DNA of 64,000 nt from Halobacterium noricense (lineage in GTDB: Archaea > Halobacteriota > Halobacteria > Halobacteriales > Halobacteriaceae). This document shows positions 1 to 64,000 of this stretch, piece after piece (within the stretch, counting starts at the first letter, position 1; every line of letters begins with the position of its first letter). Both the position numbers and the translations under genes were made by a program. The stretch is from positions 124,001 through 188,000 of the forward strand of contig NZ_CP089469.1 in NCBI RefSeq assembly GCF_021233435.1, written 5' to 3'. The notes beneath the pieces were generated by a model. That model did no database searches and was not told where the DNA came from. It saw only the letters and a program-made list of their open reading frames with translations.

Positions 1-401
1 CCCCGCTGGATGAAGATATTCACCCAGCCGTTGTCCATCATGAACATGTCGGGGGATGCCTCTCCGGCACTCAGAAGCCGGTTGTAGTTCGCCCGCCGCC
101 CACCGGTGTCCTCCTGGCCGCCCTCCAGTTCGATCTCGATGTCGTCCGAGAGCCCCCCCTCGTTATGGAGGAGATCGCTGAACTCCTCGCCATGGTCGTT
201 TGCGAAAGTCGCGTCAAAGCCCCACGTAACCGTCGTAGTCGACCCCGAATTATTCGATCCGTTAGGGTTGCTGTTCCCGCCCAACACGCCTGCACAGCCG
301 GCGAGTCCAGCTGCCATGCCGGTTGCTCCGGCGCCCGCAACAAAGCGGCGCCGGGAGACTGACGTTTCATCCTGTCCACTACCTGTGCCGTGTGGTGGCA
401 T
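1..401 (-). CDS. Sugar ABC transporter substrate-binding lipoprotein, N-terminal part (cut by window edge)
   Basis: Open from an ATG at 401 down to the window edge, about 133 residues. Residues 16-22 read SRRRFVA, a twin-arginine export motif. A hydrophobic Ala/Gly stretch follows and then LAGC, a lipobox, so the protein should be exported folded by Tat and lipid-anchored outside the cell. After an Asn/Ser/Gly linker the mature part begins TVTWGFDATFAND and contains GEASPDMFMMDNGWVN, which fits family 1 extracellular solute-binding proteins of sugar ABC transporters. A TATA-like box at 423-436 suits a leaderless start at 401. It faces a TrmB regulator across a shared promoter region, the usual layout of haloarchaeal sugar-uptake operons. 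The permease and ATPase genes would lie outside the window. The ligand is unknown. Confidence 0.8.
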   Translation of the reverse strand, partial: MPPHGTGSGQDETSVSRRRFVAGAGATGMAAGLAGCAGVLGGNSNPNGSNNSGSTTTVTWGFDATFANDHGEEFSDLLHNEGGLSDDIEIELEGGQEDTGGRRANYNRLLSAGEASPDMFMMDNGWVNIFIQR

Positions 402-778
402 AAAACGTTCATCATTGTATGAGTACTTATATCTTATGAACGTGGGTTTTGATATAACAAAACGGTTTTACCGACAAACGAAACCAAGAGAAGGCGGCGG
501 AACAAGAGATCCAAATCAGTTAGATAATTGTGAACTCAGGCCAGAGTTAACTCTCGTTTGGTGGTGCTGACGCTCGCCAGGGAACGTATTCGGATCGGTT
601 CGTGGCCGTAATGCAGTCGTGTTTTAGAAACGGATCTCTGCTCACCGATGGTGATGGGGCGGATCGTACGAGGCTTTTCGAGGCTACCTCACCGGCGAGA
701 TTGACGTGGTCGTCATCCCGATACACTGCCCGCAGCGCTCAGACAAGTTTATCCGTCGGATTCGCTAATAATACCGCG
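402..778. promoter_or_regulatory. Divergent promoter region with a GTTTTG/CAAAAC palindrome
   Basis: This 377-bp gap separates the binding-protein gene (minus) from the TrmB gene (plus). A TATA-like AGATATAAG (423-436, minus sense) lies about 27 bp from the 401 start. An AGTTTATCC box (746-754) lies about 28 bp before the 779 start. At 446-463 there is an inverted repeat, GTTTTGATATAACAAAAC, with perfect 6-bp arms. It sits just upstream of the minus-strand TATA box, where an activator or repressor such as the neighbouring TrmB could bind. The assignment to TrmB is inference. Confidence 0.5.
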
Positions 779-1834
779 ATGGACGCCGACGACGTTGTCG
801 ACGAACTTACCGACTTCGGCCTCTCCGAGAAGGAGGCGCTCGCCTACGTGACAATCCTCCAGAACGGCTCCACGCGGACTCGAGTCGTCAGCGAGGAGGC
901 CGACATCTCGAAGAGCTACACCTACGACATCGTCGAAAAACTCGCTAACCGTGAACTCATCCAGATTGACGATCATGTTGTTCCCACACAACTGCGCGCA
1001 GTCCCACCTTCCGAGGGTATCGCTAACCTTGTCGGTCGGCTCCACACGATCGAATCGGAATTGGAGAGCTTCTTCGACTCGGAGAACTACGAGCGCCAGC
1101 GCTTCCGGATCATCAAGTCCCGGCAGACGATCCTAACGAGCCTGACCGACCTCATTGACGATGCAGAATCCGAGATAGCTCTCTCACTGCCCGCATCGGC
1201 GCTCAACAAGGTCGAAGGCTCACTACGTCGGGCACAGGAGCGCGACGTGTTCTGTGTACTCCTAGTCACGGAGCACGACGGCGAGGTACCTATCGACGAC
1301 GATATCGCCGACGTCATCCAGACGTGGTCCCCGCCCGCGCCGCTCACCCTCGTGGTGGACCTATCCGAGGGTATCGCCGCCTCTGAGCGTGCCGTCCTAA
1401 ACTCCAATTCCGACAAATACGCTATCTACCACGCCGAGGAACGCATCGCTTCTATCCTCTCCGATTCCTTCATCGCGAACTACTGGCCGATGGGCGAACA
1501 GATCTACGTCGACGACCCCTCCCCGCTCCCGAAGACCTACGACAGCTTCCGCCACGTGGTCTTTGATGCGACGCTCCATCTCCGTGCTGGCCAAGAACTT
1601 CCCGTGGAGATAGAGGCCCGCCCAACACACACACGGGAACCGTACGAGACAATTCGAGGCACCGTCGTCGACACAGTTCAAAGTCTCGTCCGTCCGTACT
1701 CCGAAGGGTTCTCAGGTAAGCTTTCAATGGTCGTCGACACTGGCAACGAACGTCTCACGGTGGGTGGTCCGGGCGCCTTTATTGAGGAATACGAGGCCAA
1801 CATTGTCACGCTCGAACCTACGTCCGATCCGTAA
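779..1834 (+). CDS. TrmB-family sugar-sensing transcriptional regulator
   Basis: 351 residues from the ATG at 779. An upstream in-frame start at 602 is rejected because the TATA-like box at 746-754 places the transcript start at about 779. Residues 1-75 form a TrmB winged helix: LTDFGLSEKEALAYVTIL, then ADISKSYTYDIVEKLANRELI as the recognition region. The rest resembles the TrmB C-terminal effector domain, with F.ANYWPMGEQIYVDDPSPLPKTY and a late FIEEYEANIVTL. TrmB proteins bind sugars and repress or activate sugar-uptake and catabolic genes. It is divergent to a sugar-binding lipoprotein, its probable target. A paralog of similar length and sequence lies at 15187-16230. Confidence 0.85.
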   Translation: MDADDVVDELTDFGLSEKEALAYVTILQNGSTRTRVVSEEADISKSYTYDIVEKLANRELIQIDDHVVPTQLRAVPPSEGIANLVGRLHTIESELESFFDSENYERQRFRIIKSRQTILTSLTDLIDDAESEIALSLPASALNKVEGSLRRAQERDVFCVLLVTEHDGEVPIDDDIADVIQTWSPPAPLTLVVDLSEGIAASERAVLNSNSDKYAIYHAEERIASILSDSFIANYWPMGEQIYVDDPSPLPKTYDSFRHVVFDATLHLRAGQELPVEIEARPTHTREPYETIRGTVVDTVQSLVRPYSEGFSGKLSMVVDTGNERLTVGGPGAFIEEYEANIVTLEPTSDP

Positions 1835-2104
1835 ACCTGGCACGATAGATAGCTGATTCATACAGCGCCCTGAATCTGTGTACCACCTAACCACGAGGGA
1901 TTCATTGTTGCTTAACTAAGCGGGTGACAAGTCTCGTAGAGATGGGCGGCGAACACCCTATTGGATGTAAAGCGATCGGTTTCGGGTAATCGGTCACTCA
2001 CAACAGAACCGTCTGTTCGCCATTTATATCTGAATGCTACCGCATTAGCAATTCTGGGCGCTCTCCTTACGATCAACGAGATTGACGTGCTTACCGAGCA
2101 AATC

Positions 2105-3157
2105 TTAGACGAACCGCAGACACGTCGGTGTGCCCGTTTTTGTTCGAGGATTTTCTCGTCGCAATTCCTCGGCTCTATCGTCGAACACGAACGGCACCAC
2201 GTCATTGCTGTGCTGGTGGCAAATGAAAATCCAATCGCCGTCCGGATGGACTGCGAAGTTCCGAGGCCACCGTCCGGTAGTCGGCGTGACTGCCAGTCGG
2301 ACTACTTCGCGTGGGGCTGCTCGGACCTTGAACGTCGCAATAGAATCGTGGCCGCGGTTCGATGCGAATAGGTAGTTGCCGGACGGGTGGACGTGTACGT
2401 CGGCGGCGATGGTGTCTGACGCGTCGATCCCGTCCGGAAGCGTAGACTGAATTTGTATAATTGTCGGCTGCCGAGGGTCGCTGATATCGACAACCGAAAG
2501 AGTCGAGGTAAGTTCGTTCACTAGGTATCCAACAGACTCCGTTGGATGCACGTCAAAGTGACGCGGACCGGACCCCGGCCGACAATCGATCTCTGCGTTC
2601 GGGATTGGACGGAGCCGGTCGTCGGCTCGATCGAGTTCGTATACAACGACCTGGTCAGTTCCTAAGTCTGGAACGTAGACGATCGAATCGGTTATAAATC
2701 GGGTCGAGTGCGGATGTGGCGAGGCCTGACGGTCGTCGTCCGGGCCAGATCCCTCGTGACGCACCAACTCCAACGGTCCGTTGAGGGTTCCATCCGCCTT
2801 CAGGGATAGCAACGCAACGGAACCACCCGCATAGTGAGCAACGACTGCGTACTCGCCACGTGGCCCAATCTCGACGTGACAAGGGCTGGCGTCGCCCGTC
2901 TCCGTTCGATCGAGACGGTCGAATCGGCCATTCGTAGGGTCAACTCGGTAGCTTACTGCTGACCCCGCTTCACACTCATTGATGGCTACGAAAACCGGTT
3001 CGGACGGATAAACATCGAGGAATGATGGATTGTTCTCGTTGACCACGTCGCACTGTTCAAGCGACCCATCCTCGACTCGGAACGATGTGAGCCCGCCCTC
3101 ACTAGCTTCGGTGTACGAGCCGACGACCGCGAAGTCGCTGTCTGACCTATCAGCCAT
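2105..3157 (-). CDS. Seven-bladed beta-propeller lactonase (6-phosphogluconolactonase-like)
   Basis: 350 residues from an ATG at 3157 (MADRSD). The reading frame stays open upstream to 3481, but that part overlaps the preceding dehydrogenase gene, so it is not used. Features of the lactonase family (PF10282) are the opening FAVVGSYTEASEGGLTSF, repeated blade signatures such as PSFLDVYPSEPVFVAINE and PRHFDVHPTESVGYLVNEL, and the closing RNFAVHPDGDWIFICHQ. Family members hydrolyse sugar lactones to acids. It is the last gene of a minus-strand block, only 4 bp after the sugar dehydrogenase stop. A dehydrogenase-lactonase pair that oxidises a sugar and opens the lactone is therefore likely. Confidence 0.85.
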   Translation of the reverse strand: MADRSDSDFAVVGSYTEASEGGLTSFRVEDGSLEQCDVVNENNPSFLDVYPSEPVFVAINECEAGSAVSYRVDPTNGRFDRLDRTETGDASPCHVEIGPRGEYAVVAHYAGGSVALLSLKADGTLNGPLELVRHEGSGPDDDRQASPHPHSTRFITDSIVYVPDLGTDQVVVYELDRADDRLRPIPNAEIDCRPGSGPRHFDVHPTESVGYLVNELTSTLSVVDISDPRQPTIIQIQSTLPDGIDASDTIAADVHVHPSGNYLFASNRGHDSIATFKVRAAPREVVRLAVTPTTGRWPRNFAVHPDGDWIFICHQHSNDVVPFVFDDRAEELRRENPRTKTGTPTCLRFV

Positions 3158-3161
3158 GTGG

Positions 3162-4046
3162 TTACAGATCACGCCAAGAGTGCTGTGGCTCCCATCCGAG
3201 CAGCTCTTCGGCCTTCGAAAGATCAAAGAGTGTTTCGTGGCCTTCGGGTGTGTCACGTACTGCTGCATCTGGGTAGAATTCTTCGACAAGCTCACTTGTT
3301 GTCGCGTTCGCAGTCGTGTCGCCCGCGACCGCCCAGAACGTCTCGTGTCCTTCAAATTCAGCTTCAACCGCCTTCCTAGCAATCGATGTAGCGTCCGCCA
3401 TCGCGAGGTACGAGAAGAGTACTTCCCGGCCGGTGGCCGGGTGTACGTCATCCAGAATGTCAAGCGACCGATCAGGTTCAACGAATGACTCCTGCATCTC
3501 CTCGTCGGTCACCACCCACGGATACCGGAGCGACGAAATCGTCAAATCTATCGAAGGACGCCGTCCGAATCCATCCGCAGTCACTTCCATTGCGTGTTTC
3601 GCGATTCCGTACGGGTCGTCCGGCGCCCGCGAGTGATCTTCATCAACCGGGATGTAGCGTACATCGGCCGGGCGTTCTTGATGTTCGCTGCCTATCGCGT
3701 TAATACTTGATGCGAGACAGACCGCCTCTAGCCCGAGCGAATCCGCGGCTTCAAGTACGTGCGCAGCGGACAGAACGTTGCTTTCGTACACCCGGAAATC
3801 GGGATTGCTGTACGGGTTCGGAATCGTCCCCATGTGAACAACTGCGTCCGCGTCGTACTTTGCGAGCGCACCGTACGTCTCGCCTGCATCCAAGAGGTCC
3901 GCCGTGACGTAGCGGTCCGAGACTTCCTCGCGGCGTTTCCCGCGTGAGATGTTCACTGTCTCGTATCCCTGTTCGCCGAGGTGTTCGAGGATTGCTGACC
4001 CGATTTTGCCGTTACCGCCTGTCACAGCTATCGTGTTGAGCGTCAT
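3162..4046 (-). CDS. NAD-dependent epimerase/dehydratase family protein, probable sugar or uronate dehydrogenase
   Basis: 294 residues, extended short-chain dehydrogenase fold. GGNGKIG at residues 10-16 is the dinucleotide-binding glycine motif. SS at 113-114 and YGIAK at 146-150 give the catalytic Ser-Tyr-Lys set. Haloarchaeal Azf glucose-6-phosphate dehydrogenase and bacterial uronate dehydrogenases share this architecture and make lactones from sugars. The gene sits between mannonate dehydratase (32 bp upstream) and a lactonase (4 bp downstream). Context therefore favours an oxidising sugar dehydrogenase over an epimerase. The exact sugar (mannose, glucose or a uronate) cannot be read from the sequence. 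Confidence 0.75.
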   Translation of the reverse strand: MTLNTIAVTGGNGKIGSAILEHLGEQGYETVNISRGKRREEVSDRYVTADLLDAGETYGALAKYDADAVVHMGTIPNPYSNPDFRVYESNVLSAAHVLEAADSLGLEAVCLASSINAIGSEHQERPADVRYIPVDEDHSRAPDDPYGIAKHAMEVTADGFGRRPSIDLTISSLRYPWVVTDEEMQESFVEPDRSLDILDDVHPATGREVLFSYLAMADATSIARKAVEAEFEGHETFWAVAGDTTANATTSELVEEFYPDAAVRDTPEGHETLFDLSKAEELLGWEPQHSWRDL

Positions 4047-4078
4047 GTTCTCTGTAATCTCTGTGGTCGTCAGTTGAA

Positions 4079-5041
4079 CTACTCTAGCAATCCTTTGATG
4101 TAACCAATCGCGAACAGCCGACCCATATCTGTGTAGCCAGCCATTGCGTCGTCACGGTCTTGTTCGCCTACCATCCGTGGGACATGGTCGGGACGAATCG
4201 CCCCATCGAAGCCAACCTCCTGGTACGCCTCGATAGCTTCCTTCATATCCGTTGGCCCCCCATCATGCCACGTCTCCACGAAGTTCTGCTCGTCGCCCTC
4301 AACATCACGGAAGTGAACGAAGTGGATCCGGTCACCGAACTCGCGGATTGCCTCAATTGTGTCTCCTTCCATCGCCGAGAAGTTCCCCTGACAGAATGTA
4401 ACTCCGTGTCGATTGCTGTCATGGAGATTGAGGATGCGTCGGTAGTCGTCGTAGGACTTGACGATTCGAGGAACCCCCCGCACGGGCGATGTTGGCGGGT
4501 CGTCGGGATGGAGCGCGAGATTCACGTTGTACTCCTCTGCGACGGGGATAATCTCGTCAAGAAAGTACTCTAGGTTTTCCCAGAGTTCCGCCTCGGTAAT
4601 GTCAGCGGCCTCGTGGTCGGGGGCACGCTCCATCCACTCGTGGTCGTAGCCGATCCGCTGGGAGCCTCCACGCCCCGGCAGCGAGTCCGAGGTGCGAATC
4701 ACACCGAGCGGGTTCTCGGTCCACACCCAGCAGTACGTGTCAATCCCGAGCCGCCCCATATTCTCGATGAGTGTCTTGACGGTCTCAATCTCCGCGTCGC
4801 GACCCTCCTTTCCGAGGACAGTCTTCCCCATTGGGGGACGATCTTCAACGACGTCGAGCGAGAACCCGTGGTCCGAGAACCGAGTGACGGTGCGCTGGAG
4901 CGTGTCGTACTCCCACCAGTTGTCGACGCCCCAGAAGCGGACGACAGCCGTGTCTACACCGAGTTGTTTCGCGATCTTCCACCGGCGGTCGGGCCGCGGC
5001 GGCAGCATGACGGTTGGCTTCATCTCGTATTGGTCAGTCAT
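4079..5041 (-). CDS. uxuA: D-mannonate dehydratase
   Basis: 320 residues, TIM-barrel enzyme that converts D-mannonate to 2-keto-3-deoxy-D-gluconate. Recognisable UxuA motifs are MLPPRPDRRWKIAKQLGV, LALHPDDPP (metal-site region), CQGNFSAM, HFRDV, IRPDHVPRM and the terminal GRLFAIGYIKGLLE. It is shorter than E. coli UxuA (about 390 residues), close to archaeal and Thermotoga-type forms. Because it lies between an AGE epimerase (25 bp upstream) and the dehydrogenase/lactonase pair, its mannonate may come from direct sugar oxidation rather than from fructuronate. No UxuB-type fructuronate reductase is present in the block. Confidence 0.85.
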   Translation of the reverse strand: MTDQYEMKPTVMLPPRPDRRWKIAKQLGVDTAVVRFWGVDNWWEYDTLQRTVTRFSDHGFSLDVVEDRPPMGKTVLGKEGRDAEIETVKTLIENMGRLGIDTYCWVWTENPLGVIRTSDSLPGRGGSQRIGYDHEWMERAPDHEAADITEAELWENLEYFLDEIIPVAEEYNVNLALHPDDPPTSPVRGVPRIVKSYDDYRRILNLHDSNRHGVTFCQGNFSAMEGDTIEAIREFGDRIHFVHFRDVEGDEQNFVETWHDGGPTDMKEAIEAYQEVGFDGAIRPDHVPRMVGEQDRDDAMAGYTDMGRLFAIGYIKGLLE

Positions 5042-5066
5042 TTGTATTTAATGTCGTGAGGTTCAG

Positions 5067-6308
5067 TTATCGGTCTGCGCGTTCCTGTGTAGAGCGCCAG
5101 CACTCATAGAAGGCGCTTACGGGATGGTAGTCCGGCTCGACACCCGGTGGACCGGGGGCGACGAGGTCGTTACCATCATCGGCTGGGAGACGTTTCTCGT
5201 ACCAAAGACTGGCAGGGCCGCGGTAGCTGTCAGTACACGCAAGGACTCGACTGTTCCACTCATCAAGACGGTTGGCCTCCTTGTCGTTGTCGTGCGCAGC
5301 CGCTCGCTCAGCAATTGCTGCGGAGGCACCAAGGGCTTCTGCCAGCACCCATCCGTATTGGTCGGTAACAATAGGTGTTCCATCGGCTTTGTGTGTATAG
5401 ACGAAGCCATCCCCAGTCCAGCCGTTATTGACAGCTACCTCGAATAGTTCTAGCGCACGGGAATACCAGCCGCCCTCAGGTGCGTTTTCGTCGCCATTAG
5501 TATCGGCCTCGGTCATGCCGTCGTATCGATCGAGTAGCGCAAGGAATTTTGCCCACTCGACGTGGTGGCCGGGCTGGTATCCTGGGGGCCGAAACTGGTG
5601 ATGGGGTTCGTCGCCGTTGTATTCGAAGTCGTGGGTCCAGTCGTCGGTATAGTGTTCCCACAGCAACCCATCCGTCTCCGCTGCGAGGTCGACTGTAATT
5701 GTACGTGCGATATGACGTGCTCGATTTAAATACTCGTTTTCGTCGGTCGCCTCGTAGGCGGCGAGATACGCCTCGCAGGCGTGCATGTTCGCGTTCTGGC
5801 CACGGTAGGCCTCCTGCTCGGTCCAGTCCGGGTTACAGTCACTTCGGAGCAGGCCGGTATCGTCGTGGAACCGTTCCTCGATCAGCTCGTGGATAGCTGC
5901 AAGGCCGTCCTCGGCGCCATCAATCCCAGCCTCGGTAGCACGTGCGTACGCAAGGAGAACAAAGGCATGGCCGTACGCCGAGCGGGTTCGGTCGAGTGGC
6001 GTTCCATCGGCGTCGACGAGCAAGTGATAGCCCCCTCCGTTGTCACGGTGTTCTTTCTCAAGGAATGCCAGCCCGTGTTTGGCAACGTCGAGGCACCAGT
6101 CCGGGCCGCCAACGATTGCACCGACTGCGAAGTTCGCGACTGAGCGACACGTTGCTACGAGGTGTCTGCGGTGGTCCGTATATGGCTCCCCAGATGTTGG
6201 GTGTAACAACCGGAATCCCCGTTCTGCGAGTACGTCTGGATACTGTACCCGGAGCGTTGCGAGCAGTCGGGCGCGATGCGCGGTTGCGTGGCGGTTACTT
6301 TCTTTCAT
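5067..6308 (-). CDS. N-acylglucosamine 2-epimerase (AGE) family sugar epimerase/isomerase
   Basis: 413 residues, the usual length for AGE enzymes, which form an alpha/alpha six-barrel. Characteristic segments are the early VATCRSVANFAVG, GGGYHLLVDADGTPLDRTRSAYGHAFVLLAYARA, YRGQNANMHACEAYLAAYEAT, GYQPGHHVEWAKFLALLD, and the late YGWVLAEALGA. The H in NANMH, the H pair in GHHVEW and the R in YRGQN match active-site positions of the family. Members interconvert glucose, mannose and fructose or epimerise acylglucosamine. First gene of the four-gene block running to 2105, with a 150-bp gap behind the aldo/keto reductase gene. Mannose or glucose interconversion is the most economical role here. Confidence 0.8.
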   Translation of the reverse strand: MKESNRHATAHRARLLATLRVQYPDVLAERGFRLLHPTSGEPYTDHRRHLVATCRSVANFAVGAIVGGPDWCLDVAKHGLAFLEKEHRDNGGGYHLLVDADGTPLDRTRSAYGHAFVLLAYARATEAGIDGAEDGLAAIHELIEERFHDDTGLLRSDCNPDWTEQEAYRGQNANMHACEAYLAAYEATDENEYLNRARHIARTITVDLAAETDGLLWEHYTDDWTHDFEYNGDEPHHQFRPPGYQPGHHVEWAKFLALLDRYDGMTEADTNGDENAPEGGWYSRALELFEVAVNNGWTGDGFVYTHKADGTPIVTDQYGWVLAEALGASAAIAERAAAHDNDKEANRLDEWNSRVLACTDSYRGPASLWYEKRLPADDGNDLVAPGPPGVEPDYHPVSAFYECWRSTQERADR

Positions 6309-6458
6309 ACGAGATGATTAGATCGAACTCGAACTACGTTCCTCCTTCGATGAATTCTCGTCAAGCAAGCATCCTTAATTGATTCGTTGATGGCTATTTT
6401 AACCGTTTTGAAACGCGCCTGAATAAATTGCTGAAAGGGCGTTGAATGCGCTAAGGGG

Positions 6459-7424
6459 CTACTCGTGGCCCGAAATACGCACCGTCTCGTAAGGCTCTTC
6501 GAGGTACTCGATATCGGATTTAGAGAGGTTGATATCGAGGGCTTCGACCGCGTCTTCGAGGTGTTCGATGCTGGAGGTCCCGACAATAGGGGCGTCGGTG
6601 TACTCATTCTCGAAGTGCCAGGCCAACGCGATCTGGGCCATCGTCACGCCGTACTCTTCGGCGAGTTCCTGGACGCGTTCGTTGATCTCGATTCCGTTAC
6701 CCTCCATGTACGGCCGGCCGACTTCGGCCTCATGTTCACCGCGAATCGTCTCTGAGATCTCCTCGTGTTGCCGCGTGAGGTAGCCGGCGCCTAGCGGGCT
6801 CCAGGGGATGACGCCCACGTTCCACCGCTCGCAGACGGGGTACATCTCGCGTTCCTCTTCTCGGTAGGCGAGATTGTAGAGATCCTGCATTGTCTCGAAG
6901 CGGGCTAGCCCCTCACGCTCGCTGATCTGCAGCGCGCGCTGGAACTGGTGGGCCCACATAGATGAGGCCCCGATATGGCGGACTTTGCCGCGCCGGACAG
7001 CGTCATCTAAGGCTCGTAGCGTCGTCTCGATGGGCGTATCGTAGTCCCATCGGTGGACTTGGTAGAGGTCCACCGTCTCCATCCCCAGTCGGTCCAGCGA
7101 GTGCGCCAGTTCCTGCTCGATGGCCTTTCGGGAGAGGCCCTGCCTGTTGGGACTGTCGCCCATCTCGCCGAAGACCTTTGTGGCGACGACCTGCTCGTCA
7201 CGATCGTACTCGGCAAGCACATCCCCAAGGATCTCCTCGCTTTCGCCCGCCGAGTAGACGTTAGCCGTGTCGAAGAAGTTCACTCCCAGTTCGATGGCTC
7301 GTTCGATTAGTTCCGCCGATTCCTCACGGTTGAGCATCCACTCGTGACCGCTCCCGAAGCTCATACACCCAAGACAGATCTTCGAGACCTCCATACCGGT
7401 TGATTTCAGTGTCGTGTACTCCAT
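6459..7424 (-). CDS. Aldo/keto reductase
   Basis: 321 residues. The start MEYTTLKSTGMEVSKICLGCMSFG is the classic opening of the AKR superfamily (Tas/YajO-like group). The catalytic tetrad is visible: Asp and Tyr in NFFDTANVYSAGESEEILG, Lys in EQVVATKVFG, and His in VDLYQVHRWDYDTP. The GVIPWSPLGAGYLT and GTSSIEHLEDAVEAL stretches form the NADPH site. It reduces aldehydes or sugar ketones with NADPH in the cytoplasm. It lies 150 bp ahead of the AGE-UxuA-SDR-lactonase block on the same strand and may share its regulation. Confidence 0.85.
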   Translation of the reverse strand: MEYTTLKSTGMEVSKICLGCMSFGSGHEWMLNREESAELIERAIELGVNFFDTANVYSAGESEEILGDVLAEYDRDEQVVATKVFGEMGDSPNRQGLSRKAIEQELAHSLDRLGMETVDLYQVHRWDYDTPIETTLRALDDAVRRGKVRHIGASSMWAHQFQRALQISEREGLARFETMQDLYNLAYREEEREMYPVCERWNVGVIPWSPLGAGYLTRQHEEISETIRGEHEAEVGRPYMEGNGIEINERVQELAEEYGVTMAQIALAWHFENEYTDAPIVGTSSIEHLEDAVEALDINLSKSDIEYLEEPYETVRISGHE

Positions 7425-7543
7425 ATTAGAAGGTTACAGCATTACCACATAAATACCACGGGAGGTGGGTAGAAGTCTCCGTGGACTCTCTACTAACGAA
7501 TCCCTATTTGCACCTCCCCCTGATTTTGATTTACGAACTAGAA

Positions 7544-8288
7544 GGCACTGTCTAGTTTAGCACCTTGTCATCTGGCGTTCGATTACCAAGCGATTGATGC
7601 GGTCTGAGGCGGTTGTAGTAATGCGAAAATAACGCAAGCCATTGGCGAACGCTCTGCCGACTGCCCACCCACGAGTTGTGGAAACGGTCAAGTCGCATCT
7701 TGAGTGTGTGAAACCATTTTTCGATGAGGTTTCGGTCGGTATAGTAAACCCGACCGTTCAATCCTAATCGAGCAATGGCAGTCCGATAGCCGAACTGATC
7801 GACGAGAAACGTGGTGTCCGAAAGATCGTGTTTCTCCGCCAGCCCAGACAGGAACGCAGCCGCCGGATCCGTGCCATGGCGTCCGAACAACGCAACGTCA
7901 AGAATGAGCTTCGTATCAAGGTCTATTGCAGCGTACAACCAAGACCACTCGCCGTTGATTTTGACAGCGGTTTCGTCAACCGCGACCCGCGACGGCGAAG
8001 CCGTCGGCGGGTCGGGAACGCTGTCAGCCAGCCGATGTACCCACTGCCAAACAGCTTGGTGAGAGCGTTCAACGCCTGATTCCGCGAGAATCGTTGTTGT
8101 CTCTCTGAGCGAACAACCGGTCGCATGAAGCCGGACAGCAAACGTCCTGACGGGCGTTGCTGTCCGCTCACGCTCCCAAGTTTCTTCTAAATCCGCCGCA
8201 AAGCACTTGCTGAGCAGGTCTGCGAGCATCTGAACCAACTAACTCAACGACCTGCTCACTTCTCAAACTGACTTAACTAGACAGTGCC
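7544..8288 (-). mobile_element. IS6-family insertion sequence, complete
   Basis: About 745 bp bounded by inverted repeats: GGCACTGTCTAGTT at 7544-7557 and AACTAGACAGTGCC at 8275-8288. It holds one full transposase ORF. The flanks AACTAGAA and TCATGGTG do not match, so there is no 8-bp target duplication. That points to cointegrate resolution or adjacent deletion after insertion. It separates the aldo/keto reductase from the isomerase/Gfo gene pair. A decayed relative is at 24170-24903. Confidence 0.85.
7552..8238 (-). CDS. IS6-family transposase
   Basis: 228 residues. The N-terminal helix-turn-helix region has TPVRTFAVRLHATGCSLRETTTILAESGVERSHQAVWQWVHRL. The DDE catalytic core is visible as VAVDETAVKINGEWSWLYAAIDLDTK (first Asp), FLVDQFGYRTAI (second Asp) and YYTDRNLIEKWFHTLKMRLDRF (Glu in the N.IEKWF motif). 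The C-terminal YYNRLRPHQSLGNRTPDDKVL is typical of the family. Its stop codon lies inside the left terminal repeat. It appears intact. Confidence 0.9.
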   Translation of the reverse strand: MVQMLADLLSKCFAADLEETWERERTATPVRTFAVRLHATGCSLRETTTILAESGVERSHQAVWQWVHRLADSVPDPPTASPSRVAVDETAVKINGEWSWLYAAIDLDTKLILDVALFGRHGTDPAAAFLSGLAEKHDLSDTTFLVDQFGYRTAIARLGLNGRVYYTDRNLIEKWFHTLKMRLDRFHNSWVGSRQSVRQWLALFSHYYNRLRPHQSLGNRTPDDKVLN

Positions 8289-8324
8289 TCATGGTGTGTG
8301 GTGTCTGTGTCTTGGTGATTTGTT

Positions 8325-9293
8325 CTATTCGGCCCAATAGGCGTCGCCGGGTTTGGTTTCAAAAACGGCACGAGAAAGGACATCGATGGCCTTTTCGAGG
8401 CCTTCGCGAGCGCTGGTGAGTGAATCCTCATGTTCAATAGAGAGGGCGCCGTCGTAGCCGACCATACGCAACGTGGAGACGACATCCTTCCAATGGCTCT
8501 CATCGTGGCCGTAACCGATGGAACGGAACAACCACGCCCGATTGGGTTCGTCGGTGTAGTCGGTAGTATCGAGAACACCCTTCTCGCGGGTGTTAGCGTC
8601 GTAGATTTTGGTGTCCTTAGCGTGGACGTGGTGGATGGCGTCTGTCTCGCCAAGGAGGCGGATAGCGGTCGTAATATCGATTCCCTGCCAGTAGAGGTGG
8701 GAGGGGTCGAAGTTGGCCCCAATATGGTCGTTGGTCGCCTCCCGGAGGCGGAGCATACCGTGAGGCTCGTAGACGAGCATGTTGGGGTGCATCTCGATAG
8801 CGACATTCACGTCGTGGGCCGCCGCGTGGTCAGCGAGATCGGTCCAGTACTCTGTCGCTACGTCCCATTGGTACTCGTGAGCGTCGGCGTGTTCGCTTGG
8901 CCAGGGTGCGGTAATCCAGTTTGGCACCTCATCGTCGGGACCGCCGGCGGGCAGACCCGAAAAACAGGTGACTGTGTTTACCTCGAGTTGCGCTGCGAGT
9001 TCGATGGCCTCACGAAGTTCCGTATCGGCCTGGCTCGCGCGCTCCTCGTTGGGGTGAAGCGGGTTGTTGTGTGTCGCGAGTGCCGAAATGCGGAAGTCGT
9101 GCTCTTCGAGCAGGTCGTGGAGGTTCTGCTGGGCGGCCTCGTCGTTGAGGTAGTCCTCGCGTGGGAGGTGGTCGTCACCGGGGAAGCCGCCACAGCCTAG
9201 TTCAACAGTGCCCACTCCCTGGCTAGAGAGGTAGTCGAGGGCATCATCGAGCGGTTCATCGCCGAGCGGAACGGTGAGTACGCCGACGTCCAT
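8325..9293 (-). CDS. Sugar phosphate isomerase/epimerase (xylose isomerase-like TIM barrel)
   Basis: 322 residues, PF01261-type fold. The opening MDVGVLTVPLGDEPLDDALDYLSSQGVGTVELGCGG, the metal-site stretches VNVAIEMHPNMLVYE, IGANFDPSHLYWQGID, HHVHAKDTKIY, and the late GALSIEHEDSL show the expected Glu, Asp, His and Glu ligands. Such enzymes act on inositol derivatives, keto-sugars or 3-keto glycosides. It follows a Gfo/Idh oxidoreductase by 2 bp, so the two are cotranscribed and probably act in sequence. The ThuA-like gene at 13519 may belong to the same original cluster. Confidence 0.8.
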   Translation of the reverse strand: MDVGVLTVPLGDEPLDDALDYLSSQGVGTVELGCGGFPGDDHLPREDYLNDEAAQQNLHDLLEEHDFRISALATHNNPLHPNEERASQADTELREAIELAAQLEVNTVTCFSGLPAGGPDDEVPNWITAPWPSEHADAHEYQWDVATEYWTDLADHAAAHDVNVAIEMHPNMLVYEPHGMLRLREATNDHIGANFDPSHLYWQGIDITTAIRLLGETDAIHHVHAKDTKIYDANTREKGVLDTTDYTDEPNRAWLFRSIGYGHDESHWKDVVSTLRMVGYDGALSIEHEDSLTSAREGLEKAIDVLSRAVFETKPGDAYWAE

Positions 9294-9295
9294 GG

Positions 9296-10366
9296 TTACA
9301 GTTGAATCGCGTGCCCCTTCTCGTCGGAGCGGTAGATAGCGTCGATGACGCGCTGTACTTCCAGTGCTTGGTCGACTGTGTTTCGCTTGGGAACTTCGCC
9401 AGACCGTACGATATCGAAGAAGTACTCCTGCTCGCGCTCGTGTGTGTCCTCCTCACGGGTCTGGATGTCGGTGTTGCTGAAGTGGTTCGCACCGATATCG
9501 TTTACCTCATGGATGGTGAGGTCACCGCTCTCGCGGTCGAAAGTGGCACCCCCCTCGGTGCCCTGGATGACGAAGTCGTTGTTCGGGGGGCGGTTGCTCG
9601 CCCACGCCACTTCGATGGATACCGACTGGCCTGCAGCGGTGCGGATGAACGCTGTCGCATGGTCGTCGACAGTGAACTCAATCTTCTCTTCGTCCTCTCC
9701 CCACATCTCGAGGTAGGTGTAGTCCTCGCGGCCGCCAAACTCTGAGCGTGTCTCGCCGGAGACCTCGGTGATCTCGGGGAAGTCGAGGAAGTGGAGTGCG
9801 AGGTCGATAGCGTGGACACCGATGTCGAGAAGGGCACCGCCACCGGAGATCTCCTTCGTCGTGAACCAACCGCCACGACCGGGGATGCCTCGCTGTCGGA
9901 CGTAGTTTGCTTCGACGTGCGTGATGTTGCCGAAGCGGCCGTCCTCTTGGTAGGTCTTGAATACCTCGGCACCAGGGTTGAAGCGGTTGTTGAACCCAAC
10001 CACACAGAAGCTATCGGCTTTGTGCGCCGCATCTACGATGCGTTCAGCGCTCTCCAGCGTGTTTGCGAGCGGCTTCTCCAGCAGCACGTCGACACCTGAC
10101 TCTAGAGCCTCAATGGCATACTGTTCGTGGAACTTATTCGGTGTTGTGATGAGGACAGCGTCGATACCTGCTTCGTACAATTCCTCGTAGGTGCCGAACG
10201 TCGGGACATTGTACTCATCCTCGAAGCGCTGACGCGCCTCATCAGCGACGTCAACGCCGCCAACGAGAGTTTCCCCGAGGTCTGTGATACGCTCTGCATG
10301 ATGATGTCCAATGCCACCAAGACCCACAATACCGACGCGGACTGGGTTCTGTAGTTGACTACTCAT
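9296..10366 (-). CDS. Gfo/Idh/MocA-family NAD(P)-dependent oxidoreductase
   Basis: 356 residues. VGIVGLGGIGHHHAERI at the N-terminus is the Rossmann nucleotide-binding motif. LLEKPLANTLESAERIVDAA contains the family EKP signature with its catalytic Lys. GGALLDIGVHAIDLALHFLD holds the D..H..D catalytic patch. These enzymes oxidise inositols, glucose or disaccharides, often at C3. It overlaps nothing and is followed after 2 bp by a TIM-barrel sugar isomerase. An IS1341-type element starts about 95 bp upstream of it on the opposite strand. Confidence 0.85.
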   Translation of the reverse strand: MSSQLQNPVRVGIVGLGGIGHHHAERITDLGETLVGGVDVADEARQRFEDEYNVPTFGTYEELYEAGIDAVLITTPNKFHEQYAIEALESGVDVLLEKPLANTLESAERIVDAAHKADSFCVVGFNNRFNPGAEVFKTYQEDGRFGNITHVEANYVRQRGIPGRGGWFTTKEISGGGALLDIGVHAIDLALHFLDFPEITEVSGETRSEFGGREDYTYLEMWGEDEEKIEFTVDDHATAFIRTAAGQSVSIEVAWASNRPPNNDFVIQGTEGGATFDRESGDLTIHEVNDIGANHFSNTDIQTREEDTHEREQEYFFDIVRSGEVPKRNTVDQALEVQRVIDAIYRSDEKGHAIQL

Positions 10367-10613
10367 ATTCTAGATTAACTTCGAACCGGGTTGTAATCCT
10401 TTCCCTTCCAAGCAGGGTACCAAGAGAGCGAGAGGCACGTGCCACTCTGGATGAGGCTTATACGCGGAGCAGGCGCAATACCACGGCGTTCAGGCCGTGG
10501 ATACGCGCCGTCACTCAGTGACACCTTCCACCGATACCGACAGGGCTGGATATTCCACGCCAAACACAGCCTTTAATATACTCTATTCCATAACTAGTTA
10601 TGAACACAGTACG

Positions 10614-11870
10614 ATGCTGGAGACAACCCGCACCTACGTCGCACGCATCACGAACCACAGTCAGGTTCGTGACGATCTCGACCAGTGCGGGTTCTCAGCC
10701 TCGAAACTGTGGAATGTCGGACGCTACTACATCCAACAACGGTGGGATGAAGACGGTGAGATACCCGATGAAGCCGAACTGAAATCGGAGTTGAAAGACC
10801 ACGAACGCTATAGTGACCTGCATTCGCAGTCAAGTCAGCGAGTTCTCGAAGAGCTTGCTGAATCGTTCACCGGCTGGTACAACTCCGACGACGGCAACAA
10901 CCCACCGGGATACCGGAAACGTGGCGACCGACACCCACGCTCCACCGTGACGTGGAAACAGAAAGGCATCAAACACGACGATAAACACAGTCAACTCCGC
11001 CTCTCGAAAGGATGGAACCTGAAAGACGGACGGTCGGACTTCATCCTCGCGGAATACGAAACCCGACCCGACGTACAGGTGGAGAACATCCAGCAGGTGC
11101 GTGCCGTCTACAACGGCGACCGCTGGGAACTCCACCTCGTCTGCAAGAAAGAAATCCCAGTCGAGGACGCACCCGACGACAAGACGGCGGGGATTGACCT
11201 CGGTATCAGCAACTACCTTGCCATCGACTACGAGGACGGCCCTTCAGAGTTGTATCCGGGGAACACGCTGAAAGAAGACAAGCACTACTTCACCCGCGAG
11301 GAGTACCAGACTGAAGGCGAGAACGGGCCGTCGAAGCGGGCGTTGAAGACCCGTCGGAAACTCTCCCGGCGCAAAGACCACTTCCTCCATACGCTCTCGA
11401 AAAACATTATTCAACGGTGTGTCGAAGAAGGCGTGGAGAAGATCGCGGTAGGTGACCTTAGCGACATCCGCGAAGACGAGAATGGCGATTCGCGGAACTG
11501 GGGTGCGTCGGGGAACAAGAAACTCCACGGGTGGGAGTTCGACCGCTTCGTCCGTCTCCTTGAATACAAGGCCGAGGAATACGGCATCCTCGTTGACCGT
11601 GTGGACGAGGAGAATACGTCGAAGACGTGTTCGTGTTGCGGGCAGATTCGGGATACGAACCGTGTGGAGCGTGGGCTGTACGTCTGTTCGTCGTGCGAGA
11701 CGACGATGAACGCGGACGTCAATGGTGCAGTAAATATCCGGAGAAAGATAACTCAGAGTCCCCCGACAGGGGATATGAGTAACGGCTGGTTGGCACAGCC
11801 CGGAGTCTTCCTGTTCGACCGCGAGAGCGGACGGTTCACACCGAGAGAACAGGGAGACTACAAACCGTAA
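10614..11870 (+). CDS. TnpB (IS605 OrfB) RNA-guided nuclease homolog, with altered RuvC-II residue
   Basis: 418 residues from the ATG at 10614. An earlier in-frame start at 10497 would code through the left-end hairpin and is rejected. Domains: N-terminal wedge/REC region with GYRKRGDRHPRSTV, RuvC-I AGIDLGISNY (Asp195), RuvC-II IAVGDLSDIRED, a zinc ribbon (CSCC and CSSC near residues 339-361), and RuvC-III MNADVNGAVNI (Asp368). The usual RuvC-II glutamate (as in ..EDL) is Gly280 here. A downstream Glu in YKAEEYG (321-322) could be a relocated catalytic residue, as reported for rearranged TnpB/Fanzor sites. Otherwise the protein would be nuclease-dead. Confidence 0.85.
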   Translation: MLETTRTYVARITNHSQVRDDLDQCGFSASKLWNVGRYYIQQRWDEDGEIPDEAELKSELKDHERYSDLHSQSSQRVLEELAESFTGWYNSDDGNNPPGYRKRGDRHPRSTVTWKQKGIKHDDKHSQLRLSKGWNLKDGRSDFILAEYETRPDVQVENIQQVRAVYNGDRWELHLVCKKEIPVEDAPDDKTAGIDLGISNYLAIDYEDGPSELYPGNTLKEDKHYFTREEYQTEGENGPSKRALKTRRKLSRRKDHFLHTLSKNIIQRCVEEGVEKIAVGDLSDIREDENGDSRNWGASGNKKLHGWEFDRFVRLLEYKAEEYGILVDRVDEENTSKTCSCCGQIRDTNRVERGLYVCSSCETTMNADVNGAVNIRRKITQSPPTGDMSNGWLAQPGVFLFDRESGRFTPREQGDYKP

Positions 11871-11919
11871 TATCCCAACGCTCGGGATTCCTCCGCCTTC
11901 AGGCGGAGGAGGATGTCAA
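11871..11919 (+). ncRNA. Probable 3' end of TnpB guide (omega/re) RNA scaffold
   Basis: The right end downstream of the tnpB stop carries GCTCGGGATTC followed by the hairpin 11890-11909 and GAGGATGTCAA. In characterised TnpB systems the guide RNA is made from the 3' end of the element and its guide is the flanking sequence just beyond the right end. Here that guide would start at 11920 (CACCGACTACG...). The same 40-odd bases recur at the right end of the 514-bp element, which supports a functional RNA end. The transcript itself is inferred; its 5' end is unknown. Confidence 0.5.
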
Positions 11920-12108
11920 CACCGACTACGAACCCGTCAACGGGGGCAAGGCGTTCCGGGTCATCCAGCAGATACTCAAATCGACGGACTTGGAGACGGT
12001 TCTCACACAGAAGAATGCGTCTGTCAGCGTCGACAGTGCTCGCCTCTACAAGCGCGCAAAGTATCGCTACTGGATGACAAGTACGTCCAGTTTTGGGAAG
12101 CCCGGTAT
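11920..12108 (+). pseudogene. Unidentified gene fragment trapped between a TnpB element and ISH3
   Basis: An open frame in this short host segment reads NTDYEPVNGGKAFRVIQQILKSTDLETVLTQ...VDSARLYKRAKYRYWM. A one-base shift near 12072 gives DDKYVQFWEARYQY, which looks protein-like, so a frameshift is probable. The 5' part was lost at the TnpB element and the 3' part runs into the ISH3. I do not recognise the family. It probably belonged to the surrounding sugar-utilisation island. Confidence 0.35.
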
Positions 12109-13500
12109 CAGTACCTCACAAAGCGTCCTCAGTTGAGTCAGTCTGAGGTCTGATTTCTGTTGCGGAGTGCAGTGACCGACCGCGATCTCCTCACAGATCG
12201 ACGGGAAGCTGTCGCTGTCGGCGGCGCTCAGCCGCCGACGCGACAGCGTCGCCACTCAGTGCCGGGGCTGTCCCGGTCAGTGGTTAGCGGTGGAATCGGT
12301 CGTCAGGTGGTCGGTTCGCGGGGACGGCCCGACGCACCGCGAGGGCCGTCCACGCAGCCCGTCGAACCATATTCACGAACTCCTTGTACGGCCACCACCA
12401 GAGGCGACGCCCGCCTCGGCGCGGCGTCGCCACGTATTCATAGTGGAGATACCGCCAAACATTCTGTAGCAGCAGACTCACTACGACGTACAGCAGTCTC
12501 ACCGTCGCGTCTCGTGTCGTTGTCGTCGCTATCGCTTGCTCGGACAAGCGATAGCTCGATTCGATACCGAAGCGTTTGCTGTAGTGGTATCGAGCGTCGC
12601 GTGGTGTCTCGATGAACGGCGCGTCAGCGGCGTAGCCGTGACGCGCTACACCGTTCTCGTCATATCGTCCGTTCAGGTACGTACAGTCGATGTAGACGGG
12701 AAACTCGACGGTCCAGCTGTGACCGTCGAGTTTCCCTGTCAGGTTGTGTTGAATAATGCGACTCCACCCTTCCGAGAGTTCCTGCTGAATCGCCTCACCC
12801 CACCGGATGATCGGGACAACGTAGGCGTAGTTGTGCGCCTGAAGCAGCGTGAGACACTTGCTGTCGTAGAATCCACGATCAAGGTAGACGGCCTTGACCT
12901 CGGTGTCAAGGCCGTCGAGAACACCAAGGAACTCAGCGAGGACGCTGCTGGCGGTGTCGCCGTCTTCGAGACGGCGCACCGCCAGCGTGTAGCGTTTGTT
13001 CTTCACACGCGCGTAGAGTGTGGCGTAGGCGTGGAACGAAGTGGTTCCTCGCTTCGCTTCGGAGTGGTAGAGAGCGTCTGTGTCGTCTTCATCACCGTAG
13101 TAGGGTCGCAGGTGGAGGTCTGCGCAGACCTCCACCTGCTCGGGAAGCAGCTCAACGATGTCTCGTCGAAGAAGCGTGTTAGCGACTCGTTCGAGCCGCT
13201 CCGGCTCGAACTTCGTCCGTAGATGATAGAGAATCGTGTTCGCCGATGGGGAGTCTTCACTGGAGTTGCACAGCGTCGAGATCGAGGTCCCGTCGGCGGT
13301 CGCGCCGACGAGGACCTCGTAGATGTCCTCTGCATCGATTTCAGCGTTGTTGGCGAGATTCAGAGAAACTTCCTCGTCAAGGCAGTTGACGAGGAAGTTA
13401 AGGAGCTGGTCCTCGTGGATTTCATTGTCCGCTTGCTTTGCTTGCTTGGACACAACTCAGCAAGCGGACTCCTTCAACTTGCGAGCTTTGTGAGGTACTG
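12109..13500 (-). mobile_element. ISH3-family insertion sequence, copy a
   Basis: 1392 bp with terminal inverted repeats beginning CAGTACCTCACAAAGC at 12109 and ending in the complement GCTTTGTGAGGTACTG at 13500. A 5-bp target duplication GGTAT is present at 12104-12108 and 13501-13505, as expected for ISH3, so this is a clean insertion. A strong GC-rich hairpin (12213-12248) lies downstream of the transposase stop, and it recurs in the other three copies. Confidence 0.95.
12284..13453 (-). CDS. ISH3-family transposase, copy a
   Basis: 389 residues, full length for ISH3 transposases. It shows HEDQLLNFLVNCLDEEVSLNLANNAEID at the N-terminus, then a DDE-type core with ADLHLRPYYGDEDDTD, VYLDRGFYDSKCLTLLQ, and late KRFGIESSYRLSEQAIATTTT that carries the catalytic Glu. 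The Arg-rich C-terminal tail ATPRRGGRRLWWWPYKEFVNMVRRAAW is shared by all copies. It appears intact. Confidence 0.95.
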   Translation of the reverse strand: MSKQAKQADNEIHEDQLLNFLVNCLDEEVSLNLANNAEIDAEDIYEVLVGATADGTSISTLCNSSEDSPSANTILYHLRTKFEPERLERVANTLLRRDIVELLPEQVEVCADLHLRPYYGDEDDTDALYHSEAKRGTTSFHAYATLYARVKNKRYTLAVRRLEDGDTASSVLAEFLGVLDGLDTEVKAVYLDRGFYDSKCLTLLQAHNYAYVVPIIRWGEAIQQELSEGWSRIIQHNLTGKLDGHSWTVEFPVYIDCTYLNGRYDENGVARHGYAADAPFIETPRDARYHYSKRFGIESSYRLSEQAIATTTTRDATVRLLYVVVSLLLQNVWRYLHYEYVATPRRGGRRLWWWPYKEFVNMVRRAAWTALAVRRAVPANRPPDDRFHR

Positions 13501-13518
13501 GGTATCAGTACTAGGCGT

Positions 13519-14235
13519 TCAGATGTCCTCAATCGGGTCAACGTTCCCGAATGTCTCATCAACGACACCCTCTGGAGCCGCCCATTCGACAGCATTTTTA
13601 ATGACCTGTTGGACCATCTCGTCGTAGTAGGTTGGGTACGTCTCGTGACCAGGACGGAAGTAGAAGATTCGACCGGCTCCGCGACGGTACGCGCATCCCG
13701 ATCGGAACACCTCACCGCCCTCGAACCACGACGAGAAGACGAGCGCGTCTGGTTGCGGAATGTCGAAGCGTTCGCCATACATCTCCTCGCGGTCGAGTTC
13801 AAACGACTCGGGAAGGCCCTTTGCAACTGGATGGCCTGGTTCGACGACCCAGAGGCGTTCGCGTTCGCCGACCTCACGCCACTTCAGCGAGCAGGACGTA
13901 CCCATCAAGCGCTTGAACGGCTTCGAGTAGTGCGCAGAGTGGAGAGGGACGAATCCCATGCCGGCGAGGATAGCCTCTTGTACACGATCCACCACCTCGT
14001 CGGACACCTCGTCGTGGGCCATGTGGCCCCACCAGAGGAGGACATCCGTATCATTGATAACGTCCCGCGTTAGGCCGTGCTCGGGGCCCTCGTCGAGAGT
14101 TGTCGTCCGCACGTCATGGCCCTCCTCGTCGAGGAATTCGGCGATGACAGCGTGGATGCCGTCAGGGTACACCTCAGCAACGTCGTCTCTCTCGCGTTCG
14201 TGTCGGTGCTCGTTCCAGATGGTGACGCTGACCAT
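13519..14235 (-). CDS. ThuA-like (trehalose utilisation) domain protein
   Basis: 238 residues from the ATG at 14235 ([14 protein letters not shown]). Family features are the glutamine-amidotransferase-like fold with [66 protein letters not shown], and [18 protein letters not shown]. ThuA proteins are tied to catabolism of disaccharides, possibly 3-keto forms, but their reaction is unproven. A TATA-like CTTATTTA lies near 14318, and a GTACGA/TCGTAC palindrome at 14276-14289 sits between it and the start. The gene probably works with the Gfo/Idh and isomerase pair at 8325-10366, from which mobile elements now separate it. Confidence 0.8.
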
Positions 14236-14275
14236 CAGTAACCCACCGTAGCCCGCGAATTGCGTGTTGCTCGGA

Positions 14276-14289
14276 GTACGATTTCGTAC
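14276..14289. promoter_or_regulatory. Palindrome upstream of the ThuA-like gene
   Basis: GTACGATTTCGTAC has 6-bp perfect arms and lies about 40 bp before the ThuA-like start, just downstream of its likely TATA box. A repressor bound here would block initiation. The binder is unknown. Confidence 0.35.
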
Positions 14290-14571
14290 ACGAACGACGG
14301 GTCTCAGGGTGGGTGTAAATAAGTTGGCGTTCCGATTCTGGTAGTGTTCAGATAAGCAGTTTTCAGAGGGGGAGTTGGTGGGAACAGCTGAAAGCCCTCG
14401 AATATCTCTGCTCCCGCGACTCGCTGCGCGCGTTCGCTCGCTCACGTGCTTACTTCGCCGAGACGCCTCGCCCTTTCAATCCATCAGGAATGCCAGTTGA
14501 AGCGCCGAGCGCGGCTAGCCGGTTTCAGTCCTTATCTGAACACCACCTCGAGAAGTGATGCAAATTTTAAG

Positions 14572-15045
14572 ATGGGGTGGGATGACATACAGTATGTGGC
14601 ATTAGACAGCATCCTCCTTGCAGTCGGTCCAGGAGATAAAGAACGCGCAGAGAAACTCGCAGAATTCGTCGCAGACGTCGCTGGACCAGCTGATACTACA
14701 GTGGTCCTCTTGCACGTTTTCACGCAAGATGAGTATACCTCTGTGACTGAAAGATTAGGAATCGAGAGCCCCACAGAGATAGCACCGGATGAGGTCGCTC
14801 AGCGCCACGAAACAACTCGGTCCATCTCGAAAACGCTAGACGAGGCTGGGATATCCTACGAGATTCGAGGAGCCGTCGGCCCGCATGGTGAGGAAATTAT
14901 TCGGCTAGCCACAGAGGACAACTCGGGCCTCGTTGTCGTTGGGGGGCGAAAACGCTCACCGACGGGGAAAGCCGTGTTCGGGTCGACCGCGCAAGAAGTC
15001 ATGCTCTCCGCTCCCTGCCCAGTAACGTTCGTCCGTGGGGAGTAG
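14572..15045 (+). CDS. Universal stress protein (UspA) family protein
   Basis: About 157 residues. The Usp fold is seen in LDSILLAVGPGDKERAEKLAEFVADVA, VVLLHVFTQDE, and the nucleotide-binding motif GLVVVGGRKRSPTGKAVFGSTAQEVMLSAPCPVTFVR, which matches the G-2x-G-9x-G(S/T) ATP-binding signature. The start is uncertain. The ATG at 14572 directly follows a TATA-like CAAATTTTAA (14561-14570), so a leaderless start at the in-frame GTG 14596 (VALDSILL) fits the promoter geometry better. Usp proteins bind ATP/AMP and modulate stress survival. There is no clear link to its neighbours. Confidence 0.85.
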   Translation: MGWDDIQYVALDSILLAVGPGDKERAEKLAEFVADVAGPADTTVVLLHVFTQDEYTSVTERLGIESPTEIAPDEVAQRHETTRSISKTLDEAGISYEIRGAVGPHGEEIIRLATEDNSGLVVVGGRKRSPTGKAVFGSTAQEVMLSAPCPVTFVRGE

Positions 15046-15186
15046 TTGAGCGCGGTTCAATAAATTGGTGTGAGTACCACAACGCCAATCATTCTGCATC
15101 AGGCCGTCGAGTCGCTCATGCTTCCCAGATATTTGCCCCGTCACGGAGTTTGTTAGGACAGTAGGTCAAACGCGAAGAATTTATAC

Positions 15187-16230
15187 TTACTCGCCAGCGG
15201 AGAGTGTGATCTGCGTCGCCTCAAAATCTTCCGTAAACGCCTGTGAACCGCCGACGGAAAACTGAATGTCGTCTCTTTTTACAATAAGCGTCTCCTGGGT
15301 CGGAAACTGGTTTGTAACCGGGCGAATAAGGCTCTGTTTGACGTCAACAACCGTCACCTCGGCGGTCTCGAACTCGTCGCTTGTTTGGGCCGGTCGCATA
15401 GCTATTTCGGCTCGAATAGTTTGATGATCGAACAGTTCCAGGGTCGCATCGAACACCGCGTGTCGGAAACTGGAGTATGTCTGCGGAAATTCGTGGATTT
15501 GAGAGATCCATTCCTGGGTGGCCATTGGCCAGTAATTTGCGATGAACGAATCGAAAAACGTGGACACGATCTGTGCCTCCGCGTGGAAGATGGCACGTTT
15601 ATCTGAATTTGACTGCACCAACATTTCGGCGGGCGCGACGATACCGTAGGATCGGTCCACGGTCAGGATGAGCGGGGCAGCGGCGTCCCAGCTGCGGACA
15701 ACATGGGCACACTCGTCAACCGTCTGGCCATCGTAGTCCGAGAGCATGAGAACGGAGAAAACGTTGTCTCGATATGCTCCCTTGATTGAGGTGTTCACGT
15801 GGTCAAACAGCGGCCCGGGTATCGAGAGTACCACTTCTTCCTCGGCGGAACTGATTAACTCGTTTATCTGATTCAAGAGGGTTTTACGAGCTTTGAGTAC
15901 TTTGAACTCCTGTTCCGTACGGCCGCTGGAGTCGTACAGTTGCTCCAGACGTTCCCCGATTGTGTACAGTTGTGAGACGAGATCTTCGATACCTTCCTGA
16001 GGCTGTATCGCTTCTATCTGTGTCGGAACCTGGTGGTCGTGTATTTCGACTAGCCCGCGATTTTCGAGTTCGTCGATGATGTCGTACGCGTAGCTTTTTG
16101 AAATGTCTGCTTCCGTCGAAATCTCACTTACCTTCGTGCTCCCATTTCTTAGGATGGTCAGATACGCGAGGACCTCCTTCTCCGAGAGACCGAACCGAGT
16201 TAGTTCGTCGATAAATGCGGCGTTTGTCAT
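15187..16230 (-). CDS. TrmB-family transcriptional regulator, second copy
   Basis: 347 residues from the ATG at 16230 (MTNAAFIDELTRFGLSEKE). The N-terminal winged helix has EVLAYLTILRNGSTKVSEISTEADISKSYAYDIIDELENRGLVEIHDHQVPTQ. The rest follows the same plan as the regulator at 779-1834, including SNSDKRAIFHAEAQIV, FIANYWPM, SSFRHAVFDATLEL and a matching FTEDFEATQITL end. The two are clear paralogs. It is divergent from a GH15 glucoamylase, its probable target, and may sense maltodextrin or glucose. Confidence 0.85.
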   Translation of the reverse strand: MTNAAFIDELTRFGLSEKEVLAYLTILRNGSTKVSEISTEADISKSYAYDIIDELENRGLVEIHDHQVPTQIEAIQPQEGIEDLVSQLYTIGERLEQLYDSSGRTEQEFKVLKARKTLLNQINELISSAEEEVVLSIPGPLFDHVNTSIKGAYRDNVFSVLMLSDYDGQTVDECAHVVRSWDAAAPLILTVDRSYGIVAPAEMLVQSNSDKRAIFHAEAQIVSTFFDSFIANYWPMATQEWISQIHEFPQTYSSFRHAVFDATLELFDHQTIRAEIAMRPAQTSDEFETAEVTVVDVKQSLIRPVTNQFPTQETLIVKRDDIQFSVGGSQAFTEDFEATQITLSAGE

Positions 16231-16372
16231 TACTAGTAGGTAGGCGGCAGACAAGTAAAAGAACTGCGAAGGTTTTTCTATTATCAAAATCCCAGTCGCT
16301 TTCTCGACAATATCTATGAAGTATATTGTATTTTCTCAAAAACCTTATTAGCATACCGGGTGATTTCCCCCT
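16231..16372. promoter_or_regulatory. TrmB/glucoamylase divergent promoter
   Basis: AT-rich 142-bp spacer. An imperfect inverted repeat starting GGTTTTTC and ending ATCAAAATCC (16271-16292) resembles the GGTTTTG/CAAAAC palindrome at 446-463, upstream of the other TrmB-linked gene. A CCTTATTA box at 16343-16350 is correctly spaced for the leaderless 16373 start. Shared operator use by the two TrmB paralogs is inference. Confidence 0.45.
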
Positions 16373-18361
16373 ATGATGCTCCGATCGTCACTGAGGGATT
16401 ATAAAATGAACAGCGGCACGAGCGGATTGTTCCCCGGCGAGCGACGGTCGCTGAACGGGTTGTTCTGCAGTTCTGACTCCCGACTCCTATACGTCGATAG
16501 AACGGGCGGTCTCCAAGACTACTCGTATCCTCTGTCGGGTCAATACGGAATCACTGAAACACGCATCGGGATACGGGATCAGGAATCAATGCAGTGGCTC
16601 GACGAGGCCGAGGTGGTCTCGCAGGAGTACCTCGACGACAGTGCGCTAGTCCAAACAACGTACGATTTCGGCGCGTTCCGGCTGATTCAGCGTGACTTCA
16701 CGACGGGAATTTTCCACAATACCTCATTCAAACTACAAGGCGGATACACGTCAGCGAGCGAGCTAATCGGGGTATTCAGCTTCTCTCCAGAGGGACAGGA
16801 AGGACGCGTCGGTCAACTGGTCCACGGCGATGTCGTCGAGATATATCACGACGCAGAACATGACTATCTCACCTCCTCGAATGGTTTCACAGACGTCATC
16901 CCTCAGGTCCCGGCACGGTTCGACAAGATACTCTCGGAAGATGCCCAGTCACTTCCGCGGTCGCTTGAACGAGACGACTACGAGGAGAGTCGACTAACGG
17001 GGAGTACCTGTGTCATCGCACCAATAGAGGAAGGTACAGTGACGATAACGAACGCGGTGACTGATATCTCCGTGACCGATCGACGAGAATCTCTCTCCGA
17101 GATTAGAGACGTCGCCGCTTCGCATGCCTCTCCTTCGGAGATCAAAGCCAAGGCGTGTAGCGAATCAGTCCCGCTCCCGGAGCATTCAGACTCGGTTAAA
17201 ACAGACCTCCGCGTAGTAGATTTCCTCTCAGCGGACACCGGTGCGAGGATCGCTGGGCCCGATTTTGACCCATTTTACCAAAACTCCGGCGGGTACGGCT
17301 ACACGTGGTTCCGGGACGATAGCGAGATCGCTATGTTTCTCCTTGAAGCCGACCGAGCACTAAAACTCGATCTCGAGGAAACGCACAGGCGAAGCGCGAA
17401 GTTCTATGTCGAGACGCAACTGGATGACGGCCGCTGGCCCCACCGAGTCTGGCCCAGGAACGCTCGCCTGGCGCCAGGATGGGCGAACGGCCACATCGAG
17501 GGGAACGACAGAAGCTATCAAGCTGACCAGACCGCAAGCGTACTCGTTTACCTGGCGAACTACCTGACGCGGTACCGTGACCGACTCCCAACCGGTTTAA
17601 AAGCGGACATCCGGGGTTCATTGGCCACGGGACTGGACGGTCTGGACGAGTCTCTCGCCCCAGATGGATTACCTACGACGTGCGAGAACGCTTGGGAAAA
17701 CATGAACGGCCGGTTTACGCACACTGCCGCCTGTTTCCTCCGGGCTTACAGCGCTATCGCTGCCGCTCCGATTGACACACGTCTTCGGGAACATGCCCGA
17801 ACTCAGGCAAAGAGCGTGTACAACTCGCTACACCAACTGTGGGTGGACAACGAGAGATATTTCGCCATGCGAATGACCGACGGTAACCTGGACCCCCGAA
17901 TCGACGTCAGTACTGTAAGTCTGATCGATGCCCATCTCGCGTTTCGCGAGATCAACGACGTTGAGAACAAACGGACTGAGCAGCTACGGGAACACCTTGT
18001 GACCGTTTTCGATCGTCTCTGGAAGGACACCGGCGAAGTGCGAGGACTGATTCGATTTGAAGGAGACACATGGCGGCGCCGCTCCCAAGAAAGCGAGAAG
18101 GTGTGGACCGTGGCGACCGGATGGGGAGCGTACGCGGCGGAAAAATCGATCTCGCTCCTCAACGGATCAGAAAATGAATACGACCCGTACGAGTGGTCTG
18201 ATCGCCTGTTCCAAGAGATTGATTACGGTGGCTCCCTATGTCTGTCGTCGGGGTACCTGCCGGAACAGTTCTTCGATACGGGACAACCGGACAGCGCGAC
18301 GCCGCTGGGCTGGCCACACGCTATTCGACTTGCAACCTTCGCTCTCCGGGAGATCCGATAA
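16373..18361 (+). CDS. Glycoside hydrolase family 15 protein (glucoamylase-like)
   Basis: 662 residues. The N-terminal half is the beta-sandwich domain typical of archaeal and bacterial GH15 enzymes (GLFCSSDSRLLYVDRTGGLQDYSYPLSG). The C-terminal alpha/alpha barrel begins around residue 290 with GGYGYTWFRDDSEIAMFLLEADRA. The active-site acids are expected in CENAWENMNGRFTHTAAC (general acid) and SGYLPEQFFDTGQPDSATPLGWPHA (general base). There is no signal peptide, so it is cytoplasmic and probably trims imported maltodextrins to glucose. An alternative start at 16406 exists. A second TrmB regulator is divergent to it. Confidence 0.85.
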   Translation: MMLRSSLRDYKMNSGTSGLFPGERRSLNGLFCSSDSRLLYVDRTGGLQDYSYPLSGQYGITETRIGIRDQESMQWLDEAEVVSQEYLDDSALVQTTYDFGAFRLIQRDFTTGIFHNTSFKLQGGYTSASELIGVFSFSPEGQEGRVGQLVHGDVVEIYHDAEHDYLTSSNGFTDVIPQVPARFDKILSEDAQSLPRSLERDDYEESRLTGSTCVIAPIEEGTVTITNAVTDISVTDRRESLSEIRDVAASHASPSEIKAKACSESVPLPEHSDSVKTDLRVVDFLSADTGARIAGPDFDPFYQNSGGYGYTWFRDDSEIAMFLLEADRALKLDLEETHRRSAKFYVETQLDDGRWPHRVWPRNARLAPGWANGHIEGNDRSYQADQTASVLVYLANYLTRYRDRLPTGLKADIRGSLATGLDGLDESLAPDGLPTTCENAWENMNGRFTHTAACFLRAYSAIAAAPIDTRLREHARTQAKSVYNSLHQLWVDNERYFAMRMTDGNLDPRIDVSTVSLIDAHLAFREINDVENKRTEQLREHLVTVFDRLWKDTGEVRGLIRFEGDTWRRRSQESEKVWTVATGWGAYAAEKSISLLNGSENEYDPYEWSDRLFQEIDYGGSLCLSSGYLPEQFFDTGQPDSATPLGWPHAIRLATFALREIR

Positions 18362-18554
18362 CGATGCGTCGAGATCGATCAAACGCCGTTCGTGGTCCGA
18401 CGGTGAACGAATTCGTGGAGTATCTTCGTAATCTCATTGAGCACGATTTCAACAAGGTCGTTCATACACTACTATAACCGCCGGAGGCCACATTCAACTC
18501 TCGACGACAAACACCATCGAGAAGGTACAGAATGTGTTATCACACACCAATCCA

Positions 18555-19331
18555 ATGAGAGAGGTAGCACGCGACCGTAACCCCCAATACTTCGTGGCCT
18601 CCCTGCGGCAGTACGTCTTTGCGCCGCTCTCGACAGCAGCGCGTCGCGTCGACCGCGAGCAGACCGAACTCACTGCAGAGCGGAACGCGTACGAGGCGTT
18701 CGACGACTGCCTCCAGTCAATCACTTCTGAAGCCCCTCCACCCAGGCAGCGCCCTGCTGCAAGTATCTCCCGGCACAAACAGCAGGTCGGAAAGACAGAC
18801 CGCCTCCGAACCACCTACGAAGAGACTGTGATGGATATTTCACACTACGAGCGAGTCTACGGCGAGCCGCTCGTCGAGCATGTCTCACGGGAGTTTCACG
18901 CCAAATTCGCCAGCGGGTTCAAGCACACCACTTCCATCCCCTTCACGGCCGAGTACAAGCGCGCACTTCGACAGCAAGTGAGACAGGCCATTGAACGCCG
19001 CAAGGACATGCTCGGAACACTTAGAGAAGAATCCCAGGCAATCTCGGACGCCTGTACCTCACTCAAGGATATCTCGATGCCTCTCCAGACAACTATCATC
19101 CCGGAGTGGCACACCGAGTCGTTCACCACCAAGCTCAACACTGTGTCGAAACAACGACAGAAGGTCCTCCGAACTCGCGACAGCATCGATCACATCGACG
19201 TCCATTCTCTGTGTGCGTACCTCTACGCCGACGAATCCTGGACGTACCCGGTACTCACCGCAGTTGCCCGGATGCGGGAGACTGTATCCCTCGAACCGTC
19301 TCACTTGAAGGCTTCGAAGACCGACGCCTGA
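18555..19331 (+). CDS. Uncharacterised haloarchaeal protein, paralog A of a two-member family
   Basis: 258 residues from the ATG at 18555. A GTG at 18534 is also in frame, but the ATG gives an N-terminus that aligns without gaps to the paralog at 28852 (both reach RNPQYF after the same number of residues). The protein is mostly helical and charged. Conserved blocks are RNPQYFV.SL.Q.V.APLSTA, TTIIPEWH.ESFT, and LCAYLY..ESWTYPVLTAVAR.RE.VSLE. No membrane segment or known catalytic motif is seen. It may belong to a haloarchaeal DUF; I cannot assign a function. The C-terminus abuts an IS5 relic. Confidence 0.7.
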   Translation: MREVARDRNPQYFVASLRQYVFAPLSTAARRVDREQTELTAERNAYEAFDDCLQSITSEAPPPRQRPAASISRHKQQVGKTDRLRTTYEETVMDISHYERVYGEPLVEHVSREFHAKFASGFKHTTSIPFTAEYKRALRQQVRQAIERRKDMLGTLREESQAISDACTSLKDISMPLQTTIIPEWHTESFTTKLNTVSKQRQKVLRTRDSIDHIDVHSLCAYLYADESWTYPVLTAVARMRETVSLEPSHLKASKTDA

Positions 19332-19336
19332 ACGGG

Positions 19337-19636
19337 CCGCATTGAGGCCGATCTCCCCGGTTATTTGTGGTATCTCTTTGAGCAAGTCGATCGTCATGCG
19401 GTAGGACGTATCGAGGTAAATCCGGAGACAGTGAAGCGAAACTAGTGCGTAGTCGGCGAATCCGTCGCCACCATCTGGGGCGGCGGATTCGCCTCCATCG
19501 CCAGTAACTCTTTGAGCAACCGGCACAACTTCCCCAATGAAGCGGGAGATTTGGGTCATGAACAACTGAAGTCTCCCGCTTCAACTCCTTTGATTTAGCG
19601 GCCTACCTCGCTTCTGTCTGGCGATTCAACACAGCC
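19337..19636 (-). pseudogene. IS5-family element relic: transposase N-terminus and one end
   Basis: The minus strand encodes MTQISRFIGEVVPVAQRVTGDG...GFADYALVSLHCLRIYLDTSYRMTIDLLKEIPQITGEIGL, which is nearly the same as residues 1-60 of the complete IS5-type transposase at 54102-54932. One terminal repeat, GATTCAACACAGCC, remains at 19623-19636. The rest of the element is missing right after the paralog A stop codon, so a deletion or replacement joined them. Confidence 0.8.
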
Positions 19637-19683
19637 CCTGAACGGTACCGTCATCCAGTAGTCCTAGGAGTTGACTAGCAGCG

Positions 19684-20910
19684 CTAGCCGTCGATCTCTT
19701 CAAGGGCCTCGGTGGCAACATCACCGAGTTCACCGGCCTCAATGTGTGAGTAGCGCTCTCGGACCATCTCTTCGGAGTTGTCGAGATATCGGGCCGCCAC
19801 CGTATACCCGAACGCGCGGACTAGCACCTCGCCCATCCCACGACGGCCACCATGCGGAGCAAGGTAATCGTGTTTCGGATGGTCGATATTGATCTCTGCG
19901 GGCTCTGAGAGCCGTTGGAGAATCGATCGTGCGCCGTCCGCCGTGATCGACGGCGGCCGAATGTCCTCATCGAACGCCAACAGGAGATCGCGAGCGTACC
20001 CCGCACGGCGTTCGGCGATTGATTCTGGACGTTCCCCTCGTTCGGCTAGCTCTTCCTGGACCAGCTCTGCGAGCGTCCGTTGGTCGAACGTCGGAAACAC
20101 GGGCCAGCGTTCCGTCGGTGGGTCCATCAGCTGGCGGTAGCTCCGCAGCGGCGAGATCACCGGGTCGGGGAGACTGGCGGCGTCCCACTGCTGTTTCTTC
20201 CGGTAGACGTCCATACTCCCCTCGTCGAACGAAAGGTCCTCCCAGCGAACGCCGCGCCGGCGCGGGTCGTTCGGGTCCCGGAGGAGTTCCCCGACGCGGA
20301 CAGCTGTGTACGCGAGGACGAACACCAGAGCCCGGTCACGACCCGCCTTCAACGCCGCGTAGCGCGCTCGCTGCTTGTCGACGGGATCAGTATCCTCCGA
20401 GAGTGTCGTGTACGCCTCGACAGCGTCGCGGGCCCGTTCGTCGACGTTCTGGGTGAGGGCGTGGCGCTGTTCGGACGTCCAGGCCTGCTGGTCGCCGGGC
20501 TTGCGGCCGTCGTCCTCTGGCAGCGGCGCCATCGCACTCGCTCGCTGCGCGTAATGCGCTTCGAGATACCCCTCGTTGACACACCACCCGCACCACGCAG
20601 AGATATAGCGGTAATAGGTTTGTACCGTATTCTGTTTGAGTCCCCGATCTCCACCGAGATGCCGGGCATACTCCCGGAACACTCGTTCGTCTAGATCGTC
20701 GAAGGTCGGCTCCCGGTCGACGTTGTCGGAGACGATTCCGGTCCAGTCGTCGTCGCCGCGGTCGCCGGCGGCCCACTCGGCGAACCGCTCGAGCTCGCGA
20801 GCAGCGTTACGTCGATAGTTCCCACCATCGCCACCGCGGCCCTTCCCCTTGTCCTGGAGGTAGCGCTCGAAGCTGTCGTCGAGCGGCGTCGAAAGTGCTC
20901 GGTCAGGCAT
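19684..20910 (-). CDS. Tyrosine recombinase/integrase (XerC/D-like)
   Basis: 408 residues. A SAM-like N-terminal core-binding domain (ARELERFAEWAA..., VQTYYRYISAWCGWCVNEGYLEAHYA) is followed by the catalytic domain. Visible catalytic residues are Arg in AYTAVRVGELLRD, the H-x-x-R box in LAPHGGRRGMGE, and the nucleophile Tyr in EEMVRERYSHIEAGEL. It could integrate or resolve an accessory element. It differs markedly from the second recombinase at 61849-63048. No tRNA or obvious attachment site was found beside it. Confidence 0.85.
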   Translation of the reverse strand: MPDRALSTPLDDSFERYLQDKGKGRGGDGGNYRRNAARELERFAEWAAGDRGDDDWTGIVSDNVDREPTFDDLDERVFREYARHLGGDRGLKQNTVQTYYRYISAWCGWCVNEGYLEAHYAQRASAMAPLPEDDGRKPGDQQAWTSEQRHALTQNVDERARDAVEAYTTLSEDTDPVDKQRARYAALKAGRDRALVFVLAYTAVRVGELLRDPNDPRRRGVRWEDLSFDEGSMDVYRKKQQWDAASLPDPVISPLRSYRQLMDPPTERWPVFPTFDQRTLAELVQEELAERGERPESIAERRAGYARDLLLAFDEDIRPPSITADGARSILQRLSEPAEINIDHPKHDYLAPHGGRRGMGEVLVRAFGYTVAARYLDNSEEMVRERYSHIEAGELGDVATEALEEIDG

Positions 20911-21314
20911 TCACCGGCCCTCCACCGTCCTGCGGGCCCGGTCTCGGTGTCTCCACCCGGGGGAAGCGTCGTCGTGAGGCGGTTGCAGCATTCGTGCTTC
21001 ACCGACGGCGGCAGGGTACTTCAAAGTGGTCGTGATTATTGGCATAATCAGGACCATCAGGGTTAGATCCGAAATGCGTCGGTTTCGACGGTTTCCAGGT
21101 CCCTATCCGTTGAGTAGTCGATACCCATACTAGTATAAAGTATATTCTGCTATATCAAATTCTGGGCGTGACGTTCGAGAGATTCGGCGTTTGGATTTCT
21201 ACAAACCACTCACCAGACGACACTACTCCGGACGCCTCAACTCAATACACTACCTCTCATATTGACCCCTCTCCGAGTATCACCAAAGAAGGGATTCAAC
21301 AGGCCTAAAGACCC
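20911..21314. other. Intergenic, nothing recognised
   Basis: About 400 bp between the recombinase start and a truncated gene. It contains an AT-rich stretch near 21125-21160 (TAGTATAAAGTATATT) that could be a promoter. I see no ORF, RNA or repeat I can support. Confidence 0.3.
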
Positions 21315-21719
21315 CTATATTTCTCCGCCGGGAACTCCATACCAGTACTGCGTGTTGGACGCGTCTGGGCCGTTGTCGAAGTCGGCTTCGTAGTGATCGG
21401 CCGTAATTGTCTCTCTGTAGTCGATACTCGTCCCGAGGTCGCAGATGGAGAGATAGTCCTTCTGCCAGGTGATATCATCGGAGGAAGAGTTATAACTCCA
21501 GTTTAGCTCCGTGACTTCTGAGCTTCCAGTGGAGGAGAAGTAGAGGTCGGGCTGTGAGTACGATGCCGAGAGGGATCCACTCCCACTTGTGTCGGTCCCG
21601 ATCGAGACACTGATACCGCCGGTTATCGTCCACGTCCCGTCTTTTGTTCCGGTTGGCGCTCGATTGATAATCGTCGGGTCGGAGGCGACGGATTCATTCC
21701 ACTGGTGGCTGGCCATACT
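21315..21719 (-). pseudogene. C-terminal remnant of an unknown, probably secreted beta-rich protein, cut by IS630
   Basis: About 130 codons continue from the IS630 left end to a stop at 21315: WTITGGISVSIGTDTSGSGSLSASYSQPDLYFSSTGSSEV...DYLSICDLGTSIDYRETITADHYEADFDNGPDASNTQYWYG. Ser/Thr/Gly-rich with alternating residues, as in secreted haloarchaeal proteins. The N-terminus is lost at the insertion, and no matching part is found on the other side. Function unknown. Confidence 0.5.
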
Positions 21720-21765
21720 ATAGTAGTCGTTAGAATTATTTGCGATAAGATTGTTGCAGTAGGTA

Positions 21766-22326
21766 GTGGAGCACCTCGACGAGAGCTCCGTCGAAGAGCT
21801 ACAAGATGCTCTCGACAACGTGGAGGGAAAGAAGCCAACAGAGCGGTTGTTAGCCGCGATTGCGTACAAGAGCGGTGTCACGCAAGCTGAGCTAGCCCAG
21901 TAGTACGACGTTCATCGGATAACAATCTACAGTTGGCTCACCCGACTCAACACCGACGAGTCGCTTGAGCAGGCTGTTACTGATGCTAAGCGAACTGGGA
22001 GAAAGCGAAAACTCTCACAAGCACAGCAACAAGAGTTCGAACGCACGGTTCACGAACCGCCCGAAGAGGTCGGGCTTGACGCGCCGGCGTGGACGCCGGC
22101 GCTCGTCCAAGAATATCTCGAAGATACGTACGGCGTCGAATACTCCTCTCCGAGTTGCCGGCGGCTGTTGAAAGAAGCTGGACTAACCTATCAAAAACCA
22201 CGCCGCACAGCCGCCGAAGCCGACGAAGATGAACAAGAAGAATTCCACGACGAGCTCAAAAAAGCGAGCGGAGATGGACGCCACCGTAGTCTGCATCGAT
22301 CAAACGAAGAAATCTGTGCAAGTTGA
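21766..22326 (+). pseudogene. IS630 transposase ORF A (helix-turn-helix part) with nonsense mutation
   Basis: Equivalent to the 186-codon ORF A of copy 2 but with an in-frame TAG at 21901. Copy 2 has a tryptophan codon there (ELAEWYD versus ELAQ-stop-YD). The remainder after the stop (LTRLNTDESLEQAVTDAKRTGRKRKLS...PSCRRLLKEAGLTYQKPRR) is otherwise conserved, so the mutation is recent and this copy should be unable to transpose alone. Confidence 0.75.
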
Positions 22327-22765
22327 GCCGCGTGCCGCGTGGTTTCCACGCGGCACGCGGCCCTCAGTCGAACTCTCCGGACAGCGTGAGTGGACGTGTC
22401 TATTGGGCGCGATCACCGAGGACGGTGATCGCTTTTTCTCCCGCTTCGAAGAGTACGTCACCGCCGAACATGCGAAACATTTCATTCTTGCATTATGTGA
22501 AGAGTTCGAAGATGACTTGCTCGTCGTCCTAGATGGAGCGCCGTATTTTCAGGCGTCGGCGGTCACGGACCTGGCGGCCTGTGACGACCTCGCGTTCGTG
22601 ACGTTACCACCGTACTCGCCGGAGTTGAATCCTGTCGAAGAGTGCTGGAGACAGTTGCAAGCAGCTCTGAGCAACCGCTTCTTTGACTCACTCGACGAGC
22701 TAACGACCGCAATCGATACCGCTCTCAACCAGGTCTCCGTTCCAAAAGTGAGTAATTACTTCTAA
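22274..22765 (+). CDS. IS630 transposase ORF B (DDE catalytic part), copy 1
   Basis: 163 residues from the ATG at 22274. It carries the DDE_3-type catalytic region: TVVCIDQTKKSVQVEPRAAWFP (first Asp), LLVVLDGAPYFQASAV (second Asp) and TLPPYSPELNPVEECWRQL (Glu). It overlaps ORF A by about 50 bp in the +1 frame, as in copy 2. Without a functional ORF A it probably has no transposase activity. Confidence 0.8.
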   Translation: MDATVVCIDQTKKSVQVEPRAAWFPRGTRPSVELSGQREWTCLLGAITEDGDRFFSRFEEYVTAEHAKHFILALCEEFEDDLLVVLDGAPYFQASAVTDLAACDDLAFVTLPPYSPELNPVEECWRQLQAALSNRFFDSLDELTTAIDTALNQVSVPKVSNYF

Positions 22766-22775
22766 CGCCTACTAT

Positions 22776-24164
22776 CAGTACCTCACAAAGCATCGCCGGC
22801 TAATCCGACTTGAGCCATCTGTTCTGTTGTGGTGAGTCGTCGATCACGGTTGAGCAACGCTGATCGAAGGCGGAGCTGTCGCTGTCGGCGGCGCTCAGCC
22901 GCCGACGCGACAGCGTTGCCACTTGCGGAGACGCCGTACTCGGTGGGTGACTACCGGTGGAACCGGTCGTCTGGTGGCCGGTTCGCGGGGACGGCCCGAC
23001 GCACCGCGAGGGCCGTCCACGCTGCCCGTCGAACCATATTCACGAACTCCTTGTACGGCCACCACCAGAGGCGACGCCCGCCTCGGCGCGGCGTCGCCAC
23101 GTATTCGTAGTGCAGATACCGCCACGTGTTCTGCAACAGCAGACTCACCACGACGTACAGCAGTCTCACCGTGGAGTCTCGCGTCGTTGTCGTCGCTATC
23201 GCTTGCTCAGACAACCGATAGCTCGACTCGATACCGAACCGTTTCGAGTAGTGGTATCGAGCGTCGCGTGGATTCTCGATGAACGGCGCGTCAGCGGCGT
23301 AGCCGTGACGCGCCACGCCGTGCTCGTCGTACCGTCCGTTCAGGTACGTACAGTCGATGTAGACGGGAAACTCGACGGTCCAGCTGTGACCGTCGAGTTT
23401 CCCCGTCAGATCGTGTTGGATGACGCGACTCCACCCTTCCGAGAGTTCCTGCTGAATCGCTTCACCCCACCGGATGATCGGGACAACGTAGGCGTAGTTG
23501 TGCGTCTGTAACAGCGTGAGACACTTGCTGTCGTAGAATCCGCGATCAAGATAGACGGCCTTGACGTCGGTGTCAAGGCCGTCGAGGACACCGAGGAACT
23601 CAGCGAGGACGCTGCTGGCGGTGTCGCCGTCTTCGAGACGGCGCACCGCCAGCGTGTAGCGTTTGTTCTTCACACGCGCGTAGAGTGTGGCGTAGGCGTG
23701 GAATGCGGTGGTTCCACGCTTGGCTTCCGAGTGATAGAGGTTCTCCGTGTCGTCTTCATCACCGTAGTAGGGCCGCAGGTGGAGGTCTGCGCAGACCTCC
23801 ACCTGCTCGGGGAGCAGTTCGACGATGTCTCGGCGAAGAAGCGTGTTAGCGACGCGTTCGAGCCGTTCCGGCTCGAACTTCGTCCGTAGATGATAGAGAA
23901 TCGTGTTCGCCGATGGGGAGTCTTCACTGGAGTTGCACAGCGTCGAGATCGAGGTCCCGTCGGCGGTCGCGCCGACGAGGACCTCGTAGATGTCCTCTGC
24001 ACCGATTTCAGCGTTGTTGGCGAGGTTGAGAGAAACTTCCTCGTCAAGGCAGTTGACGAGGAAGTTAAGGAGCTGGTCCTCGTGAATCTCACTGTCTGCT
24101 TGCTGGGTCGTAGACACACCTTCAGCAAGCAGACGTTCTAACTAAGCGGCTTTGTGATGTACTG
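22776..24164 (-). mobile_element. ISH3-family insertion sequence, copy b
   Basis: 1389 bp between CAGTACCTCACAAAGC at 22776 and its complement ending at 24164. The 5-bp target duplication ACTAT is at 22771-22775 and 24165-24169, so this is an intact insertion at the very end of IS630 copy 1. It is almost identical to copy d (48865-50253). The GC-rich hairpin is at 22880-22915. Confidence 0.95.
22951..24117 (-). CDS. ISH3-family transposase, copy b
   Basis: 388 residues. Same domain plan as copy a: N-terminal HEDQLLNFLVNCLDEEVSL, DDE core with VYLDRGFYDSKCLTLLQ, and KRFGIESSYRLSEQAIATTTT. It has GLDTDVKAVYLDRGF where copies a and d have GLDTEVKAV. It appears functional and probably supplies transposase for other copies. 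Confidence 0.95.
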   Translation of the reverse strand: MSTTQQADSEIHEDQLLNFLVNCLDEEVSLNLANNAEIGAEDIYEVLVGATADGTSISTLCNSSEDSPSANTILYHLRTKFEPERLERVANTLLRRDIVELLPEQVEVCADLHLRPYYGDEDDTENLYHSEAKRGTTAFHAYATLYARVKNKRYTLAVRRLEDGDTASSVLAEFLGVLDGLDTDVKAVYLDRGFYDSKCLTLLQTHNYAYVVPIIRWGEAIQQELSEGWSRVIQHDLTGKLDGHSWTVEFPVYIDCTYLNGRYDEHGVARHGYAADAPFIENPRDARYHYSKRFGIESSYRLSEQAIATTTTRDSTVRLLYVVVSLLLQNTWRYLHYEYVATPRRGGRRLWWWPYKEFVNMVRRAAWTALAVRRAVPANRPPDDRFHR

Positions 24165-24169
24165 ACTAT

Positions 24170-24903
24170 TGTTCTGGACCTCCTCGATCGGTGTCTTTCC
24201 ATCGAGAGCTTGATGCGGTCTGTGGTGGTTGTAGTAATGCATAAACTGTTCAAGCCACTCTTGGACGCTTGACCGACTGCCAACCTACGAATTATGGAAG
24301 TGGTCGACCCCCATTTTGAGGGTGTGAAACCACTTTTCGATCAGGTTTCGCTCGGTATAGTTGACCTGACCGCTCAATCCTAATCGAGAGAGGGAAGTCC
24401 GATAGCCGAATTAATCAACCAGAAACTCAGCATCGGAGAGATCGTGTTTCTCCTTGAGCCGATGCAGAAACGCAGCGGCCGGATCAGTCCCATGCCGACC
24501 AAATAATGCGACGTCAAGAATCAACTTTGTCTCGGTGTCTATTGCAGCGTATAACTAAGACCACTCACCGTTAATCTTGACAGCGGTTTCGTCAACCGCG
24601 ACCCGCTTCGGCTGCGCTCAGGCGGGTCTCATCCGCTGTCAGCCAGCCGATGAACCCAGTTCCAAACCGCGCCATGAGAGCGTTCAACGCCTAATTCAGC
24701 TAAGATCGTTGTTGTTTCTCGAAGTGAACAACCGGTCTGGTGGAGGCGGACGGCGAACACCCTGACGGGCGTCGCCGTCCGCTCATTCTCCTAAGTTTCT
24801 TCTAAATCCGGTTCATAGCGCTCGCTGAGCAGGTCTGCGAGCATCTTTGGACAAAAACTCAACGATCTACTCGCTTCTCAAACTAACTCAACTAGACAGT
24901 GCC
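24170..24903 (-). pseudogene. Decayed IS6-family element and transposase
   Basis: Colinear with the intact IS6 at 7544-8288. The right terminal repeat AACTAGACAGTGCC is kept (ends 24903) but the left repeat is gone. The transposase frame has several stops, for example where the intact copy reads SWLYAAIDL and FLVDQFGYR. The N-terminal part (RTATPVRVFAVRLHQTGCSLRETTTILAELGVERSH) is still recognisable. Loss of the left end is consistent with a deletion at the IS630/ISH3 junction. Confidence 0.85.
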
Positions 24904-25180
24904 CTATAGTGAATCTGTTGGCTGGGGAATCAGTTCTTGGTCAATGATGTTGACCGGGTTCTGTGGGTTTAGAATTGGCCAGTGTGGCATAGTTGGCGGT
25001 TATGACGAAGATCAGGGAAAGACACGCGTAAATCGGAGCTCCTAACCGGATATAATGCCGGGTCGAACCCCTACTATTACAAGCATACCTGTGTAATTCC
25101 TTCGAGAGGATGAGGCAATATCTGATCCCATCCAACTATATTGAATAGTATCGGATGCTCTATCGAGTCGACAGTAACAC

Positions 25181-25960
25181 TCAGTAATGTGAATAACTGA
25201 GTTCGATCACATTCGCCGCCTTCTTGACGGCCGTGACTATTTCGTTAAACCGATTGTCTTCCTCCATTCGGTTCTTTGGACCGGAAACCGAGACAGAGGC
25301 GATAATGTCGTCCGTACTACGACTGTGAATAGGGGCGCCGATAGTGAGCACACCCTGCCGTCGGTCCTGGTCCTCTACGGAGTATCCGCGCTCTCTTGTT
25401 TGCTCTAGTTCCTCAAACAGTTCCTCTCGGTCCGTAATGGTGTGTTCGTTCGCACGCGGAAGCCCACGTTCGTCAACGATAGATTCGACGTGTTCGATAG
25501 AGTAGTGTGCAAGAATAGCCTTTCCGAGCGCTGTCCAGTGCATATGTGTGTACTCTCCAACCGGTGCGTTATCGTGAATCGAATCACGACCTTCGGACTT
25601 GTAAATCAGAACTCGAAGTCCGTTTTCCTCAATCCCAAGACTAGCGACTTCACCAGTTGTCTCCTCAAGTTTGTCCACCTCAGATCTTGCGGCTCGAAAT
25701 AATTTTGACTGATTTCGCAATTCACCACCGTAGTTTAAGAATCGATAGCTCAGGGTGTACTCGTCACCATCTTGAACGACGAAATTCCTGTTCTGCAGTG
25801 TTTGAAGATGGATATGAACTGTGCTTTTTGGGAGATCCAGATTGTGGGCCAGTTCCGATAGCCCAACACTCCCTTCAGACTTGATCTGTTCAAGGATGTC
25901 GAACGCTTTATTGACTGAACCCAGTGTCTTTTTCGCGCCATTTGAGGGATCAGCGACCAT
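25181..25960 (-). CDS. IclR-family transcriptional regulator
   Basis: 259 residues from the ATG at 25960. A TTG 21 bp further upstream is less likely because an AT-rich TATA-like ATACAATTAAAG (25983-25996) sits about 25-30 bp ahead of 25960. The N-terminal winged helix spans LGSVNKAFDILEQIKSEGSVGLSELAHNLDLPKSTVHIHLQTLQNRNFV. The C-terminal effector domain has GKAILAHYSIEHVESIVDERGLP, RERGYSVEDQDRRQGVLTIGAPI, and DDIIASVSVSGP. Such regulators sense small catabolites. The dehydrogenase gene just upstream on the same strand is the likely partner. Confidence 0.85.
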   Translation of the reverse strand: MVADPSNGAKKTLGSVNKAFDILEQIKSEGSVGLSELAHNLDLPKSTVHIHLQTLQNRNFVVQDGDEYTLSYRFLNYGGELRNQSKLFRAARSEVDKLEETTGEVASLGIEENGLRVLIYKSEGRDSIHDNAPVGEYTHMHWTALGKAILAHYSIEHVESIVDERGLPRANEHTITDREELFEELEQTRERGYSVEDQDRRQGVLTIGAPIHSRSTDDIIASVSVSGPKNRMEEDNRFNEIVTAVKKAANVIELSYSHY

Positions 25961-26124
25961 ATAGACACTACCTTGCTTCAATGCTTTAATTGTATCTACG
26001 TCGTCACGGCGGAATCAGTTGGTCAATATTGTTGAACTCATACCCTGAACCGCATCACGGACAATTTGGCATCAATAACGAATCAATGAAACCAGACCGC
26101 GAAAAGGAGGGCGACCTCAGTGAA

Positions 26125-27096
26125 TCAAGACTGTACGAGGTTCTTCAGGGAATTGTCCCGATCCGTCTCCGAAAGCTGGGTAACGTTTTCTGCGACGATA
26201 TCTGCCAGGCGGTCCCAGTGCTTCGGACTATGGCCAGCATTATGGGGTGTAATAATGACGTTCTCGAAGTCCCATAGTGGATGATCGGCCGGGAGCGGTT
26301 CGGGATCGGTAACGTCGAGTGCGGCGCCGTCGATCTGATTCTGCTGGATTGCGGTAACGAGGGCATCCGTGTCGATAATCTTCCCACGACCGACGTTAAT
26401 CACTCGGGCGTCCGACGGAAGTGTCGTGAATTCCTCCTCGGAGAGTAACCCGCGTGTCGTGTCGGTAAGCGGCGCTGCGATAATGAGGTAGTCCGTTTGA
26501 GCGAGAGCCTGCTCAAAGTCCGCCTGGTCAAAGCCGATCACTTCATCTGTCGGACCGCCTTTCTCCGGTGTGTATCTGACCCCGATTGTCTCAACCTTGA
26601 ATGCCGACAGCCGTTCTGCGACTGCGGACCCAATGGAGCCCAGGCCGACGACGGTGACTGTACTCCCCATCAATTCCTCCGCCTGATAGTGACGCCATTC
26701 ATTACGCTGTTCGCGTTCCTGGCCCTCGCGGAGCTGGCGTGAGAAGGTTAGTATGTATCCAGCAACCTGTTCTGCGATATTGGGTGCGTGAATACCGGAT
26801 GCGTTGGTTACTGCGATACCCATCTCGTCGAAGGTATCTAACGGGAGGTGGTTGTATCCCGCTGCAATACCGGCGAACAGCTGGAGGTCTTTCGCGTGTT
26901 CTAGTAATTCCGGGTCGATGTCGACGCCGGAGACGACCGTTGCATGTTCGATGAGCTCACGCTCTTCGACTGAGGTTGTCGCAAGCTGGACATCATGATT
27001 CGGTAACCGATTTGCGAGCAAGTCGGCGTAGTCACGTGCGTGAAGCCCGTGCGTATTGGATCGCAGGACGAGAACATCCGGTGTATTGTCATTCAT
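26125..27096 (-). CDS. D-2-hydroxyacid dehydrogenase (NAD-dependent)
   Basis: 323 residues. The NAD-binding motif is TVTVVGLGSIGSAVAERL. Catalytic residues are Arg in VINVGRGKIIDTDAL, Glu in LDVTDPEPLPADHPLW, and His in IITPHNAGHSP. This is the Arg-Glu-His triad of glycerate/lactate/phosphoglycerate dehydrogenases. It reduces a 2-keto acid such as hydroxypyruvate or glyoxylate, or runs in reverse. It precedes an IclR regulator on the same strand. The lack of an N-terminal ACT or serine-pathway partner argues against serA. Substrate unknown. Confidence 0.85.
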   Translation of the reverse strand: MNDNTPDVLVLRSNTHGLHARDYADLLANRLPNHDVQLATTSVEERELIEHATVVSGVDIDPELLEHAKDLQLFAGIAAGYNHLPLDTFDEMGIAVTNASGIHAPNIAEQVAGYILTFSRQLREGQEREQRNEWRHYQAEELMGSTVTVVGLGSIGSAVAERLSAFKVETIGVRYTPEKGGPTDEVIGFDQADFEQALAQTDYLIIAAPLTDTTRGLLSEEEFTTLPSDARVINVGRGKIIDTDALVTAIQQNQIDGAALDVTDPEPLPADHPLWDFENVIITPHNAGHSPKHWDRLADIVAENVTQLSETDRDNSLKNLVQS

Positions 27097-27336
27097 GGAT
27101 ATCTCTGCCGGCAGAAGTGATTTACATCACTCTGTGGCTGTGTAGTCTGCCAATTAAGTGGCACCATATTAAACTTCCCCACGAGATTTTTCACGATAAG
27201 ATAGATTCCCACGGCATTGGGCCCGTACAAGCGTGAAATAATACAATCATGTTCGATACTGTGGGACGTGGAATTGGACCCAACCAAACTATAGTAACCG
27301 GTAGAAATTTTTACTCAGAGATAGTTGCAGTAGCTA

Positions 27337-27897
27337 GTGAATCATCTCGACGAGATCACCGTCGAGGAATTGCAAGACGCTCTCGACAACGTGGACGGAA
27401 AGAAGCCGACACAACGGCTCTTAGCCGCAATCGCGTACAAGAATGGTGTAACGCAGACCGAGCTAGCCGAGTGGTACGACGTGCAGCGACGGACCATCTA
27501 CAGCTGGCTCAACCGACTCGACACCGACGAGTCGCTTGAGCAAGCCGTTGCTGATGATAAACGAACTGGGAGAAAGCGTAAACTCTCAGAATCACAGCAA
27601 GAAGAGTTCGAACGCACGGTTCACGACCCACCTGAAGAGGTCGGGATCGACGCGCCGGCGTGGACGCCGGCGCTCGTCCAACAGTATCTTGAAGACACGT
27701 ACGGCGTCGAGTACTCCTATCCGAGTTGTCGGCGGCTGTTGAAAGAAGCTGGACTAACCTATCAAAAACCACGCCGTTCAGCCGCCGAAGCCGACGAAGA
27801 CGAGCACGAAGCGTTCCACGACGAGCTTAAAAAAGCGAGCGGAGATGGACGCCACCGTAGTCTGCATCGATCAAACGAAGAAATCCGTGCAAGTTGA
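27337..27897 (+). CDS. IS630 transposase ORF A (DNA-binding part)
   Basis: 186 residues from a GTG start. It contains a double helix-turn-helix: RLLAAIAYKNGVTQTELAEWYDVQRRTIYSWLNRLDTDESLEQAV, then a winged part ending YGVEYSYPSCRRLLKEAGLTYQKPRRSAAEADEDEHEAFHDELKKASG. The catalytic domain is in ORF B, one frame over. The A-run AAAAAAG at 27829-27835 lies at the join and is a good site for a frameshift or transcriptional slippage that makes the full A-B protein. Confidence 0.85.
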   Translation: MNHLDEITVEELQDALDNVDGKKPTQRLLAAIAYKNGVTQTELAEWYDVQRRTIYSWLNRLDTDESLEQAVADDKRTGRKRKLSESQQEEFERTVHDPPEEVGIDAPAWTPALVQQYLEDTYGVEYSYPSCRRLLKEAGLTYQKPRRSAAEADEDEHEAFHDELKKASGDGRHRSLHRSNEEIRAS

Positions 27898-28336
27898 GCC
27901 GCGTGCCGCGTGGTTTCCGCGCGGCACGCGGCCCACCGTGGAACTCTCTGGCCAACGCGACTGGACGTGTCTATTGGGCGCGATCACCGAGGACGGTGAT
28001 CGCTTTTTCTCCCGCTTCGAAGAGTACGTCACCGCCGAACACGCGAAACATTTCATTCTCGCATTATGCGAAGAATTCGAAGATGACTTGCTCGTCGTCC
28101 TAGATGGAGCGCCGTACTTCCAGGCGTCGGCGGTCACGGACCTGGCGGCCCGTGACGACCTCGCGTTCGTGACGTTACCATCATATTCGCCGGAGTTGAA
28201 TCCTGTCGAAGAGTGCTGGCGGCAGCTGCAAGCAGCTCTGAGCAACCGCTTCTTTGACTCACTCGACGAGCTAACGACCGCAATCGATACCGCTCTCAAC
28301 CAGGTCTCCGTTCCAAAAGTGAGCAATTACTTCTAA
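27845..28336 (+). CDS. IS630 transposase ORF B (DDE catalytic part)
   Basis: 163 residues if started at its own ATG. The frame extends upstream through KKRAEM and meets ORF A at the A6 run, so it is probably made mainly as a fusion. The DDE residues are in VVCIDQTKKS, LLVVLDGAPYFQ and SYSPELNPVEECWRQL. The ORF A to ORF B shift is +1 (equivalent to losing one A of the run). Confidence 0.85.
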   Translation: MDATVVCIDQTKKSVQVEPRAAWFPRGTRPTVELSGQRDWTCLLGAITEDGDRFFSRFEEYVTAEHAKHFILALCEEFEDDLLVVLDGAPYFQASAVTDLAARDDLAFVTLPSYSPELNPVEECWRQLQAALSNRFFDSLDELTTAIDTALNQVSVPKVSNYF

Positions 28337-28347
28337 CGTCTACTATA

Positions 28348-28800
28348 TTATTGAACGAGGAAGTCCGTCGTTTTATCTCTCGAAAAACACGTTCGACAGC
28401 ATTCCGATTCCCATGACGAACGTTCTGGAATCGAAGCCCGAATCGCTGGAGTGCTGTTTTGAGATGCTGGGCGTGATCAACCAGAAACACCGCGTCTTCT
28501 ATCGTGTTTCTCGCGTAACTCCTGCAGGAACTGTTCAGTCAATACCGTTGTTGTCGTCGGAAACAGCCGTACATGCAGGATTGTTCGAGTTGGGATTGAC
28601 GGTAGCGTACAGCCAGTACTGCTGGCCGTCGATGCGGATCACCGTTTCGTCAACCATAATCTAATCCGGACTCGCATCGCTGGCGGGCTGTAGATCAGAT
28701 TTCCCCCAGCCAGTCATGGATGGCTTTCCGCGAGAATGGTGATGGTATTCTCGACGGTGATCTCAAGGTCATCGTGCTAATGACGTAACATTCGGCACTC
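28348..28800 (-). pseudogene. Degenerate DDE transposase relic
   Basis: In pieces of several minus-strand frames one can read MVDETVIRIDGQQYWLYA, FLVDHAQHLKTALQRFGLRFQNVRHGNRNAVERVFREIKRRTSSF. These are the three catalytic blocks of a small IS6-like or related haloarchaeal transposase. Frameshifts and stops separate them, so the gene is dead. IS630 copy 2 cut its end. I cannot name the exact family. Confidence 0.65.
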
Positions 28801-28851
28801 GAATGGTTTGCGGCAGTAGATTTTTGCACCATGTTACTGTAAAACACACAT

Positions 28852-29646
28852 ATGAGCGACGCAGATAGTAAACGGAACCCACAGTACTTCGTGGACTCTC
28901 TCCAGCAGCACGTGCTCGCGCCGCTGTCGACGGCCGAGTCCCGCCTCAATCGGGAGCACGCCGAAGTAATCGTCGAACGAGACGCCTTCGAGGCGTTCCG
29001 CGAGCGCCTGGACAGCATCGACCCGGCACCGTCGACGTCGCCGGACCGGGCGACACGAATTTCGAATCACGCGTCTACGACCGACAGAGTCGACCGCGTT
29101 CGTACTGCCTACCACGAAACTGTCCTAAACATGCCACACTACGACGACACGTACGATGAATCGCTCATCGAACACCTCGCCGGCGAGTTCGGCCCGAAGA
29201 TTGCTGAGGGCGTTCGACCCGAGTCGTCGGTGTCGTTCACTGCGGCGTACAAGCACGTACTCATAGAGGTAGCAGCGGAAGCCGCGCAAAGACGTGAGAA
29301 CTTCCTCGAAACCATCGACGAGGAAGCACGGTCAATTGAATCGGCGTGGACGGATCTCAAGGACATCTTCGCCGCGCTGGACACGACGATAATTCCGGAG
29401 TGGCACTGCGAGTCGTTCACGGAACAGCTCGACGCCGTCGCGCAGCGCCGCCAGCGAACGATTCAGCAACGAGACTCAGTTCCTCGCTTCGACGACCACT
29501 CCCTGTGCGCGTACCTATACGAGAACGAGTCGTGGACGTACCCGGTGTTGACGGCGGTCGCGCGGACGCGGGAAGCTGTCAGCCTCGAACGCTCAACCAG
29601 ACCGGGAACCACGAACGCGGCTGACCCCGGGAGACGGAATTCGTGA
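28852..29646 (+). CDS. Uncharacterised haloarchaeal protein, paralog B of a two-member family
   Basis: 264 residues. It is homologous end to end with the protein at 18555-19331: RNPQYFVDSLQQHVLAPLSTAESRLNREH, DTTIIPEWHCESFTEQLDAVAQRR, HSLCAYLYENESWTYPVLTAVARTREAVSLE. The invariant C-terminal block with SWTYPVLTAVAR is the best marker of the family. Predicted helical and acidic, with no known motif. Both copies sit next to transposase relics, which suggests dispersal with mobile DNA. Function unknown. Confidence 0.7.
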   Translation: MSDADSKRNPQYFVDSLQQHVLAPLSTAESRLNREHAEVIVERDAFEAFRERLDSIDPAPSTSPDRATRISNHASTTDRVDRVRTAYHETVLNMPHYDDTYDESLIEHLAGEFGPKIAEGVRPESSVSFTAAYKHVLIEVAAEAAQRRENFLETIDEEARSIESAWTDLKDIFAALDTTIIPEWHCESFTEQLDAVAQRRQRTIQQRDSVPRFDDHSLCAYLYENESWTYPVLTAVARTREAVSLERSTRPGTTNAADPGRRNS

Positions 29647-30003
29647 CAAATCATCCGTTCCATTCGTAACGCTAGGTGCCAGAGATCTTGAGGGAATCAT
29701 CGGGAGATTTCTTGCAACTCGGTACGCGAATCTGATTTCCGAGAGACGGCTTTCAACAGTTATCGGCATCACATTCATCGGATTTCGAAGGCTTCGTCAT
29801 TCAGCAGTTCTCAATTTGACTGGTGTACATGCTTCAGCGCGGCTTAGTTGGTAGGCTAGGATGGCTAAAGATACGCCTGGGAGAGAGTATTCCCGACGGT
29901 CGCGGATGCATGCCATTCAGTGGCTGTAAAGTGCATCATCAAGGAAGAATTCACATTCTAGACGAGCGAGCCGCATCGCTGTGAGCGAGCAGGCTGGGTG
30001 GTT

Positions 30004-30029
30004 CACCACCCCAACTGTCGAATGTAAAT
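30004..30029 (+). repeat. Origin recognition box-like repeat 1
   Basis: Core ACCCCAACTGTCGAATGTAA, one of six related copies with consensus CCCCAGGTGTCGAATGTAA. It lies downstream of the Orc1/Cdc6 gene. Confidence 0.6.
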
Positions 30030-30110
30030 GCCTCATAACGACGTGTCTGACGTATGTACGACAGTATTAGAAAGCCCCGCGGAGCTGGCAATGTTACAGA
30101 GTGCGGTGGG

Positions 30111-30134
30111 ACACACCAGGTGTCGAATGAAATC
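30111..30134 (+). repeat. Origin recognition box-like repeat 2
   Basis: Core CACACCAGGTGTCGAATGAA, matching the consensus except at the 3' edge. It is 20 bp beyond the orc1 stop codon. Confidence 0.65.
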
Positions 30135-30154
30135 AGTTGTCTGCTCCTAGCACG

Positions 30155-31405
30155 TTAAATGCTCACGTTATTGACGTCAGCAAACCGGTCATCCTGGTGA
30201 ATAACTTGCTTAACGACCTCCGGATCTTCCATCAGGAAGTAGTAATGTGTAACACCTTGCCCGCGGCCACGACCGACGCGTTCAGACCGGCCAAGAATAT
30301 CAAGGAACACTTGTTCACCGAGCCGGTCAGCCATCCGCCGATGTGAGAGTGTATCCATATCTAAGAGTGCCGTAAGTTGCTTGTATACGTCGTATATCTG
30401 GCGTGTCGAAAATTCGCTGTCGTCAGGATTGTTGTCTGCGAGGAGTGAAAGAGAGTACACGGTGGCTTTAATCTGCGGTGGCTGCCCTTCGAGAAGTTGT
30501 GCGAACCGATCGATGTCCGCTTTCTCTCGTGCATCTCGAACGTGTTCCTCAAGGACTTGGTCCGCTCCAGCATCTTTGGCTAGCTCTCCCGCGTTACGAA
30601 GGATATCGAGCGCTTTCCGAGCATCACCGTGTTCTTGCGCAGCAAATGCAGCGCTTAATGGAATCACATCATCTGTGAGAACACCATCGTGGAACGCGTC
30701 AGACCGGTTATGCATGATATTTCGGAGTTGGTTAGCGTCGTATGGAGGAAATACGAATTCCCGGTCTTGCAGACTGCTGAGCACGCGTTCATCGAGCGTA
30801 TCTTTGAACGAGATCTTGTTACTAATGGCGATGATGCCGACTTTACAGGAGTCGACTTTCCCAGCTTCCCCGGCGCGTGACAGTTGCATTAGTATCTCGC
30901 TGTCTTTGAGTTTGTCAATCTCGTCGAGGATGATAACGGCAACATCGTACAGTTCGTCGAGGATATTCCAGAGTCGGTGGTAGTAGACGTCAGTTGAGAG
31001 TCCGGTAACGGGAATCGAGATGTTCGTTGCCTCTGGGCTGTTGAGGTTTCGAGCGATATTGATGACAACGCGGGTTTCCGTTGTGGATTGCGTGCAGTCG
31101 ATGTAGACACGCCCCATGTCTGTATCGTTGGTTTCAGCGAATTGCTTGGCGCTTTGTGTGACGTGTTTCGCTACGAGTGATTTCCCAGTCCCGGTTTTCC
31201 CGTAAATGAGTGTGTTTCGTGGGGATTTGCCACGGACTGCGGGGTGGATGCTGGAGGCAACGTCTTCGATTTCTTCGTCACGGCCGATGATTCGGTCTTC
31301 GTCGGGAATATGGTCGATGTCAAGGAGTTCTTTCCTGGCGAAGATGGCGTCCTCGCTCGCCCAGATGTCGTTGAGTGATTGTTGCGACCCGGTGTTATCG
31401 GCCAT
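30155..31405 (-). CDS. orc1/cdc6: Orc1/Cdc6 replication initiator
   Basis: 416 residues from the ATG at 31405 (MADNTGSQQ); an in-frame start at 31474 would read through an ORB and the TATA box and is rejected. AAA+ motifs: Walker A GKTGTGKS (69-76), Walker B VIILDEIDKL (about 157-166), sensor region VGIIAISNKISFKDTLDERVLSSL, and sensor 2 in EHGDARKALDILRNAG. A winged-helix domain follows (TRQIYDVYKQLTALLDMDTLSHRRMADRLGEQVF). It binds ORB repeats and recruits the MCM helicase. A TATA box (TTTATATGC, about 31425-31435, minus sense) predicts a leaderless mRNA. An ORB overlaps the start, so autoregulation is likely. Confidence 0.95.
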   Translation of the reverse strand: MADNTGSQQSLNDIWASEDAIFARKELLDIDHIPDEDRIIGRDEEIEDVASSIHPAVRGKSPRNTLIYGKTGTGKSLVAKHVTQSAKQFAETNDTDMGRVYIDCTQSTTETRVVINIARNLNSPEATNISIPVTGLSTDVYYHRLWNILDELYDVAVIILDEIDKLKDSEILMQLSRAGEAGKVDSCKVGIIAISNKISFKDTLDERVLSSLQDREFVFPPYDANQLRNIMHNRSDAFHDGVLTDDVIPLSAAFAAQEHGDARKALDILRNAGELAKDAGADQVLEEHVRDAREKADIDRFAQLLEGQPPQIKATVYSLSLLADNNPDDSEFSTRQIYDVYKQLTALLDMDTLSHRRMADRLGEQVFLDILGRSERVGRGRGQGVTHYYFLMEDPEVVKQVIHQDDRFADVNNVSI

Positions 31406-31423
31406 ACACTCGACACCCGGTTG
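31405..31423 (-). repeat. ORB-like repeat 3, overlapping the orc1 start
   Basis: In minus sense CAACCGGGTGTCGAGTGTA. It covers the orc1 transcription and translation start, downstream of the TATA box, so initiator binding here would repress its own gene. Confidence 0.6.
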
Positions 31424-31448
31424 AATGCATATAAATCCACAGGTCCCT

Positions 31449-31472
31449 CCACCCCAGGTGTCGAATGTAAAC
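31449..31472 (+). repeat. ORB-like repeat 4
   Basis: CACCCCAGGTGTCGAATGTA core, an exact match to the consensus, just upstream of the orc1 promoter. Confidence 0.75.
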
Positions 31473-31612
31473 ACCGAAAATCAGGACTTTTACGCCCTAT
31501 AGTCGGATTTAAGTGAAGTCTCCCACACCATCCGTCGGATGAAGATTGAGGGGCGGTCGTCGAGTGTAAACCGTGACATGTGTGGCAGTAATTACGGCAC
31601 GGTTCTGAGACA

Positions 31613-31639
31613 CCCACACCCCAGGTGTCGAATGTAAGT
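31613..31639 (+). repeat. ORB-like repeat 5
   Basis: CACCCCAGGTGTCGAATGTA core. A half-site GTCGAGTGTAAAC lies at about 31558-31570 between this copy and the previous one. Confidence 0.75.
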
Positions 31640-31870
31640 CCCTAAAATACCCAGGTAAAGACGCTTACAACGCTATACAGTATTAGTAGCAGATTACAGA
31701 TGATGTGGGGATTCCCAAAACAGGCTATACTAGGGGAAAGGTATAAGTCATTAGCAGTAAAACAATAACCGTACTGCAACAAAGTAAAAGAGAAAAGGAG
31801 CGGCTAGCTCCTTCTTTCTATTCTTCCAGAACAAAAACGCGAGTATCAGCCTGTCTCTCCTGCTTCTCGT
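31640..31870. other. Candidate duplex-unwinding region of the plasmid origin
   Basis: AT-rich relative to the surroundings, with many TA steps (CTATACAGTATTAGTAGC, GGTATAAGTCATTAGCAG). It lies between two ORB-like repeats of opposite orientation (31613-31639 plus, 31875-31901 minus), the arrangement seen at mapped haloarchaeal origins. Confidence 0.55.
31795..31813. terminator. Inverted repeat, possible terminator or origin structure
   Basis: AAGGAGC and GCTCCTT arms of 7 bp with a 5-bp loop, followed by a pyrimidine-rich run (CTTTCTATTCTTCC). It lies inside the origin region, so it may serve replication rather than termination. Confidence 0.35.
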
Positions 31871-31874
31871 ATGG

Positions 31875-31901
31875 ATTTACACTCGACACCTGGGGTGTGT
31901 G
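31875..31901 (-). repeat. ORB-like repeat 6, opposite orientation
   Basis: Minus-sense core CACCCCAGGTGTCGAGTGTA. It overlaps the first codons of the decayed parA frame (DLHSTPGV is simply its translation), which suggests the genuine parA start has been lost or lies elsewhere. Confidence 0.7.
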
Positions 31902-32382
31902 CCCGAGACCATCTATCTTTGAAGAGAAAATCTCTCTCCAGGAAACGTGAATCCGACAACGCTCAACCAATCCACGCCCAGCGGGAAGTTGCATTCCAAC
32001 GCGCGGGCCTAGACACGCTTGTCATCGACCTGGACCCACAAGAAGGGAACCTAACGACCCTCTTCGATGTCGGTGAACATCGCGGCGACCCAGACGCCGA
32101 CAACATCGTCCGACACATCCTCGAACGGCCAAAAGGTGAATTTGGAGATCTCATCGAGACCAGCAGCAAGGGTGTAGACATCGTTCCAAGTCACGACATG
32201 CTTGGTGATTTTACCAGCAATCTCGAGCAGAAGATCACCTACGAGGCACAGATGGAGAGCATGGACAGAGAAGACTACCCCCGGTTTGAACTCCTCCACG
32301 ACCTCCTCTGGAAGGAAGAACAACTGCAGAACAAGTACGGCGCTGTTCTGATCGACCCGAATGCTAGCAGAAGACCTGCTGT

Positions 32383-32896
32383 TTGACATCCTCCTCCGGC
32401 TGAAGGCGGAGGAATCCCGAGCGGTGGGAGTGACAGGTTTGCAACCACGGACGCCGCCACTTTACGGGAGTTCACATCTACCCCAGTCGTCGTGGTCGGT
32501 GGCTGTCTAGCCGTGCCAAGCGGCTGTTACTCCTATCCTCAGTGTCGGTGACTCCCAGCTGTTGTTTTTGCCAGTAGGGAGTCGCTGACACGTCAACGGA
32601 CCCGGAGGTATCGTCGGGCTTGCTCAGGCCGACGGGCACACGGCGAACCCTTCGAGGATTCGTGTTCACCGCGTCGGCGTTTCGGATACTGTCTCATTGA
32701 GTGGCGGATAGACCGCCTCCGAAGGACGGTTCGGAATCCGCTCCGTTCCGACCTGACCTTACCGACGTATAGCGGTCCTTGGAATTTGAATGTTAGGATT
32801 GGAAACTCGGCTCTGCTATTGACTGTGGAACGTGCCACTGAGTGACGGCGCGTATCCACGGCCTGAAGGCCGTGTGGTATTGCGCCGGTACAGCGT
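32383..32896 (-). mobile_element. 514-bp non-autonomous derivative of the IS1341-type tnpB element
   Basis: In minus orientation it has the same left end as the element at 10462 (ACGC, then GGCGCAATACCAC, the CCACGG hairpin, GATACGCGCCGTCACTCAGTG) and the same right end (GCTCGGGATTCCTCCGCC hairpin ...GGATGTCAA). No tnpB reading frame remains. Both copies are preceded by TTAT at the left end. The interior (about 420 bp) is not recognisable tnpB and may be a passenger or a diverged remnant. It was probably moved by TnpA/TnpB supplied in trans. It is a MITE-like element. Confidence 0.8.
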
Positions 32897-33422
32897 ATAA
32901 CTCAATTTTCGCGCTCCGAACACTCGTTGCGCCTGTCAAGCCAGCCGGAAAGGGGAATTTGAGCCTCGACGGCCTTGAACAACTGGTCACTGGAATGGAG
33001 GAGAAACTCGACATTCAGGTCGGGCTTTCCTGCGTCGTGCCGAGTGGCGTAGGACAAACGAACGCCCACCAGCAGTACCAGCGCAAATTCGACGCCACGG
33101 AGGAATTCGCGACGCCCGTCTCAATCGGTGACCGCGAAAGCATGATGGATGAAATGTGGGAAGCGCGTGGGTCTGCGTTCAAGGTCGTCGAAGAGCGCTG
33201 GAAAACCCACGAAGTCAACGGCGAGATGGTTTCCGAGCCGGGGCCGCGTCGCGTCTCCGACCGGGAACTGGAAACACTCGAGAAACTGTGGACTCTAGCG
33301 GCCTTCATCGCGACCGAAACCTTCGACGAGAACTTCGATGAGGAACTGCTGTTGAATATCACTGACCACGAGGACGTAACACTTCAGCCAGCACTCGGAA
33401 ACGAACCTGAGGTGACTAACTA

Positions 33423-33884
33423 ATGGGAGGCATGAAGAAGGGCTCTGGTGATCTGAGCTTCGAGGATGACTCTAAGGGCAACGAGGAAACTGACGCCAAG
33501 AGTCAGTCCGGAGAAGCCCCCACAGCCACCCCCGAACAGGACGCCGACACGACATCGACCGGCTCCAGCGACTCCGACAACACTGGTAGCGTGACAGACG
33601 CATCGTCTGAAACTGAGAGTGATTCGGCCGAAGAGTCACCAACATACCCTTACTTCGTGCGGCGGAGTAACGTCGGCGATGAGCGCGACACGCGACTGGA
33701 AATCCATGTTCGCGACGATGTTGCAGACACCGAGACCGAGTTCCTCAATAACCTCGCGGAAGAGCTTGGGACGACTGACGTGGCGAAAACGGACGCACGA
33801 GAGTATGCTCTGGTGCTCGCTCACGAGCGGCCGGAACTCGTCGCCGAGTTGATGCAGGAAGACGGCTACGGAGAACTTGATTGA
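33423..33884 (+). CDS. Acidic plasmid protein downstream of parA, possible partition partner
   Basis: 153 residues. Its ATG overlaps the parA stop by one base (TAATG), so the two were translationally coupled. The first 75 residues are a low-complexity Asp/Glu/Ser/Thr stretch. The rest is a compact domain, YPYFVRRSNVGDERDTRLEIHVRDDVADTETEFLNNLAEELGTTDVAKTDAREYALVLAHERPELVAELMQEDGYGELD. The pattern resembles haloarchaeal proteins found behind plasmid parA genes, which may take the place of ParB. DNA binding is not demonstrated. With parA broken, its role now is unclear. Confidence 0.7.
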   Translation: MGGMKKGSGDLSFEDDSKGNEETDAKSQSGEAPTATPEQDADTTSTGSSDSDNTGSVTDASSETESDSAEESPTYPYFVRRSNVGDERDTRLEIHVRDDVADTETEFLNNLAEELGTTDVAKTDAREYALVLAHERPELVAELMQEDGYGELD

Positions 33885-33900
33885 CTGAGTAACGTAGGCA

Positions 33901-34080
33901 GTGGCAAGGACGAATGATGCCGATTACGGATTTCTTGTGGTGTACGCGTGGGTTCGACAGTTCGAGTCGCTGTCACGCGGTTTTGACTTAGCTAAAGACG
34001 GATGGTACCTCGGTTACTCGCCACCGCCGTTGCTGGAGCGGCTGATTGAAGACGCACAGAAGTCCACCAGCAACGACTGA
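33901..34080 (+). CDS. Small hypothetical protein, third gene of the partition locus
   Basis: 59 residues from a GTG that immediately follows an in-frame TAG, starting 17 bp after the preceding stop codon. Sequence features: ADYGFLVVYAWVRQFESLSRGFDLAKDGWYLGYSPPPLLERLIEDAQ. The bias in third positions and the tight spacing suggest a real gene. No family recognised. Confidence 0.45.
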   Translation: MARTNDADYGFLVVYAWVRQFESLSRGFDLAKDGWYLGYSPPPLLERLIEDAQKSTSND

Positions 34081-34155
34081 TCTTACAAGAGACGCTCGCT
34101 ACCGCTACGCAACCGTGGTGTGAGTCTTAGCTAAAGACGAATGCTCTAAGGCGGT

Positions 34156-34537
34156 TCACTCTGCTTCGAGCTGCTCGTAGAACGTTCGGGGGTCGACAAT
34201 TTCGATACTACGGAACGAATCTAGATCGAGGAGGTGCTGATCACCAGAGACAACATAATCTACGTTGCCAGCAACAGCGGCTTCGAGGAACTTGTCATCG
34301 TCAGGATCGTCTTCAACAGCGGTGATCTCTTCATCCGGCTCGACAAATTCCGCGAAATAGCGGATCGTTTCGACCTCCTGTTGGACTTCGTCTTCGTCCA
34401 TTCCAAACCGGTCCGGGTACTTGAGGAGCGTCTCGCGAAACTCTGTGAGGGTCTCGACGGAGACGATGATCTGGTACTTACTGCTAAAGCCTTTGACGAC
34501 GACGTCGTGTGGGACGCCGGCCGCGATAACGCTTGAG
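34156..34537 (-). pseudogene. PIN-domain toxin (COG1569-type), C-terminal part; N-terminus displaced to 37352-37383
   Basis: Reads SSVIAAGVPHDVVVKGFSSKYQIIVSVETLTEFRETLLKYPDRFGMDEDEV...DPDDDKFLEAAVAGNVDYVVSGDQHLLDLDSFRSIEIVDPRTFYEQL. The late acidic DDDKFLEAA and VSGDQHLL motifs are PIN catalytic positions. The first 11 residues (MKAVLDTNVLI, with the first catalytic Asp) lie 2.8 kb away. Removing the element at 34538-37351 gives GTA CTC ATC TCA AGC GTT, an exact in-frame join (VLISSV). The toxin is therefore inactivated. Its AbrB antitoxin remains. Confidence 0.85.
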
Positions 34538-34552
34538 GTCAGGGACCCACCG

Positions 34553-35671
34553 CTAAAGCGGTGGGGTTGTCAGTGGACTCCCGCTCTGGCCGATACTCTC
34601 GGCAGGCGAATAGTCGCCGTTCGCGTTCAGCGTCCCTGACTTCAGCGCAACCTGACAGTTTGCGCGTCCAGCACCAGACTTGAGCCAGTGCTGGAGAAGC
34701 CGCCACCCGATATTCCGGGCGGCATTATAGTCGGCGTGCAGTTCCTTCCCACAGTTCAGGCACTCGAAGTCGTCACCATCACGATTGTCCTCATGCGTGA
34801 ACCCGCACGCTGCGTGGCTGCACCGCTGACTCGTGTACGCCGGCTCAACCGACTCCACCAGTATCCCGTGCTCTTCGGCTTTGTACTCGGTGTACTCCTG
34901 GATCGTGCGGAACGCCCACTGCTGGAATTTACTGGCGTTCGAAATACGGTCACGAATCTGCTCGAGATCCTCGAACGCAATAGCCGAACAGTCATGGCGG
35001 CGCGCTTCTTGCACGATGGCTTTCGAGACACGGTGGAGATAATCCTCACTCCAGCGTGAGAACCGTGATCCAATACTCTGGATGGTGAGGTGGGCGGACC
35101 GAGTGCCAGTCTGTTGCAGACGACCACGCCGTCGTTCGTACTCGCTGCGCTTGTGGTTGAGGGAGTCCGCATTCCCGAGGAACGCGCCCGTACTGGTGAC
35201 AGCAAGCGAGCCATCAACGTTGAGGTCAACGCCGAGAACCGCTCCGTTCTCGACTGCTGACGCATCCGTCTCTAGTTCCTTCTCGACGGCGACGTGGAGG
35301 TAGTACTCGCCGTCACGCTTGTGGAGAGTTGCCTCGTTGCGTTCCCACTCCTCACTATCCCAATACTCCGCAAACGGCGTGCCTTCGTCGTCCTCAGGCG
35401 TCACGTATTCCGCGCGAATGCGGCCATCGACGGTGGCAAGCGTACAGTGGTCGTCGTTGTACGTAATGGTGCGGACGCTGTACACGAGGACCGTCCCGCG
35501 GAAGGTGGGCTTGCTTGCGGGTTCGCCCTCGAAGATGCGATCTTGGCAGTTCGAAAGAGCGTTAGCCGCGAGGCTGCGCGCTGACTGAACATGGTTGGAG
35601 TGCAGCTCCGTGTCCTCGCGCACGTCGTCATAGGTGGCGGCGTTGAGGTCACCCTGGTCAGTAATAATCTC
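34553..35671 (-). pseudogene. TnpB (IS605 OrfB), main part, disrupted by ISH3 copy c
   Basis: The frame runs from the ISH3 junction (ITDQGDLNAATYDDVREDTELHSNHVQSARSLAANAL) to a stop at 34553. RuvC residues are all present: Asp in LGVDLNVDGS, Glu in AIAFEDLEQIRD, Asp in LHADYNAARNIGW. The zinc ribbon is in RCSHAACGF and FECLNCGKE. The N-terminal 46 codons (GTG at 37209: AVVRNIQVKLDVPDGAHSVLDETFEQFRYAAQSVAEYGWADDPTEI) lie beyond ISH3 at 37070-37209. The join across the AATCT duplication is in frame. So the nuclease was intact until ISH3 arrived. Confidence 0.85.
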
Positions 35672-37069
35672 AGTACCTCACAAAGCATCCACAGCTAGCT
35701 GTTTCTGCGGCCTAAGTTCTGTCTCGAAGCGGTTGTACTGATGGTCTCGATGAGATGATTACGGACGGATCGACGGAGAGCTGTCGCTGTCGGCGGCGGT
35801 CAGCCGCCGACGCGACAGCGTTGCCACTCACTTTGCTGGCTTGCTCGGTCGGTGGTTAGCGGTGGAACCGGTCGTCAGGTGGCCGATTCGCGGGGACGGC
35901 CCGACGCACCGCGAGGGCCGTCCACGCAGCTCGTCGAACCATATTGACGAACTCCTTGTACGGCCACCACCAGAGGCGACGCCCGCCTCGGCGGGGCGTC
36001 GCCACATACTCGTAGTGAAGGTACCGCCAGACGTTCTGTAATAGCAGACTCACCACGACGTACAGCAGCCGTACCGTTGGATCTCGTGTGGTTGTTGTCG
36101 CTATCGCTTGTTCAAACAATCGATAGCTCGACTCGATACCGAACCGCTTGGTGTAGTGGTATCGAGCGTCGCGTGGTGAGTCGATGAACGGCGCGTCAGC
36201 GGCGTAGCCGTGACGCGCCACACCGTTCTCGTCATACTTCCCGTTTAGGTACGTACAGTCGATGTAGACGGGAAACTCGACGGTCCAGCTGTGGCCGTCG
36301 AGTTTCCCTGTCAGATCGTGCTGAATGACACGACTCCACCCTTCCGAGAGCTCTTGCTGAATCGTCTCACCCCACCGGATGATTGGGATCACGTACGCGT
36401 AGTCGTGCGTCTGAAGCAGCGTGAGGCACTTGCTGTCGTAGAATCCGCGATCAAGGTAGACGGCCTTGATCTCGGTGTCAAGGCCGTCGAGAATACCGAG
36501 GAACTCAGCGAGGACGCTGCTGGCGGTGTCGCCGTCTTCGAGACGGCGCACCGCCAGCGTGTAGCGTTTGTTCGTCACACGCGCGTAGAGTGTGGCGTAG
36601 GCGTGGAACGCGGTGGTTCCACGCTTCGCTACCGAGTGATAGAGACCGTCTGTGTCGGCTTTGTCACCGTAGTAGGGTCGCAGGTGGAGGTCTGCGCAGA
36701 CCTCCACCTGCTTGGGGAGCAGTTCATCGATATCCTTCCGAAGGAGCGTGTTAGCGACTCGTTCGAGCCGTTCCGGCTCGAACTTCGTCCGAAGATGGTA
36801 GAGGATCGTGTTCGCAGTGGGTGTATTCTGGCTCGACGCACAGAGCGTAGAGACAGAGGTCCCGTCGGCGCAAGCGCCGACGAGGACCTCATAGATGTCC
36901 TCAGCAGCGATTTCAGCGTTATTTGCTAAAGAGATTGGAACTTCCTCGTCAAGGCGGTTGACGAGAAAGTTAAGAAGTTGGTCCTCGTGAATCTCACCGT
37001 CTGCTTGCTTGTTGGAGTACACATCCTCAGCAAGCAGACGTTCTAACTAACCGGCTTTGTGAAGTACTG
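35672..37069 (-). mobile_element. ISH3-family insertion sequence, copy c (innermost of a nested set)
   Basis: 1398 bp, CAGTACCTCACAAAGC at 35672 to ...GAAGTACTG at 37069. Target duplication AATCT at 35667-35671 and 37070-37074. It is inserted in tnpB. It is the most diverged of the four copies. The conserved GC-rich hairpin is at 35785-35820. Confidence 0.95.
35856..37022 (-). CDS. ISH3-family transposase, copy c
   Basis: 388 residues, full length. It differs from the other copies at many sites (NRLDEEVPISLANNAEIAAEDIYEVLVGACADGTSVSTLCASSQNTPTANTILYHL), yet the catalytic blocks VYLDRGFYDSKCLTLLQTHDYAYVIP and KRFGIESSYRLFEQAIATTTTRD are kept. It is a separate ISH3 subtype. Confidence 0.95.
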   Translation of the reverse strand: MYSNKQADGEIHEDQLLNFLVNRLDEEVPISLANNAEIAAEDIYEVLVGACADGTSVSTLCASSQNTPTANTILYHLRTKFEPERLERVANTLLRKDIDELLPKQVEVCADLHLRPYYGDKADTDGLYHSVAKRGTTAFHAYATLYARVTNKRYTLAVRRLEDGDTASSVLAEFLGILDGLDTEIKAVYLDRGFYDSKCLTLLQTHDYAYVIPIIRWGETIQQELSEGWSRVIQHDLTGKLDGHSWTVEFPVYIDCTYLNGKYDENGVARHGYAADAPFIDSPRDARYHYTKRFGIESSYRLFEQAIATTTTRDPTVRLLYVVVSLLLQNVWRYLHYEYVATPRRGGRRLWWWPYKEFVNMVRRAAWTALAVRRAVPANRPPDDRFHR

Positions 37070-37209
37070 AATCTCGGTTGGGTCGTCGGCCCAGCCATAC
37101 TCCGCGACGGACTGGGCGGCGTAGCGAAACTGCTCGAACGTCTCGTCGAGGACGCTGTGAGCGCCGTCGGGCACGTCGAGTTTCACTTGGATGTTCCGAA
37201 CGACCGCCA
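37070..37209 (-). pseudogene. TnpB N-terminal fragment, separated by ISH3 copy c
   Basis: First 46 codons of the TnpB at 34553-35671, starting at GTG 37209. An AT-rich TTAAATTTTTAAG upstream (near 37237) is a likely promoter. Confidence 0.8.
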
Positions 37210-37351
37210 CACCTCATATGGGTATCTGGAATTACTTAAAAATTTAAGTCCGAATTGGGGAGTCAGCCGGGCTATCGTCAGTGGACTGTTGAGTAAAGCG
37301 GACGCGCTGCCTCCCACCCCTGAAGCGGTGGGTTTCCGCGCTGCTTCCGCT

Positions 37352-37383
37352 ATGAGTACGTTCGTATCAAGAACCGCCTTCAT
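37352..37383 (-). pseudogene. PIN toxin N-terminal fragment
   Basis: MKAVLDTNVL plus part of the next Ile codon, the start of a PIN domain with its first catalytic Asp. The start ATG overlaps the antitoxin stop by 4 bp. The rest of the gene is at 34156-34537. Confidence 0.85.
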
Positions 37384-37643
37384 TCACCAGATCCCCGCGC
37401 TTCATGCACTAACTCATCAACTTCCTCCATCGACAGTTCAACTGTTTCGGCTCGCTCTTCGACCCGCTGTTGGAACTCTTCGACTGACGGGAGTTCGAGT
37501 TTCTTTAGGACGAGCCCGTAGTCGGTTGGGACGACCATCAGCTTCGTTCCCTTCTTGAGCCCGAATTCCTCCCGTAGCCGGCTTGGAATCGTGATTTGGC
37601 CTTTCGATGTTACGGTGGTTACTTCAGGATTGTCGGTGCTCAT
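37380..37643 (-). CDS. AbrB/MazE-like antitoxin
   Basis: 87 residues. The swapped-hairpin DNA-binding domain is VTTVTSKGQITIPSRLREEFGLKKGTKLMVVPTDYGLVLKKL. The C-terminal helix EEFQQRVEERAETVELSMEEVDELVHEARGSGE would bind and block the PIN toxin. The gene overlaps the toxin start by 4 bp, a normal toxin-antitoxin layout. The toxin is broken by an insertion, so this antitoxin is now an orphan. A palindrome just upstream is the probable operator. Confidence 0.85.
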   Translation of the reverse strand: MSTDNPEVTTVTSKGQITIPSRLREEFGLKKGTKLMVVPTDYGLVLKKLELPSVEEFQQRVEERAETVELSMEEVDELVHEARGSGE

Positions 37644-37654
37644 TAAATAGTTCT

Positions 37655-37673
37655 ACGTAAGGAATTCTTACGT
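37655..37673. promoter_or_regulatory. Palindromic operator of the AbrB-PIN operon
   Basis: ACGTAAG and CTTACGT arms (7 bp, perfect) with a GAATT spacer, 12 bp before the antitoxin ATG. This is the place where AbrB-type antitoxins bind to repress their own operon. Confidence 0.5.
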
Positions 37674-37922
37674 GCCGTATTGAATCCATCGGCCATCCAG
37701 TACTACGAGCCAGAGACACAAACAGCGTGAACAGAGATACCCACACCAGATATCAACTAGTGATAGTTGTACCGGCGGGAAGCTTGCCACCTAGAAGATC
37801 CAAAGAACAGCGGAAGCGGTGGGGAGGGGGAGACATTCCTATCCTGTACCGGCTTCTCGAACCAGCCACAACTCCTGCCCTCGCTCGCGTTCTGCAGACT
37901 CTTCAGAGTGGCTCGGCCAGAG

Positions 37923-38107
37923 TTAACCAACAATCTGAACCGATACGTGCAAAGTGTTGGTTAAGGTTGGCGCGCCGATCAGACACCGCCCGGTGACGGC
38001 TACTCGTCCACGTTCGGTGTATCCTCTGTGAAACGCCTGCAGTAGTTTCCCTTTCTCGGCAGTCTTAACCAACACTATTACGACCTAGTCATCCTAATGT
38101 TGGTTAA
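37923..38107. repeat. Two inverted pairs of TTAACCAACA/TGTTGGTTAA
   Basis: Four copies of one 10-bp sequence. Pair 1: TTAACCAACA at 37923-37932 and TGTTGGTTAA at 37955-37964 (22-bp gap). Pair 2: TTAACCAACA at 38065-38074 and TGTTGGTTAA at 38098-38107 (23-bp gap). The last copy ends 4 bp before the ATG at 38112. Equal spacing and identical arms suggest two sites for one dimeric or looping protein, or ends of an excised element. Confidence 0.6.
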
Positions 38108-38111
38108 GACG

Positions 38112-38441
38112 ATGGCCCACACACGCCCCAATCCACCGGACAACATCGCCCAGTACATCCTCGATGGCCTCGATCGCCAGGGTCCCGAGGCGCTTCGCCA
38201 GATCGCTGAGCACGCTGAGGATCTGGCCGACTGGAAAGCAGCACAGGCAGCTGCCGAGATGGACAAAGAAGATGTCGTGCGTGAGGACAGCCAGGAGGAT
38301 AACGACCGCCCTGTCGATGTTCCTGCGAAAGCCAGCGTCGTCACCAAGGAGATCAACAACAACCGCTACTACTACTATCAGTGGCGGGCCGGCGATCAGG
38401 TCAAATCTAAGTACAAGTCCCCAGTCGAAGCCGGCGAGTAG
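38112..38441 (+). CDS. Small hypothetical protein with a DUF6788-like C-terminal motif
   Basis: 109 residues from the ATG at 38112; an in-frame ATG at 38097 would lie inside the repeat pair. The first part is helical (NIAQYILDGLDRQGPEALRQIAEHAEDLADWKAAQAAAEM). The C-terminal NNNRYYYYQWRAGDQVKSKYKSPVEAGE resembles a short beta-hairpin motif seen in small archaeal proteins on plasmids. It is preceded by the double inverted repeats, which may control it. Function unknown. Confidence 0.65.
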   Translation: MAHTRPNPPDNIAQYILDGLDRQGPEALRQIAEHAEDLADWKAAQAAAEMDKEDVVREDSQEDNDRPVDVPAKASVVTKEINNNRYYYYQWRAGDQVKSKYKSPVEAGE

Positions 38442-38501
38442 AACGCGCAACTACCGTCAAGTGCACTGATATTGAAGCGGATAGACATACTACTGCAAGG
38501 C

Positions 38502-38819
38502 TTACTTGGAGGTAACATCGCTGTCCGGTCCTCGATTCGTTTCGACGAGGAACTCTACCGTATATTCCCAAGCATCCAGGTCGTAGTGAATCGTGGCGAC
38601 ATGCGTCCCGGGTTCGTGTGCCTCCAGGTCAACGACGTCGCGGACATCGTCGAATGCTGGCGTTTTCAACTCGGTTCCCCATCCGTAATCCGCCGGACTT
38701 CGGGACGTTGGCGGATCTGAACCAGTAGTGTAGCCGAGGTCACGCTCTCCCTGGGAGTTCTCTCGGATTACGACTTTGTGATGTCCCGCCGCCTCTTCGT
38801 TTGGATCATCGTTAGTCAT
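38502..38819 (-). CDS. Hypothetical protein, last gene of a three-gene operon
   Basis: 105 residues from MTNDDPNEEAAGHHKVVIRENSQGERDLGYTT. The C-terminal half (HVATIHYDLDAWEYTVEFLVETNRGPDSDVTSK) looks like an antiparallel sheet. Its start overlaps the previous gene's stop by 8 bp, so translation is coupled. No family recognised. Confidence 0.6.
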   Translation of the reverse strand: MTNDDPNEEAAGHHKVVIRENSQGERDLGYTTGSDPPTSRSPADYGWGTELKTPAFDDVRDVVDLEAHEPGTHVATIHYDLDAWEYTVEFLVETNRGPDSDVTSK

Positions 38820-39087
38820 AGTCCTCGAAGAGGTCGTCAATCGCAGATTCGATGAATTCATCGCGAAGCTCGCACTCCTTGATTTTTACCTGTGCATCGA
38901 GTGTTCCCGCCAGTTGGTGTGCTAGTGTTCTTGATTCGTCATCAAGGACGTCGCTCATTCCGGAATCAAGTTTCTTGATGATGGCTTCTCGGGCGTCGTT
39001 GGCGGCCTCACGGTTGGTAAAGACACCGTATGGATAGGATCCCGACGGACCGTCTGTATACACGACGAACGCTTTCGTGTTAGTCAT
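38812..39087 (-). CDS. Hypothetical protein, middle gene of a three-gene operon
   Basis: 91 residues from MTNTKAFVVYTDGPSGSYPYGVFTNREAANDAREAIIKKLD. The N-terminal half resembles short beta-alpha-beta peptides that carry a 'VFTNREAA' type helix start. The rest is helical and acidic. It overlaps both neighbours by 8 bp at its start and its stop. No function assigned. Confidence 0.6.
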   Translation of the reverse strand: MTNTKAFVVYTDGPSGSYPYGVFTNREAANDAREAIIKKLDSGMSDVLDDESRTLAHQLAGTLDAQVKIKECELRDEFIESAIDDLFEDYD

Positions 39088-39292
39088 CGATTTCACCTAT
39101 CTCGTGGTCGTCGCTATCTGGGCACTCGCTCGTTTCTGGAGTATTGGCGGGGAGCCAGGAGCTATTACAGACTTTCCGTAACGTCCTATCGCCGCTTTCT
39201 TCTGGGTCATTCATCTGAGCGTACGCTGTTCGGTACCTGCGGCCGACAGCGTCCGCCACCTTGAGAGTAGTTACCTCGGTGTGTGTTCTCAT
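39080..39292 (-). CDS. Hypothetical protein, first gene of a three-gene operon
   Basis: 70 residues, MRTHTEVTTLKVADAVGRRYRTAYAQMNDPEESGDRTLRKVCNSSW. It ends in an acidic tail. Two cysteines (C42, C58 region) are present but no clear motif. A divergent AT-rich promoter region separates it from the AddB-like gene. Confidence 0.55.
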   Translation of the reverse strand: MRTHTEVTTLKVADAVGRRYRTAYAQMNDPEESGDRTLRKVCNSSWLPANTPETSECPDSDDHEIGEIDD

Positions 39293-39377
39293 GCAGACTC
39301 CTAAAAGAACCTCGCACTAAATGGTGCTGGTCAGGGGAGTAAGCGGACCGCTTACCGGATAAATCAGAGGATTGTTT

Positions 39378-39398
39378 CCGAGTTATCAGACAACTCGG
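39378..39398. promoter_or_regulatory. Inverted repeat between the small operon and the addB-like gene
   Basis: CCGAGTT and AACTCGG arms of 7 bp with a 7-bp spacer. It lies in the divergent promoter region, ahead of a strong TATA-like stretch TATTATAATAC (about 39457-39468) that serves the plus-strand gene. Confidence 0.4.
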
Positions 39399-39554
39399 AA
39401 GTGAAATGTTAGACTGGAGGTGGTCCAGCGAAACAATATTACTAGCGGGCTTTGAAAATATTATAATACAGATCACCATCCTCCAATCACAATACGTGGC
39501 AAGGATTCGGTGAGTAGCGAGCTAGTCCCTCTTGGACATCACTCTCCCACCTCA

Positions 39555-40358
39555 ATGACTCAGACACAGCAAGAACAACTTCCGAAGAATCTGACTCTCC
39601 ACGTAGGAAACGAAGCATCTCTCTTAGAACGTCCAGACCACTCAACCCAACAGACGGAGTTGGTGTTGGCTCCCGTGGAGCTACACCGTCGAAACATCCA
39701 ACGCAGACTGCGAGAATCCCAGACCCCAAAAACAAGTTTCCAATTCAGCGACCCGACAACAGTTGGGAAACAGCTCCTTGACGTCGCTGGCCTGCCGACA
39801 ACGACGGTCGACCGCATCGATCGTTTATCGATGATTCGCTCCATACTGTCGGACGAGGATGTGTCGATCGCGTCACCGGTTGTGCCGTCGGAGCCACAGA
39901 GTGTTGAGCAGATTCGGACGGAGATTGAGGCTGTGACCGGCTTCCATCCGGGGCGACTCAACATCGTCCAAGATGTCGTTGGTGGGCTTCAAGCGCCGAT
40001 CAATGCGGATGGCGCTGAGCTGCTTGACGCCGCAGTCAGTATCGAACAGGCACTCCGCCAGGTGACATCGACATCGACGTCGGTCTCTGACGTGGCGTTC
40101 GTTCGCCGCGCGGCGCGAGAGCTCCTTGCGACTGATGGTGCGATTTGGGAAGACGCGTTTCCAGACGTCGAGCGTGTATCACTAGTTGGTGTGAGCAGTG
40201 TTCCCGCTGCCTACATTGACCTCCTGCACGCCGTCCTGGCGTCGGTGGCCGTGCCGGTGCACGTCCATTTCCGGCGTGGGACTGGCTCATACCTCACTCA
40301 GCGGGCCTCGGAGTTGTTCGACGTCGCCAGCCCAGGAATGGTGGTGTTCGAGTCGTGA
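39555..40358 (+). CDS. AddB/RexB-like helicase-nuclease subunit, N-terminal part
   Basis: 267 residues from the ATG at 39555 (a GTG at 39510 is also in frame). It opens LTLHVGNEASLLERPDHSTQQTELVLAPVELHRRNIQRRL, an inactive version of the AddB P-loop region. Further along are VERVSLVGVSSVPAAYIDLLHAVLASVAVPVHVHFRRG. The stop overlaps the next ORF by GTGA (40355-40358). Alignment logic says the two ORFs together make one AddB-like chain, so this is either a split, translationally coupled gene or a single-base frameshift. Confidence 0.55.
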   Translation: MTQTQQEQLPKNLTLHVGNEASLLERPDHSTQQTELVLAPVELHRRNIQRRLRESQTPKTSFQFSDPTTVGKQLLDVAGLPTTTVDRIDRLSMIRSILSDEDVSIASPVVPSEPQSVEQIRTEIEAVTGFHPGRLNIVQDVVGGLQAPINADGAELLDAAVSIEQALRQVTSTSTSVSDVAFVRRAARELLATDGAIWEDAFPDVERVSLVGVSSVPAAYIDLLHAVLASVAVPVHVHFRRGTGSYLTQRASELFDVASPGMVVFES

Positions 40359-41599
40359 CCGCGTCCGGTCGGCTCGCCCTTGCTGAGCCACTCGATGGCG
40401 CTGATGTCCCAGTTGCGGAGGTGGTGACGACGACACGCCGTGAGGAGGCGCGAACCGTGATGGCGACTGTAGCCACGTTACGTGATGTTGGCGTGCCGGT
40501 CCGTGACATCGCTGTGGTTGCACGCGACATGGACCAGTACGAGGAGCCACTGTATCGGGCTGCGATCCAGTACGGGATTGCGCCCGTGTTCTGGGTGCAG
40601 CTCAGAGTAACCCAGACGCGGCCATACGCACTCATTGAGTCAGTCTGCGACGTACTGGGCGCGGAGGAGGTGTCTCGGGAGGTCCTATGTCGCCCACTCG
40701 AACATCGCTGGTGTCCCCCATCGGAAACATCGCCGTCATCATCGTGGCCACTTGATTCACAGACAGTCCAGCGGTTGATGCAGGAGCTACCAGATGAACC
40801 ACGAACACTCGAAGCGTGGCGGGACGATCTTGCCACAACTCAGGAGAGAGATGACTGTCTCATGACGTACATTACGTGGCTCACCGACTGTCCAGAGCCA
40901 ACGCCGACTGTAGTCACAGATCGCCTCCTCAGTGTTGTTGACCGGTATGAGGAGCTCGGGCTGCCGGTGACGAAAACGCGTGATTGCCCGGCGCTTATTG
41001 AGACAGAACGGGACGCGCGAGCAATCATTCGCGTGAAAACGCTCATCCAGCAACTTCGTTATAAGTACGCTGACCGCCTCGATGAAGGATCGCTTGACCA
41101 GTCATGGAGTAGCGTCGCGGAGTTGAGTCAGTTGATCGCAACCCAGCGACCCGGTCGACGAGAACACTCGAACGCACATGCCGTGGATGTCTTCGAAGCG
41201 AACGACATCTGGCTGTTGGACATCCCGTACGTCATCGCCGTTGGATTAGTGGACGGTGAGTGGCCGACCCAACCGGAGAGCGTTGTTCCCGCAGAACTTC
41301 AGGAAGAAATCCTTCGGGGAGAAGGGCGTACAGGAGCGCTTGCACCGCGGACGGCGTGGACGACTGGCCGAGACCGTGACCAGTTTGCTGACACCGTGCA
41401 GGCCGCTGGAGACGGGTTGGTCGTGACTCGCCACACCGAATCCACGTCTGGTGACGAGCGACGACCATCTCCGTTACTGGACCAGTTGAACACCAAGGTC
41501 GTGCCAGCCGATGAGCGACGACGACTGGTGAGTCCCAGCCGAGACCTCCCAGACGCTGTCGAAGCGATGCTCAACGAGGAGGAGACCAATGCCAAGTGA
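40355..41599 (+). CDS. AddB/RexB-like helicase-nuclease subunit, C-terminal part
   Basis: 414 residues from a GTG at 40355. Helicase-like C-terminal features are REEARTVMATVATLRDVGVPVRDIAVVARDMDQYEEPLYRAAIQYGI, then DIWLLDIPYVIAVGLVDGEWPTQPESVVPAEL, and GDGLVVTRHTESTSGDERRPSPLLDQL. These match AddB, RexB and RecC patterns. There is no PD-(D/E)XK nuclease domain, so it would be a structural or scanning subunit. The stop overlaps the AddA-like start by 11 bp. The small, overlapping gene layout supports one complex. Confidence 0.6.
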   Translation: MTASGRLALAEPLDGADVPVAEVVTTTRREEARTVMATVATLRDVGVPVRDIAVVARDMDQYEEPLYRAAIQYGIAPVFWVQLRVTQTRPYALIESVCDVLGAEEVSREVLCRPLEHRWCPPSETSPSSSWPLDSQTVQRLMQELPDEPRTLEAWRDDLATTQERDDCLMTYITWLTDCPEPTPTVVTDRLLSVVDRYEELGLPVTKTRDCPALIETERDARAIIRVKTLIQQLRYKYADRLDEGSLDQSWSSVAELSQLIATQRPGRREHSNAHAVDVFEANDIWLLDIPYVIAVGLVDGEWPTQPESVVPAELQEEILRGEGRTGALAPRTAWTTGRDRDQFADTVQAAGDGLVVTRHTESTSGDERRPSPLLDQLNTKVVPADERRRLVSPSRDLPDAVEAMLNEEETNAK

Positions 41600-44500
41600 C
41601 GAGCCGATTCGACTGCGGAACGCACAACGAACCATTCGTGATGCGTACTTCCAACATGAGTCTGGATTGTTCACGCTCAACTGCGTTCCGGGCGCAGGGA
41701 AGTCTGAGGTCTCCGACCACATCGGTGCAGAGGACATCCTTCGTCGGTATGTCGCGGGGGATCCAACACCCGAGCAGCGAGTCGCAGTCATCTCATTCAA
41801 CCGCAGCGAGGCGGAGAATCTCATCCCGGACATCTGTACCCGGCTTCGAGAACTCGTCGAACACGATCTGATCCCCGCCGCGAACGATGTATCTGACGAG
41901 GAACTGGAATACCTGATTCAGCGAATCAGACACGCTCCTTTCGTCGGAACGATTGACGGTGTCCTTCGGGACGTGCTGAGTGATATCGCTCCCGACATCG
42001 GTTTCGAGGAGATGCCAACCGTCGGAAACCCCGCTCGACAGAAACAGCTGCATACCACCTGTTACCGCCGTATTCAGGAGGACTCCGACATCGTACAGCG
42101 ACTGGCGCGGCTGGAGGCTGCGTACCCCGCTGGTGAGCACGGTGACGACATGACCGAGATGCTTGAGACTGCGGTCAGGTACTGCCGAAACCGCCGACTC
42201 TCAACCGATGAGTTCCGGACTGGTCTCGAACAGACCGTTGACGACACCTACCCGGACGGCGCTCCAGACTCGTTCGGTGACATCATCACCGCAATCGAAC
42301 GCTATGTCGGCGCAGACGTTGACAAGAATGCCTACGACGATATTGGCGATGAGGAGCTCGACGCGATCTGTGACGCAGATGCGCGTCTCTACGACGCCTG
42401 GCGTGCTAGAGTCGACGACTTCTGCGCGGTCCTTGAGACGTACCGGCGAACGTACCGGCATGCCATCCGTGACGAGGAGGTTGTGTCACACACGGATGTT
42501 GCGTACCTCGTCGACGCGTACTTTGCTGGCCGACTCGATGACATTGATGACGCTCAGCGATCCCGCATCCAACAGCGGTATCACACGCGGATTCGGAGCC
42601 TGATTATCGACGAAGCGCAGGACGTCTCTGCGATCCAGCACGCGGCACTCTCGCACCTAGTGACATCCAATACGCGGGTGTTTTGCGCTGGAGATCTCCT
42701 CCAGAGCATCTACCGCTGGCGGCACGCTGACCCAACTCTCTTCGAGACCGCGGCAGACGAAGGCGAGTATTTAGGAGTTGATTGGGATATTCACGAGCAT
42801 CGGACTGCGACAACAACGTACCGATGTGTTCCGGACATCGCTAGTGCGATCAACGAAATCTCCGAGGCGACACTCACAGATCCTGCCCGTGGAAACCTCG
42901 GCGACGTAAATGTCCGATATCCGGGGCTCGAAGCGAGTCGGGACTCAACGACTGGTTCGAGTATTCATATCGCGGCCTTCGACCCAATTCCGGCACATCC
43001 TGATTCAACTACCTGGGTCAATCCTGACGAGGAGAGCGGGGAAGCGGCGAAGCTGGCAACGCTTATTGCCAATGGGCTCGCAGACGGAACGTTCACTGAC
43101 GACAACGATGCCCCTCTCGGAATCACCGTGTTGTTCCGGTGGTCGGCGAAAATGGACGAGTACGAGGACGCGTTTGACGAGGAAGATGTGAGCGTGCGGA
43201 CAGCGAGTGAGAACCTCTTCGAATGTCCGGTCGTGAATACGGTACTCGATGTGTGTGAATGGTTAGTCGAGCCGGCTGACCCTGAACAGACTCGCCAGCT
43301 TGTCACGGAGTCGAGTCTCGGACTTGAGTCGCTCAAACCTGCCTTCGAAACACATTGTTGGAGCCTTGATGCGGTGCTCAGCGACTGCGAACTCACGGAC
43401 GCCCACCAAGACATCCTTAACAGTCTCATCGAGCTCCGCAACCGGCGTGAACGGTTCTTCTCGCAGCCTGCTGGAACATACGTCGAGGACATCATCAAGG
43501 CGCTTGCTCTCCGGGCAGACCCCCACGAACGCTTCGACATCACCCCGGCACAGCGAGTCGCCAACCTCGATGCACTCGTTGATACCCTCCAAGAGTGGGA
43601 AACGGACGACCACATAGACCTACGCGAACTTTCCGAGCTGATCGACCCGTTCCGCCAACAGGCCCACTTGGGCCCGAACCAGCCAAGCACCGCTGACACA
43701 AGCCACGATGTGGAATTTCGGACAATCCACGACGCAAAAGGCGACCAAGACGACGTCATAGTCGTAGCGAATCCTGGCTTCGACCTCTGGAAGCACGGGC
43801 CACAAGCGCAACGCTTCATTTCTCAAGGCAGTATCAACGCCCTCAGGCCACCAACAAACACCGACACCCCCGAAGACGTGTCGCTCCCACCGTTCACCAA
43901 CGGACTGTACGAGCCAGAAAACCAGTGGGACCGCGACGTCGGATTACGATGGACGACAAGTCACTGGTGTAATAATATCGAGGACGCTGCAGACCCGACA
44001 TCGTTGCTCGGTCCCGACCGACTCGTCCGAGCGGCGGCGAACAAGCGAGCAGAAGCATGGCGACTGCTGTACGTCGCTCTCACACGGGCACAAGACCACC
44101 TCGTTGTCCCACTCCCACGGTCACGCCCCTATGAACCACGGCCACGTGACCGGTGGCTCGACACGATTCGAGACGCCCTCAACTTCACCGGCGATCAGAC
44201 AGGGACGTACACGGTTGATACAGAACCGCATTCCTTCGACGTCGGCGTCAACGACGTCGCCCTGGATGCAACATGGCGGAATACGTCCCGTTCCCGGGAT
44301 GACGACGTCGCCGTGAACCCCCCGTGCCGCGCGGATCTCGCTCCCTGGGTGCCACGGTTCGTCAACCCGAGTACGATGTACCCACTCACCGAAGCCCCCG
44401 ACACACACGTACTCAACCACCTCCTCGGGAACGCCCTACATACAGACGCGAACGACGTTCCGGACCACGTCCCCCTCCGGTTCGACACCCTCGGCCCAGA

Positions 44501-45068
44501 CGACATCGGCTCCTGCTTACACAAGGTACTGACCACACTCGTCGACCGTGACGTACCGGAACCCACACTCCGCAACGCCGGCGACGAGGTTCGACACGTG
44601 TTCGACGACATCCTGAACGACCATGCTAAACGGATCGGCGACGATGAACGCGACGAACTGTTCACCTTCTTCGAAGAGGAGGTACTGGACGACTTCCTCG
44701 CGTCAGATCTATGGGCGCGAATCCAGCGGGCCGAGCGAGTTACCGTGGAGAGACCAATCGATGGCCTCGTGACGAACAACGACGTTGAGATTGAGGTCCA
44801 CGGAACGAGCGATTTCGTCGTCGAGTCACCCTCAGGCGAGCAGCATGTGTCCGACGTGAAGATCACACTGACGAAGCCAACGGCAGAGACCCAACGGCGG
44901 TACAAACTTCAAGTAACGGCCTACTCGTACCTGTTTGAGCAGCAAGAACACTCGACAACCCCCGTAGACGGGACAGTGGAAACCTTCGGAGTTGCGCGTG
45001 ACACGATCGACCCATCTTGGCCGGCTGATATTGTCGAACGGAGACTTACAGCTCTCATTCGACAGTAG
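41589..45068 (+). CDS. AddA-like UvrD/Rep helicase with C-terminal RecB-family nuclease domain
   Basis: 1159 residues. Helicase motifs: Walker A FTLNCVPGAGKSE (33-40), RSLIIDEAQDVSAIQ (motif II, about 340), RVFCAGDLLQSIYRWRHA (motif III), FRTIHDAKGDQDDVIVVANPG (motif V) and WRLLYVALTRAQDHLVV (motif VI). The last 130 residues hold a PD-(D/E)XK nuclease: HGTSDFVVE, VSDVKITL, and KLQVTAYSYLFEQ match the G-x-D, D-x-K and Q-x-x-x-Y motifs. It is thus a processive helicase-nuclease for double-strand ends. With the AddB-like gene it forms an AddAB-like system, unusual in archaea. Confidence 0.8.
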   Translation: MPSDEPIRLRNAQRTIRDAYFQHESGLFTLNCVPGAGKSEVSDHIGAEDILRRYVAGDPTPEQRVAVISFNRSEAENLIPDICTRLRELVEHDLIPAANDVSDEELEYLIQRIRHAPFVGTIDGVLRDVLSDIAPDIGFEEMPTVGNPARQKQLHTTCYRRIQEDSDIVQRLARLEAAYPAGEHGDDMTEMLETAVRYCRNRRLSTDEFRTGLEQTVDDTYPDGAPDSFGDIITAIERYVGADVDKNAYDDIGDEELDAICDADARLYDAWRARVDDFCAVLETYRRTYRHAIRDEEVVSHTDVAYLVDAYFAGRLDDIDDAQRSRIQQRYHTRIRSLIIDEAQDVSAIQHAALSHLVTSNTRVFCAGDLLQSIYRWRHADPTLFETAADEGEYLGVDWDIHEHRTATTTYRCVPDIASAINEISEATLTDPARGNLGDVNVRYPGLEASRDSTTGSSIHIAAFDPIPAHPDSTTWVNPDEESGEAAKLATLIANGLADGTFTDDNDAPLGITVLFRWSAKMDEYEDAFDEEDVSVRTASENLFECPVVNTVLDVCEWLVEPADPEQTRQLVTESSLGLESLKPAFETHCWSLDAVLSDCELTDAHQDILNSLIELRNRRERFFSQPAGTYVEDIIKALALRADPHERFDITPAQRVANLDALVDTLQEWETDDHIDLRELSELIDPFRQQAHLGPNQPSTADTSHDVEFRTIHDAKGDQDDVIVVANPGFDLWKHGPQAQRFISQGSINALRPPTNTDTPEDVSLPPFTNGLYEPENQWDRDVGLRWTTSHWCNNIEDAADPTSLLGPDRLVRAAANKRAEAWRLLYVALTRAQDHLVVPLPRSRPYEPRPRDRWLDTIRDALNFTGDQTGTYTVDTEPHSFDVGVNDVALDATWRNTSRSRDDDVAVNPPCRADLAPWVPRFVNPSTMYPLTEAPDTHVLNHLLGNALHTDANDVPDHVPLRFDTLGPDDIGSCLHKVLTTLVDRDVPEPTLRNAGDEVRHVFDDILNDHAKRIGDDERDELFTFFEEEVLDDFLASDLWARIQRAERVTVERPIDGLVTNNDVEIEVHGTSDFVVESPSGEQHVSDVKITLTKPTAETQRRYKLQVTAYSYLFEQQEHSTTPVDGTVETFGVARDTIDPSWPADIVERRLTALIRQ

Positions 45069-45312
45069 CCGGCAATCGCATTGCAACACCCAGATTTGTA
45101 AAACGCTTTTTGTAGAGGATTGTTGGTGGAGAGCCTTCCGGCGATTTCGCTGTCGTTGTGTCTCACTGGTGGACGGGACCGAACAGGGGTGTCACCGTTT
45201 CTACCGAAGGTTCGATTGACCCAGACCGAGACGAGAGTTCGCTACCAACAAACTCCGCCACAAGAGCGGGGGTGGAAACAGATTTGACTGGCGACGGGAA
45301 ACAGGAGACACG

Positions 45313-45567
45313 ATGGCAGAGCGAGAGGCAGACACCGCGGACAGTGGAGCGTTGCCAGTGGACCCGAGGGACCTGCTAGCGGTGGCAACTGACGAGTCCG
45401 TCGACCCGTACCGACGGGAAGCCGCTATCAAACGCCTCGGGGAAGTCTCTGGACCCTCAGAACGCTATCTAGAGGCGTTGGCTAGCGGTGAGGCGTTGTC
45501 GCCGATTGAGCAGTCGTTGGCGACGACCGTCCTCGACGAGCGGTTGCGTGCGCGGACCAACGAGTAG
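45313..45567 (+). CDS. Small acidic hypothetical protein
   Basis: 84 residues: ADTADSGALPVDPRDLLAVATDESVDPYRREAAIKRLGEVSGPSERYLEALASGEALSPIEQSLATTVLDERLR. The central part looks like two HEAT-type helix pairs. It follows the helicase gene on the same strand by 244 bp. No known family. Confidence 0.5.
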   Translation: MAEREADTADSGALPVDPRDLLAVATDESVDPYRREAAIKRLGEVSGPSERYLEALASGEALSPIEQSLATTVLDERLRARTNE

Positions 45568-46059
45568 CCCTAGGTGGGCCACCGTCGAGACAGTAGTGAG
45601 AACCCCGACCAGTGTTATCAGGCGTAATAGCTGCCCCAGTACGCTTATCTGTGCGGGTTGATGGGTCGTGATTGGTGGCCGCGGAGGTTGTCACACGCTC
45701 CACACCCGCCACCTGATACCCCTTCCTCACGTACCTACTGAGAACGGGAAGCCAGCGACCACTACGTTGGCGTGGATGCGTACAGCTGGGGGGAGACGAG
45801 AGTGCTCCGGGCCGCCGGCTGCTGGCAGGAAACATCCACGCGTGTGGGAATAAGTGGCAGTCATCTGACGGCGAGTCAGGTCGCTAATCTCCCAAGAGGC
45901 TATCTGGTACCAGCGACTGCCAACAGGCGTGTCGTCTGTGGCTGATCTAGGTAGACGAGGGCTCTGAGCAGTCTTCCTGTCTAGTTGCGCCGCTCATAGC
46001 AAAGGTACTACGGTCGAGGTGTTCCGAAGGCCTATATTTTCTACCGTGAACTAGGGTGT
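45568..46059. other. Intergenic, no supported gene
   Basis: About 490 bp with low coding signal on both strands. A TATA-like CCTATATTTT near 46030 serves the following PadR-type gene. Nothing else recognised. Confidence 0.4.
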
Positions 46060-46341
46060 ATGCACGATTTGACGGGGTTTCAGCGTGATCTGCTGTACGT
46101 CATTGGCGGGTTAGATGAGCCACACGGGCTTGCTGTGAAGGCTGAAATGGAGGAGTACTACGAATCCGAAATCCATCACGGGCGGCTCTATCCGAATCTT
46201 GATACACTCGTTGACAAGGGCTTGGTTGAGAAAGGCGAGCTAGACCAGCGCACAAACTCCTATGCGCTCACCCGGCGTGGCCGCCGCGAGCTTACTGCGC
46301 GACGCGACTGGGAAACCCAGTACGTCAACATCAGCGAGTAA
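46060..46341 (+). CDS. PadR-family transcriptional regulator
   Basis: 93 residues. The winged helix is LTGFQRDLLYVIGGLDEPHGLAVKAEMEEYYESEIHHGRLYPNLDTLVDKGLVEKGELDQRTNSYALTRRGRREL, the standard PadR pattern, with the wing at NSYALT. It is short, with no dimerisation helices beyond the core, like phiH-type repressors of haloarchaeal plasmids and viruses. A TATA box about 25 bp upstream gives a leaderless start. Targets unknown. Confidence 0.85.
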   Translation: MHDLTGFQRDLLYVIGGLDEPHGLAVKAEMEEYYESEIHHGRLYPNLDTLVDKGLVEKGELDQRTNSYALTRRGRRELTARRDWETQYVNISE

Positions 46342-46429
46342 CAGCCCGCCTCCAGCGTTCAACATGGGTGTCACTCACTCCAGCAACACTGCCCCCTTCG
46401 CGTGGTAGTCGCTTGATAGCTCCGTGGAC

Positions 46430-46990
46430 TCACTCAAGCAGGCCGAGTTCAGTGAGGCGGTCTTCGACGTGTTTCAGTGCGGACTGTGCGTCCTCAGATT
46501 CATTTGCACCGGTAATCACGAGTTTCCCACTGCCGAAGAGGAGAACGACGACGTCGGGGTCCTCAAGGCGGTAGACGAGGCCAGGAAACTGTTCGGGTTC
46601 ATACTCTATTTGCTCCAACCCCAGACCGATCGCAATCGCGTTCAAGTTCAACGATTGCTTGAGATCGGCACTGGAGACGATATTCTGCACCTCAATCGGC
46701 GGATTACTCGCGACATCGATGCCTAACTCGCGGATGTCCTCAAACACGATCTCGAGGGCTTCGTGAACGTCATCGACGCTTTTCGCGCCGGTGCAGACGA
46801 CTTTCCCCGAGCGGAAGATCAGCGTGGCTGACTTCGGCTCCTGGAGGCGGTAGACGATTCCAGGAAAGTCCTCGGGGTTGTACTCCGCGCCGGGAAGGTC
46901 TGTGGAGAGTTGGTCGAGGGCGAGTTCTTGGCCGATATCGCTGGATGCAACGACGTTCTCGATATGGATCGTGTCCGCCAGAGTGCTCAT
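46430..46990 (-). CDS. tbp: TATA-box-binding protein (TBP)
   Basis: 186 residues with the two direct repeats of the TBP saddle: IHIENVVASSDIGQELALDQLSTDLPGAEYNPEDFPGIVYRLQEPKSATLIFRSGKVVCTGAKS and VQNIVSSADLKQSLNLNAIAIGLGLEQIEYEPEQFPGLVYRLEDPDVVVLLFGSGKLVITGANES. The FPGIVYRL/FPGLVYRL, SGK..CTGAK and DNA-contact positions are conserved. Haloarchaea carry extra tbp genes on plasmids to select gene sets with particular TFBs. No tfb gene is seen in this window. Confidence 0.95.
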   Translation of the reverse strand: MSTLADTIHIENVVASSDIGQELALDQLSTDLPGAEYNPEDFPGIVYRLQEPKSATLIFRSGKVVCTGAKSVDDVHEALEIVFEDIRELGIDVASNPPIEVQNIVSSADLKQSLNLNAIAIGLGLEQIEYEPEQFPGLVYRLEDPDVVVLLFGSGKLVITGANESEDAQSALKHVEDRLTELGLLE

Positions 46991-47323
46991 ACAGAGTATT
47001 TCTCGGACAACTCACTTAAATAGCGGGTGGAAATGTGTGGCGCTGGTGAGGCCCTCAACGGCTAATCGATTCGGGTATAGGCCGCTAAGTACAGATGTTC
47101 CATTCAATAACTGTTTCTACGCCAAGAATTTCGAATCTGGCTCCGTTCGTGGGACTCTCAGTGATACGGATCTGCCAGTCGTGGAGGGTGTCATAGAAGG
47201 CTTTCCACACCAGACAGGGAGCGCTCAGCACAGACGGCCTATCTACCGATCAGGAGAGCTGTCTGCGCCATCTCTGACAAATTCATCCGTGAGCTTTTGA
47301 TTATTGGTGGAGTATACCACGAT
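46991..47323. other. Intergenic, no supported gene
   Basis: About 330 bp between tbp and the next gene on the plus strand. It contains promoters for both directions by layout, but I found no distinct motif. Confidence 0.3.
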
Positions 47324-48310
47324 ATGACATTCAGCGCGAGTTGGCACAACCTGCTTGAAAACGCCGAGGAACTGCCACCGGACGCAACTCTTCTCACGCC
47401 GCTCTCTCGCAAACCGTTCCGACTCACAGACGTGCAAGAACACCGTATTCTCATTGAGTATCGAGAAGATGATGGTACCGTTCCACTCCACCGCGAGCAG
47501 TTCGAGACTCTATACGATCACGTCACCGAAGGTTGGAGTAGCTTTGAACTCGACAATCTTCCCCCTGATGCCGAACCCTACGCCACTGTCCTGAGCTTGC
47601 ACCCGCGGTTTGAGATTGACGACCGCGAGGGAATGCTCTCGGAAAGTGAATCCCCGACGAGTTCCCCGTTAGTCGATGCTCACGAGGTGGAGAGAGATGG
47701 AGACGACCGCGAGGAGCCCGATATTTCCGTCTACTCCGACGCACTCTTGCTTATCGATGCGCTCGAACGCAACGACCCAACTAATCTTGAATCGGTAGAC
47801 ACTCCTGCGTTGGTGAACCTCTATACACTACTCTCCGACGTACAGCGAAACGCGAATGATCTCCGTCAGGGTGTGCGGAGTGTGTTACTCGACCAGCTCC
47901 ATCACGATCAACCTGTCTCCGGGCAGTACGGGTCTGTCCAGCGAACCTCACGGCGAAATCGGTCACTCAAAGAAGATGCGGACGTACTGGACGTACTGGA
48001 AGACGCAGGGATTGACCGTGAACGTGTGACAAGCGTAGATCCCAGCAAGGTAGATGATGCGCTTGAGGTGACGGAACTCTCAGAATCAGACGTCTATGAA
48101 ATCGAGGAGAGTGAATATGTTCGGAAAGCTGAAGTCGATGAGGAAAGCAAAGAGACGCGTCTCCAAGGGCTCAAAGATCGATTAGCTGCCACCGACGAGG
48201 ACACCGAAGACCTACAGGAAGAAATCCAAGAATTAGAACAGCGGATAGACGACCTCACTAGCTTCGAGTCAGCGTCATCTTTCGACACCAAGTCAGACGG
48301 CGAACTGTAA
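47324..48310 (+). CDS. Hypothetical protein with C-terminal coiled coil
   Basis: 328 residues from the ATG at 47324. The N-terminal 90 residues form a small domain (FSASWHNLLENAEELPPDATLLTPLSRKPFRLTDVQEHRILIEYRE...) that reads like a DNA- or RNA-binding module. A middle part is NLYTLLSDVQRNANDLRQGVRSVLLDQLHHDQPVSGQYGSVQRTSRRNRSLKEDADVLDVLEDAGIDRERV. The final 65 residues are a Glu-rich heptad coiled coil. No known catalytic motif. It could be a plasmid maintenance protein. Confidence 0.6.
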   Translation: MTFSASWHNLLENAEELPPDATLLTPLSRKPFRLTDVQEHRILIEYREDDGTVPLHREQFETLYDHVTEGWSSFELDNLPPDAEPYATVLSLHPRFEIDDREGMLSESESPTSSPLVDAHEVERDGDDREEPDISVYSDALLLIDALERNDPTNLESVDTPALVNLYTLLSDVQRNANDLRQGVRSVLLDQLHHDQPVSGQYGSVQRTSRRNRSLKEDADVLDVLEDAGIDRERVTSVDPSKVDDALEVTELSESDVYEIEESEYVRKAEVDEESKETRLQGLKDRLAATDEDTEDLQEEIQELEQRIDDLTSFESASSFDTKSDGEL

Positions 48311-48583
48311 CTGGAACTCGATCAGTACAGAAAATCTATACAGCACTCGGTCATTATTTCACGACGTTATTGGTGTCCTGACTCTGCTACCGTGAGGACT
48401 TTGAGAATCCCGTCAACGTTGAGTAGCCACGACACCAGCGGTTATTTCGCAACGTTCCAGAAACGAGGCTAATAAAATAGTCTCAGTGAACATCCATCCC
48501 GAGCTCTCCTAATGGGAAACATATGCAAGCCGCCCAGTACGTCGAAACACTTCGCCACAGTGTGGACACCTAACTTCTGGTGG

Positions 48584-48864
48584 CTAATTGCCGCCCCGTT
48601 CTTCCCGCTCTTCCCACGTTATTCCGGGCCCGATTTCTTCTGCTTTCTTACTCTCATATGTTGTACCTGCTATGCCAGAACTGTTCAACCTCCCGTTAGA
48701 TGTAGAATGGAGTAGCTGTACACCACGATTTGACGCGACCGTTTGAGCTTCATCCGTGAACCCTGACGTTGTGACAACAACTACACCATCGATATCACGG
48801 CGCTGAAGCAACCCTGCAGCCTTCTGAATGGTTGGGCTACCCACGTTATTCCCGCCTGAATAAT
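48584..48864 (-). pseudogene. Mrr-type restriction endonuclease, C-terminal remnant cut by ISH3
   Basis: The frame from the ISH3 junction reads YSGGNNVGSPTIQKAAGLLQRRDIDGVVVVTTSGFTDEAQTVASNRGVQLLH, the end of an Mrr_cat (PD-(D/E)XK) domain. The GVVVVTTSGFT.EA strand-helix motif is diagnostic. The N-terminal domain is not found on the other side of ISH3, so the rest was deleted when the IS rearranged the region. Confidence 0.75.
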
Positions 48865-50253
48865 CAGTACCTCACAAAGCATCGCCGGCTAATCCGACTT
48901 GAGCCATCTGTTCTGTTGTGGTGAGTCGTCGATCACGGTTGAGCAACGCTGATCGAAGGCGGAGCTGTCGCTGTCGGCGGCGCTCAGCCGCCGACGCGAC
49001 AGCGTTGCCACTTGCGGAGACGCCGTACTCGGTGGGTGACTACCGGTGGAACCGGTCGTCTGGTGGCCGGTTCGCGGGGACGGCCCGACGCACCGCGAGG
49101 GCCGTCCACGCTGCCCGTCGAACCATATTCACGAACTCCTTGTACGGCCACCACCAGAGGCGACGCCCGCCTCGGCGCGGCGTCGCCACGTATTCGTAGT
49201 GCAGATACCGCCACGTGTTCTGCAACAGCAGACTCACCACGACGTACAGCAGTCTCACCGTGGAGTCTCGCGTCGTTGTCGTCGCTATCGCTTGCTCAGA
49301 CAACCGATAGCTCGACTCGATACCGAACCGTTTCGAGTAGTGGTATCGAGCGTCGCGTGGATTCTCGATGAACGGCGCGTCAGCGGCGTAGCCGTGACGC
49401 GCCACGCCGTGCTCGTCGTACCGTCCGTTCAGGTACGTACAGTCGATGTAGACGGGAAACTCGACGGTCCAGCTGTGACCGTCGAGTTTCCCCGTCAGAT
49501 CGTGTTGGATGACGCGACTCCACCCTTCCGAGAGTTCCTGCTGAATCGCTTCACCCCACCGGATGATCGGGACAACGTAGGCGTAGTTGTGCGTCTGTAA
49601 CAGCGTGAGACACTTGCTGTCGTAGAATCCGCGATCAAGATAGACGGCCTTGACCTCGGTGTCAAGGCCGTCGAGTACACCAAGGAACTCAGCGAGGACG
49701 CTGCTGGCGGTGTCGCCGTCTTCGAGACGGCGCACCGCCAGCGTGTAGCGTTTGTTCTTCACACGCGCGTAGAGTGTGGCGTAGGCGTGGAATGCGGTGG
49801 TTCCACGCTTGGCTTCCGAGTGATAGAGGTTCTCCGTGTCGTCTTCATCACCGTAGTAGGGCCGCAGGTGGAGGTCTGCGCAGACCTCCACCTGCTCGGG
49901 GAGCAGTTCGACGATGTCTCGGCGAAGAAGCGTGTTAGCGACGCGTTCGAGCCGTTCCGGCTCGAACTTCGTCCGTAGATGATAGAGAATCGTGTTCGCC
50001 GATGGGGAGTCTTCACTGGAGTTGCACAGCGTCGAGATCGAGGTCCCGTCGGCGGTCGCGCCGACGAGGACCTCGTAGATGTCCTCTGCACCGATTTCAG
50101 CGTTGTTGGCGAGGTTGAGAGAAACTTCCTCGTCAAGGCAGTTGACGAGGAAGTTAAGGAGCTGGTCCTCGTGAATCTCACTGTCTGCTTGCTGGGTCGT
50201 AGACACACCTTCAGCAAGCAGACGTTCTAACTAAGCGGCTTTGTGATGTACTG
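48865..50253 (-). mobile_element. ISH3-family insertion sequence, copy d
   Basis: 1389 bp, CAGTACCTCACAAAGC at 48865 to ...ATGTACTG at 50253. Flanking 5-mers ATAAT and AGTGT do not match, so there is no target duplication and the flanks come from different places. It is nearly identical to copy b. Hairpin at 48969-49004. Confidence 0.95.
49040..50206 (-). CDS. ISH3-family transposase, copy d
   Basis: 388 residues, the same as copy b except GLDTEVKAV (copy b has GLDTDVKAV). All catalytic blocks are intact. Homologous recombination between copies b and d could delete or duplicate the intervening 26 kb. Confidence 0.95.
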   Translation of the reverse strand: MSTTQQADSEIHEDQLLNFLVNCLDEEVSLNLANNAEIGAEDIYEVLVGATADGTSISTLCNSSEDSPSANTILYHLRTKFEPERLERVANTLLRRDIVELLPEQVEVCADLHLRPYYGDEDDTENLYHSEAKRGTTAFHAYATLYARVKNKRYTLAVRRLEDGDTASSVLAEFLGVLDGLDTEVKAVYLDRGFYDSKCLTLLQTHNYAYVVPIIRWGEAIQQELSEGWSRVIQHDLTGKLDGHSWTVEFPVYIDCTYLNGRYDEHGVARHGYAADAPFIENPRDARYHYSKRFGIESSYRLSEQAIATTTTRDSTVRLLYVVVSLLLQNTWRYLHYEYVATPRRGGRRLWWWPYKEFVNMVRRAAWTALAVRRAVPANRPPDDRFHR

Positions 50254-50514
50254 AGTGTGAAAAACTGTCTGAGTAGAGGGGGCGAGATTTCTTTTAAAAC
50301 GATTCCGTGGATCGGTGGAAATTGAGTTTCCTCCGTATGTTTCGGAGGTGATCAGCCCGGTGCGTAGCTCAATAGATGATACCTGTAGTCGTTTACGATC
50401 TGCCCGGAATTGGCGGAACGACTGAGATGCGTCTCTATGGCTGAGTCCATCCGTCGTTCTCCTACGACCGACAAGCGACGCCGGTAAATAAGGAGAGTGT
50501 GTTTGGGTACTGAA

Positions 50515-50851
50515 TGCCGAAGCCAGATATCAAACAACAGGTCGTCGAGTGGGGGCTTATCTGGGGAGTTTCTTCGGATTTGCAAGATTCGAGCCACCGC
50601 TATCGTTAGTGGCGGCCGGGCTCAACGGCGTCGGCGCAGTACTGGTATTCAACCGCGACGAGCAAAACCATGGACGGCTGAGTGGGCTCGCCATCGTCTT
50701 TGCGTCGTGGGTCTTTATAGCGCTTACTGCGGATGCGGATTCGCTCGCCGCTGCCTCTTTCGTTGCTACGACGTGGTTTACCTTCGAGAGTAAAGAAGAG
50801 TATAGCCGGGGAATAATATCGAGAATCCCACTTGGGAAAGAGGGTGAGTGA
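50515..50851 (+). pseudogene. Small membrane protein, frameshifted
   Basis: An ATG at 50515 (MPKPDIKQQVVEWG) joins, after one missing base in a G5 run near 50548-50553, to the frame YLGSFFGFARFEPPLSLVAAGLNGVGAVLVFNRDEQNHGRLSGLAIVFASWVFIALTADADSLAAASFVATTWFTFESKEEYS. That protein would be about 112 residues with three transmembrane segments. A sequencing error or recent mutation could explain the shift. Function unknown. Confidence 0.45.
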
Positions 50852-50932
50852 TTCCCTTGCCCCGAGCTATACCAACTCAGCCGCCTTGTTTATCAGCGAA
50901 GATCGTTTGGTGCGTACGCTCTTCTGTAGGAG

Positions 50933-51901
50933 ATTGTTGATTCAGTTCAGCTGTCGCTCTGGAATCGAAGAGAGCAAGGACACCGCGCTAGCGGTGTCCG
51001 ACACGAATGATTCCGCTCGATGTGTTTGGCTCGGAATCGCTCGCAGCGGACCTGCTGGAACAGGTGCGCTGGCGTGACGGCGTTTCCTGCCCTCGCTGCC
51101 GTTCTGACCGGACGGTCAAGAACGGCAGCTATGGGGCGTTTCAACGCTATCTCTGTAAGAATTGCGACCGCACGTTCAACGATAAGACGGGCACAATTTT
51201 CGCTCACTCGAAGGTTGCGCTCCGCAAGTGGTTGTTCTCGATTTACGCGTTCTTACGGTTCAATACGAGTCTTCGCCAACTTCAGCGAGAGATCGATGTG
51301 ACCTACAAGACGATGCACCGGCGCGTCGAGCGCTTCACCAGAGCGCTCGACGCGCCTCAACTCGACCTCGTTGGACCGGTCGAAATCGACGAAGTGTACG
51401 TCTCTGCGGGGTTGAAAGGCCGCGAGCGCGACCAACCGTCGCGCTCGCGTGGCCTGTCCACGCGCGGACGAGGTTCGTACGAGGGAGACAAACCACCCGT
51501 CTTCACCATCGTTGACCGTGGAACGGGACAGCGGTACGTCGTCCCGGCGAAATCCGCAGACGAATCGACGGTGCGACTCCTCCTCGCTGACCACGAGGAG
51601 GAGTCGCTAACAGTCTACACCGACGGATTTCGGGCATACGACCCGCTTGAGGACGACGACGAGTTCACCCGCAAATACGTCGTCCACGGTGACGGCGAAT
51701 ACGCTGATGGAGACATCCACGTGAACACGTGCGAGAGCCACGCGTCGCTGGCGCGACGCTGGCTCTCGCCGCATCGAGGCGTCTCGAAGGACAAGTTGAC
51801 ACAGTATCTCCGCGCCTTTCAGCTACGCAGCGAACTCTTCAGAAAATCTGGTCGAGAAGCACTCAAACACGCTGTCAAAGCGACTCTCTGAAATCAACAA
51901 T
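50933..51901 (+). mobile_element. IS1595-family insertion sequence
   Basis: About 969 bp with imperfect inverted repeats: ATTGTTGATTCAG... at 50933 and ...AATCAACAAT ending at 51901. An additional stem-loop GGACACCGCGCTAGCGGTGTCC lies just before the transposase (about 50978-50999). No clear 8-bp duplication. It truncates the following minus-strand gene. Confidence 0.75.
51007..51891 (+). CDS. IS1595-family transposase (ISH4-like)
   Basis: 294 residues. The N-terminal zinc ribbon has CPRCRSDRTVKNG and YLCKNCDRTFNDKTG (CxxC...CxxC). A helix-turn-helix part covers FNTSLRQLQREIDVTYKTMHRRVERF. The DDE core has VEIDEVYVSAGLKG, LTVYTDGFRAYDPL and HVNTCESHASLARRWLSPHRGVSKDKLTQYL. All catalytic residues are present and the ORF is intact. 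Confidence 0.85.
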   Translation: MIPLDVFGSESLAADLLEQVRWRDGVSCPRCRSDRTVKNGSYGAFQRYLCKNCDRTFNDKTGTIFAHSKVALRKWLFSIYAFLRFNTSLRQLQREIDVTYKTMHRRVERFTRALDAPQLDLVGPVEIDEVYVSAGLKGRERDQPSRSRGLSTRGRGSYEGDKPPVFTIVDRGTGQRYVVPAKSADESTVRLLLADHEEESLTVYTDGFRAYDPLEDDDEFTRKYVVHGDGEYADGDIHVNTCESHASLARRWLSPHRGVSKDKLTQYLRAFQLRSELFRKSGREALKHAVKATL

Positions 51902-51904
51902 ATG

Positions 51905-52288
51905 CTACACATGAGCGTTCGCGCGATTTGAGACTAATTGCTCGAACGATGCAACATCAGGAATTTCCTGGCGCTCCGGCAGCCGGAGATCAGCCAGCGC
52001 CTCCGCATACCCATCCGCCATATACCGAATCCCCACAATCGCAAGCAACAACCCGGGAATAGAGGCAACCGCAGTCGGCGTCATCGCAAAAATATGACGC
52101 CCACCAGTCACGTGAATAACCGTATTCATAATACCGAAATCCCAGACCAACAACACAACCAAAAAGAGATACGGCGGATACACCTGCAACCCCGGAATAC
52201 GTTCCGCAAGCACATCGAAGTGAAAGGCGTTCACAACACGTTCGACGAGTAGCGTATCCCGGAACTGCAACTGTCCGTCTGTCATCAT
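51905..52288 (-). CDS. Membrane protein, C-terminus truncated by IS1595
   Basis: 127 residues. Two transmembrane segments: VYPPYLFLVVLLVWDFGIM and FAMTPTAVASIPGLLLAIVGIRY. An N-terminal region LQFRDTLLVERVVNAFHFDVLAERIPGL precedes them. The stop TAG (51905-51907) comes from a few bases right at the IS1595 end, so the original protein was longer. No family recognised. Confidence 0.55.
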   Translation of the reverse strand: MMTDGQLQFRDTLLVERVVNAFHFDVLAERIPGLQVYPPYLFLVVLLVWDFGIMNTVIHVTGGRHIFAMTPTAVASIPGLLLAIVGIRYMADGYAEALADLRLPERQEIPDVASFEQLVSNRANAHV

Positions 52289-52458
52289 TCCAGATACCGA
52301 CAGCCCACCATCTTAGATGTTCGCCGCCAGATACGACGCCGACCACGAAAACCAACCCCGCCTACATCGCTCGTGATGCACGCAGAGGGTGGGAACACTC
52401 TAGATGAGAGTGATATTCCCAGGCCGAACGCAGGTCGACATCGTCCTCTCGTAGCAGG

Positions 52459-52890
52459 TCAATTGTGTGGATTATCGGGTGTCTCCAGCCGGGTGATATC
52501 CTCGATGACGTCAAAGTCGTCATCGAAGGAGTACAGGTACTCGATTCCCTCTCGTTCCATGTACGCGGTGAGGGTCGCATCACCGAACGCGAATTCGTCG
52601 TAGGTCTCGAAGAGCTCCACCGCACGGTGAAAGTCCTTCTGAGCGGAGTGAACCAGTTCGAAGCCTGCTGACTCTGAGAGTCGATCCCGGAGGTCTACCG
52701 CTATATCGTGACGCTGGCGTTCGTGAATCCAGTTCAGAGACTCCAACAGCACGTAGTTCGTGATTCGAGCAGTCGGGAGGTCACCACGGTCGATGGCGTG
52801 GATGATGCCCTCGGCCTGTTCGTGGCGGCCGCTCGGGGTCGTATCCTTGTAGTCGATGAGAATATTTGAATCGACGACGGCGACCGCCAT
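52459..52890 (-). CDS. vapC: VapC-type PIN-domain ribonuclease toxin
   Basis: 143 residues. PIN acidic residues are seen in VVDSNILIDYKD (first Asp), NYVLLESLNWIHE (Glu), DEFAFGDATLTAYMER (Asp) and YLYSFDDDFDVIEDITRL (last Asps). It should cleave a specific RNA when freed from its antitoxin. The start ATG directly follows the antitoxin stop. It appears intact, unlike the PIN toxin at 34156. Confidence 0.85.
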   Translation of the reverse strand: MAVAVVDSNILIDYKDTTPSGRHEQAEGIIHAIDRGDLPTARITNYVLLESLNWIHERQRHDIAVDLRDRLSESAGFELVHSAQKDFHRAVELFETYDEFAFGDATLTAYMEREGIEYLYSFDDDFDVIEDITRLETPDNPHN

Positions 52891-53163
52891 TCAGGCGTCC
52901 TCCGTGAACGCAGGGTCTTCTTCGTGGCCGGCGAGGTCGTGCGTTTCGAGGCTATCACCACCCATCGGAGCCTGCAGATCGTCATCTTCGAACGCGCCGT
53001 AGCGCTGTCGGACGACCTCAACGGTGAGGTCACCTTTCTCGGTGACGTTCCAGCGGAGCTTGTCGCCGGCCTCGATGTCGAGACGCCGACGGAGCGACGC
53101 TGGGATAGTAACCATTCCTCGGTCACTGACTTTGGTTTCCTCGGGTGGTTCTTCAGCTGCCAT
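52891..53163 (-). CDS. vapB: VapB-type AbrB-like antitoxin
   Basis: 90 residues. SpoVT/AbrB DNA-binding fold: ETKVSDRGMVTIPASLRRRLDIEAGDKLRWNVTEKGDLTVEVVRQRYGAFED. The C-terminal acidic tail DLAGHEEDPAFTEDA contacts the toxin. It is adjacent to vapC with no gap. It should repress the pair's promoter upstream of 53163. Confidence 0.85.
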   Translation of the reverse strand: MAAEEPPEETKVSDRGMVTIPASLRRRLDIEAGDKLRWNVTEKGDLTVEVVRQRYGAFEDDDLQAPMGGDSLETHDLAGHEEDPAFTEDA

Positions 53164-53292
53164 ACTCGCCAGTACAGGCCCTCATCTGATACATGTTGCG
53201 CCACATGCACCTCGGAAGGTGGACGAATCACTAGGGTCGAACACTCTTTACGAAAATATACGTTAACTAGAGACCACTTCCTGGGTTTGCAG

Positions 53293-53748
53293 CTACCGAC
53301 TTGCCTCAGTGTGTTGTTCTCGACGTATCGTAGCAAGATCCTCACCAACACGAACCGAATTTATCCCGGTGTCCGTTTCGTTGTGCGCGATAATGAGGAC
53401 GCCTGGTGCGGTTGTGACTGTTGGAGTGTCTCCTTCATCGAGACCAGCGTCGACAGCGTTGGGAAGTTGTAGTTGGTAGCCGTTGCCGGCGATTTGGATG
53501 GTTGCTGTGACCGCTCGATACGCCGTGTTGGTATCGGTGGCAGCCGTCGCAACAAGGTCTGCTTCGACATCATCAGGAACACGGTCGACGTCGACGGCGA
53601 CTAGAAGGCCTTCGAAGGCGTGAATTCGTGTCTTGGCTAGTCGGGTTGCTGTGTTGTTGTCGTCTTCGGCAACGAGTGTCGCTGCTCGTGCTGATCGAGT
53701 AATTTGGAGAGCGAGGCCGTCGCCGGACTTCTTGATGGCGTTCGCCAC
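53293..53748 (-). CDS. AbrB-like DNA-binding protein, hypothetical
   Basis: 151 residues. No toxin lies next to it. The C-terminal part (TATIQIAGNGYQLQLPNAVDAGLDEGDTPTVTTAPGVLIIAHNE) resembles the swapped-hairpin domain of AbrB proteins. The N-terminal part (AIKKSGDGLALQITRSARAATLVAEDDNNTATRLAKTRIHAFEGLLVAVDVDRVPDDVEADLVATAA) is unusual. A near-perfect palindrome over the promoter (53752-53772) is a good self-operator. Confidence 0.55.
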   Translation of the reverse strand: MANAIKKSGDGLALQITRSARAATLVAEDDNNTATRLAKTRIHAFEGLLVAVDVDRVPDDVEADLVATAATDTNTAYRAVTATIQIAGNGYQLQLPNAVDAGLDEGDTPTVTTAPGVLIIAHNETDTGINSVRVGEDLATIRREQHTEASR

Positions 53749-53751
53749 ACT

Positions 53752-53772
53752 CGTTAGTATACTATGCTAACG
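53752..53772. promoter_or_regulatory. Near-perfect palindrome over the TATA box of the AbrB-like gene
   Basis: CGTTAGTATA and TATGCTAACG arms around a central C, with 9 of 10 positions matching. It starts 4 bp before the ATG at 53748 and includes a TATA-like TATACTAT. Binding there would block transcription start. Confidence 0.55.
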
Positions 53773-54024
53773 AAAGAATGCTTCGACCCTACCACCATCC
53801 CCTCAGCCTCCAAACCACACACCACCACTTCCGAATCTTCCCCACCCCCACACACCACTATTTCCGGAGCTATCGGGGCAACACCCGGACCTAAATCAGA
53901 GGTCTAAAACACCGGAGCAGCCGTTCCCACCCCGTTCTGCGGCAGACTCAACGATATTCGCAACTGCTCCGAACCGCGAACTAGAATCCAGAACGCCTAC
54001 GATACTGACCCTACCACCTCACTC
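53773..54024. other. Intergenic, low-complexity pyrimidine-rich stretch
   Basis: CCACCA- and ACACACCAC-rich sequence (near 53795-53865) without an ORF. It could be a spacer or a relic. Nothing recognised. Confidence 0.3.
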
Positions 54025-54964
54025 GGCTGTGTTGAATCACTAGACGGCGTCGGTACAGGTCGCTAAATCAAAGGCGTTGAAGCGGGAGATTCCGGTTGCC
54101 TATGACCCAAATCTCCCGCTTCACTGGAGAAATTGTCCCGGTCGCTCAAAGCGTTACTGGCGATGGAGACGAATCCGCCGCTCCGGAAGGAGGCGGCGGA
54201 TTCGCCGACTATGCGTTCGTTTCCCTCCATTGTCTCCGGATTTACCTCGATACGTCCTACCGGATGACCATCGACCTGCTGAAGGAGATGCCACAAATAA
54301 TCGGGGAAATCGGCCTCAGCGCGGCCGATCTCCCACACCCATCGACGTTATGTAAGGCGTTCGATGAGATGAGTATGAGTGTCTGTCGAGTGCTACTGCG
54401 CCAGTCGGCGCAGTTGCACGACCCCTCGAAACACGGCGCTATTGACGCCACGTTCTACGAACGGTCCGCCGCGAGCCGCCACTACTGTCAGCGAACGAGT
54501 TACCGTGTGCAGAAGCTGAAAGTCACGAAACTCGTCGATACAGACACGCAAGCCATCCTTGACGTGCATTGCTCGACCAACCGTGAAGGAAGTGATGCCG
54601 ACCTCTGTGCGCAGATCGCCCGCCGGAACGCGGGCGATCTGCTCAGTCTCGCCGCGGACAAGGGTTACGACAAGAACGCGCTCCGCACCGCGTTGCGTGA
54701 CCTCGACATTCGTCCGCTGATCAAGCACCGCATCTTTGCTCCGTACGACCACGCGCACAACGCTCGTATTGACGAAGATCGCTACAATCAGCGGTCAATG
54801 ACCGAAACCGTCAATTCGGCAGTGAAGCGCTCGCTCGGCTTCGCCGTGCGAGCGCGTTCCTGGTATCGTGAGTTCCGTGAAATCGCTCTGATGTGTGTCG
54901 TCTACAACATCAAGCGTGCCGTGAAACAGTAAAATCCGACGCCTTATGGCGATTCAACACGGCC
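54025..54964 (+). mobile_element. IS5-family insertion sequence, complete
   Basis: About 940 bp. Terminal repeats GGCTGTGTTGAATC at 54025 and GATTCAACACGGCC ending at 54964. The similarity continues outwards for 7 bp as an inverted repeat (CCTCACT left, AGTGAGG right), so the true ends may be a few bases further out. No direct duplication is seen. A truncated relative lies at 19337-19636. Confidence 0.8.
54102..54932 (+). CDS. IS5-family transposase
   Basis: 276 residues from the ATG at 54102 (MTQISRFTGE). Catalytic blocks: HGAIDATFYERSAASRHYC (first Asp), LSLAADKGYDKNALRTALRDLDIRPLIKHR (second Asp, in DKGYDKN), and YNQRSMTETVNSAVKRSLGFAV (Glu). It ends GVRARSWYREFREIALMCVVYNIKRAVKQ-like, as is usual for haloarchaeal ISH1-group members. 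The frame is intact. Confidence 0.85.
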   Translation: MTQISRFTGEIVPVAQSVTGDGDESAAPEGGGGFADYAFVSLHCLRIYLDTSYRMTIDLLKEMPQIIGEIGLSAADLPHPSTLCKAFDEMSMSVCRVLLRQSAQLHDPSKHGAIDATFYERSAASRHYCQRTSYRVQKLKVTKLVDTDTQAILDVHCSTNREGSDADLCAQIARRNAGDLLSLAADKGYDKNALRTALRDLDIRPLIKHRIFAPYDHAHNARIDEDRYNQRSMTETVNSAVKRSLGFAVRARSWYREFREIALMCVVYNIKRAVKQ

Positions 54965-55196
54965 AGTGAGGTGTATTCAGGAACTAGATGGATCTCATGT
55001 TCTCCGTCTTTCTCGTAGTCCTCCTACGTAAACCAGTGTCCTCCTAACAGTAGTTGCCTAGCGCGGTTTCTTTATTCAGAACAAGTGCTGGAAGTGGGGC
55101 GGCTGAATCGGTAAGTGGGAATGCAAGTTAATTGAATTGACAGCAATCGTATTCCTTGCAGAATATTTTAACTGCCCTCGGGACTATTGACTGGAT

Positions 55197-55595
55197 ATGA
55201 GTGGTCCCCGCTCGATTAAGCTCATACTCTTGATTCTCGTGTACTTTTGGGCGCTCACTCTCGGTGCTAGTCTTCTCGTACTACGTCCAGTTCGTGTTTT
55301 TCTCATCGTCCCAGTTTTGGCTGGTCTGGGTTTGCTTGGTCATGCTGTGAAAAAGAGCCATCTAGATGAGCTCGGGTACGCGATAATGTGGCTATGGGCT
55401 ACTGTACTTGCTCTCATTATCGGTGGACTTACCGCTGAAACCTTTATCTTGCACCGCGATATGCCACCGTTAGTTGAGTTCCCAATAGCCCGTATTCTTG
55501 GGACTATCGGACTCCTCGCTGTCCTCGTTACGACGTACGTACTCGGTGTACAGCGTTCAACACAAGCGAAAGAGCGGAATACAGATACTACCTAA
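55197..55595 (+). CDS. Four-helix membrane protein, hypothetical
   Basis: 132 residues. Four predicted transmembrane segments: IKLILLILVYFWALTLGASLLVL, VFLIVPVLAGLGLLGHAV, YAIMWLWATVLALIIGGLTAE, ILGTIGLLAVLVTTYVLGV. A TATA-like GAATATTTTAA about 30 bp upstream favours a leaderless start. A related layout (four segments, about 130 residues) is seen in the protein at 58124. Function unknown. Confidence 0.6.
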   Translation: MSGPRSIKLILLILVYFWALTLGASLLVLRPVRVFLIVPVLAGLGLLGHAVKKSHLDELGYAIMWLWATVLALIIGGLTAETFILHRDMPPLVEFPIARILGTIGLLAVLVTTYVLGVQRSTQAKERNTDTT

Positions 55596-55747
55596 ACCCG
55601 GGTATTAGACCCAATCCCTCTATCGATTCACTGCACTTACCGGGCGTTTCACCTCATCCACTGAATAAAGAAACCGTATTGGCAACTACTGCTAAGCCAA
55701 TTCCAGCAGAGGGTGAGCAGGGCGCGGTAGTTCAACGGGTGTTCGAA

Positions 55748-56866
55748 TTAGTGGATGTTTTGCGATTCTGGCATGGGAACCGCTACAGTACAGAGTTCGT
55801 CGTCTTCGACACAGCGTTCACAGAGCGGTGACTGTGCCTCGATGTCGATAGCATCCCACGCGTAGGTCGCTCCGCATGTCGGGCAGTGCCAGTCGTACAC
55901 GCCGTGTTCCTCTGCGAGTGCCGGGAATTGATGTGCTAACGTCGGTGTGAGTTTCGCGTCAGGATACGCATCGAAGTACTCCACGAGCTGGTGCTTTCGA
56001 TACCCATCCACCCCGGGCAACAGTCCGGTGAACCCGACATCTTCGTAGCCCTCGTTAGCTTGCCCACAGCGAATCCGGAACGGACAGGTGTCGCACTCCC
56101 AGTCAGACACCGGATCAGCAGGCGGTAACACCTCGTCGCTCCGATACTGGGTTTGGGCTCGCATCCACGGAACAACGCGGTCCTGCCAGAACGACTCGTC
56201 AAACTGGACGTGGAACACTTCGATATCTAGCGTGTCACGCCCACCGTACAGCAGGACTCCATCACGCAGCGACCGGTCATACTCAGCATCCAGCGCATAC
56301 ATGTACGCGTGCAACTGTGCCTTGTGATGCGGTTTCGGGCTGTCCAGATACGATACCGACGATGTTGTCTTGATTTCCATCACGAGAATCGGGTCCCCAG
56401 AGGAATCCACGAGCACCGGGTCAGTCACACCCTTCACGCGGACTGGCGCGCCACCGTCGTCGATAGTCGTGTCTATCCACATCGAGTTCCGCACATAGGT
56501 GTTCTCGGTCGTGACTGCATCCAGCAAGTACGGCACGACAATCTCTTCCTCGAAGGCAGACCCAATCCAGAACAACCCTTGTGGTGCATCACCTTCCTTT
56601 GGTGCGTTCTCTGCGTAGTACCGGACCTTCCGATGGCACTGTAGCAACTTACTCGGGGAATGTTTCTCCGCGGCAGGTGGTGGGGATGCGCCGTTGAAGT
56701 ACGGCCGCCCCTCCAGAATGTTCTCTGTGAACTGTTCTTCCTGATACCAGTCGTTGAATGATTCGTTCGTAATCGCGTCAAGGAGACGCTTCCGGCGATC
56801 GGCCTCCGGCGCGCGATTCGGAGTCAGGAATTCGGTGGTGGGCGTATTCGCTTGGTCGTCTGGCAT
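55748..56866 (-). CDS. Cas4-like PD-(D/E)XK exonuclease with extra C-terminal zinc finger
   Basis: 372 residues. A Cas4/RecB signature: SPSKLLQCHRKVRYYAENAPK (first Cys), then GLFWIGSAFEEEIVVPYL, the nuclease core VTDPVLVDSSGDPILVMEIKTTSSVSYL (D and E-x-K), KAQLHAYMYALD (Q-x-x-x-Y), and DWECDTCPFRIRCG with three more cysteines for an iron-sulphur cluster. The last 60 residues form a separate zinc ribbon (WHCPTCGATY and SPLCERCVEDDELC). It follows the Orc1/Cdc6 gene on the same strand by 72 bp. There is no CRISPR array. It may resect DNA ends at a plasmid origin or act in defence. Confidence 0.75.
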   Translation of the reverse strand: MPDDQANTPTTEFLTPNRAPEADRRKRLLDAITNESFNDWYQEEQFTENILEGRPYFNGASPPPAAEKHSPSKLLQCHRKVRYYAENAPKEGDAPQGLFWIGSAFEEEIVVPYLLDAVTTENTYVRNSMWIDTTIDDGGAPVRVKGVTDPVLVDSSGDPILVMEIKTTSSVSYLDSPKPHHKAQLHAYMYALDAEYDRSLRDGVLLYGGRDTLDIEVFHVQFDESFWQDRVVPWMRAQTQYRSDEVLPPADPVSDWECDTCPFRIRCGQANEGYEDVGFTGLLPGVDGYRKHQLVEYFDAYPDAKLTPTLAHQFPALAEEHGVYDWHCPTCGATYAWDAIDIEAQSPLCERCVEDDELCTVAVPMPESQNIH

Positions 56867-56910
56867 TACACGTGCAGTGAGAATGGCAGCGGGGATAGGC
56901 AGCGGCGTGG

Positions 56911-56934
56911 TGGTTCCAAATCTGCCAAGACATC
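56911..56934 (+). repeat. Orc2-locus repeat, copy at the 3' side
   Basis: TTCCAAATCTGCCAAGACA, 5 bp beyond the orc stop codon. It matches the copy at 57992-58010 (TTCCAAATCTTCCAAAACA) at 17 of 19 positions, in the same orientation. Both flank the gene, like ORBs around the first orc gene, though the sequence differs. Confidence 0.5.
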
Positions 56935-56938
56935 TCCG

Positions 56939-57943
56939 TCACCGGATAGCCCGATACGTCCGTGCCTTCGTATTCCCGTCAGTGACGATCAGGTTGTAGT
57001 GCTCCAGTTTCGAGAGGTAGTTTCGGACTGTGCGCTCGGATTTCGGGTCGTCAACGCGGTCCTGGTACGCAGTGTAGAGTGCTGACGGGTCAATCTCACC
57101 AGCCTCAGTAACGATCTCGTAGAGGACTTTCTGGTGGGGCGTGAGGCGATCCAGCGTTTTCCGTTCGATTTCCAATTTCGCTTCCGAAACCGCGTCCGCC
57201 ACAAGCTCGGAGTGAATTCGGTCCGCACCTTGACTGGCCGCGGTTCGAGCAGCTTTCCGAAGGATGCCGATTGCGACACGGGCATCGCCGGCTGCCCGGT
57301 CCGCGATTTGTCGTAGCTCTGCATCCCGGATTGTGTTCTCGGCTAATCCCCACTGGACGCGGTCATGGAGGATTGAGACTAATTCATCATTCGAGTAGGC
57401 GGTGAAGTGGATGCGGTTGGCGTTCCGGAGGCGGCTTTGGAGCCGGTCGTCTAGTGGGGTGAACAGTTCTTCTTCCCGGTTGGCGATGAGGATGAGTGAG
57501 AGGGTGGGGATGCGGTAGAGGTCGTAGAGCAAGTCTTTGTCTTGGAGTTGATCAACTTCGTCCAGGATGACGACGTATGGCGGGCCGTCGTAAGCGCGGA
57601 GGCGGTCCAAGAGCACGTCGCGCGGGGTAGACTGGCGGTGAATGTCAACGGTTTCTCCGATACCGTTGAGGAGCTGGTAGAGGGTTTTGAAGCGGGTATA
57701 GTCCTCCCAGCAGTTCACGTACTGTGTGTTCAGGTCTACGACGTTCCGGCGGAGTTCCTCGGTGAGGAATTGCGCGATGCAGGTTTTCCCGACGCCCGAG
57801 GGGCCGTAGAGGAGTGTGGGGTCGATTCGACTCCCGTCCGTGACCGGTTCGAGGATGCTGGACAGGTAGTTGACTTCGTTGTCCCGGTGTTTCACCTCCT
57901 GCGGGACGAATTCTGGCTGGAGCACTCGCGCGTCGGTAATCAT
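56939..57943 (-). CDS. orc2: Orc1/Cdc6-type AAA+ initiator, second copy
   Basis: 334 residues. Shorter than the first copy. Walker A LLYGPSGVGKTCI (47-54), Walker B YVVILDEVDQLQDKDLLYDL, sensor ILIANREEELFTPLDDRLQSRLRNANRIHF, sensor 2 GDARVAIGILRKAARTAA. The winged helix is QKVLYEIVTEAGEIDPSALYTAYQDRVDDPKSERTVRNYLSKLEHYNLIV. It likely initiates at the repeats flanking it. It heads a unit with a Cas4-like nuclease gene. Confidence 0.9.
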   Translation of the reverse strand: MITDARVLQPEFVPQEVKHRDNEVNYLSSILEPVTDGSRIDPTLLYGPSGVGKTCIAQFLTEELRRNVVDLNTQYVNCWEDYTRFKTLYQLLNGIGETVDIHRQSTPRDVLLDRLRAYDGPPYVVILDEVDQLQDKDLLYDLYRIPTLSLILIANREEELFTPLDDRLQSRLRNANRIHFTAYSNDELVSILHDRVQWGLAENTIRDAELRQIADRAAGDARVAIGILRKAARTAASQGADRIHSELVADAVSEAKLEIERKTLDRLTPHQKVLYEIVTEAGEIDPSALYTAYQDRVDDPKSERTVRNYLSKLEHYNLIVTDGNTKARTYRAIR

Positions 57944-57991
57944 GACTTGCGTCGACGCAGTCCGCCAGCATCATAAATGGAAGCGTGTTGT

Positions 57992-58010
57992 TTCCAAATC
58001 TTCCAAAACA
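57992..58010 (+). repeat. Orc2-locus repeat, copy at the 5' side
   Basis: TTCCAAATCTTCCAAAACA, upstream of the orc start. The surrounding 57944-58120 segment is AT-rich and free of genes, a fair origin candidate. Confidence 0.5.
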
Positions 58011-58123
58011 GGTCTGTTGAGTCACCATACTTAGCGAAGATACGCACCACATCGAGGAGGGTTCTTACCAGTGGATTTTGGCGTGAAACAACCGCTCAGT
58101 GGGACTGCGAATCTACCAGACGG

Positions 58124-58519
58124 TTATTGAGAAGGAGAACGATTCGTCCATTCCACTTTAAATATCACCGTGTAGCAAATCAGTAGCGAAAGAGCCCATA
58201 CACCACCAATTACGAGCGGCGATTGCTCACTTTGAGGGGCATAGATACCCTCTATGGAAACGGCATTCCCAAGAATGAACAGTACAAAAACAAGACCACT
58301 GAACCGCCACAGAGGCCCAGTCTCGATATTAGGGTGCTTCCGAAGCAAGAGATACGCCGTACAGACTGACCCACCGAATCCGACTAGTACTGGCGGTGCT
58401 GTACCCGCTGTTAGGCCGAGAGAGATCGAAATAGCGAGTAAGCCCACGCCGACAGACACAGATAAGATGCACGCCACGCGGATTACCTGCCAGCCAGAGA
58501 CCATACCAGACTTATCCAT
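58124..58519 (-). CDS. Membrane protein, hypothetical
   Basis: 131 residues, four transmembrane segments: VIRVACILSVSVGVGLLAISISLGL, APPVLVGFGGSVCTAYLLL, LWRFSGLVFVLFILGNAVSIEGI, and VIGGVWALSLLICYTVIF. No signature. It lies between the orc/Cas4-like pair and the winged-helix gene on the same strand. A start at 58504 is also possible. Confidence 0.55.
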   Translation of the reverse strand: MDKSGMVSGWQVIRVACILSVSVGVGLLAISISLGLTAGTAPPVLVGFGGSVCTAYLLLRKHPNIETGPLWRFSGLVFVLFILGNAVSIEGIYAPQSEQSPLVIGGVWALSLLICYTVIFKVEWTNRSPSQ

Positions 58520-58589
58520 TCGGCCAAGAAAAGCCTACGCCATTCATTAAACCCTCTGTACTTAGCGAGGACCTCACCAGCAGATTCTG

Positions 58590-59348
58590 TTACTCTTCTT
58601 CGTTCACGTCACGTTCAATGTCATCCGAGTCGCTCGCTTCGATATCTGATAGACTTCCCTGACTCAGTTCGCTTGCATCGCGTTCATCTTCCTCATCTGG
58701 CGTCGCTTCCGACGGCCGAATCACCCGCTCCCCACCATCATCATCTTCGGTGTTTTGCTCCTCACCATCATCCTCGTCCTCTTCGGTGTTTTCGGTCTGT
58801 TGGTCTTGTTCCTCGTTGGACGTTTGATTGGATGGGTTCTCTGGATGCTCAAGGGATGAGTCGTCCAGATTACTCTCAACATCAGTCAACTCCTCCCCGT
58901 CATCTGCACTGTCTGTGCTGCCTGACGTATCCGACCCGCGGCTGGTGTCCTCGATAATCGTTCCGTCCTCGGCTTCCGGGTACTGCAGGAGCAGTGACGG
59001 ATTCTCTTCCACCCACTCCATGATCTCTTCTGTCTGCTCGTCCACCAACTCCCGCAGCGCCCGTAACTTCCGATAATTACTGATCAAGCCTTCCCGTGCC
59101 ATCTTCTTCGTCAGGTGCTCCCCCATATCCGTCAAATCGTGCACCTTCTTCGTCCCCACATCACCTTGCCCAAGCGACACCGTCAGCAATCCCAACTTAG
59201 CGGCATCATCACGCCGCTCGATAATCGTTGACGACGTCACATCGATTTCCGGTTCAATTTCCGAATACGTCATCGGTCCATCGTGCAGCAGCACCAGCAT
59301 CTCAACCGCACCCTTCCGCTGTAGGAACTCCTGGACAGTGAGGCTCAT
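58590..59348 (-). CDS. Winged-helix regulator with long acidic tail
   Basis: 252 residues from MSLTVQEFLQRKGAVEML. The N-terminal 95 residues are a winged helix: EMLVLLHDGPMTYSEIEPEIDVTSSTIIERRDDAAKLGLLTVSLGQGDVGTKKVHDLTDMGEHLTKKMAREGL. A helical linker is followed by a tail of about 120 residues rich in Asp, Glu and Ser. Repeated AGTTAACTCC sequences upstream are candidate operators. It is divergent from a DDE transposase gene, so it may control that gene and itself. Confidence 0.65.
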   Translation of the reverse strand: MSLTVQEFLQRKGAVEMLVLLHDGPMTYSEIEPEIDVTSSTIIERRDDAAKLGLLTVSLGQGDVGTKKVHDLTDMGEHLTKKMAREGLISNYRKLRALRELVDEQTEEIMEWVEENPSLLLQYPEAEDGTIIEDTSRGSDTSGSTDSADDGEELTDVESNLDDSSLEHPENPSNQTSNEEQDQQTENTEEDEDDGEEQNTEDDDGGERVIRPSEATPDEEDERDASELSQGSLSDIEASDSDDIERDVNEEE

Positions 59349-59369
59349 CACCGGCCAGCTCACCACCAC

Positions 59370-59713
59370 GACGTATAGAAACCCAAGTTAACTCCAAATT
59401 AGAGACAACCAGACACCAGACCACACGGTCGAAATCCCCTTCGTACCTACCCCGATCTAACTCGAAACCACGCCTAACTCCATACTGGAGTTAACTCTGA
59501 TTTGGAAATAAAATAAAATCGCAGAAAAACGCAGAACGGCAACAACAGGCACTCTACGCGCGTTTTAGTGGATATATTCGGAAAGCACACGCGGATGCTT
59601 ACCAGCAAAAGTGGAGTTGAGGGACGCAGGGTCATGATGACGCTGCTCCCACGAACCGCACCGCCAGCCCAGCACCACCCGTCAACGAGACGAATCACCG
59701 GAGGTGTCCAGCG
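59370..59713. promoter_or_regulatory. Divergent region with repeated TTAACTCC operators
   Basis: Contains AGTTAACTCCAAATTAG at 59386-59402, TAACTCGAAAC near 59457, and a compound palindrome at 59476-59498 (AACTCCA/TGGAGTT followed by GAGTTAACTC). All share the TTAACTCC unit. An AT-rich AAATAAAATAAAATC run follows. The regulator at 58590 is the nearest candidate binder. Confidence 0.5.
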
Positions 59714-61501
59714 ATGAGCGACCTGCCAAGCGTCGATGACCTTGATCTGGACCCCGCATACAACACCCTAGAACAACAGGCTGACGACATCATCGAATAC
59801 GGTACCGAATGGCCAGAGCTCGCCACGCAACTTGACGTCTCCAAATACCGCAGCCAAGACCCGTACCCAGCGTGGCACGCCGAAACAAACGATTTCGACC
59901 CCGTGTTCCTCGCTGCACTCTGGGCGAAAACCGAAGACAAGTCCATCACCGGGATCGCCGACCGGCTTGAAGACAACCCCGAGATTGCCACGGCGCTCGG
60001 GTTCAACCCGGACGACATCCCGCATGGTGACACGTTCGCCCGCGCGTGGCGAAACCGCCTCAACGACGAGGACTCCGACGTAGACCTGCAGACCATTATT
60101 GAGACAACCGCGAAAACAATCGACAAACTCGCCACGGAACGCGGTAGCCCGATCGGCGGACACACAGGATTGCAAGCTGACGAAACCGACGGCTCCTCAA
60201 CACGCGCGGGACAACGGTTACTCCGCGAGAAAACCCGGGAAGTCCTTGACCAAATGGCAGACGTCGTGTTCCCTGAACTTGACCTTCCCCGCCCGGAACA
60301 CGCCATCTACGACGAGGAGGACCTTCTCGAACTCATGACCGTCATGGGGATGGAAGGTGACGCCGCAAACGATGGAGCGACCATCAACAGTGACCGACTT
60401 GCTGCTCAGAAAGATATTGACATCGACGACCCGTTCTACGTTGACGGACCTACCGGCGAAACACTCCTCGAAGCGATTCACGACTTGACCATCAAGCGGA
60501 TTACCGACATGGTGAATCGCAGCGCTGAACGTGCGCTCAAACGCATCAAGCCGTACGCCGAATTCCCAGAACCAGTCTTCCTCGCAATCGACATTACCTA
60601 CGTCGCCTACTACGGTGGTCGTGACGGTCTTGAATGGGTTACAGGAACGCCGGACCACAAGGACTACAGCTGGTGTCACAAGTTCGCCACAGCAACCCTC
60701 GTCGGTGATGGCGTCCATCTCACCGTCGGGATGCTCCCTGTTGGAAACGAAGACCACGTTGACAACGACGCGTACCCAGGTGACGACGAATACACGGTCA
60801 TCCACGGCGATGTTGTTCGGGATCTCCTCGAAATCGTCCCTGATAGCGTCACACCACGATGCGTGTACGCTGACCGCGGATTCGCTAGCACAGACGCGAT
60901 CGCTGCGTTCGAGGAGAACAATCTGAAGTACCTGATGCCAGCCCCTCGTAACGACCGGACGAAACGATGGCTGCGACGAAATGTGGATATGGAGCGCGGC
61001 ATTCTCGCGGTCAAGCAGGACTGGGGCGTCCGCGGGAAGGTGAAGCACGGCTCGTCAAACCACCGGAAAACAACGAATCTCGTCGGATTACCGGGTGACC
61101 CAGATGATGAGCAGTACGGGTACGGTGAAGTCCCGGATGACGACGAGGAAGAGGTAGACGAAGAGGACCAGTCTGCAGTGCCGTTCTACACGAATCTGCA
61201 CGTGAGCGATGAAACGGCACTGGACCGCCGGCAAGCGAAGGAAAAAGTGGAAGAGTACAACCAGCGGGGTGGCATCGAAACGTCTTATAAGAAAATCAAG
61301 GAGTTCGCAGCGTGGACGACGTCTCGGAAGTTCGAACCACGGCTGTTCCACTTCGGGTTCGCGGTCCTCCTGTATAACGCGTGGTTGATGGTTGACTTCC
61401 TCGTGCAGGTGGGGTTAGACGTTGAGGTCCGGTCGAAACCACGAATCACGGCACAACGCTTTATCAAATTTATAGACCGGAACCTCGTCGGGCTGATATA
61501 G
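59714..61501 (+). CDS. IS4-like DDE transposase, long form, without visible terminal repeats
   Basis: 595 residues. DDE blocks: VFLAIDITYVAYYGG (first Asp), TPRCVYADRGFASTDAIAAFEENNLKYLMP (second Asp), and KEKVEEYNQRGGIETSYKKIKEFAAWTTSR (Tyr-Arg-Glu-Lys signature of the IS4 group). The N-terminal 250 residues are an acidic region with no known motif. I find no inverted repeats or target duplication around the gene. It might be a domesticated transposase or a large single-copy IS. It is divergent from a winged-helix regulator. Confidence 0.7.
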   Translation: MSDLPSVDDLDLDPAYNTLEQQADDIIEYGTEWPELATQLDVSKYRSQDPYPAWHAETNDFDPVFLAALWAKTEDKSITGIADRLEDNPEIATALGFNPDDIPHGDTFARAWRNRLNDEDSDVDLQTIIETTAKTIDKLATERGSPIGGHTGLQADETDGSSTRAGQRLLREKTREVLDQMADVVFPELDLPRPEHAIYDEEDLLELMTVMGMEGDAANDGATINSDRLAAQKDIDIDDPFYVDGPTGETLLEAIHDLTIKRITDMVNRSAERALKRIKPYAEFPEPVFLAIDITYVAYYGGRDGLEWVTGTPDHKDYSWCHKFATATLVGDGVHLTVGMLPVGNEDHVDNDAYPGDDEYTVIHGDVVRDLLEIVPDSVTPRCVYADRGFASTDAIAAFEENNLKYLMPAPRNDRTKRWLRRNVDMERGILAVKQDWGVRGKVKHGSSNHRKTTNLVGLPGDPDDEQYGYGEVPDDDEEEVDEEDQSAVPFYTNLHVSDETALDRRQAKEKVEEYNQRGGIETSYKKIKEFAAWTTSRKFEPRLFHFGFAVLLYNAWLMVDFLVQVGLDVEVRSKPRITAQRFIKFIDRNLVGLI

Positions 61502-61818
61502 CCGGTCTCCGCGTTCGTGTCTTCTTTTCCCCATAGAGCCATCAGTACGCAGTTCCGGTGTATTCGGCTGATTTCTCCCCTTCGCAGCCCTACTACTTCG
61601 AATTCCGGGTAATCGAGACGGTGATCCGGCCTGATAGGGGGAGACAGCTCGGTGAAAACTAGAAATTCCGTACAGCAAATCTCCGGAATTAGCAACTACA
61701 GCCACGAATTCTCTATATAGCGGCATACGATTTATCATCTGTATTCGGGGGCGGGTTCTGGGTATAGGAGTTCTGTGCACACCAATATCGCAGGTTTAGC
61801 CTTTTCGCTAATCCACTT
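61502..61818. other. Intergenic, nothing recognised
   Basis: About 320 bp between the transposase and the recombinase. A TATA-like GCTTAATCGAATAAG (61821-61835) just after it serves the recombinase gene. No repeat or RNA seen. Confidence 0.3.
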
Positions 61819-61848
61819 GTGCTTAATCGAATAAGCGACGGTAGAATT

Positions 61849-63048
61849 ATGGAGGTCGCCGCCGTCGGGTCAGTCAACGGAATGGACGACACTCAGGACG
61901 GCGTTACCCCCAGGGAAGACGCCGACAGAACCACCTTCGAGGCGGCAATACAGCAGTTCGTCCAGTCGAAGGGGAAGGTCGGCGACTCTGGACGGTACGC
62001 CACCGACTCGAAACGCCTGCTGGAGCGCTTCGAAGAATTCGCCGCCGACCGTGGCGTCGAGGACGTCGAGTCGATTTCGACGCGCCTCCTCGAAGGCTAC
62101 GCCCAGCACCTCGACCGCCGCGTCCAGACGCGCGAGCAACAGGGAAAACCCCACGGCATCAGCGGAGCCACCGCCCACCAGTACTTCGCTCGGGTGCGTG
62201 CGTGGCTGGAGTACCTCGTCAAACGCGACCTCCTCTCGGAAAACCCTGCAAAGAGCCATCACGTCGAAGACGAACTCCCTGATGAGTCACTCGGCACGAC
62301 CGACGACGGCCAGCAGTTCTGGAGTCCGGCGACGCGCAAGCAGATCGTCCGCTGGACGGACTGGTACTTCGACGCCGCCCTCGACGACGAGCAGGGATGG
62401 GTCACGCCGGCGGATGCTGCCCGCGAGCGGGCCCTTATCGCCACGGTCGCTTACTCTGGGGCCCGCGGCGCCGAACTCTTCCGTGACCTGGACAACGACC
62501 GACGCAACGGTCTTCGGTGGCGCGATGTCGACCTCGACGCGGGGACACTGTCTGTCCTCGGGAAGTCCCAAGAAATCGAGGAAGCCCCGCTCCTTGACGC
62601 CGGAAGGACGCGGCTGGCGGACCACTATCGGCGTCAGAACCCCAAGGATGAGGACTGGCCCGTCTGGGTGACACGACACCCCCCGTCACTCTACGCCGGC
62701 GCTCGCATGCTCGACGGCGTCAACGAAGACGACGACCGCCTCACACCAGACACGGTGTTAGATGTCTACCGCGAGCACGACGGTACGCCGCCGGCGCTCT
62801 CCATCGGCGGGGCACGGCGCATCCTCCGCGAACACTCCGACGCGTCAGGGCTGGTCGGCTCCGATGGCGACCATCTGAAACTACACGGCGCCCGACGTGG
62901 CCTCGGAGACGAACTCTATACCCACGACGCAGAGGCCGCTCAGGAGGCGCTCCGTCATCAGAGCATCGAGACAACACACAAGTCCTACCGTGACCGCGAC
63001 GGTGAGCGCGTTCGCGAGCGCGCCCAAGAAATCCTAAATGGAGAGTGA
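61849..63048 (+). CDS. Tyrosine recombinase/integrase, second type
   Basis: 399 residues from the ATG at 61849, which best fits the TATA box; 61882 is an alternative. The N-terminal core-binding domain is TTFEAAIQQFVQSKGKVGDSGRYATDSKRLLERFEEFAADRGV...GISGATAHQYFARVRAWLEYLVKRDLL. Catalytic residues: Arg in ATVAYSGARGAELFRDL, H-x-x-R in LKLHGARRGLGDELY, Tyr in HQSIETTHKSYRDRDGERVRER. It has low similarity to the recombinase at 19684. It may mark the end of a plasmid or integrated element. Confidence 0.85.
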   Translation: MEVAAVGSVNGMDDTQDGVTPREDADRTTFEAAIQQFVQSKGKVGDSGRYATDSKRLLERFEEFAADRGVEDVESISTRLLEGYAQHLDRRVQTREQQGKPHGISGATAHQYFARVRAWLEYLVKRDLLSENPAKSHHVEDELPDESLGTTDDGQQFWSPATRKQIVRWTDWYFDAALDDEQGWVTPADAARERALIATVAYSGARGAELFRDLDNDRRNGLRWRDVDLDAGTLSVLGKSQEIEEAPLLDAGRTRLADHYRRQNPKDEDWPVWVTRHPPSLYAGARMLDGVNEDDDRLTPDTVLDVYREHDGTPPALSIGGARRILREHSDASGLVGSDGDHLKLHGARRGLGDELYTHDAEAAQEALRHQSIETTHKSYRDRDGERVRERAQEILNGE

Positions 63049-63254
63049 GGAGTACGTCTCCTCAGAAACACGTCCCACAGAGACCGGTATGGCTAGATAC
63101 ACCACCGCTGAAGCTGACTAATTTCATGGCTAATTCGGCAGCTGCATCCCGATACAGTAAGTTGAGAAGGCTCCGAGAACTCCGTATATCGTTGTCACCG
63201 AGGGTTTGTTGCTTTGAACCATTAGAACATTCATGACCGGTAAGACGGTTCGGT

Positions 63255-63535
63255 ATGAAGAGCCAACGGAGGGTTCGTACGTTCGGCTCCCCGTCCCACT
63301 CGGAACTCAGCGAGCGCGTAGATGGCTTGGAATCGGAACTCGAGGCGAACGGTCCAGAGGCAGTGCTACGTCGGTATGAGATTTCTCCGCCATCGATCAC
63401 CACGGAGACCGTTCGGAATCTCTTCCGCCGACTCTGCAAGGAGGGTGAGATCCCAGTCGAGGGCAAGCACGAGTACGTCAACTGCCCCGCGCACGGTGGC
63501 GCAGGGCTTGTCAGTGAACTCGGCCTCTCCCGACA
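63255..63535 (+). CDS. Hypothetical protein, cut by a TnpB element
   Basis: The frame SELSERVDGLESELEANGPEAVLRRYEISPPSITTETVRNLFRRLCKEGEIPVEGKHEYVNCPAHGGAGLVSELG looks like a small DNA-binding protein with a helix-turn-helix (SITTETVRNLFRRL). The C-terminal part seems to run into the right end of the TnpB element near 63536. The first 15 residues may be frameshifted from an ATG at 63233 (MTGKTVRYEEPTEGSYVRLP). Function unknown. Confidence 0.4.
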
Positions 63536-63536
63536 G

Positions 63537-64000
63537 TTAGTCGGACGGGACGAATCCCCGGTTCGGCGTCACTGTTCCTGACTTCAGGGCGAGTTGACTG
63601 TCGCCCGTCCGCCGCGACGACTGTAGGCCGCGACGGACGTACCGCCATCCAACATTTTTCGCTCCAACATAGTCCGCATTCGCTGTCGCACCACACTTCT
63701 CGCACTCGAACTCCGCCTGCCTGACGCGATTGCCTTCGCTAGTGTGTCCACACTCGGGACACCGCCGACTCGTGTTCTCCGGATCAACGTACTCAACACT
63801 GATGCCTTCCGCGTCAGCCTTGTACTCCACGAGGTCAACGAGCTGGCGGTGCGCCCACTGGTGGAACTCTTTGACCGGCGGCGCACGTTCCCTGATGTGT
63901 CTCAGGTTCTCAACCGCGATGTACTCGCAGTTATGCTCCAGTGCTTCCTCGATGATGTCGTTGGCCACGCGGTGGAGGACGTCTCGAACGTATCGGGATT
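63537..64000 (-). CDS. TnpB (IS605 OrfB), C-terminal part, runs off the window
   Basis: About 154 codons. RuvC-II CEYIAVENLRHIRERAP has the Glu. The zinc ribbon is RRCPECGHTSEG and FECEKCGATANADYVGAKNVGW, with RuvC-III Asp in NADYVGA. The end KSGTVTPNRGFVPSD resembles the KSGTLNANGDYSPAE end of element 2, so they share a subgroup. The N-terminus and the left end are beyond 64000. Confidence 0.85.
   Translation of the reverse strand, partial: SRYVRDVLHRVANDIIEEALEHNCEYIAVENLRHIRERAPPVKEFHQWAHRQLVDLVEYKADAEGISVEYVDPENTSRRCPECGHTSEGNRVRQAEFECEKCGATANADYVGAKNVGWRYVRRGLQSSRRTGDSQLALKSGTVTPNRGFVPSD

Follow-up and report, generated by a model that had tools for sequence, protein, structure and literature searches.

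The window analysed here, a stretch of 64,000 nucleotides of Halobacterium noricense (contig NZ_CP089469.1), contains a 514-bp element without a gene, which lies on the minus strand inside a parA pseudogene, and a related solo tnpB element on the plus strand (Table 1). The bounds given for the small element in a preliminary description, made from the letters alone, were found to be exact when the ends were read directly. The left end, ACGCTGTACCGGCGCAATACC on the minus strand, adjoins TTAT (plus-strand ATAA at 32897-32900), and the right end is ...GATGTCAA at 32383 (GGAGGATGTCAA in a longer reading of the terminus), with TCAA as the final bases. The tnpB element showed the same order of parts, with TTAT followed by ACGCGGAGCAGGCGCAATACC and the terminus GATGTCAA, and its ORF matched Cas12f1-like_TNB (E 7e-24) and OrfB_IS605 (E 2e-19). 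That both ends, including both hairpins, are common to the two elements was confirmed by direct reading and by nhmmer with a profile of 63 relatives of the small element, of which positions 2-101 matched the left end of the tnpB element (window 10463-10562, E 5e-16) and positions 328-512 its last 174 bp (E 5e-25).

The small element was assigned to the PATEs, a known class of which two genomes of Haloquadratum walsbyi carry 177 and 194 copies (PMC3119063), and the earlier statement that such elements are rarely mapped in archaea was not supported. At 514 bp it is too short for a transposase, and it is non-coding, with frames broken between copies; near-terminal palindromes of the IS605 type were present and terminal inverted repeats were not. 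The insertion was strain-specific, with occupied and empty versions of one locus; the target oligonucleotide is specific (TTAT), and the empty site showed no target duplication. No TnpA or TnpB gene was found inside the PATE bounds in 119 loci examined. The element is a non-autonomous relative of the TnpB element, as had been proposed. Assignment to the MITEs was rejected, as the terminal inverted repeats of a DDE-type transposon were absent and the ends differed (ACGC... and ...GTCAA).

Table 1. Coordinates of the PATE, its parts and related features in the window.
Feature	Position	Strand	Evidence
PATE, whole element, 514 bp (left end 32896, right end 32383)	32383..32896	-	ends read directly, relatives, empty site
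TTAT target site and presumed TnpB TAM, outside the PATE	32897..32900	-	read directly
PATE left end with subterminal hairpin, homologous to tnpB-element left end	32797..32896	-	nhmmer
PATE-specific core, ~225 bp, with covarying helices and near-invariant blocks	32571..32796	-	profile, Rfam, covariation
Omega-RNA (sotRNA) module, ~187 nt, border approximate	32383..32570	-	nhmmer, Rfam sot0042, covariation
Covarying hairpin AGCCG-C-TTGGCA-CGGCT	32509..32525	-	covariation
PATE right-end hairpin	32392..32413	-	read directly; covariation
Terminal TGTCAA, transposon-encoded motif immediately 5' of guide position	32383..32388	-	covariation
Predicted guide, first 16 nt of flanking DNA past right end	32367..32382	-	TnpB/omega-RNA architecture (PMC8612924)
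parA pseudogene split by PATE (31871-32382 + 32897-33423)	31871..33423	+	tblastn, alignment to pSTJ003
Related solo tnpB element, ORF 10497-11870, TTAT immediately 5'	10462..11919	+	Pfam, nhmmer
Omega RNA (sot0042) of related tnpB element, above gathering score	11746..11910	+	98.5 bits

Insertion site and copies in the genome

The empty site was reached by tblastn with the upstream part of ParA, which led to pSTJ003, a plasmid of Halobacterium hubeiense that has an uninterrupted ParA and is 97-98% identical to the window on both sides of the insertion. In pSTJ003 the site consists of GACCTGCTGT followed directly by ATAACTCAAT, and alignment of the joined flanks gave a junction with no base lost, added or duplicated. 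The preliminary description had held that excision restores LLYNSIFAL of ParA; the junction is indeed exact and these residues are right locally, but the gene as a whole is not repaired. Compared with pSTJ003, the window parA lacks 2 nt at a distance of 15 nt from the PATE, and a larger deletion of ~550 bp has taken away about the first 23 codons, including the nucleotide-binding motif SGGTFKTTTT. Because of these two lesions besides the PATE it is a pseudogene, and its halves stay in different frames even after joining. The 2-nt deletion (window 32366-32369) falls within the distance of 15-21 bp from the TAM at which TnpB cuts, and may be a repair scar predating the insertion, or a coincidence. 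Across window 30155-33423 the decayed parA with its PATE lies beside orc1/cdc6, with a flank up to 99.8% identical to pSTJ003, and the site is a former plasmid replication/partition locus.

A second precise insertion was found in Halorubrum rubrum, in which another PATE lies inside tnpB and the joined flanks gave one continuous TnpB match over residues 16-421. Plasmids searched for the empty site of the second own-genome copy, and with the flank of locus L064, gave no match.

The full 514-bp element was found again on the same replicon (C2) at other sites, bounded by TTAT...TCAA, once at C2:301255 with 81% identity and, with 72% identity, at C2:198831 and C2:44748 (BLAST E 1e-127 and 6e-56). 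The latter two were counted as one insertion because both lie in identical segments. Accidental recurrence of the whole anatomy is negligible. The flanks differed between copies, as expected of a transposon, and TTAT was kept, so the objection from differing flanks that the preliminary description had raised against itself does not apply. A direct duplication of ~20 kb or more was observed in the replicon (C2:187651-207857 equals C2:34014-53774, offset ~154,083 bp), from 63651 of the window onward, and loci L003 and L004 shared 3,515 identical bases.

Four full-length TnpA genes and ~35 TnpB genes were counted in the genome, in agreement with the proposed dependence on proteins in trans; with TnpA genes present, the PATE would presumably be moved in trans. 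A TnpA+TnpB element at C2:106-108 kb ends in GGTCAA, not TGTCAA. Near the PATE, a second tnpB (Cas12f1-like_TNB) lies ~1.7 kb away on the minus strand (window 34553-35623), and a hairpin-bearing, left-end-like sequence at 37193-37339 (minus strand), perhaps a relic, weakly matched PATE profile positions 12-151 (E 2e-4). Three ORFs of equal length (388 aa) on the minus strand, at window 22951-24117, 35856-37022 and 49040-50206, had no Pfam match and are probably copies of one insertion sequence.

Core and omega-RNA module of the interior

The consensus of 63 non-redundant PATEs (median pairwise identity 69%) divided the element into a left end (~1-100), a core (~101-326) and an omega-RNA module (~327-513). 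The core contained the near-invariant blocks GGTCGGAACGGAGCGGATTCCGAAC and GGAGGCGGCCTGTCCGCC. It gave no profile match to the searched tnpB loci of its own genome, belonged to no Rfam family, and lay within a tnpB element at none of the 199 loci inspected; tnpB genes near PATEs were either separate from the PATE or interrupted by it. Covariation was pronounced, with 102 double-change cells in the core compared with 37 in shuffles (0/500) and at most 16 in slid controls, and in two core helices 6 of 7 and 5 of 7 pairs were changed on both sides. Of 59 elements, 56 have the TATA-like octamer GTTYAAGT 37-39 nt 5' of the conserved block, and this spacing would place a transcription start near the block. 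The 379-nt PATE RNA folded better than all of 100 shuffles (z-score -3.5).

The module of the window PATE matched the Rfam family sot0042 at 32392-32593 (31.7 bits, E 1.5e-6), below the gathering score of 88, and all ten PATEs tested gave a match (E 1e-11 to 1e-4, 32-55 bits), each also under 88; by these scores the modules are diverged sot0042 homologues and not formal members. The family represents a sense-overlapping transcript of haloarchaea that is today identified with the omega RNA of TnpB, and the omega-RNA features of Halobacterium include a pseudoknot between a hairpin loop and the terminal motif as well as a right-end hairpin (PMC12558985). In the PATEs, the hairpin with the loop TTGGCA was paired in 99.6% of cells and 4 of its 5 pairs were changed on both sides, with stems AGCCG/CGGCT, GGCGG/CCGCC, GGCCA/TGGCC and GGGGG/CTCCC, the tnpB elements having GGCTG/CAGCC. 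Pairing between this loop and the terminal TGTCAA is possible in 99.3% of cells, with one compensatory case (UUGGCG/CGUCAA), and the right-end hairpin was paired in 96.3% of cells, with 5 of 9 pairs changed on both sides. A long stem reads CAGCCAC/GTGGTTG in one PATE group and CAGTCCA/TGGACTG in the other, and as it is out of register between the two groups in alignment A1, its pair counts (65%) understate it. The module as a whole held 79 double-change cells compared with 26.5 in shuffles (0/500) and at most 30 in slid controls; the shuffles keep relatedness and the slid controls remove it, and the margin was large. When the commonest-GU columns were excluded, the ratio of G-U to A-C cells was 46:28 in the core and 17:8 in the module, a modest excess that leans to same-strand RNA rather than DNA.

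The module thus laid out has the general architecture of an omega RNA, with the loop/terminal-motif pseudoknot, the right-end hairpin, a guide position directly 3' and a TAM-bearing target, and the predicted guide matches the empty site adjoining TTAT. The PATE RNA would be transcribed, bound by TnpB and used to guide cleavage. In tnpB elements the same stretch also serves as the 3' end of the gene. In the PATEs the TnpB reading frame of the module was broken, differently between copies, and no TnpB C-terminus was detected by tblastn in the PATE interior, protein being read only from the left end. The suggestion that the 514 bp are coding sequence, either belonging to a longer parA or forming a small gene of their own, can practically be dismissed: short open frames are present, as in any GC-rich DNA, but the homologous parA of pSTJ003 lacks the 514 bp, the frames are broken differently between copies, and the variation follows RNA pairing. 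The interior is not filler, nor did it arise simply by a deletion within tnpB; it consists of a conserved PATE-only core and an omega-RNA module, which had been missed earlier.

Distribution of the family

Dozens of near-full-length relatives were found in a scan of 392 Halobacteriales genomes, and the core was present in 112 of these, representing 49 of 95 genera. A 21-base word of the core, searched in GTDB genomes, occurred among the matches listed in haloarchaea only, with one exception in a Bacteroidota bin (L192), which is without PATE homology and was taken as chance. The phage collection and viral contigs searched contained no relatives of the window PATE. Most copies were 491-521 bp long, typically near 510 bp, some being longer with a short inserted repeat, and the right end was almost always GATGTCAA. 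The family is one old lineage of single origin.

TTAT, which had been proposed as target and TAM, was examined with type-A left ends anchored by a position-weight scan on element bases 7-38 and hence independently of TTAT. It was found at 55 of 63 such ends (51 at the expected place, four shifted by one base), and the remaining eight were each one mismatch off. At type-B left ends it was found in 17 of 19, but TTAT had helped to place those starts. The type-B PATEs (L069-L073, L077, L120-L133) have a different left end, TTAT followed by ACAGAATCAAGGAGAATACCTGCGG, with the same core and omega module; since this end sits on the same interior, PATE ends and interior have recombined.

A TnpA match was obtained in 100 of the 112 core-bearing genomes and in 159 of the 280 others (odds ratio 6.3, kinship ignored); among the 12 core-bearing genomes without one, some are incomplete drafts. 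Matches to sot0042 above the cut-off were found in ~88 of the 112 genomes and in about half of the others, an approximate count made by E-value. As about one fifth of the core-bearing genomes had no such sot0042 match and 12 no TnpA match, a matching partner was not always visible.

The homology to the tnpB element, which covers the left end and the final ~187 bp of the PATE, would also suit a dead remnant formed by deletion of the middle of a tnpB element, like the terminal-only elements of Haloquadratum. This origin, already disfavoured, is very improbable, because remnants formed locally would not have a common core, and the core is absent from the tnpB elements of the own genome, occurs in 49 genera at a constant element length of ~510 bp, and shows compensatory changes.

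Proposed mechanism and relation to known systems

In IS200/IS605 elements, TnpA cuts the element out as a single-stranded circle and integrates it 3' to a short motif, whereas TnpB, with an RNA derived from the right end, cuts 15-21 bp from the same motif and so favours recopying of the element into the vacated site (PMC8612924). In bacteria, this copying back acts as a drive on plasmids (PMC11870625). We consider it probable that TnpA acting in trans moves the PATE and that TnpB, likewise supplied in trans, retains it by means of a guide that the PATE itself provides. As an element of the IS200/IS605 type without a gene, it would leave its site in single-stranded form and be inserted 3' to TTAT, both steps being carried out by TnpA. 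An RNA of ~370 nt, reading out of the core and across the right end, would have the first flanking bases as its guide and be loaded into a TnpB such as that of the 10462-11919 element, which has the same ends, TAM and scaffold. The loaded TnpB would then cleave sister or homologous molecules at their empty TTAT site, and repair would copy the PATE back. The model is favoured because the PATE has cis parts for both proteins (end hairpins, TTAT, omega scaffold and guide position), because TnpA and TnpB genes are present in its own genome, and because TnpA and sot0042 co-occur with the core; within the model, the role of the core, transcription, TnpB binding and cleavage are inferred. On the other side of the balance are the sot0042 scores under the cut-off in all PATEs matched, the core-bearing genomes with no visible partner, a share of the covariation that could come from folding of single-stranded DNA, and the differing terminus (GGTCAA) of the TnpA+TnpB element.

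It is unlikely that TnpA alone, which suffices for IS200/IS605 transposition (PMC8612924), accounts for the PATE, with the structured interior protecting or shaping the excised circle as single-stranded DNA, or carried as a passenger, and TnpB having no part. The association of the core with TnpA across genomes would fit, and covarying stems can also be formed by DNA strands, the excess of G-U over A-C being modest. However, an omega-RNA covariance model recognises the 3' module, in which the loop/terminal-motif pairing is kept, and the spacing between the TATA-like motif and the conserved block is constant. Known TnpA binding requires only the end hairpins, and an interior of 370 nt is not needed for it.

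A PATE RNA that binds TnpB as a decoy or regulator, or has a regulatory role for host or plasmid, instead of guiding cleavage of its own empty site, appears quite unlikely. In its favour, decoy functions have been suggested for archaeal circular omega RNAs (PMC12558985), and the omega module of the PATE has ~225 nt of additional, PATE-only core on its 5' side. Nevertheless, the PATE is a precisely bounded mobile element at scattered sites, unlike a fixed host gene, and the terminal motif kept exactly at the guide boundary fits guiding better.

Returning to the model with both TnpA and TnpB in trans, we tentatively suggest, as a possible history, a guide-only transposon lineage of haloarchaea, in which tnpB was lost long ago while a dedicated guide RNA of ~370 nt, with a new structured core, was retained and developed further, and in which the element parasitises TnpA of other elements for movement and their TnpB for homing back into empty sites. 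The core may help the PATE to compete for TnpB.

TnpB is the ancestor of Cas12, and because its guide RNA overlaps its own gene, constraints on RNA and protein are hard to separate. A widespread tnpB-less family with an independently conserved RNA separates the two, and gives a direct way to test whether TnpB can serve other elements in trans. If TnpB drives copying into empty sites, as shown for bacterial plasmids (PMC11870625), an element in polyploid haloarchaea would benefit strongly. The omega-RNA content would also account for the long interiors of PATEs that lack genes, and it supplies a naturally occurring guide-RNA architecture.

Altae-Tran and co-workers reportedly described in 2021 stand-alone, trans-acting omega RNAs of IscB, in which the guide RNA is encoded apart from the nuclease gene. 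Those RNAs belong to IscB, whereas the PATE RNA sits between intact transposon ends and would use TnpB. The haloarchaeal tnpB elements with sotRNA (PMC12558985) resemble the PATE in the left end, right-end hairpin, hairpin with pseudoknot and TTAT, but encode TnpB over the omega RNA, while the PATE has its own core in place of the gene. A PATE-like element of Halanaerobium hydrogeniformans (271 nt; PMC7290912) is likewise gene-less, with a left-end hairpin, the terminal 58 nt of tnpB and a complete right end; unlike the PATE it is a single copy and a plain deletion product, with no conserved core of its own reported. The PATE of the Halorubrum tailed virus HRTV-DL1 (489 bp; PMC10544981) is strongly transcribed over its 3' ~300 bp, nearly all in one direction. 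It was rejected as a transcribed homologue, since OP630574 gave no significant match to the PATE profile, nor sot0042 among its Rfam matches, and the core is different.

The literature searched gave no description of omega RNAs in PATEs, although priority is not certain; new here, by sequence comparison, are the omega-RNA module and the PATE-specific covarying core in a known class. The HqIRS PATEs of H. walsbyi, to which our family is likened by description, are also non-coding, without terminal inverted repeats or target duplication, with IS605-related near-terminal palindromes, a specific target oligonucleotide and transposase in trans, and HqIRS71 retains a C-terminal tnpB segment with broken frames (PMC3119063). 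That paper predates omega RNA and draws no such link to PATEs, and the covarying core and omega-RNA module are what the window family adds. Palindrome-rich inserts of ~50-60 bp were observed inside the cores of L079, L084, L085, L133 and L249, and they resemble the small mobile repeats of Haloquadratum that target PATEs.

What the first reader, a model, noticed from the sequence alone, without database searches (positions are those of the whole stretch)
38502..45068. AddAB-like helicase-nuclease locus in an archaeal plasmid
An AddA-like protein with complete helicase motifs and a C-terminal RecB-type nuclease follows an AddB-like chain that has no nuclease domain. Archaea usually process ends with HerA-NurA and Mre11-Rad50. 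The locus is flanked by three small overlapping ORFs of unknown function on the other strand. It could be an anti-plasmid/anti-virus or a plasmid recombination system.
Basis: partly seen in the sequence, partly recalled or inferred. Interest (0 to 1): 0.65.

Follow-up and report, generated by a model that had tools for sequence, protein, structure and literature searches.

The report
Archaeal AddAB with a split AddB
Salt-loving archaea carry a DNA-end unwinding and cutting machine related to the bacterial AddAB enzyme, but with its scaffold subunit encoded as two separate genes and stripped of its nuclease, which is a previously unannotated variant of a well-known kind of enzyme.

Summary
AddA-like 41589-45068 is a UvrD-type helicase with an intact C-terminal PD-(D/E)XK nuclease, closest among solved structures to Bacillus subtilis AddA. 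The AddB-like chain is two genes: addB1 (39510-40358) and addB2 (40355-41599). Sequence profiles barely see them. A predicted structure of a fused relative (pLDDT 91) matches B. subtilis AddB residues 2-718 (Z 23.8) and lacks its nuclease/Fe-S end. The break lies between the two helicase lobes. All 29 split loci scanned, plus 16 loci from a second collection, have an ATGA/GTGA stop-start overlap there, so it is neither a sequencing error nor decay. AddA and addB2 co-occur in 45 of 45 carriers among 292 haloarchaeal genomes. 16 carriers have one fused addB of about 700 aa. The window copy is 99% identical over 6.9 kb to one in another archaeal family, so it moved recently. The three small opposite-strand ORFs are not part of it. 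Best reading: an accessory, horizontally spread, three-gene AddAB-type engine with one motor and one nuclease, acting on DNA ends. Whether it serves defence or recombination is not decided. New variant of a known kind.

The parts
39510..40358 (+). addB1: 282 aa, first RecA-like lobe (1A/1B equivalent) of an AddB-type inactive helicase, no Walker A
   Evidence: ORF; conserved in 23 aligned loci; 0 of 45 AddB1/fused AddB have GxGK[ST] in the first 120 residues; aligned to residues 1-268 of the fused relative modelled
40355..41599 (+). addB2: 414 aa, second lobe (2A/2B equivalent) of AddB; no C-terminal nuclease
   Evidence: TIGR02773 E=0.0093; AF2 model pLDDT 81 aligns to UvrD 260/290-648 and AddB 292-716
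40355..40358 (+). GTGA stop-start overlap between addB1 and addB2
   Evidence: RTGA in 29 of 29 split loci and 16 of 16 loci of the second collection (includes some of the same genomes)
41589..45068 (+). addA: 1159 aa, SF1A UvrD/AddA-type helicase with C-terminal PD-(D/E)XK nuclease
   Evidence: Pfam, NCBIfam addA_Gpos 1e-20, PDB profile search best hit B. subtilis AddA 2.4e-30
41589..41599 (+). 11-nt overlap of addB2 end and addA start
   Evidence: genes overlap in 26 of 28 split loci examined
44487..44963 (+). PD-(D/E)XK nuclease domain of addA (residues 967-1125)
   Evidence: Pfam PDDEXK_1 2e-10; invariant H978, D1075, K1091, Q1108, Y1112
39459..39468 (+). TATA-like stretch 42-51 nt upstream of addB1 (weak, by eye)
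   Evidence: sequence read
39376..46242 (+). block 99.0% identical to Halohasta litorea R30 (another family): recently transferred unit
   Evidence: 6879 aligned positions
38502..39292 (-). three small overlapping ORFs, judged NOT part of the system
   Evidence: middle ORF in 3 of 194 genomes, one genus; the three clusters are seen near only one other addAB locus
45313..45567 (+). 84-aa ORF inside the transferred block, role unknown, seen in 3 loci only; not assigned to the system

Best explanation
The locus encodes a three-polypeptide AddAB-type helicase-nuclease. AddA is the only motor (a UvrD-type helicase, expected to run 3'-5') and carries the only nuclease. AddB1 and AddB2 are the two RecA-like lobes of an AddB-type dead helicase, made from overlapping genes by coupled translation, and most likely assemble into one AddB-shaped scaffold that grips a DNA end, separates the strands and feeds them past the AddA nuclease. 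The complex would unwind and degrade or resect linear double-stranded DNA. It is an accessory module that has spread horizontally among haloarchaeal plasmids and chromosomes. Shown here: gene order, domain content, intact motifs, split position, conserved overlap, co-occurrence, purifying selection, recent transfer. Inferred: coupled translation, complex formation, activity, strand polarity and biological role.
For: AddA. AddB fold: fused relative model pLDDT 91.4, top five Foldseek and VIA matches are B. subtilis AddB, Z 23.1-23.8, 600-608 residues, AddB 2-718; window AddB2 model matches UvrD 260/290-648 and AddB 292-716. Split: 29 of 29 and 16 of 16 loci with ATGA/GTGA, tree of 69 AddA. Partners: 45 of 45 co-occurrence, overlap of addB2 and addA in 26 of 28. 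Constraint: dN/dS 0.13-0.17. Mobility: 99.0% over 6.9 kb to Halohasta litorea; 28 plasmid records match AddA, 15 covering at least 80% of it.
Against: No biochemical data. By sequence AddB2 reaches only E=0.0093 to AddB and the fused-AddB profile finds no AddB in the PDB, so AddB identity rests on predicted structure. Window AddB2 alone scores as high with UvrD/Rep (Z 19.2) as with AddB (Z 18.4). AddB1 alone was not folded. Complex formation was not modelled. In one genome (G223) two AddA copies exist, one about 7 kb from the AddB genes and one with no AddB in the stretch fetched. NurA is nearly universal (238 of 242), so a need for another end resector is not evident. Against the two nearest copies dN/dS is higher (0.21-0.55), on very few changes.
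Confidence: 0.75

Rival explanations
1. The system is primarily a defence module: it degrades linear or broken DNA of viruses and plasmids, and the loss of the AddB nuclease and any Chi-type switch makes it destruction-only.
For: Patchy presence (45 of 292), recent transfer between families, presence on many plasmids, extra AddAB-type pairs in some of the same genomes. In B. subtilis AddAB the AddA nuclease is thought to cut the 3'-ended strand and the AddB nuclease the 5'-ended strand (recalled), so an AddA-only enzyme would make recombinogenic 3' tails poorly.
Against: No enrichment of defence genes seen: of 143 neighbouring proteins scanned, no PADLOC family matched more than one (no background set was compared). 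In one genus, all 6 sampled genomes (G042, G074, G090, G191, G241, G280) carry it, and most share neighbours, which looks like a vertically kept gene. No known defence-system gene lies in the overlapping operon.
Confidence: 0.4
2. The system is primarily a recombination or repair enzyme (end resection), kept by plasmids and some chromosomes to help maintain large replicons.
For: AddAB and RecBCD are repair enzymes. The single nuclease of RecBCD serves both strands (recalled), so one nuclease can suffice. Present in all 6 sampled genomes of one genus. 2 of the 4 genomes without a NurA match carry this family (both are one genus).
Against: NurA is present in 238 of 242 haloarchaea including the window's genome. 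Most haloarchaea sampled (247 of 292) live without this family. The NurA association rests on one genus and is not significant.
Confidence: 0.4
3. addB1 and addB2 are one gene read by programmed -1 frameshifting, so the protein is a single AddB and nothing is split.
For: The two ORFs are always in the -1 relation, and 16 genomes have a fused gene.
Against: 29 of 29 junctions are RTGA stop-start overlaps, the usual sign of coupled translation. Slippery-type heptamers occur within 60 nt upstream of the stop in only 7 of 29 loci, at differing places.
Confidence: 0.05
4. A Gabija-like system: a UvrD-type helicase acting with an unrelated partner.
For: PADLOC GajB models match the helicase core (best 7.4e-16).
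Against: GajB matches cover only the UvrD core. AddA and AddB models score better and the nuclease domain is AddA-like. No ATPase-TOPRIM GajA gene is matched among the nine ORFs scanned.
Confidence: 0.02

Closest known systems
AddAB (RexAB) of Bacillus subtilis, PDB 3U44/4CEH
   Same: AddA domain order UvrD helicase plus C-terminal PD-(D/E)XK nuclease; AddB inactive-helicase fold (Z 23.8 over 604 residues); addB directly precedes addA
   Different: AddB is two genes split between lobes; the C-terminal AddB nuclease and Fe-S cluster region (after residue about 718) is missing; no Walker A in AddB; far below NCBIfam cut-offs
RecBCD of Escherichia coli
   Same: One active nuclease in the complex; the RecC-like partner is an inactive helicase
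   Different: No RecD found next to the locus; the scaffold has no nuclease-like domain at all, whereas RecC keeps a degenerate one (PMC1185551, passages read); RecB is a more distant match than AddA (2.3e-7 against 2.4e-30)
AdnAB of mycobacteria
   Same: UvrD-type motor with PD-(D/E)XK nuclease, two helicase-like bodies
   Different: AdnAB has two motors and two nucleases (recalled); here one of each
Canonical-looking haloarchaeal AddAB pair on the same replicon (C2:361512-368328)
   Same: Same replicon, same kind of enzyme
   Different: AddB there is one 1062-aa protein with a clear PD-(D/E)XK nuclease (2.1e-34) and AddA scores 4.9e-107 to addA_alphas
Gabija GajB
   Same: UvrD-type helicase core
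   Different: No nuclease fusion in GajB (recalled), different partner, match limited to the core

Membership tests
AddAB | AddA: UvrD-type helicase with C-terminal PD-(D/E)XK nuclease | tested here: met
AddAB | AddB: inactive-helicase fold homologous to AddA/RecC | tested here: met
   (predicted structures; sequence alone inconclusive)
AddAB | AddB has a C-terminal PD-(D/E)XK nuclease with Fe-S cluster cysteines | tested here: not met
   no nuclease match in either ORF; fold match ends at AddB residue 718; no CxxC..C pattern in AddB2 of the split/fused clade
AddAB | AddB is one polypeptide | tested here: not met
   two ORFs in 29 of 29 loci of the split type; one polypeptide in the fused clade
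AddAB | addB and addA adjacent and co-occurring | tested here: met
   45 of 45 genomes co-occur; adjacent in all split and fused loci fetched except G223
AddAB | NCBIfam equivalog cut-offs for AddA and AddB | tested here: not met
   73.3 bits against 707.65 and 13.6 against 903.7
AddAB | ATP-dependent unwinding and degradation of duplex ends, Chi response | not testable with these tools
   needs purified proteins
RecBCD | RecD motor subunit | tested here: inconclusive
   no recD match among the nine ORFs scanned; the rest of the genome was not searched for it
RecBCD | RecC with degenerate nuclease-like domain | tested here: not met
   AddB1+AddB2 and the fused homologue end before that region
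AdnAB | two active motors and two nucleases | tested here: not met
   no Walker A in 45 AddB1/fused sequences, no nuclease in AddB
Gabija | GajA ATPase-TOPRIM partner | tested here: not met
   no GajA match in the nine ORFs scanned around the locus

The most novel reading that the evidence does not exclude
A one-motor, one-nuclease AddAB whose scaffold is assembled from two separately encoded helicase lobes, spread as a mobile module in haloarchaea. The lobe break would make assembly of the machine a control point, and loss of the AddB nuclease would turn a repair enzyme into a dedicated DNA-end destroyer. The tree suggests that the split state is old in this clade and that the lobes were re-fused at least twice.
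Probability: 0.35. Interest if true: 0.65.

Novelty: new variant of a known kind. Interest (0 to 1): 0.5.

Why it matters
Common accounts give archaea HerA-NurA and Mre11-Rad50 for end processing and describe AddAB/RecBCD as bacterial (PMC12977600 and PMC9960219, passages read). About a sixth of sampled haloarchaea (45 of 292) carry an AddAB-type engine whose scaffold genes are annotated as hypothetical proteins in the two plasmid records read. The conserved lobe-level split and the loss of the second nuclease give a natural experiment on what each AddB part does, testable in Haloferax volcanii. It also bears on how large haloarchaeal plasmids meet viruses and rival plasmids.

Tried and rejected
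Frameshift or assembly artefact for the two AddB ORFs: rejected, since the break is at the same place with an RTGA overlap in 29 of 29 loci, and in 16 of 16 loci of a second collection that partly overlaps the first. Programmed frameshifting: no shared slippery site. Small opposite-strand ORFs as part of the system: rejected (only the 94-aa ORF was searched). Conserved third gene: none found; upstream neighbours differ between loci (HTH proteins, HNH, integrase, HD).

Defence-island context: 143 of 204 neighbouring proteins were scanned. I dropped the loci with the long AddB type (L090-L096), proteins of 900 aa or more, those 7 kb or more away, and the shortest ones beyond 145 rows. Before the 204, four near-duplicate loci, L088, L097, L099, L101 and proteins under 140 aa had been left out and each cluster thinned to one member. 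No PADLOC family matched more than one protein at 1e-8, and only 25 of 56 families were printed. No control set was run, so this is weak evidence against defence enrichment. Pfam on the same set shows mixed housekeeping and mobile genes, with Phage_integrase in 3 of 143 the most frequent.

Viral collections: AddB2 and fused AddB gave no relatives in IMG/VR and AddB2 none in the phage records. The AddA profile found only short matches to the UvrD core in IMG/VR (80 of 242 kept). Rad50 zinc hook was not found in the own genome, but the control Haloferax volcanii was also not hit, so it says nothing. My regex for the nuclease histidine missed 20 of 59 sequences because it was too strict; the alignment has that residue in 19 of 19. 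Motif V was matched in 56 of 59 and motif VI in 53 of 59 by regex. The phylum-wide profile search listed 18 of 392 genomes, all of the window's order. Its sampling differs and it misses several genomes found there only because they were not drawn, so it is not used as a rate.

Tree: 69 AddA, quick LG+G4, long branches flagged (L142 worst); root and direction of split-to-fused changes are provisional. Literature: no paper on haloarchaeal AddAB or split AddB found (listings and abstracts seen); only open-licence papers are held. Passages were read from PMC7776575, PMC1185551, PMC6452273, PMC4158269, PMC10117719, PMC9051519, PMC6063281, PMC12704722, PMC12977600 and PMC9960219. Domain limits of UvrD (2A beginning near residue 281) and the strand roles of the AddA and AddB nucleases are recalled, not from a call.
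Full report
What is in the window. Three genes on the + strand overlap head to tail: addB1 39510-40358 (282 aa), addB2 40355-41599 (414 aa) and addA 41589-45068 (1159 aa). The window is part of a 368,639-bp contig, one of three contigs of a 3.3-Mb genome. The genus is that of G023, whose contig length equals that of a Halobacterium sp. TGN-42-S1 record, so the organism is most likely a Halobacterium species.

AddA. Pfam finds UvrD-helicase (1.2e-17), UvrD_C (3.2e-8) and PDDEXK_1 (2e-10) in order. NCBIfam's best match is addA_Gpos at 1e-20, far under the cut-off (73.3 of 707.65 bits). A profile of 19 relatives finds B. subtilis AddA first in the PDB (2.4e-30), before AdnB (5e-25), Rep/UvrD/PcrA, RecB (2.3e-7) and GajB (2.4e-7). 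Helicase residues GxGK, DEAQD, GD..Q, KG and the motif VI arginine, and nuclease residues H978, D1075, K1091, Q1108 and Y1112, are invariant in the 19. In 59 split- or fused-type AddA, motifs I and II are present in 59 of 59, motif III in 58, V in 56 and VI in 53 by regex. So it is one intact motor and one intact nuclease.

AddB. By sequence the two ORFs are nearly invisible: nothing in Pfam above a cut-off, TIGR02773 at 0.0093 for addB2, and no AddB in the PDB for a profile of 16 fused homologues. A fused homologue from Haloferax elongans (678 aa, 32-row alignment including the window's two ORFs) was predicted at pLDDT 91.4. Its five best Foldseek matches and its five best VIA-align matches are the five solved B. 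subtilis AddB chains: Z 23.1-23.8, 600-608 residues, rmsd 4.8-5.0, covering AddB residues 2-718. The AddB chains are 1132-1156 residues long; the rest, which holds the nuclease and Fe-S cluster (recalled), is not matched. The window's own AddB2 (pLDDT 81) aligns to UvrD 260/290-648 and to AddB 292-716; Z is 19.2 for UvrD and 18.4 for AddB. AddB1 aligns to residues 1-268 of the fused model and AddB2 from about 278-287, apart from a few stray end residues, and the model's secondary structure shows a loop at 276-287 between two alpha/beta lobes, each with a helical insertion. Hence the gene break separates lobe 1 (1A/1B) from lobe 2 (2A/2B). None of 45 AddB1 or fused sequences has a Walker A in its first 120 residues.

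Is the split real? Of the 45 carrier genomes, loci from 43 were examined: 27 genomes (29 loci) have the split and 16 the fused form; G106 (cut by the contig end) and G196 (not fetched) were not examined. All 29 split loci have ATGA or GTGA at the junction, as do 16 of 16 loci from named genome records, some of them the same genomes. addB2 and addA also overlap in 26 of 28 split loci (L087, where they lie apart, was left out). dN/dS against three relatives at 60-75% nucleotide identity is 0.13-0.17 for each gene, with dS above 1 and so near saturation; against the two nearest copies it is 0.21-0.55 on few changes. On a quick tree of 69 AddA the split form needs two changes to fused if split is ancestral: one clade of 18 and one single. 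This is provisional, as the outgroup is distant and several branches are long.

Distribution. AddA of this family (E at most 1e-100) is in 45 of 292 Halobacteria genomes, and addB2 in the same 45. Of the 50 genomes with any addB2 match, four more match only weakly through a distinct type with a 1114-1202-aa open frame, and one (G078) holds only a remnant with two stops. AddA matches are on 28 plasmid records, 15 of them over at least 80% of its length; several others lie on contigs of 2-3 Mb. In one genus all 6 sampled genomes have it and most share neighbours. The window copy shares 6,879 aligned positions at 99.0% with Halohasta litorea R30, of another family, at window 39376-46242. That copy and the one in G018 also share, next to addB1, an HD-domain gene (Pfam HD_3 2.3e-34) that is missing in the window; a short repeat (ATCAGACAAGTCG) flanks it in G018, so the window probably lost it. 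Outside the window's order no match was listed in a phylum-wide sample of 392 genomes, and none was found in phage or IMG/VR collections for AddB.

What it does. From AddAB biochemistry (recalled) the motor and nuclease predict ATP-driven unwinding and cutting at duplex ends, with AddB1+AddB2 as scaffold. With the AddB nuclease gone, only the AddA nuclease remains. If it cuts one strand, as in B. subtilis AddAB (recalled), the enzyme would destroy ends rather than make 3' tails; if it serves both strands, as RecB does (recalled), it could still resect. This is the key test. Context does not decide: no PADLOC family matched more than one of 143 neighbours, NurA is present in 238 of 242 genomes including the window's, and 2 of the 4 without it carry this family but are one genus.

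Comparison and verdict. It works like AddAB/RecBC and descends from that kind, but it fails two features of AddAB proper (one-piece AddB, AddB nuclease). I file it as a new variant of the AddAB kind, not as a plain member. A second, canonical-looking AddAB pair sits on the same replicon at C2:361512-368328. Its AddB is 89-94% identical in genomes of several family codes (f1-f4 among them) and has matches in 65 of 284 genomes, some of them weak. I found no paper on them in eight searches of an open-licence library.

Noticed in passing
G000:C2:361512-368328 (outside the window, same replicon; L097): A second AddAB pair: 1062-aa AddB with PD-(D/E)XK nuclease and 1212-aa AddA. AddB is 89-94% identical in genomes of several families and matched in 65 of 284 genomes (some weakly), so it seems to be spreading fast.
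   Followed up: partly
window 39376-39405; L103:11996-12938: An HD-domain (HD_3, YfbR-like) gene stands next to addB1 in Halohasta litorea and G018 but is missing in the window; a short repeat flanks it in G018.
   Followed up: partly
window 12196-13500, 22862-24165, 35768-37070, 48951-50254: Four copies (88-100%) of one repeat with a 388-aa transposase-like ORF; two of them bracket the addB1-addB2-addA region.
   Followed up: no
L090-L096: A further haloarchaeal AddAB type with 1114-1213-aa AddB ORFs; four of the four tested matched a CxxC..C pattern and the seven C-termini share cysteines like an Fe-S staple, though Pfam finds no nuclease in the one AddB scanned whole or in part of another.
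   Followed up: partly
window 46433-46990 (-): Replicon-borne TATA-binding protein (Pfam TBP 3.3e-60).
   Followed up: no
window 37183-37643 (-): MazE-type antitoxin (2.3e-9) followed by a 66-aa ORF with no Pfam match that looks like a cut-down toxin partner.
   Followed up: no
G000:C2:332888-333163: Second copy (93%) of the 94-aa small ORF at window 38812-39096, away from the AddAB locus.
   Followed up: no
genomes G222, G237 (one genus), G024, G162: No NurA match in these 4 of 242 genomes; the first two carry the AddAB family studied here and G162 the canonical-looking type.
   Followed up: no
G223:C3 (L087, L088): Two near-identical AddA copies in one genome, one about 7 kb from the AddB genes and one with no AddB in the stretch fetched.
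   Followed up: no
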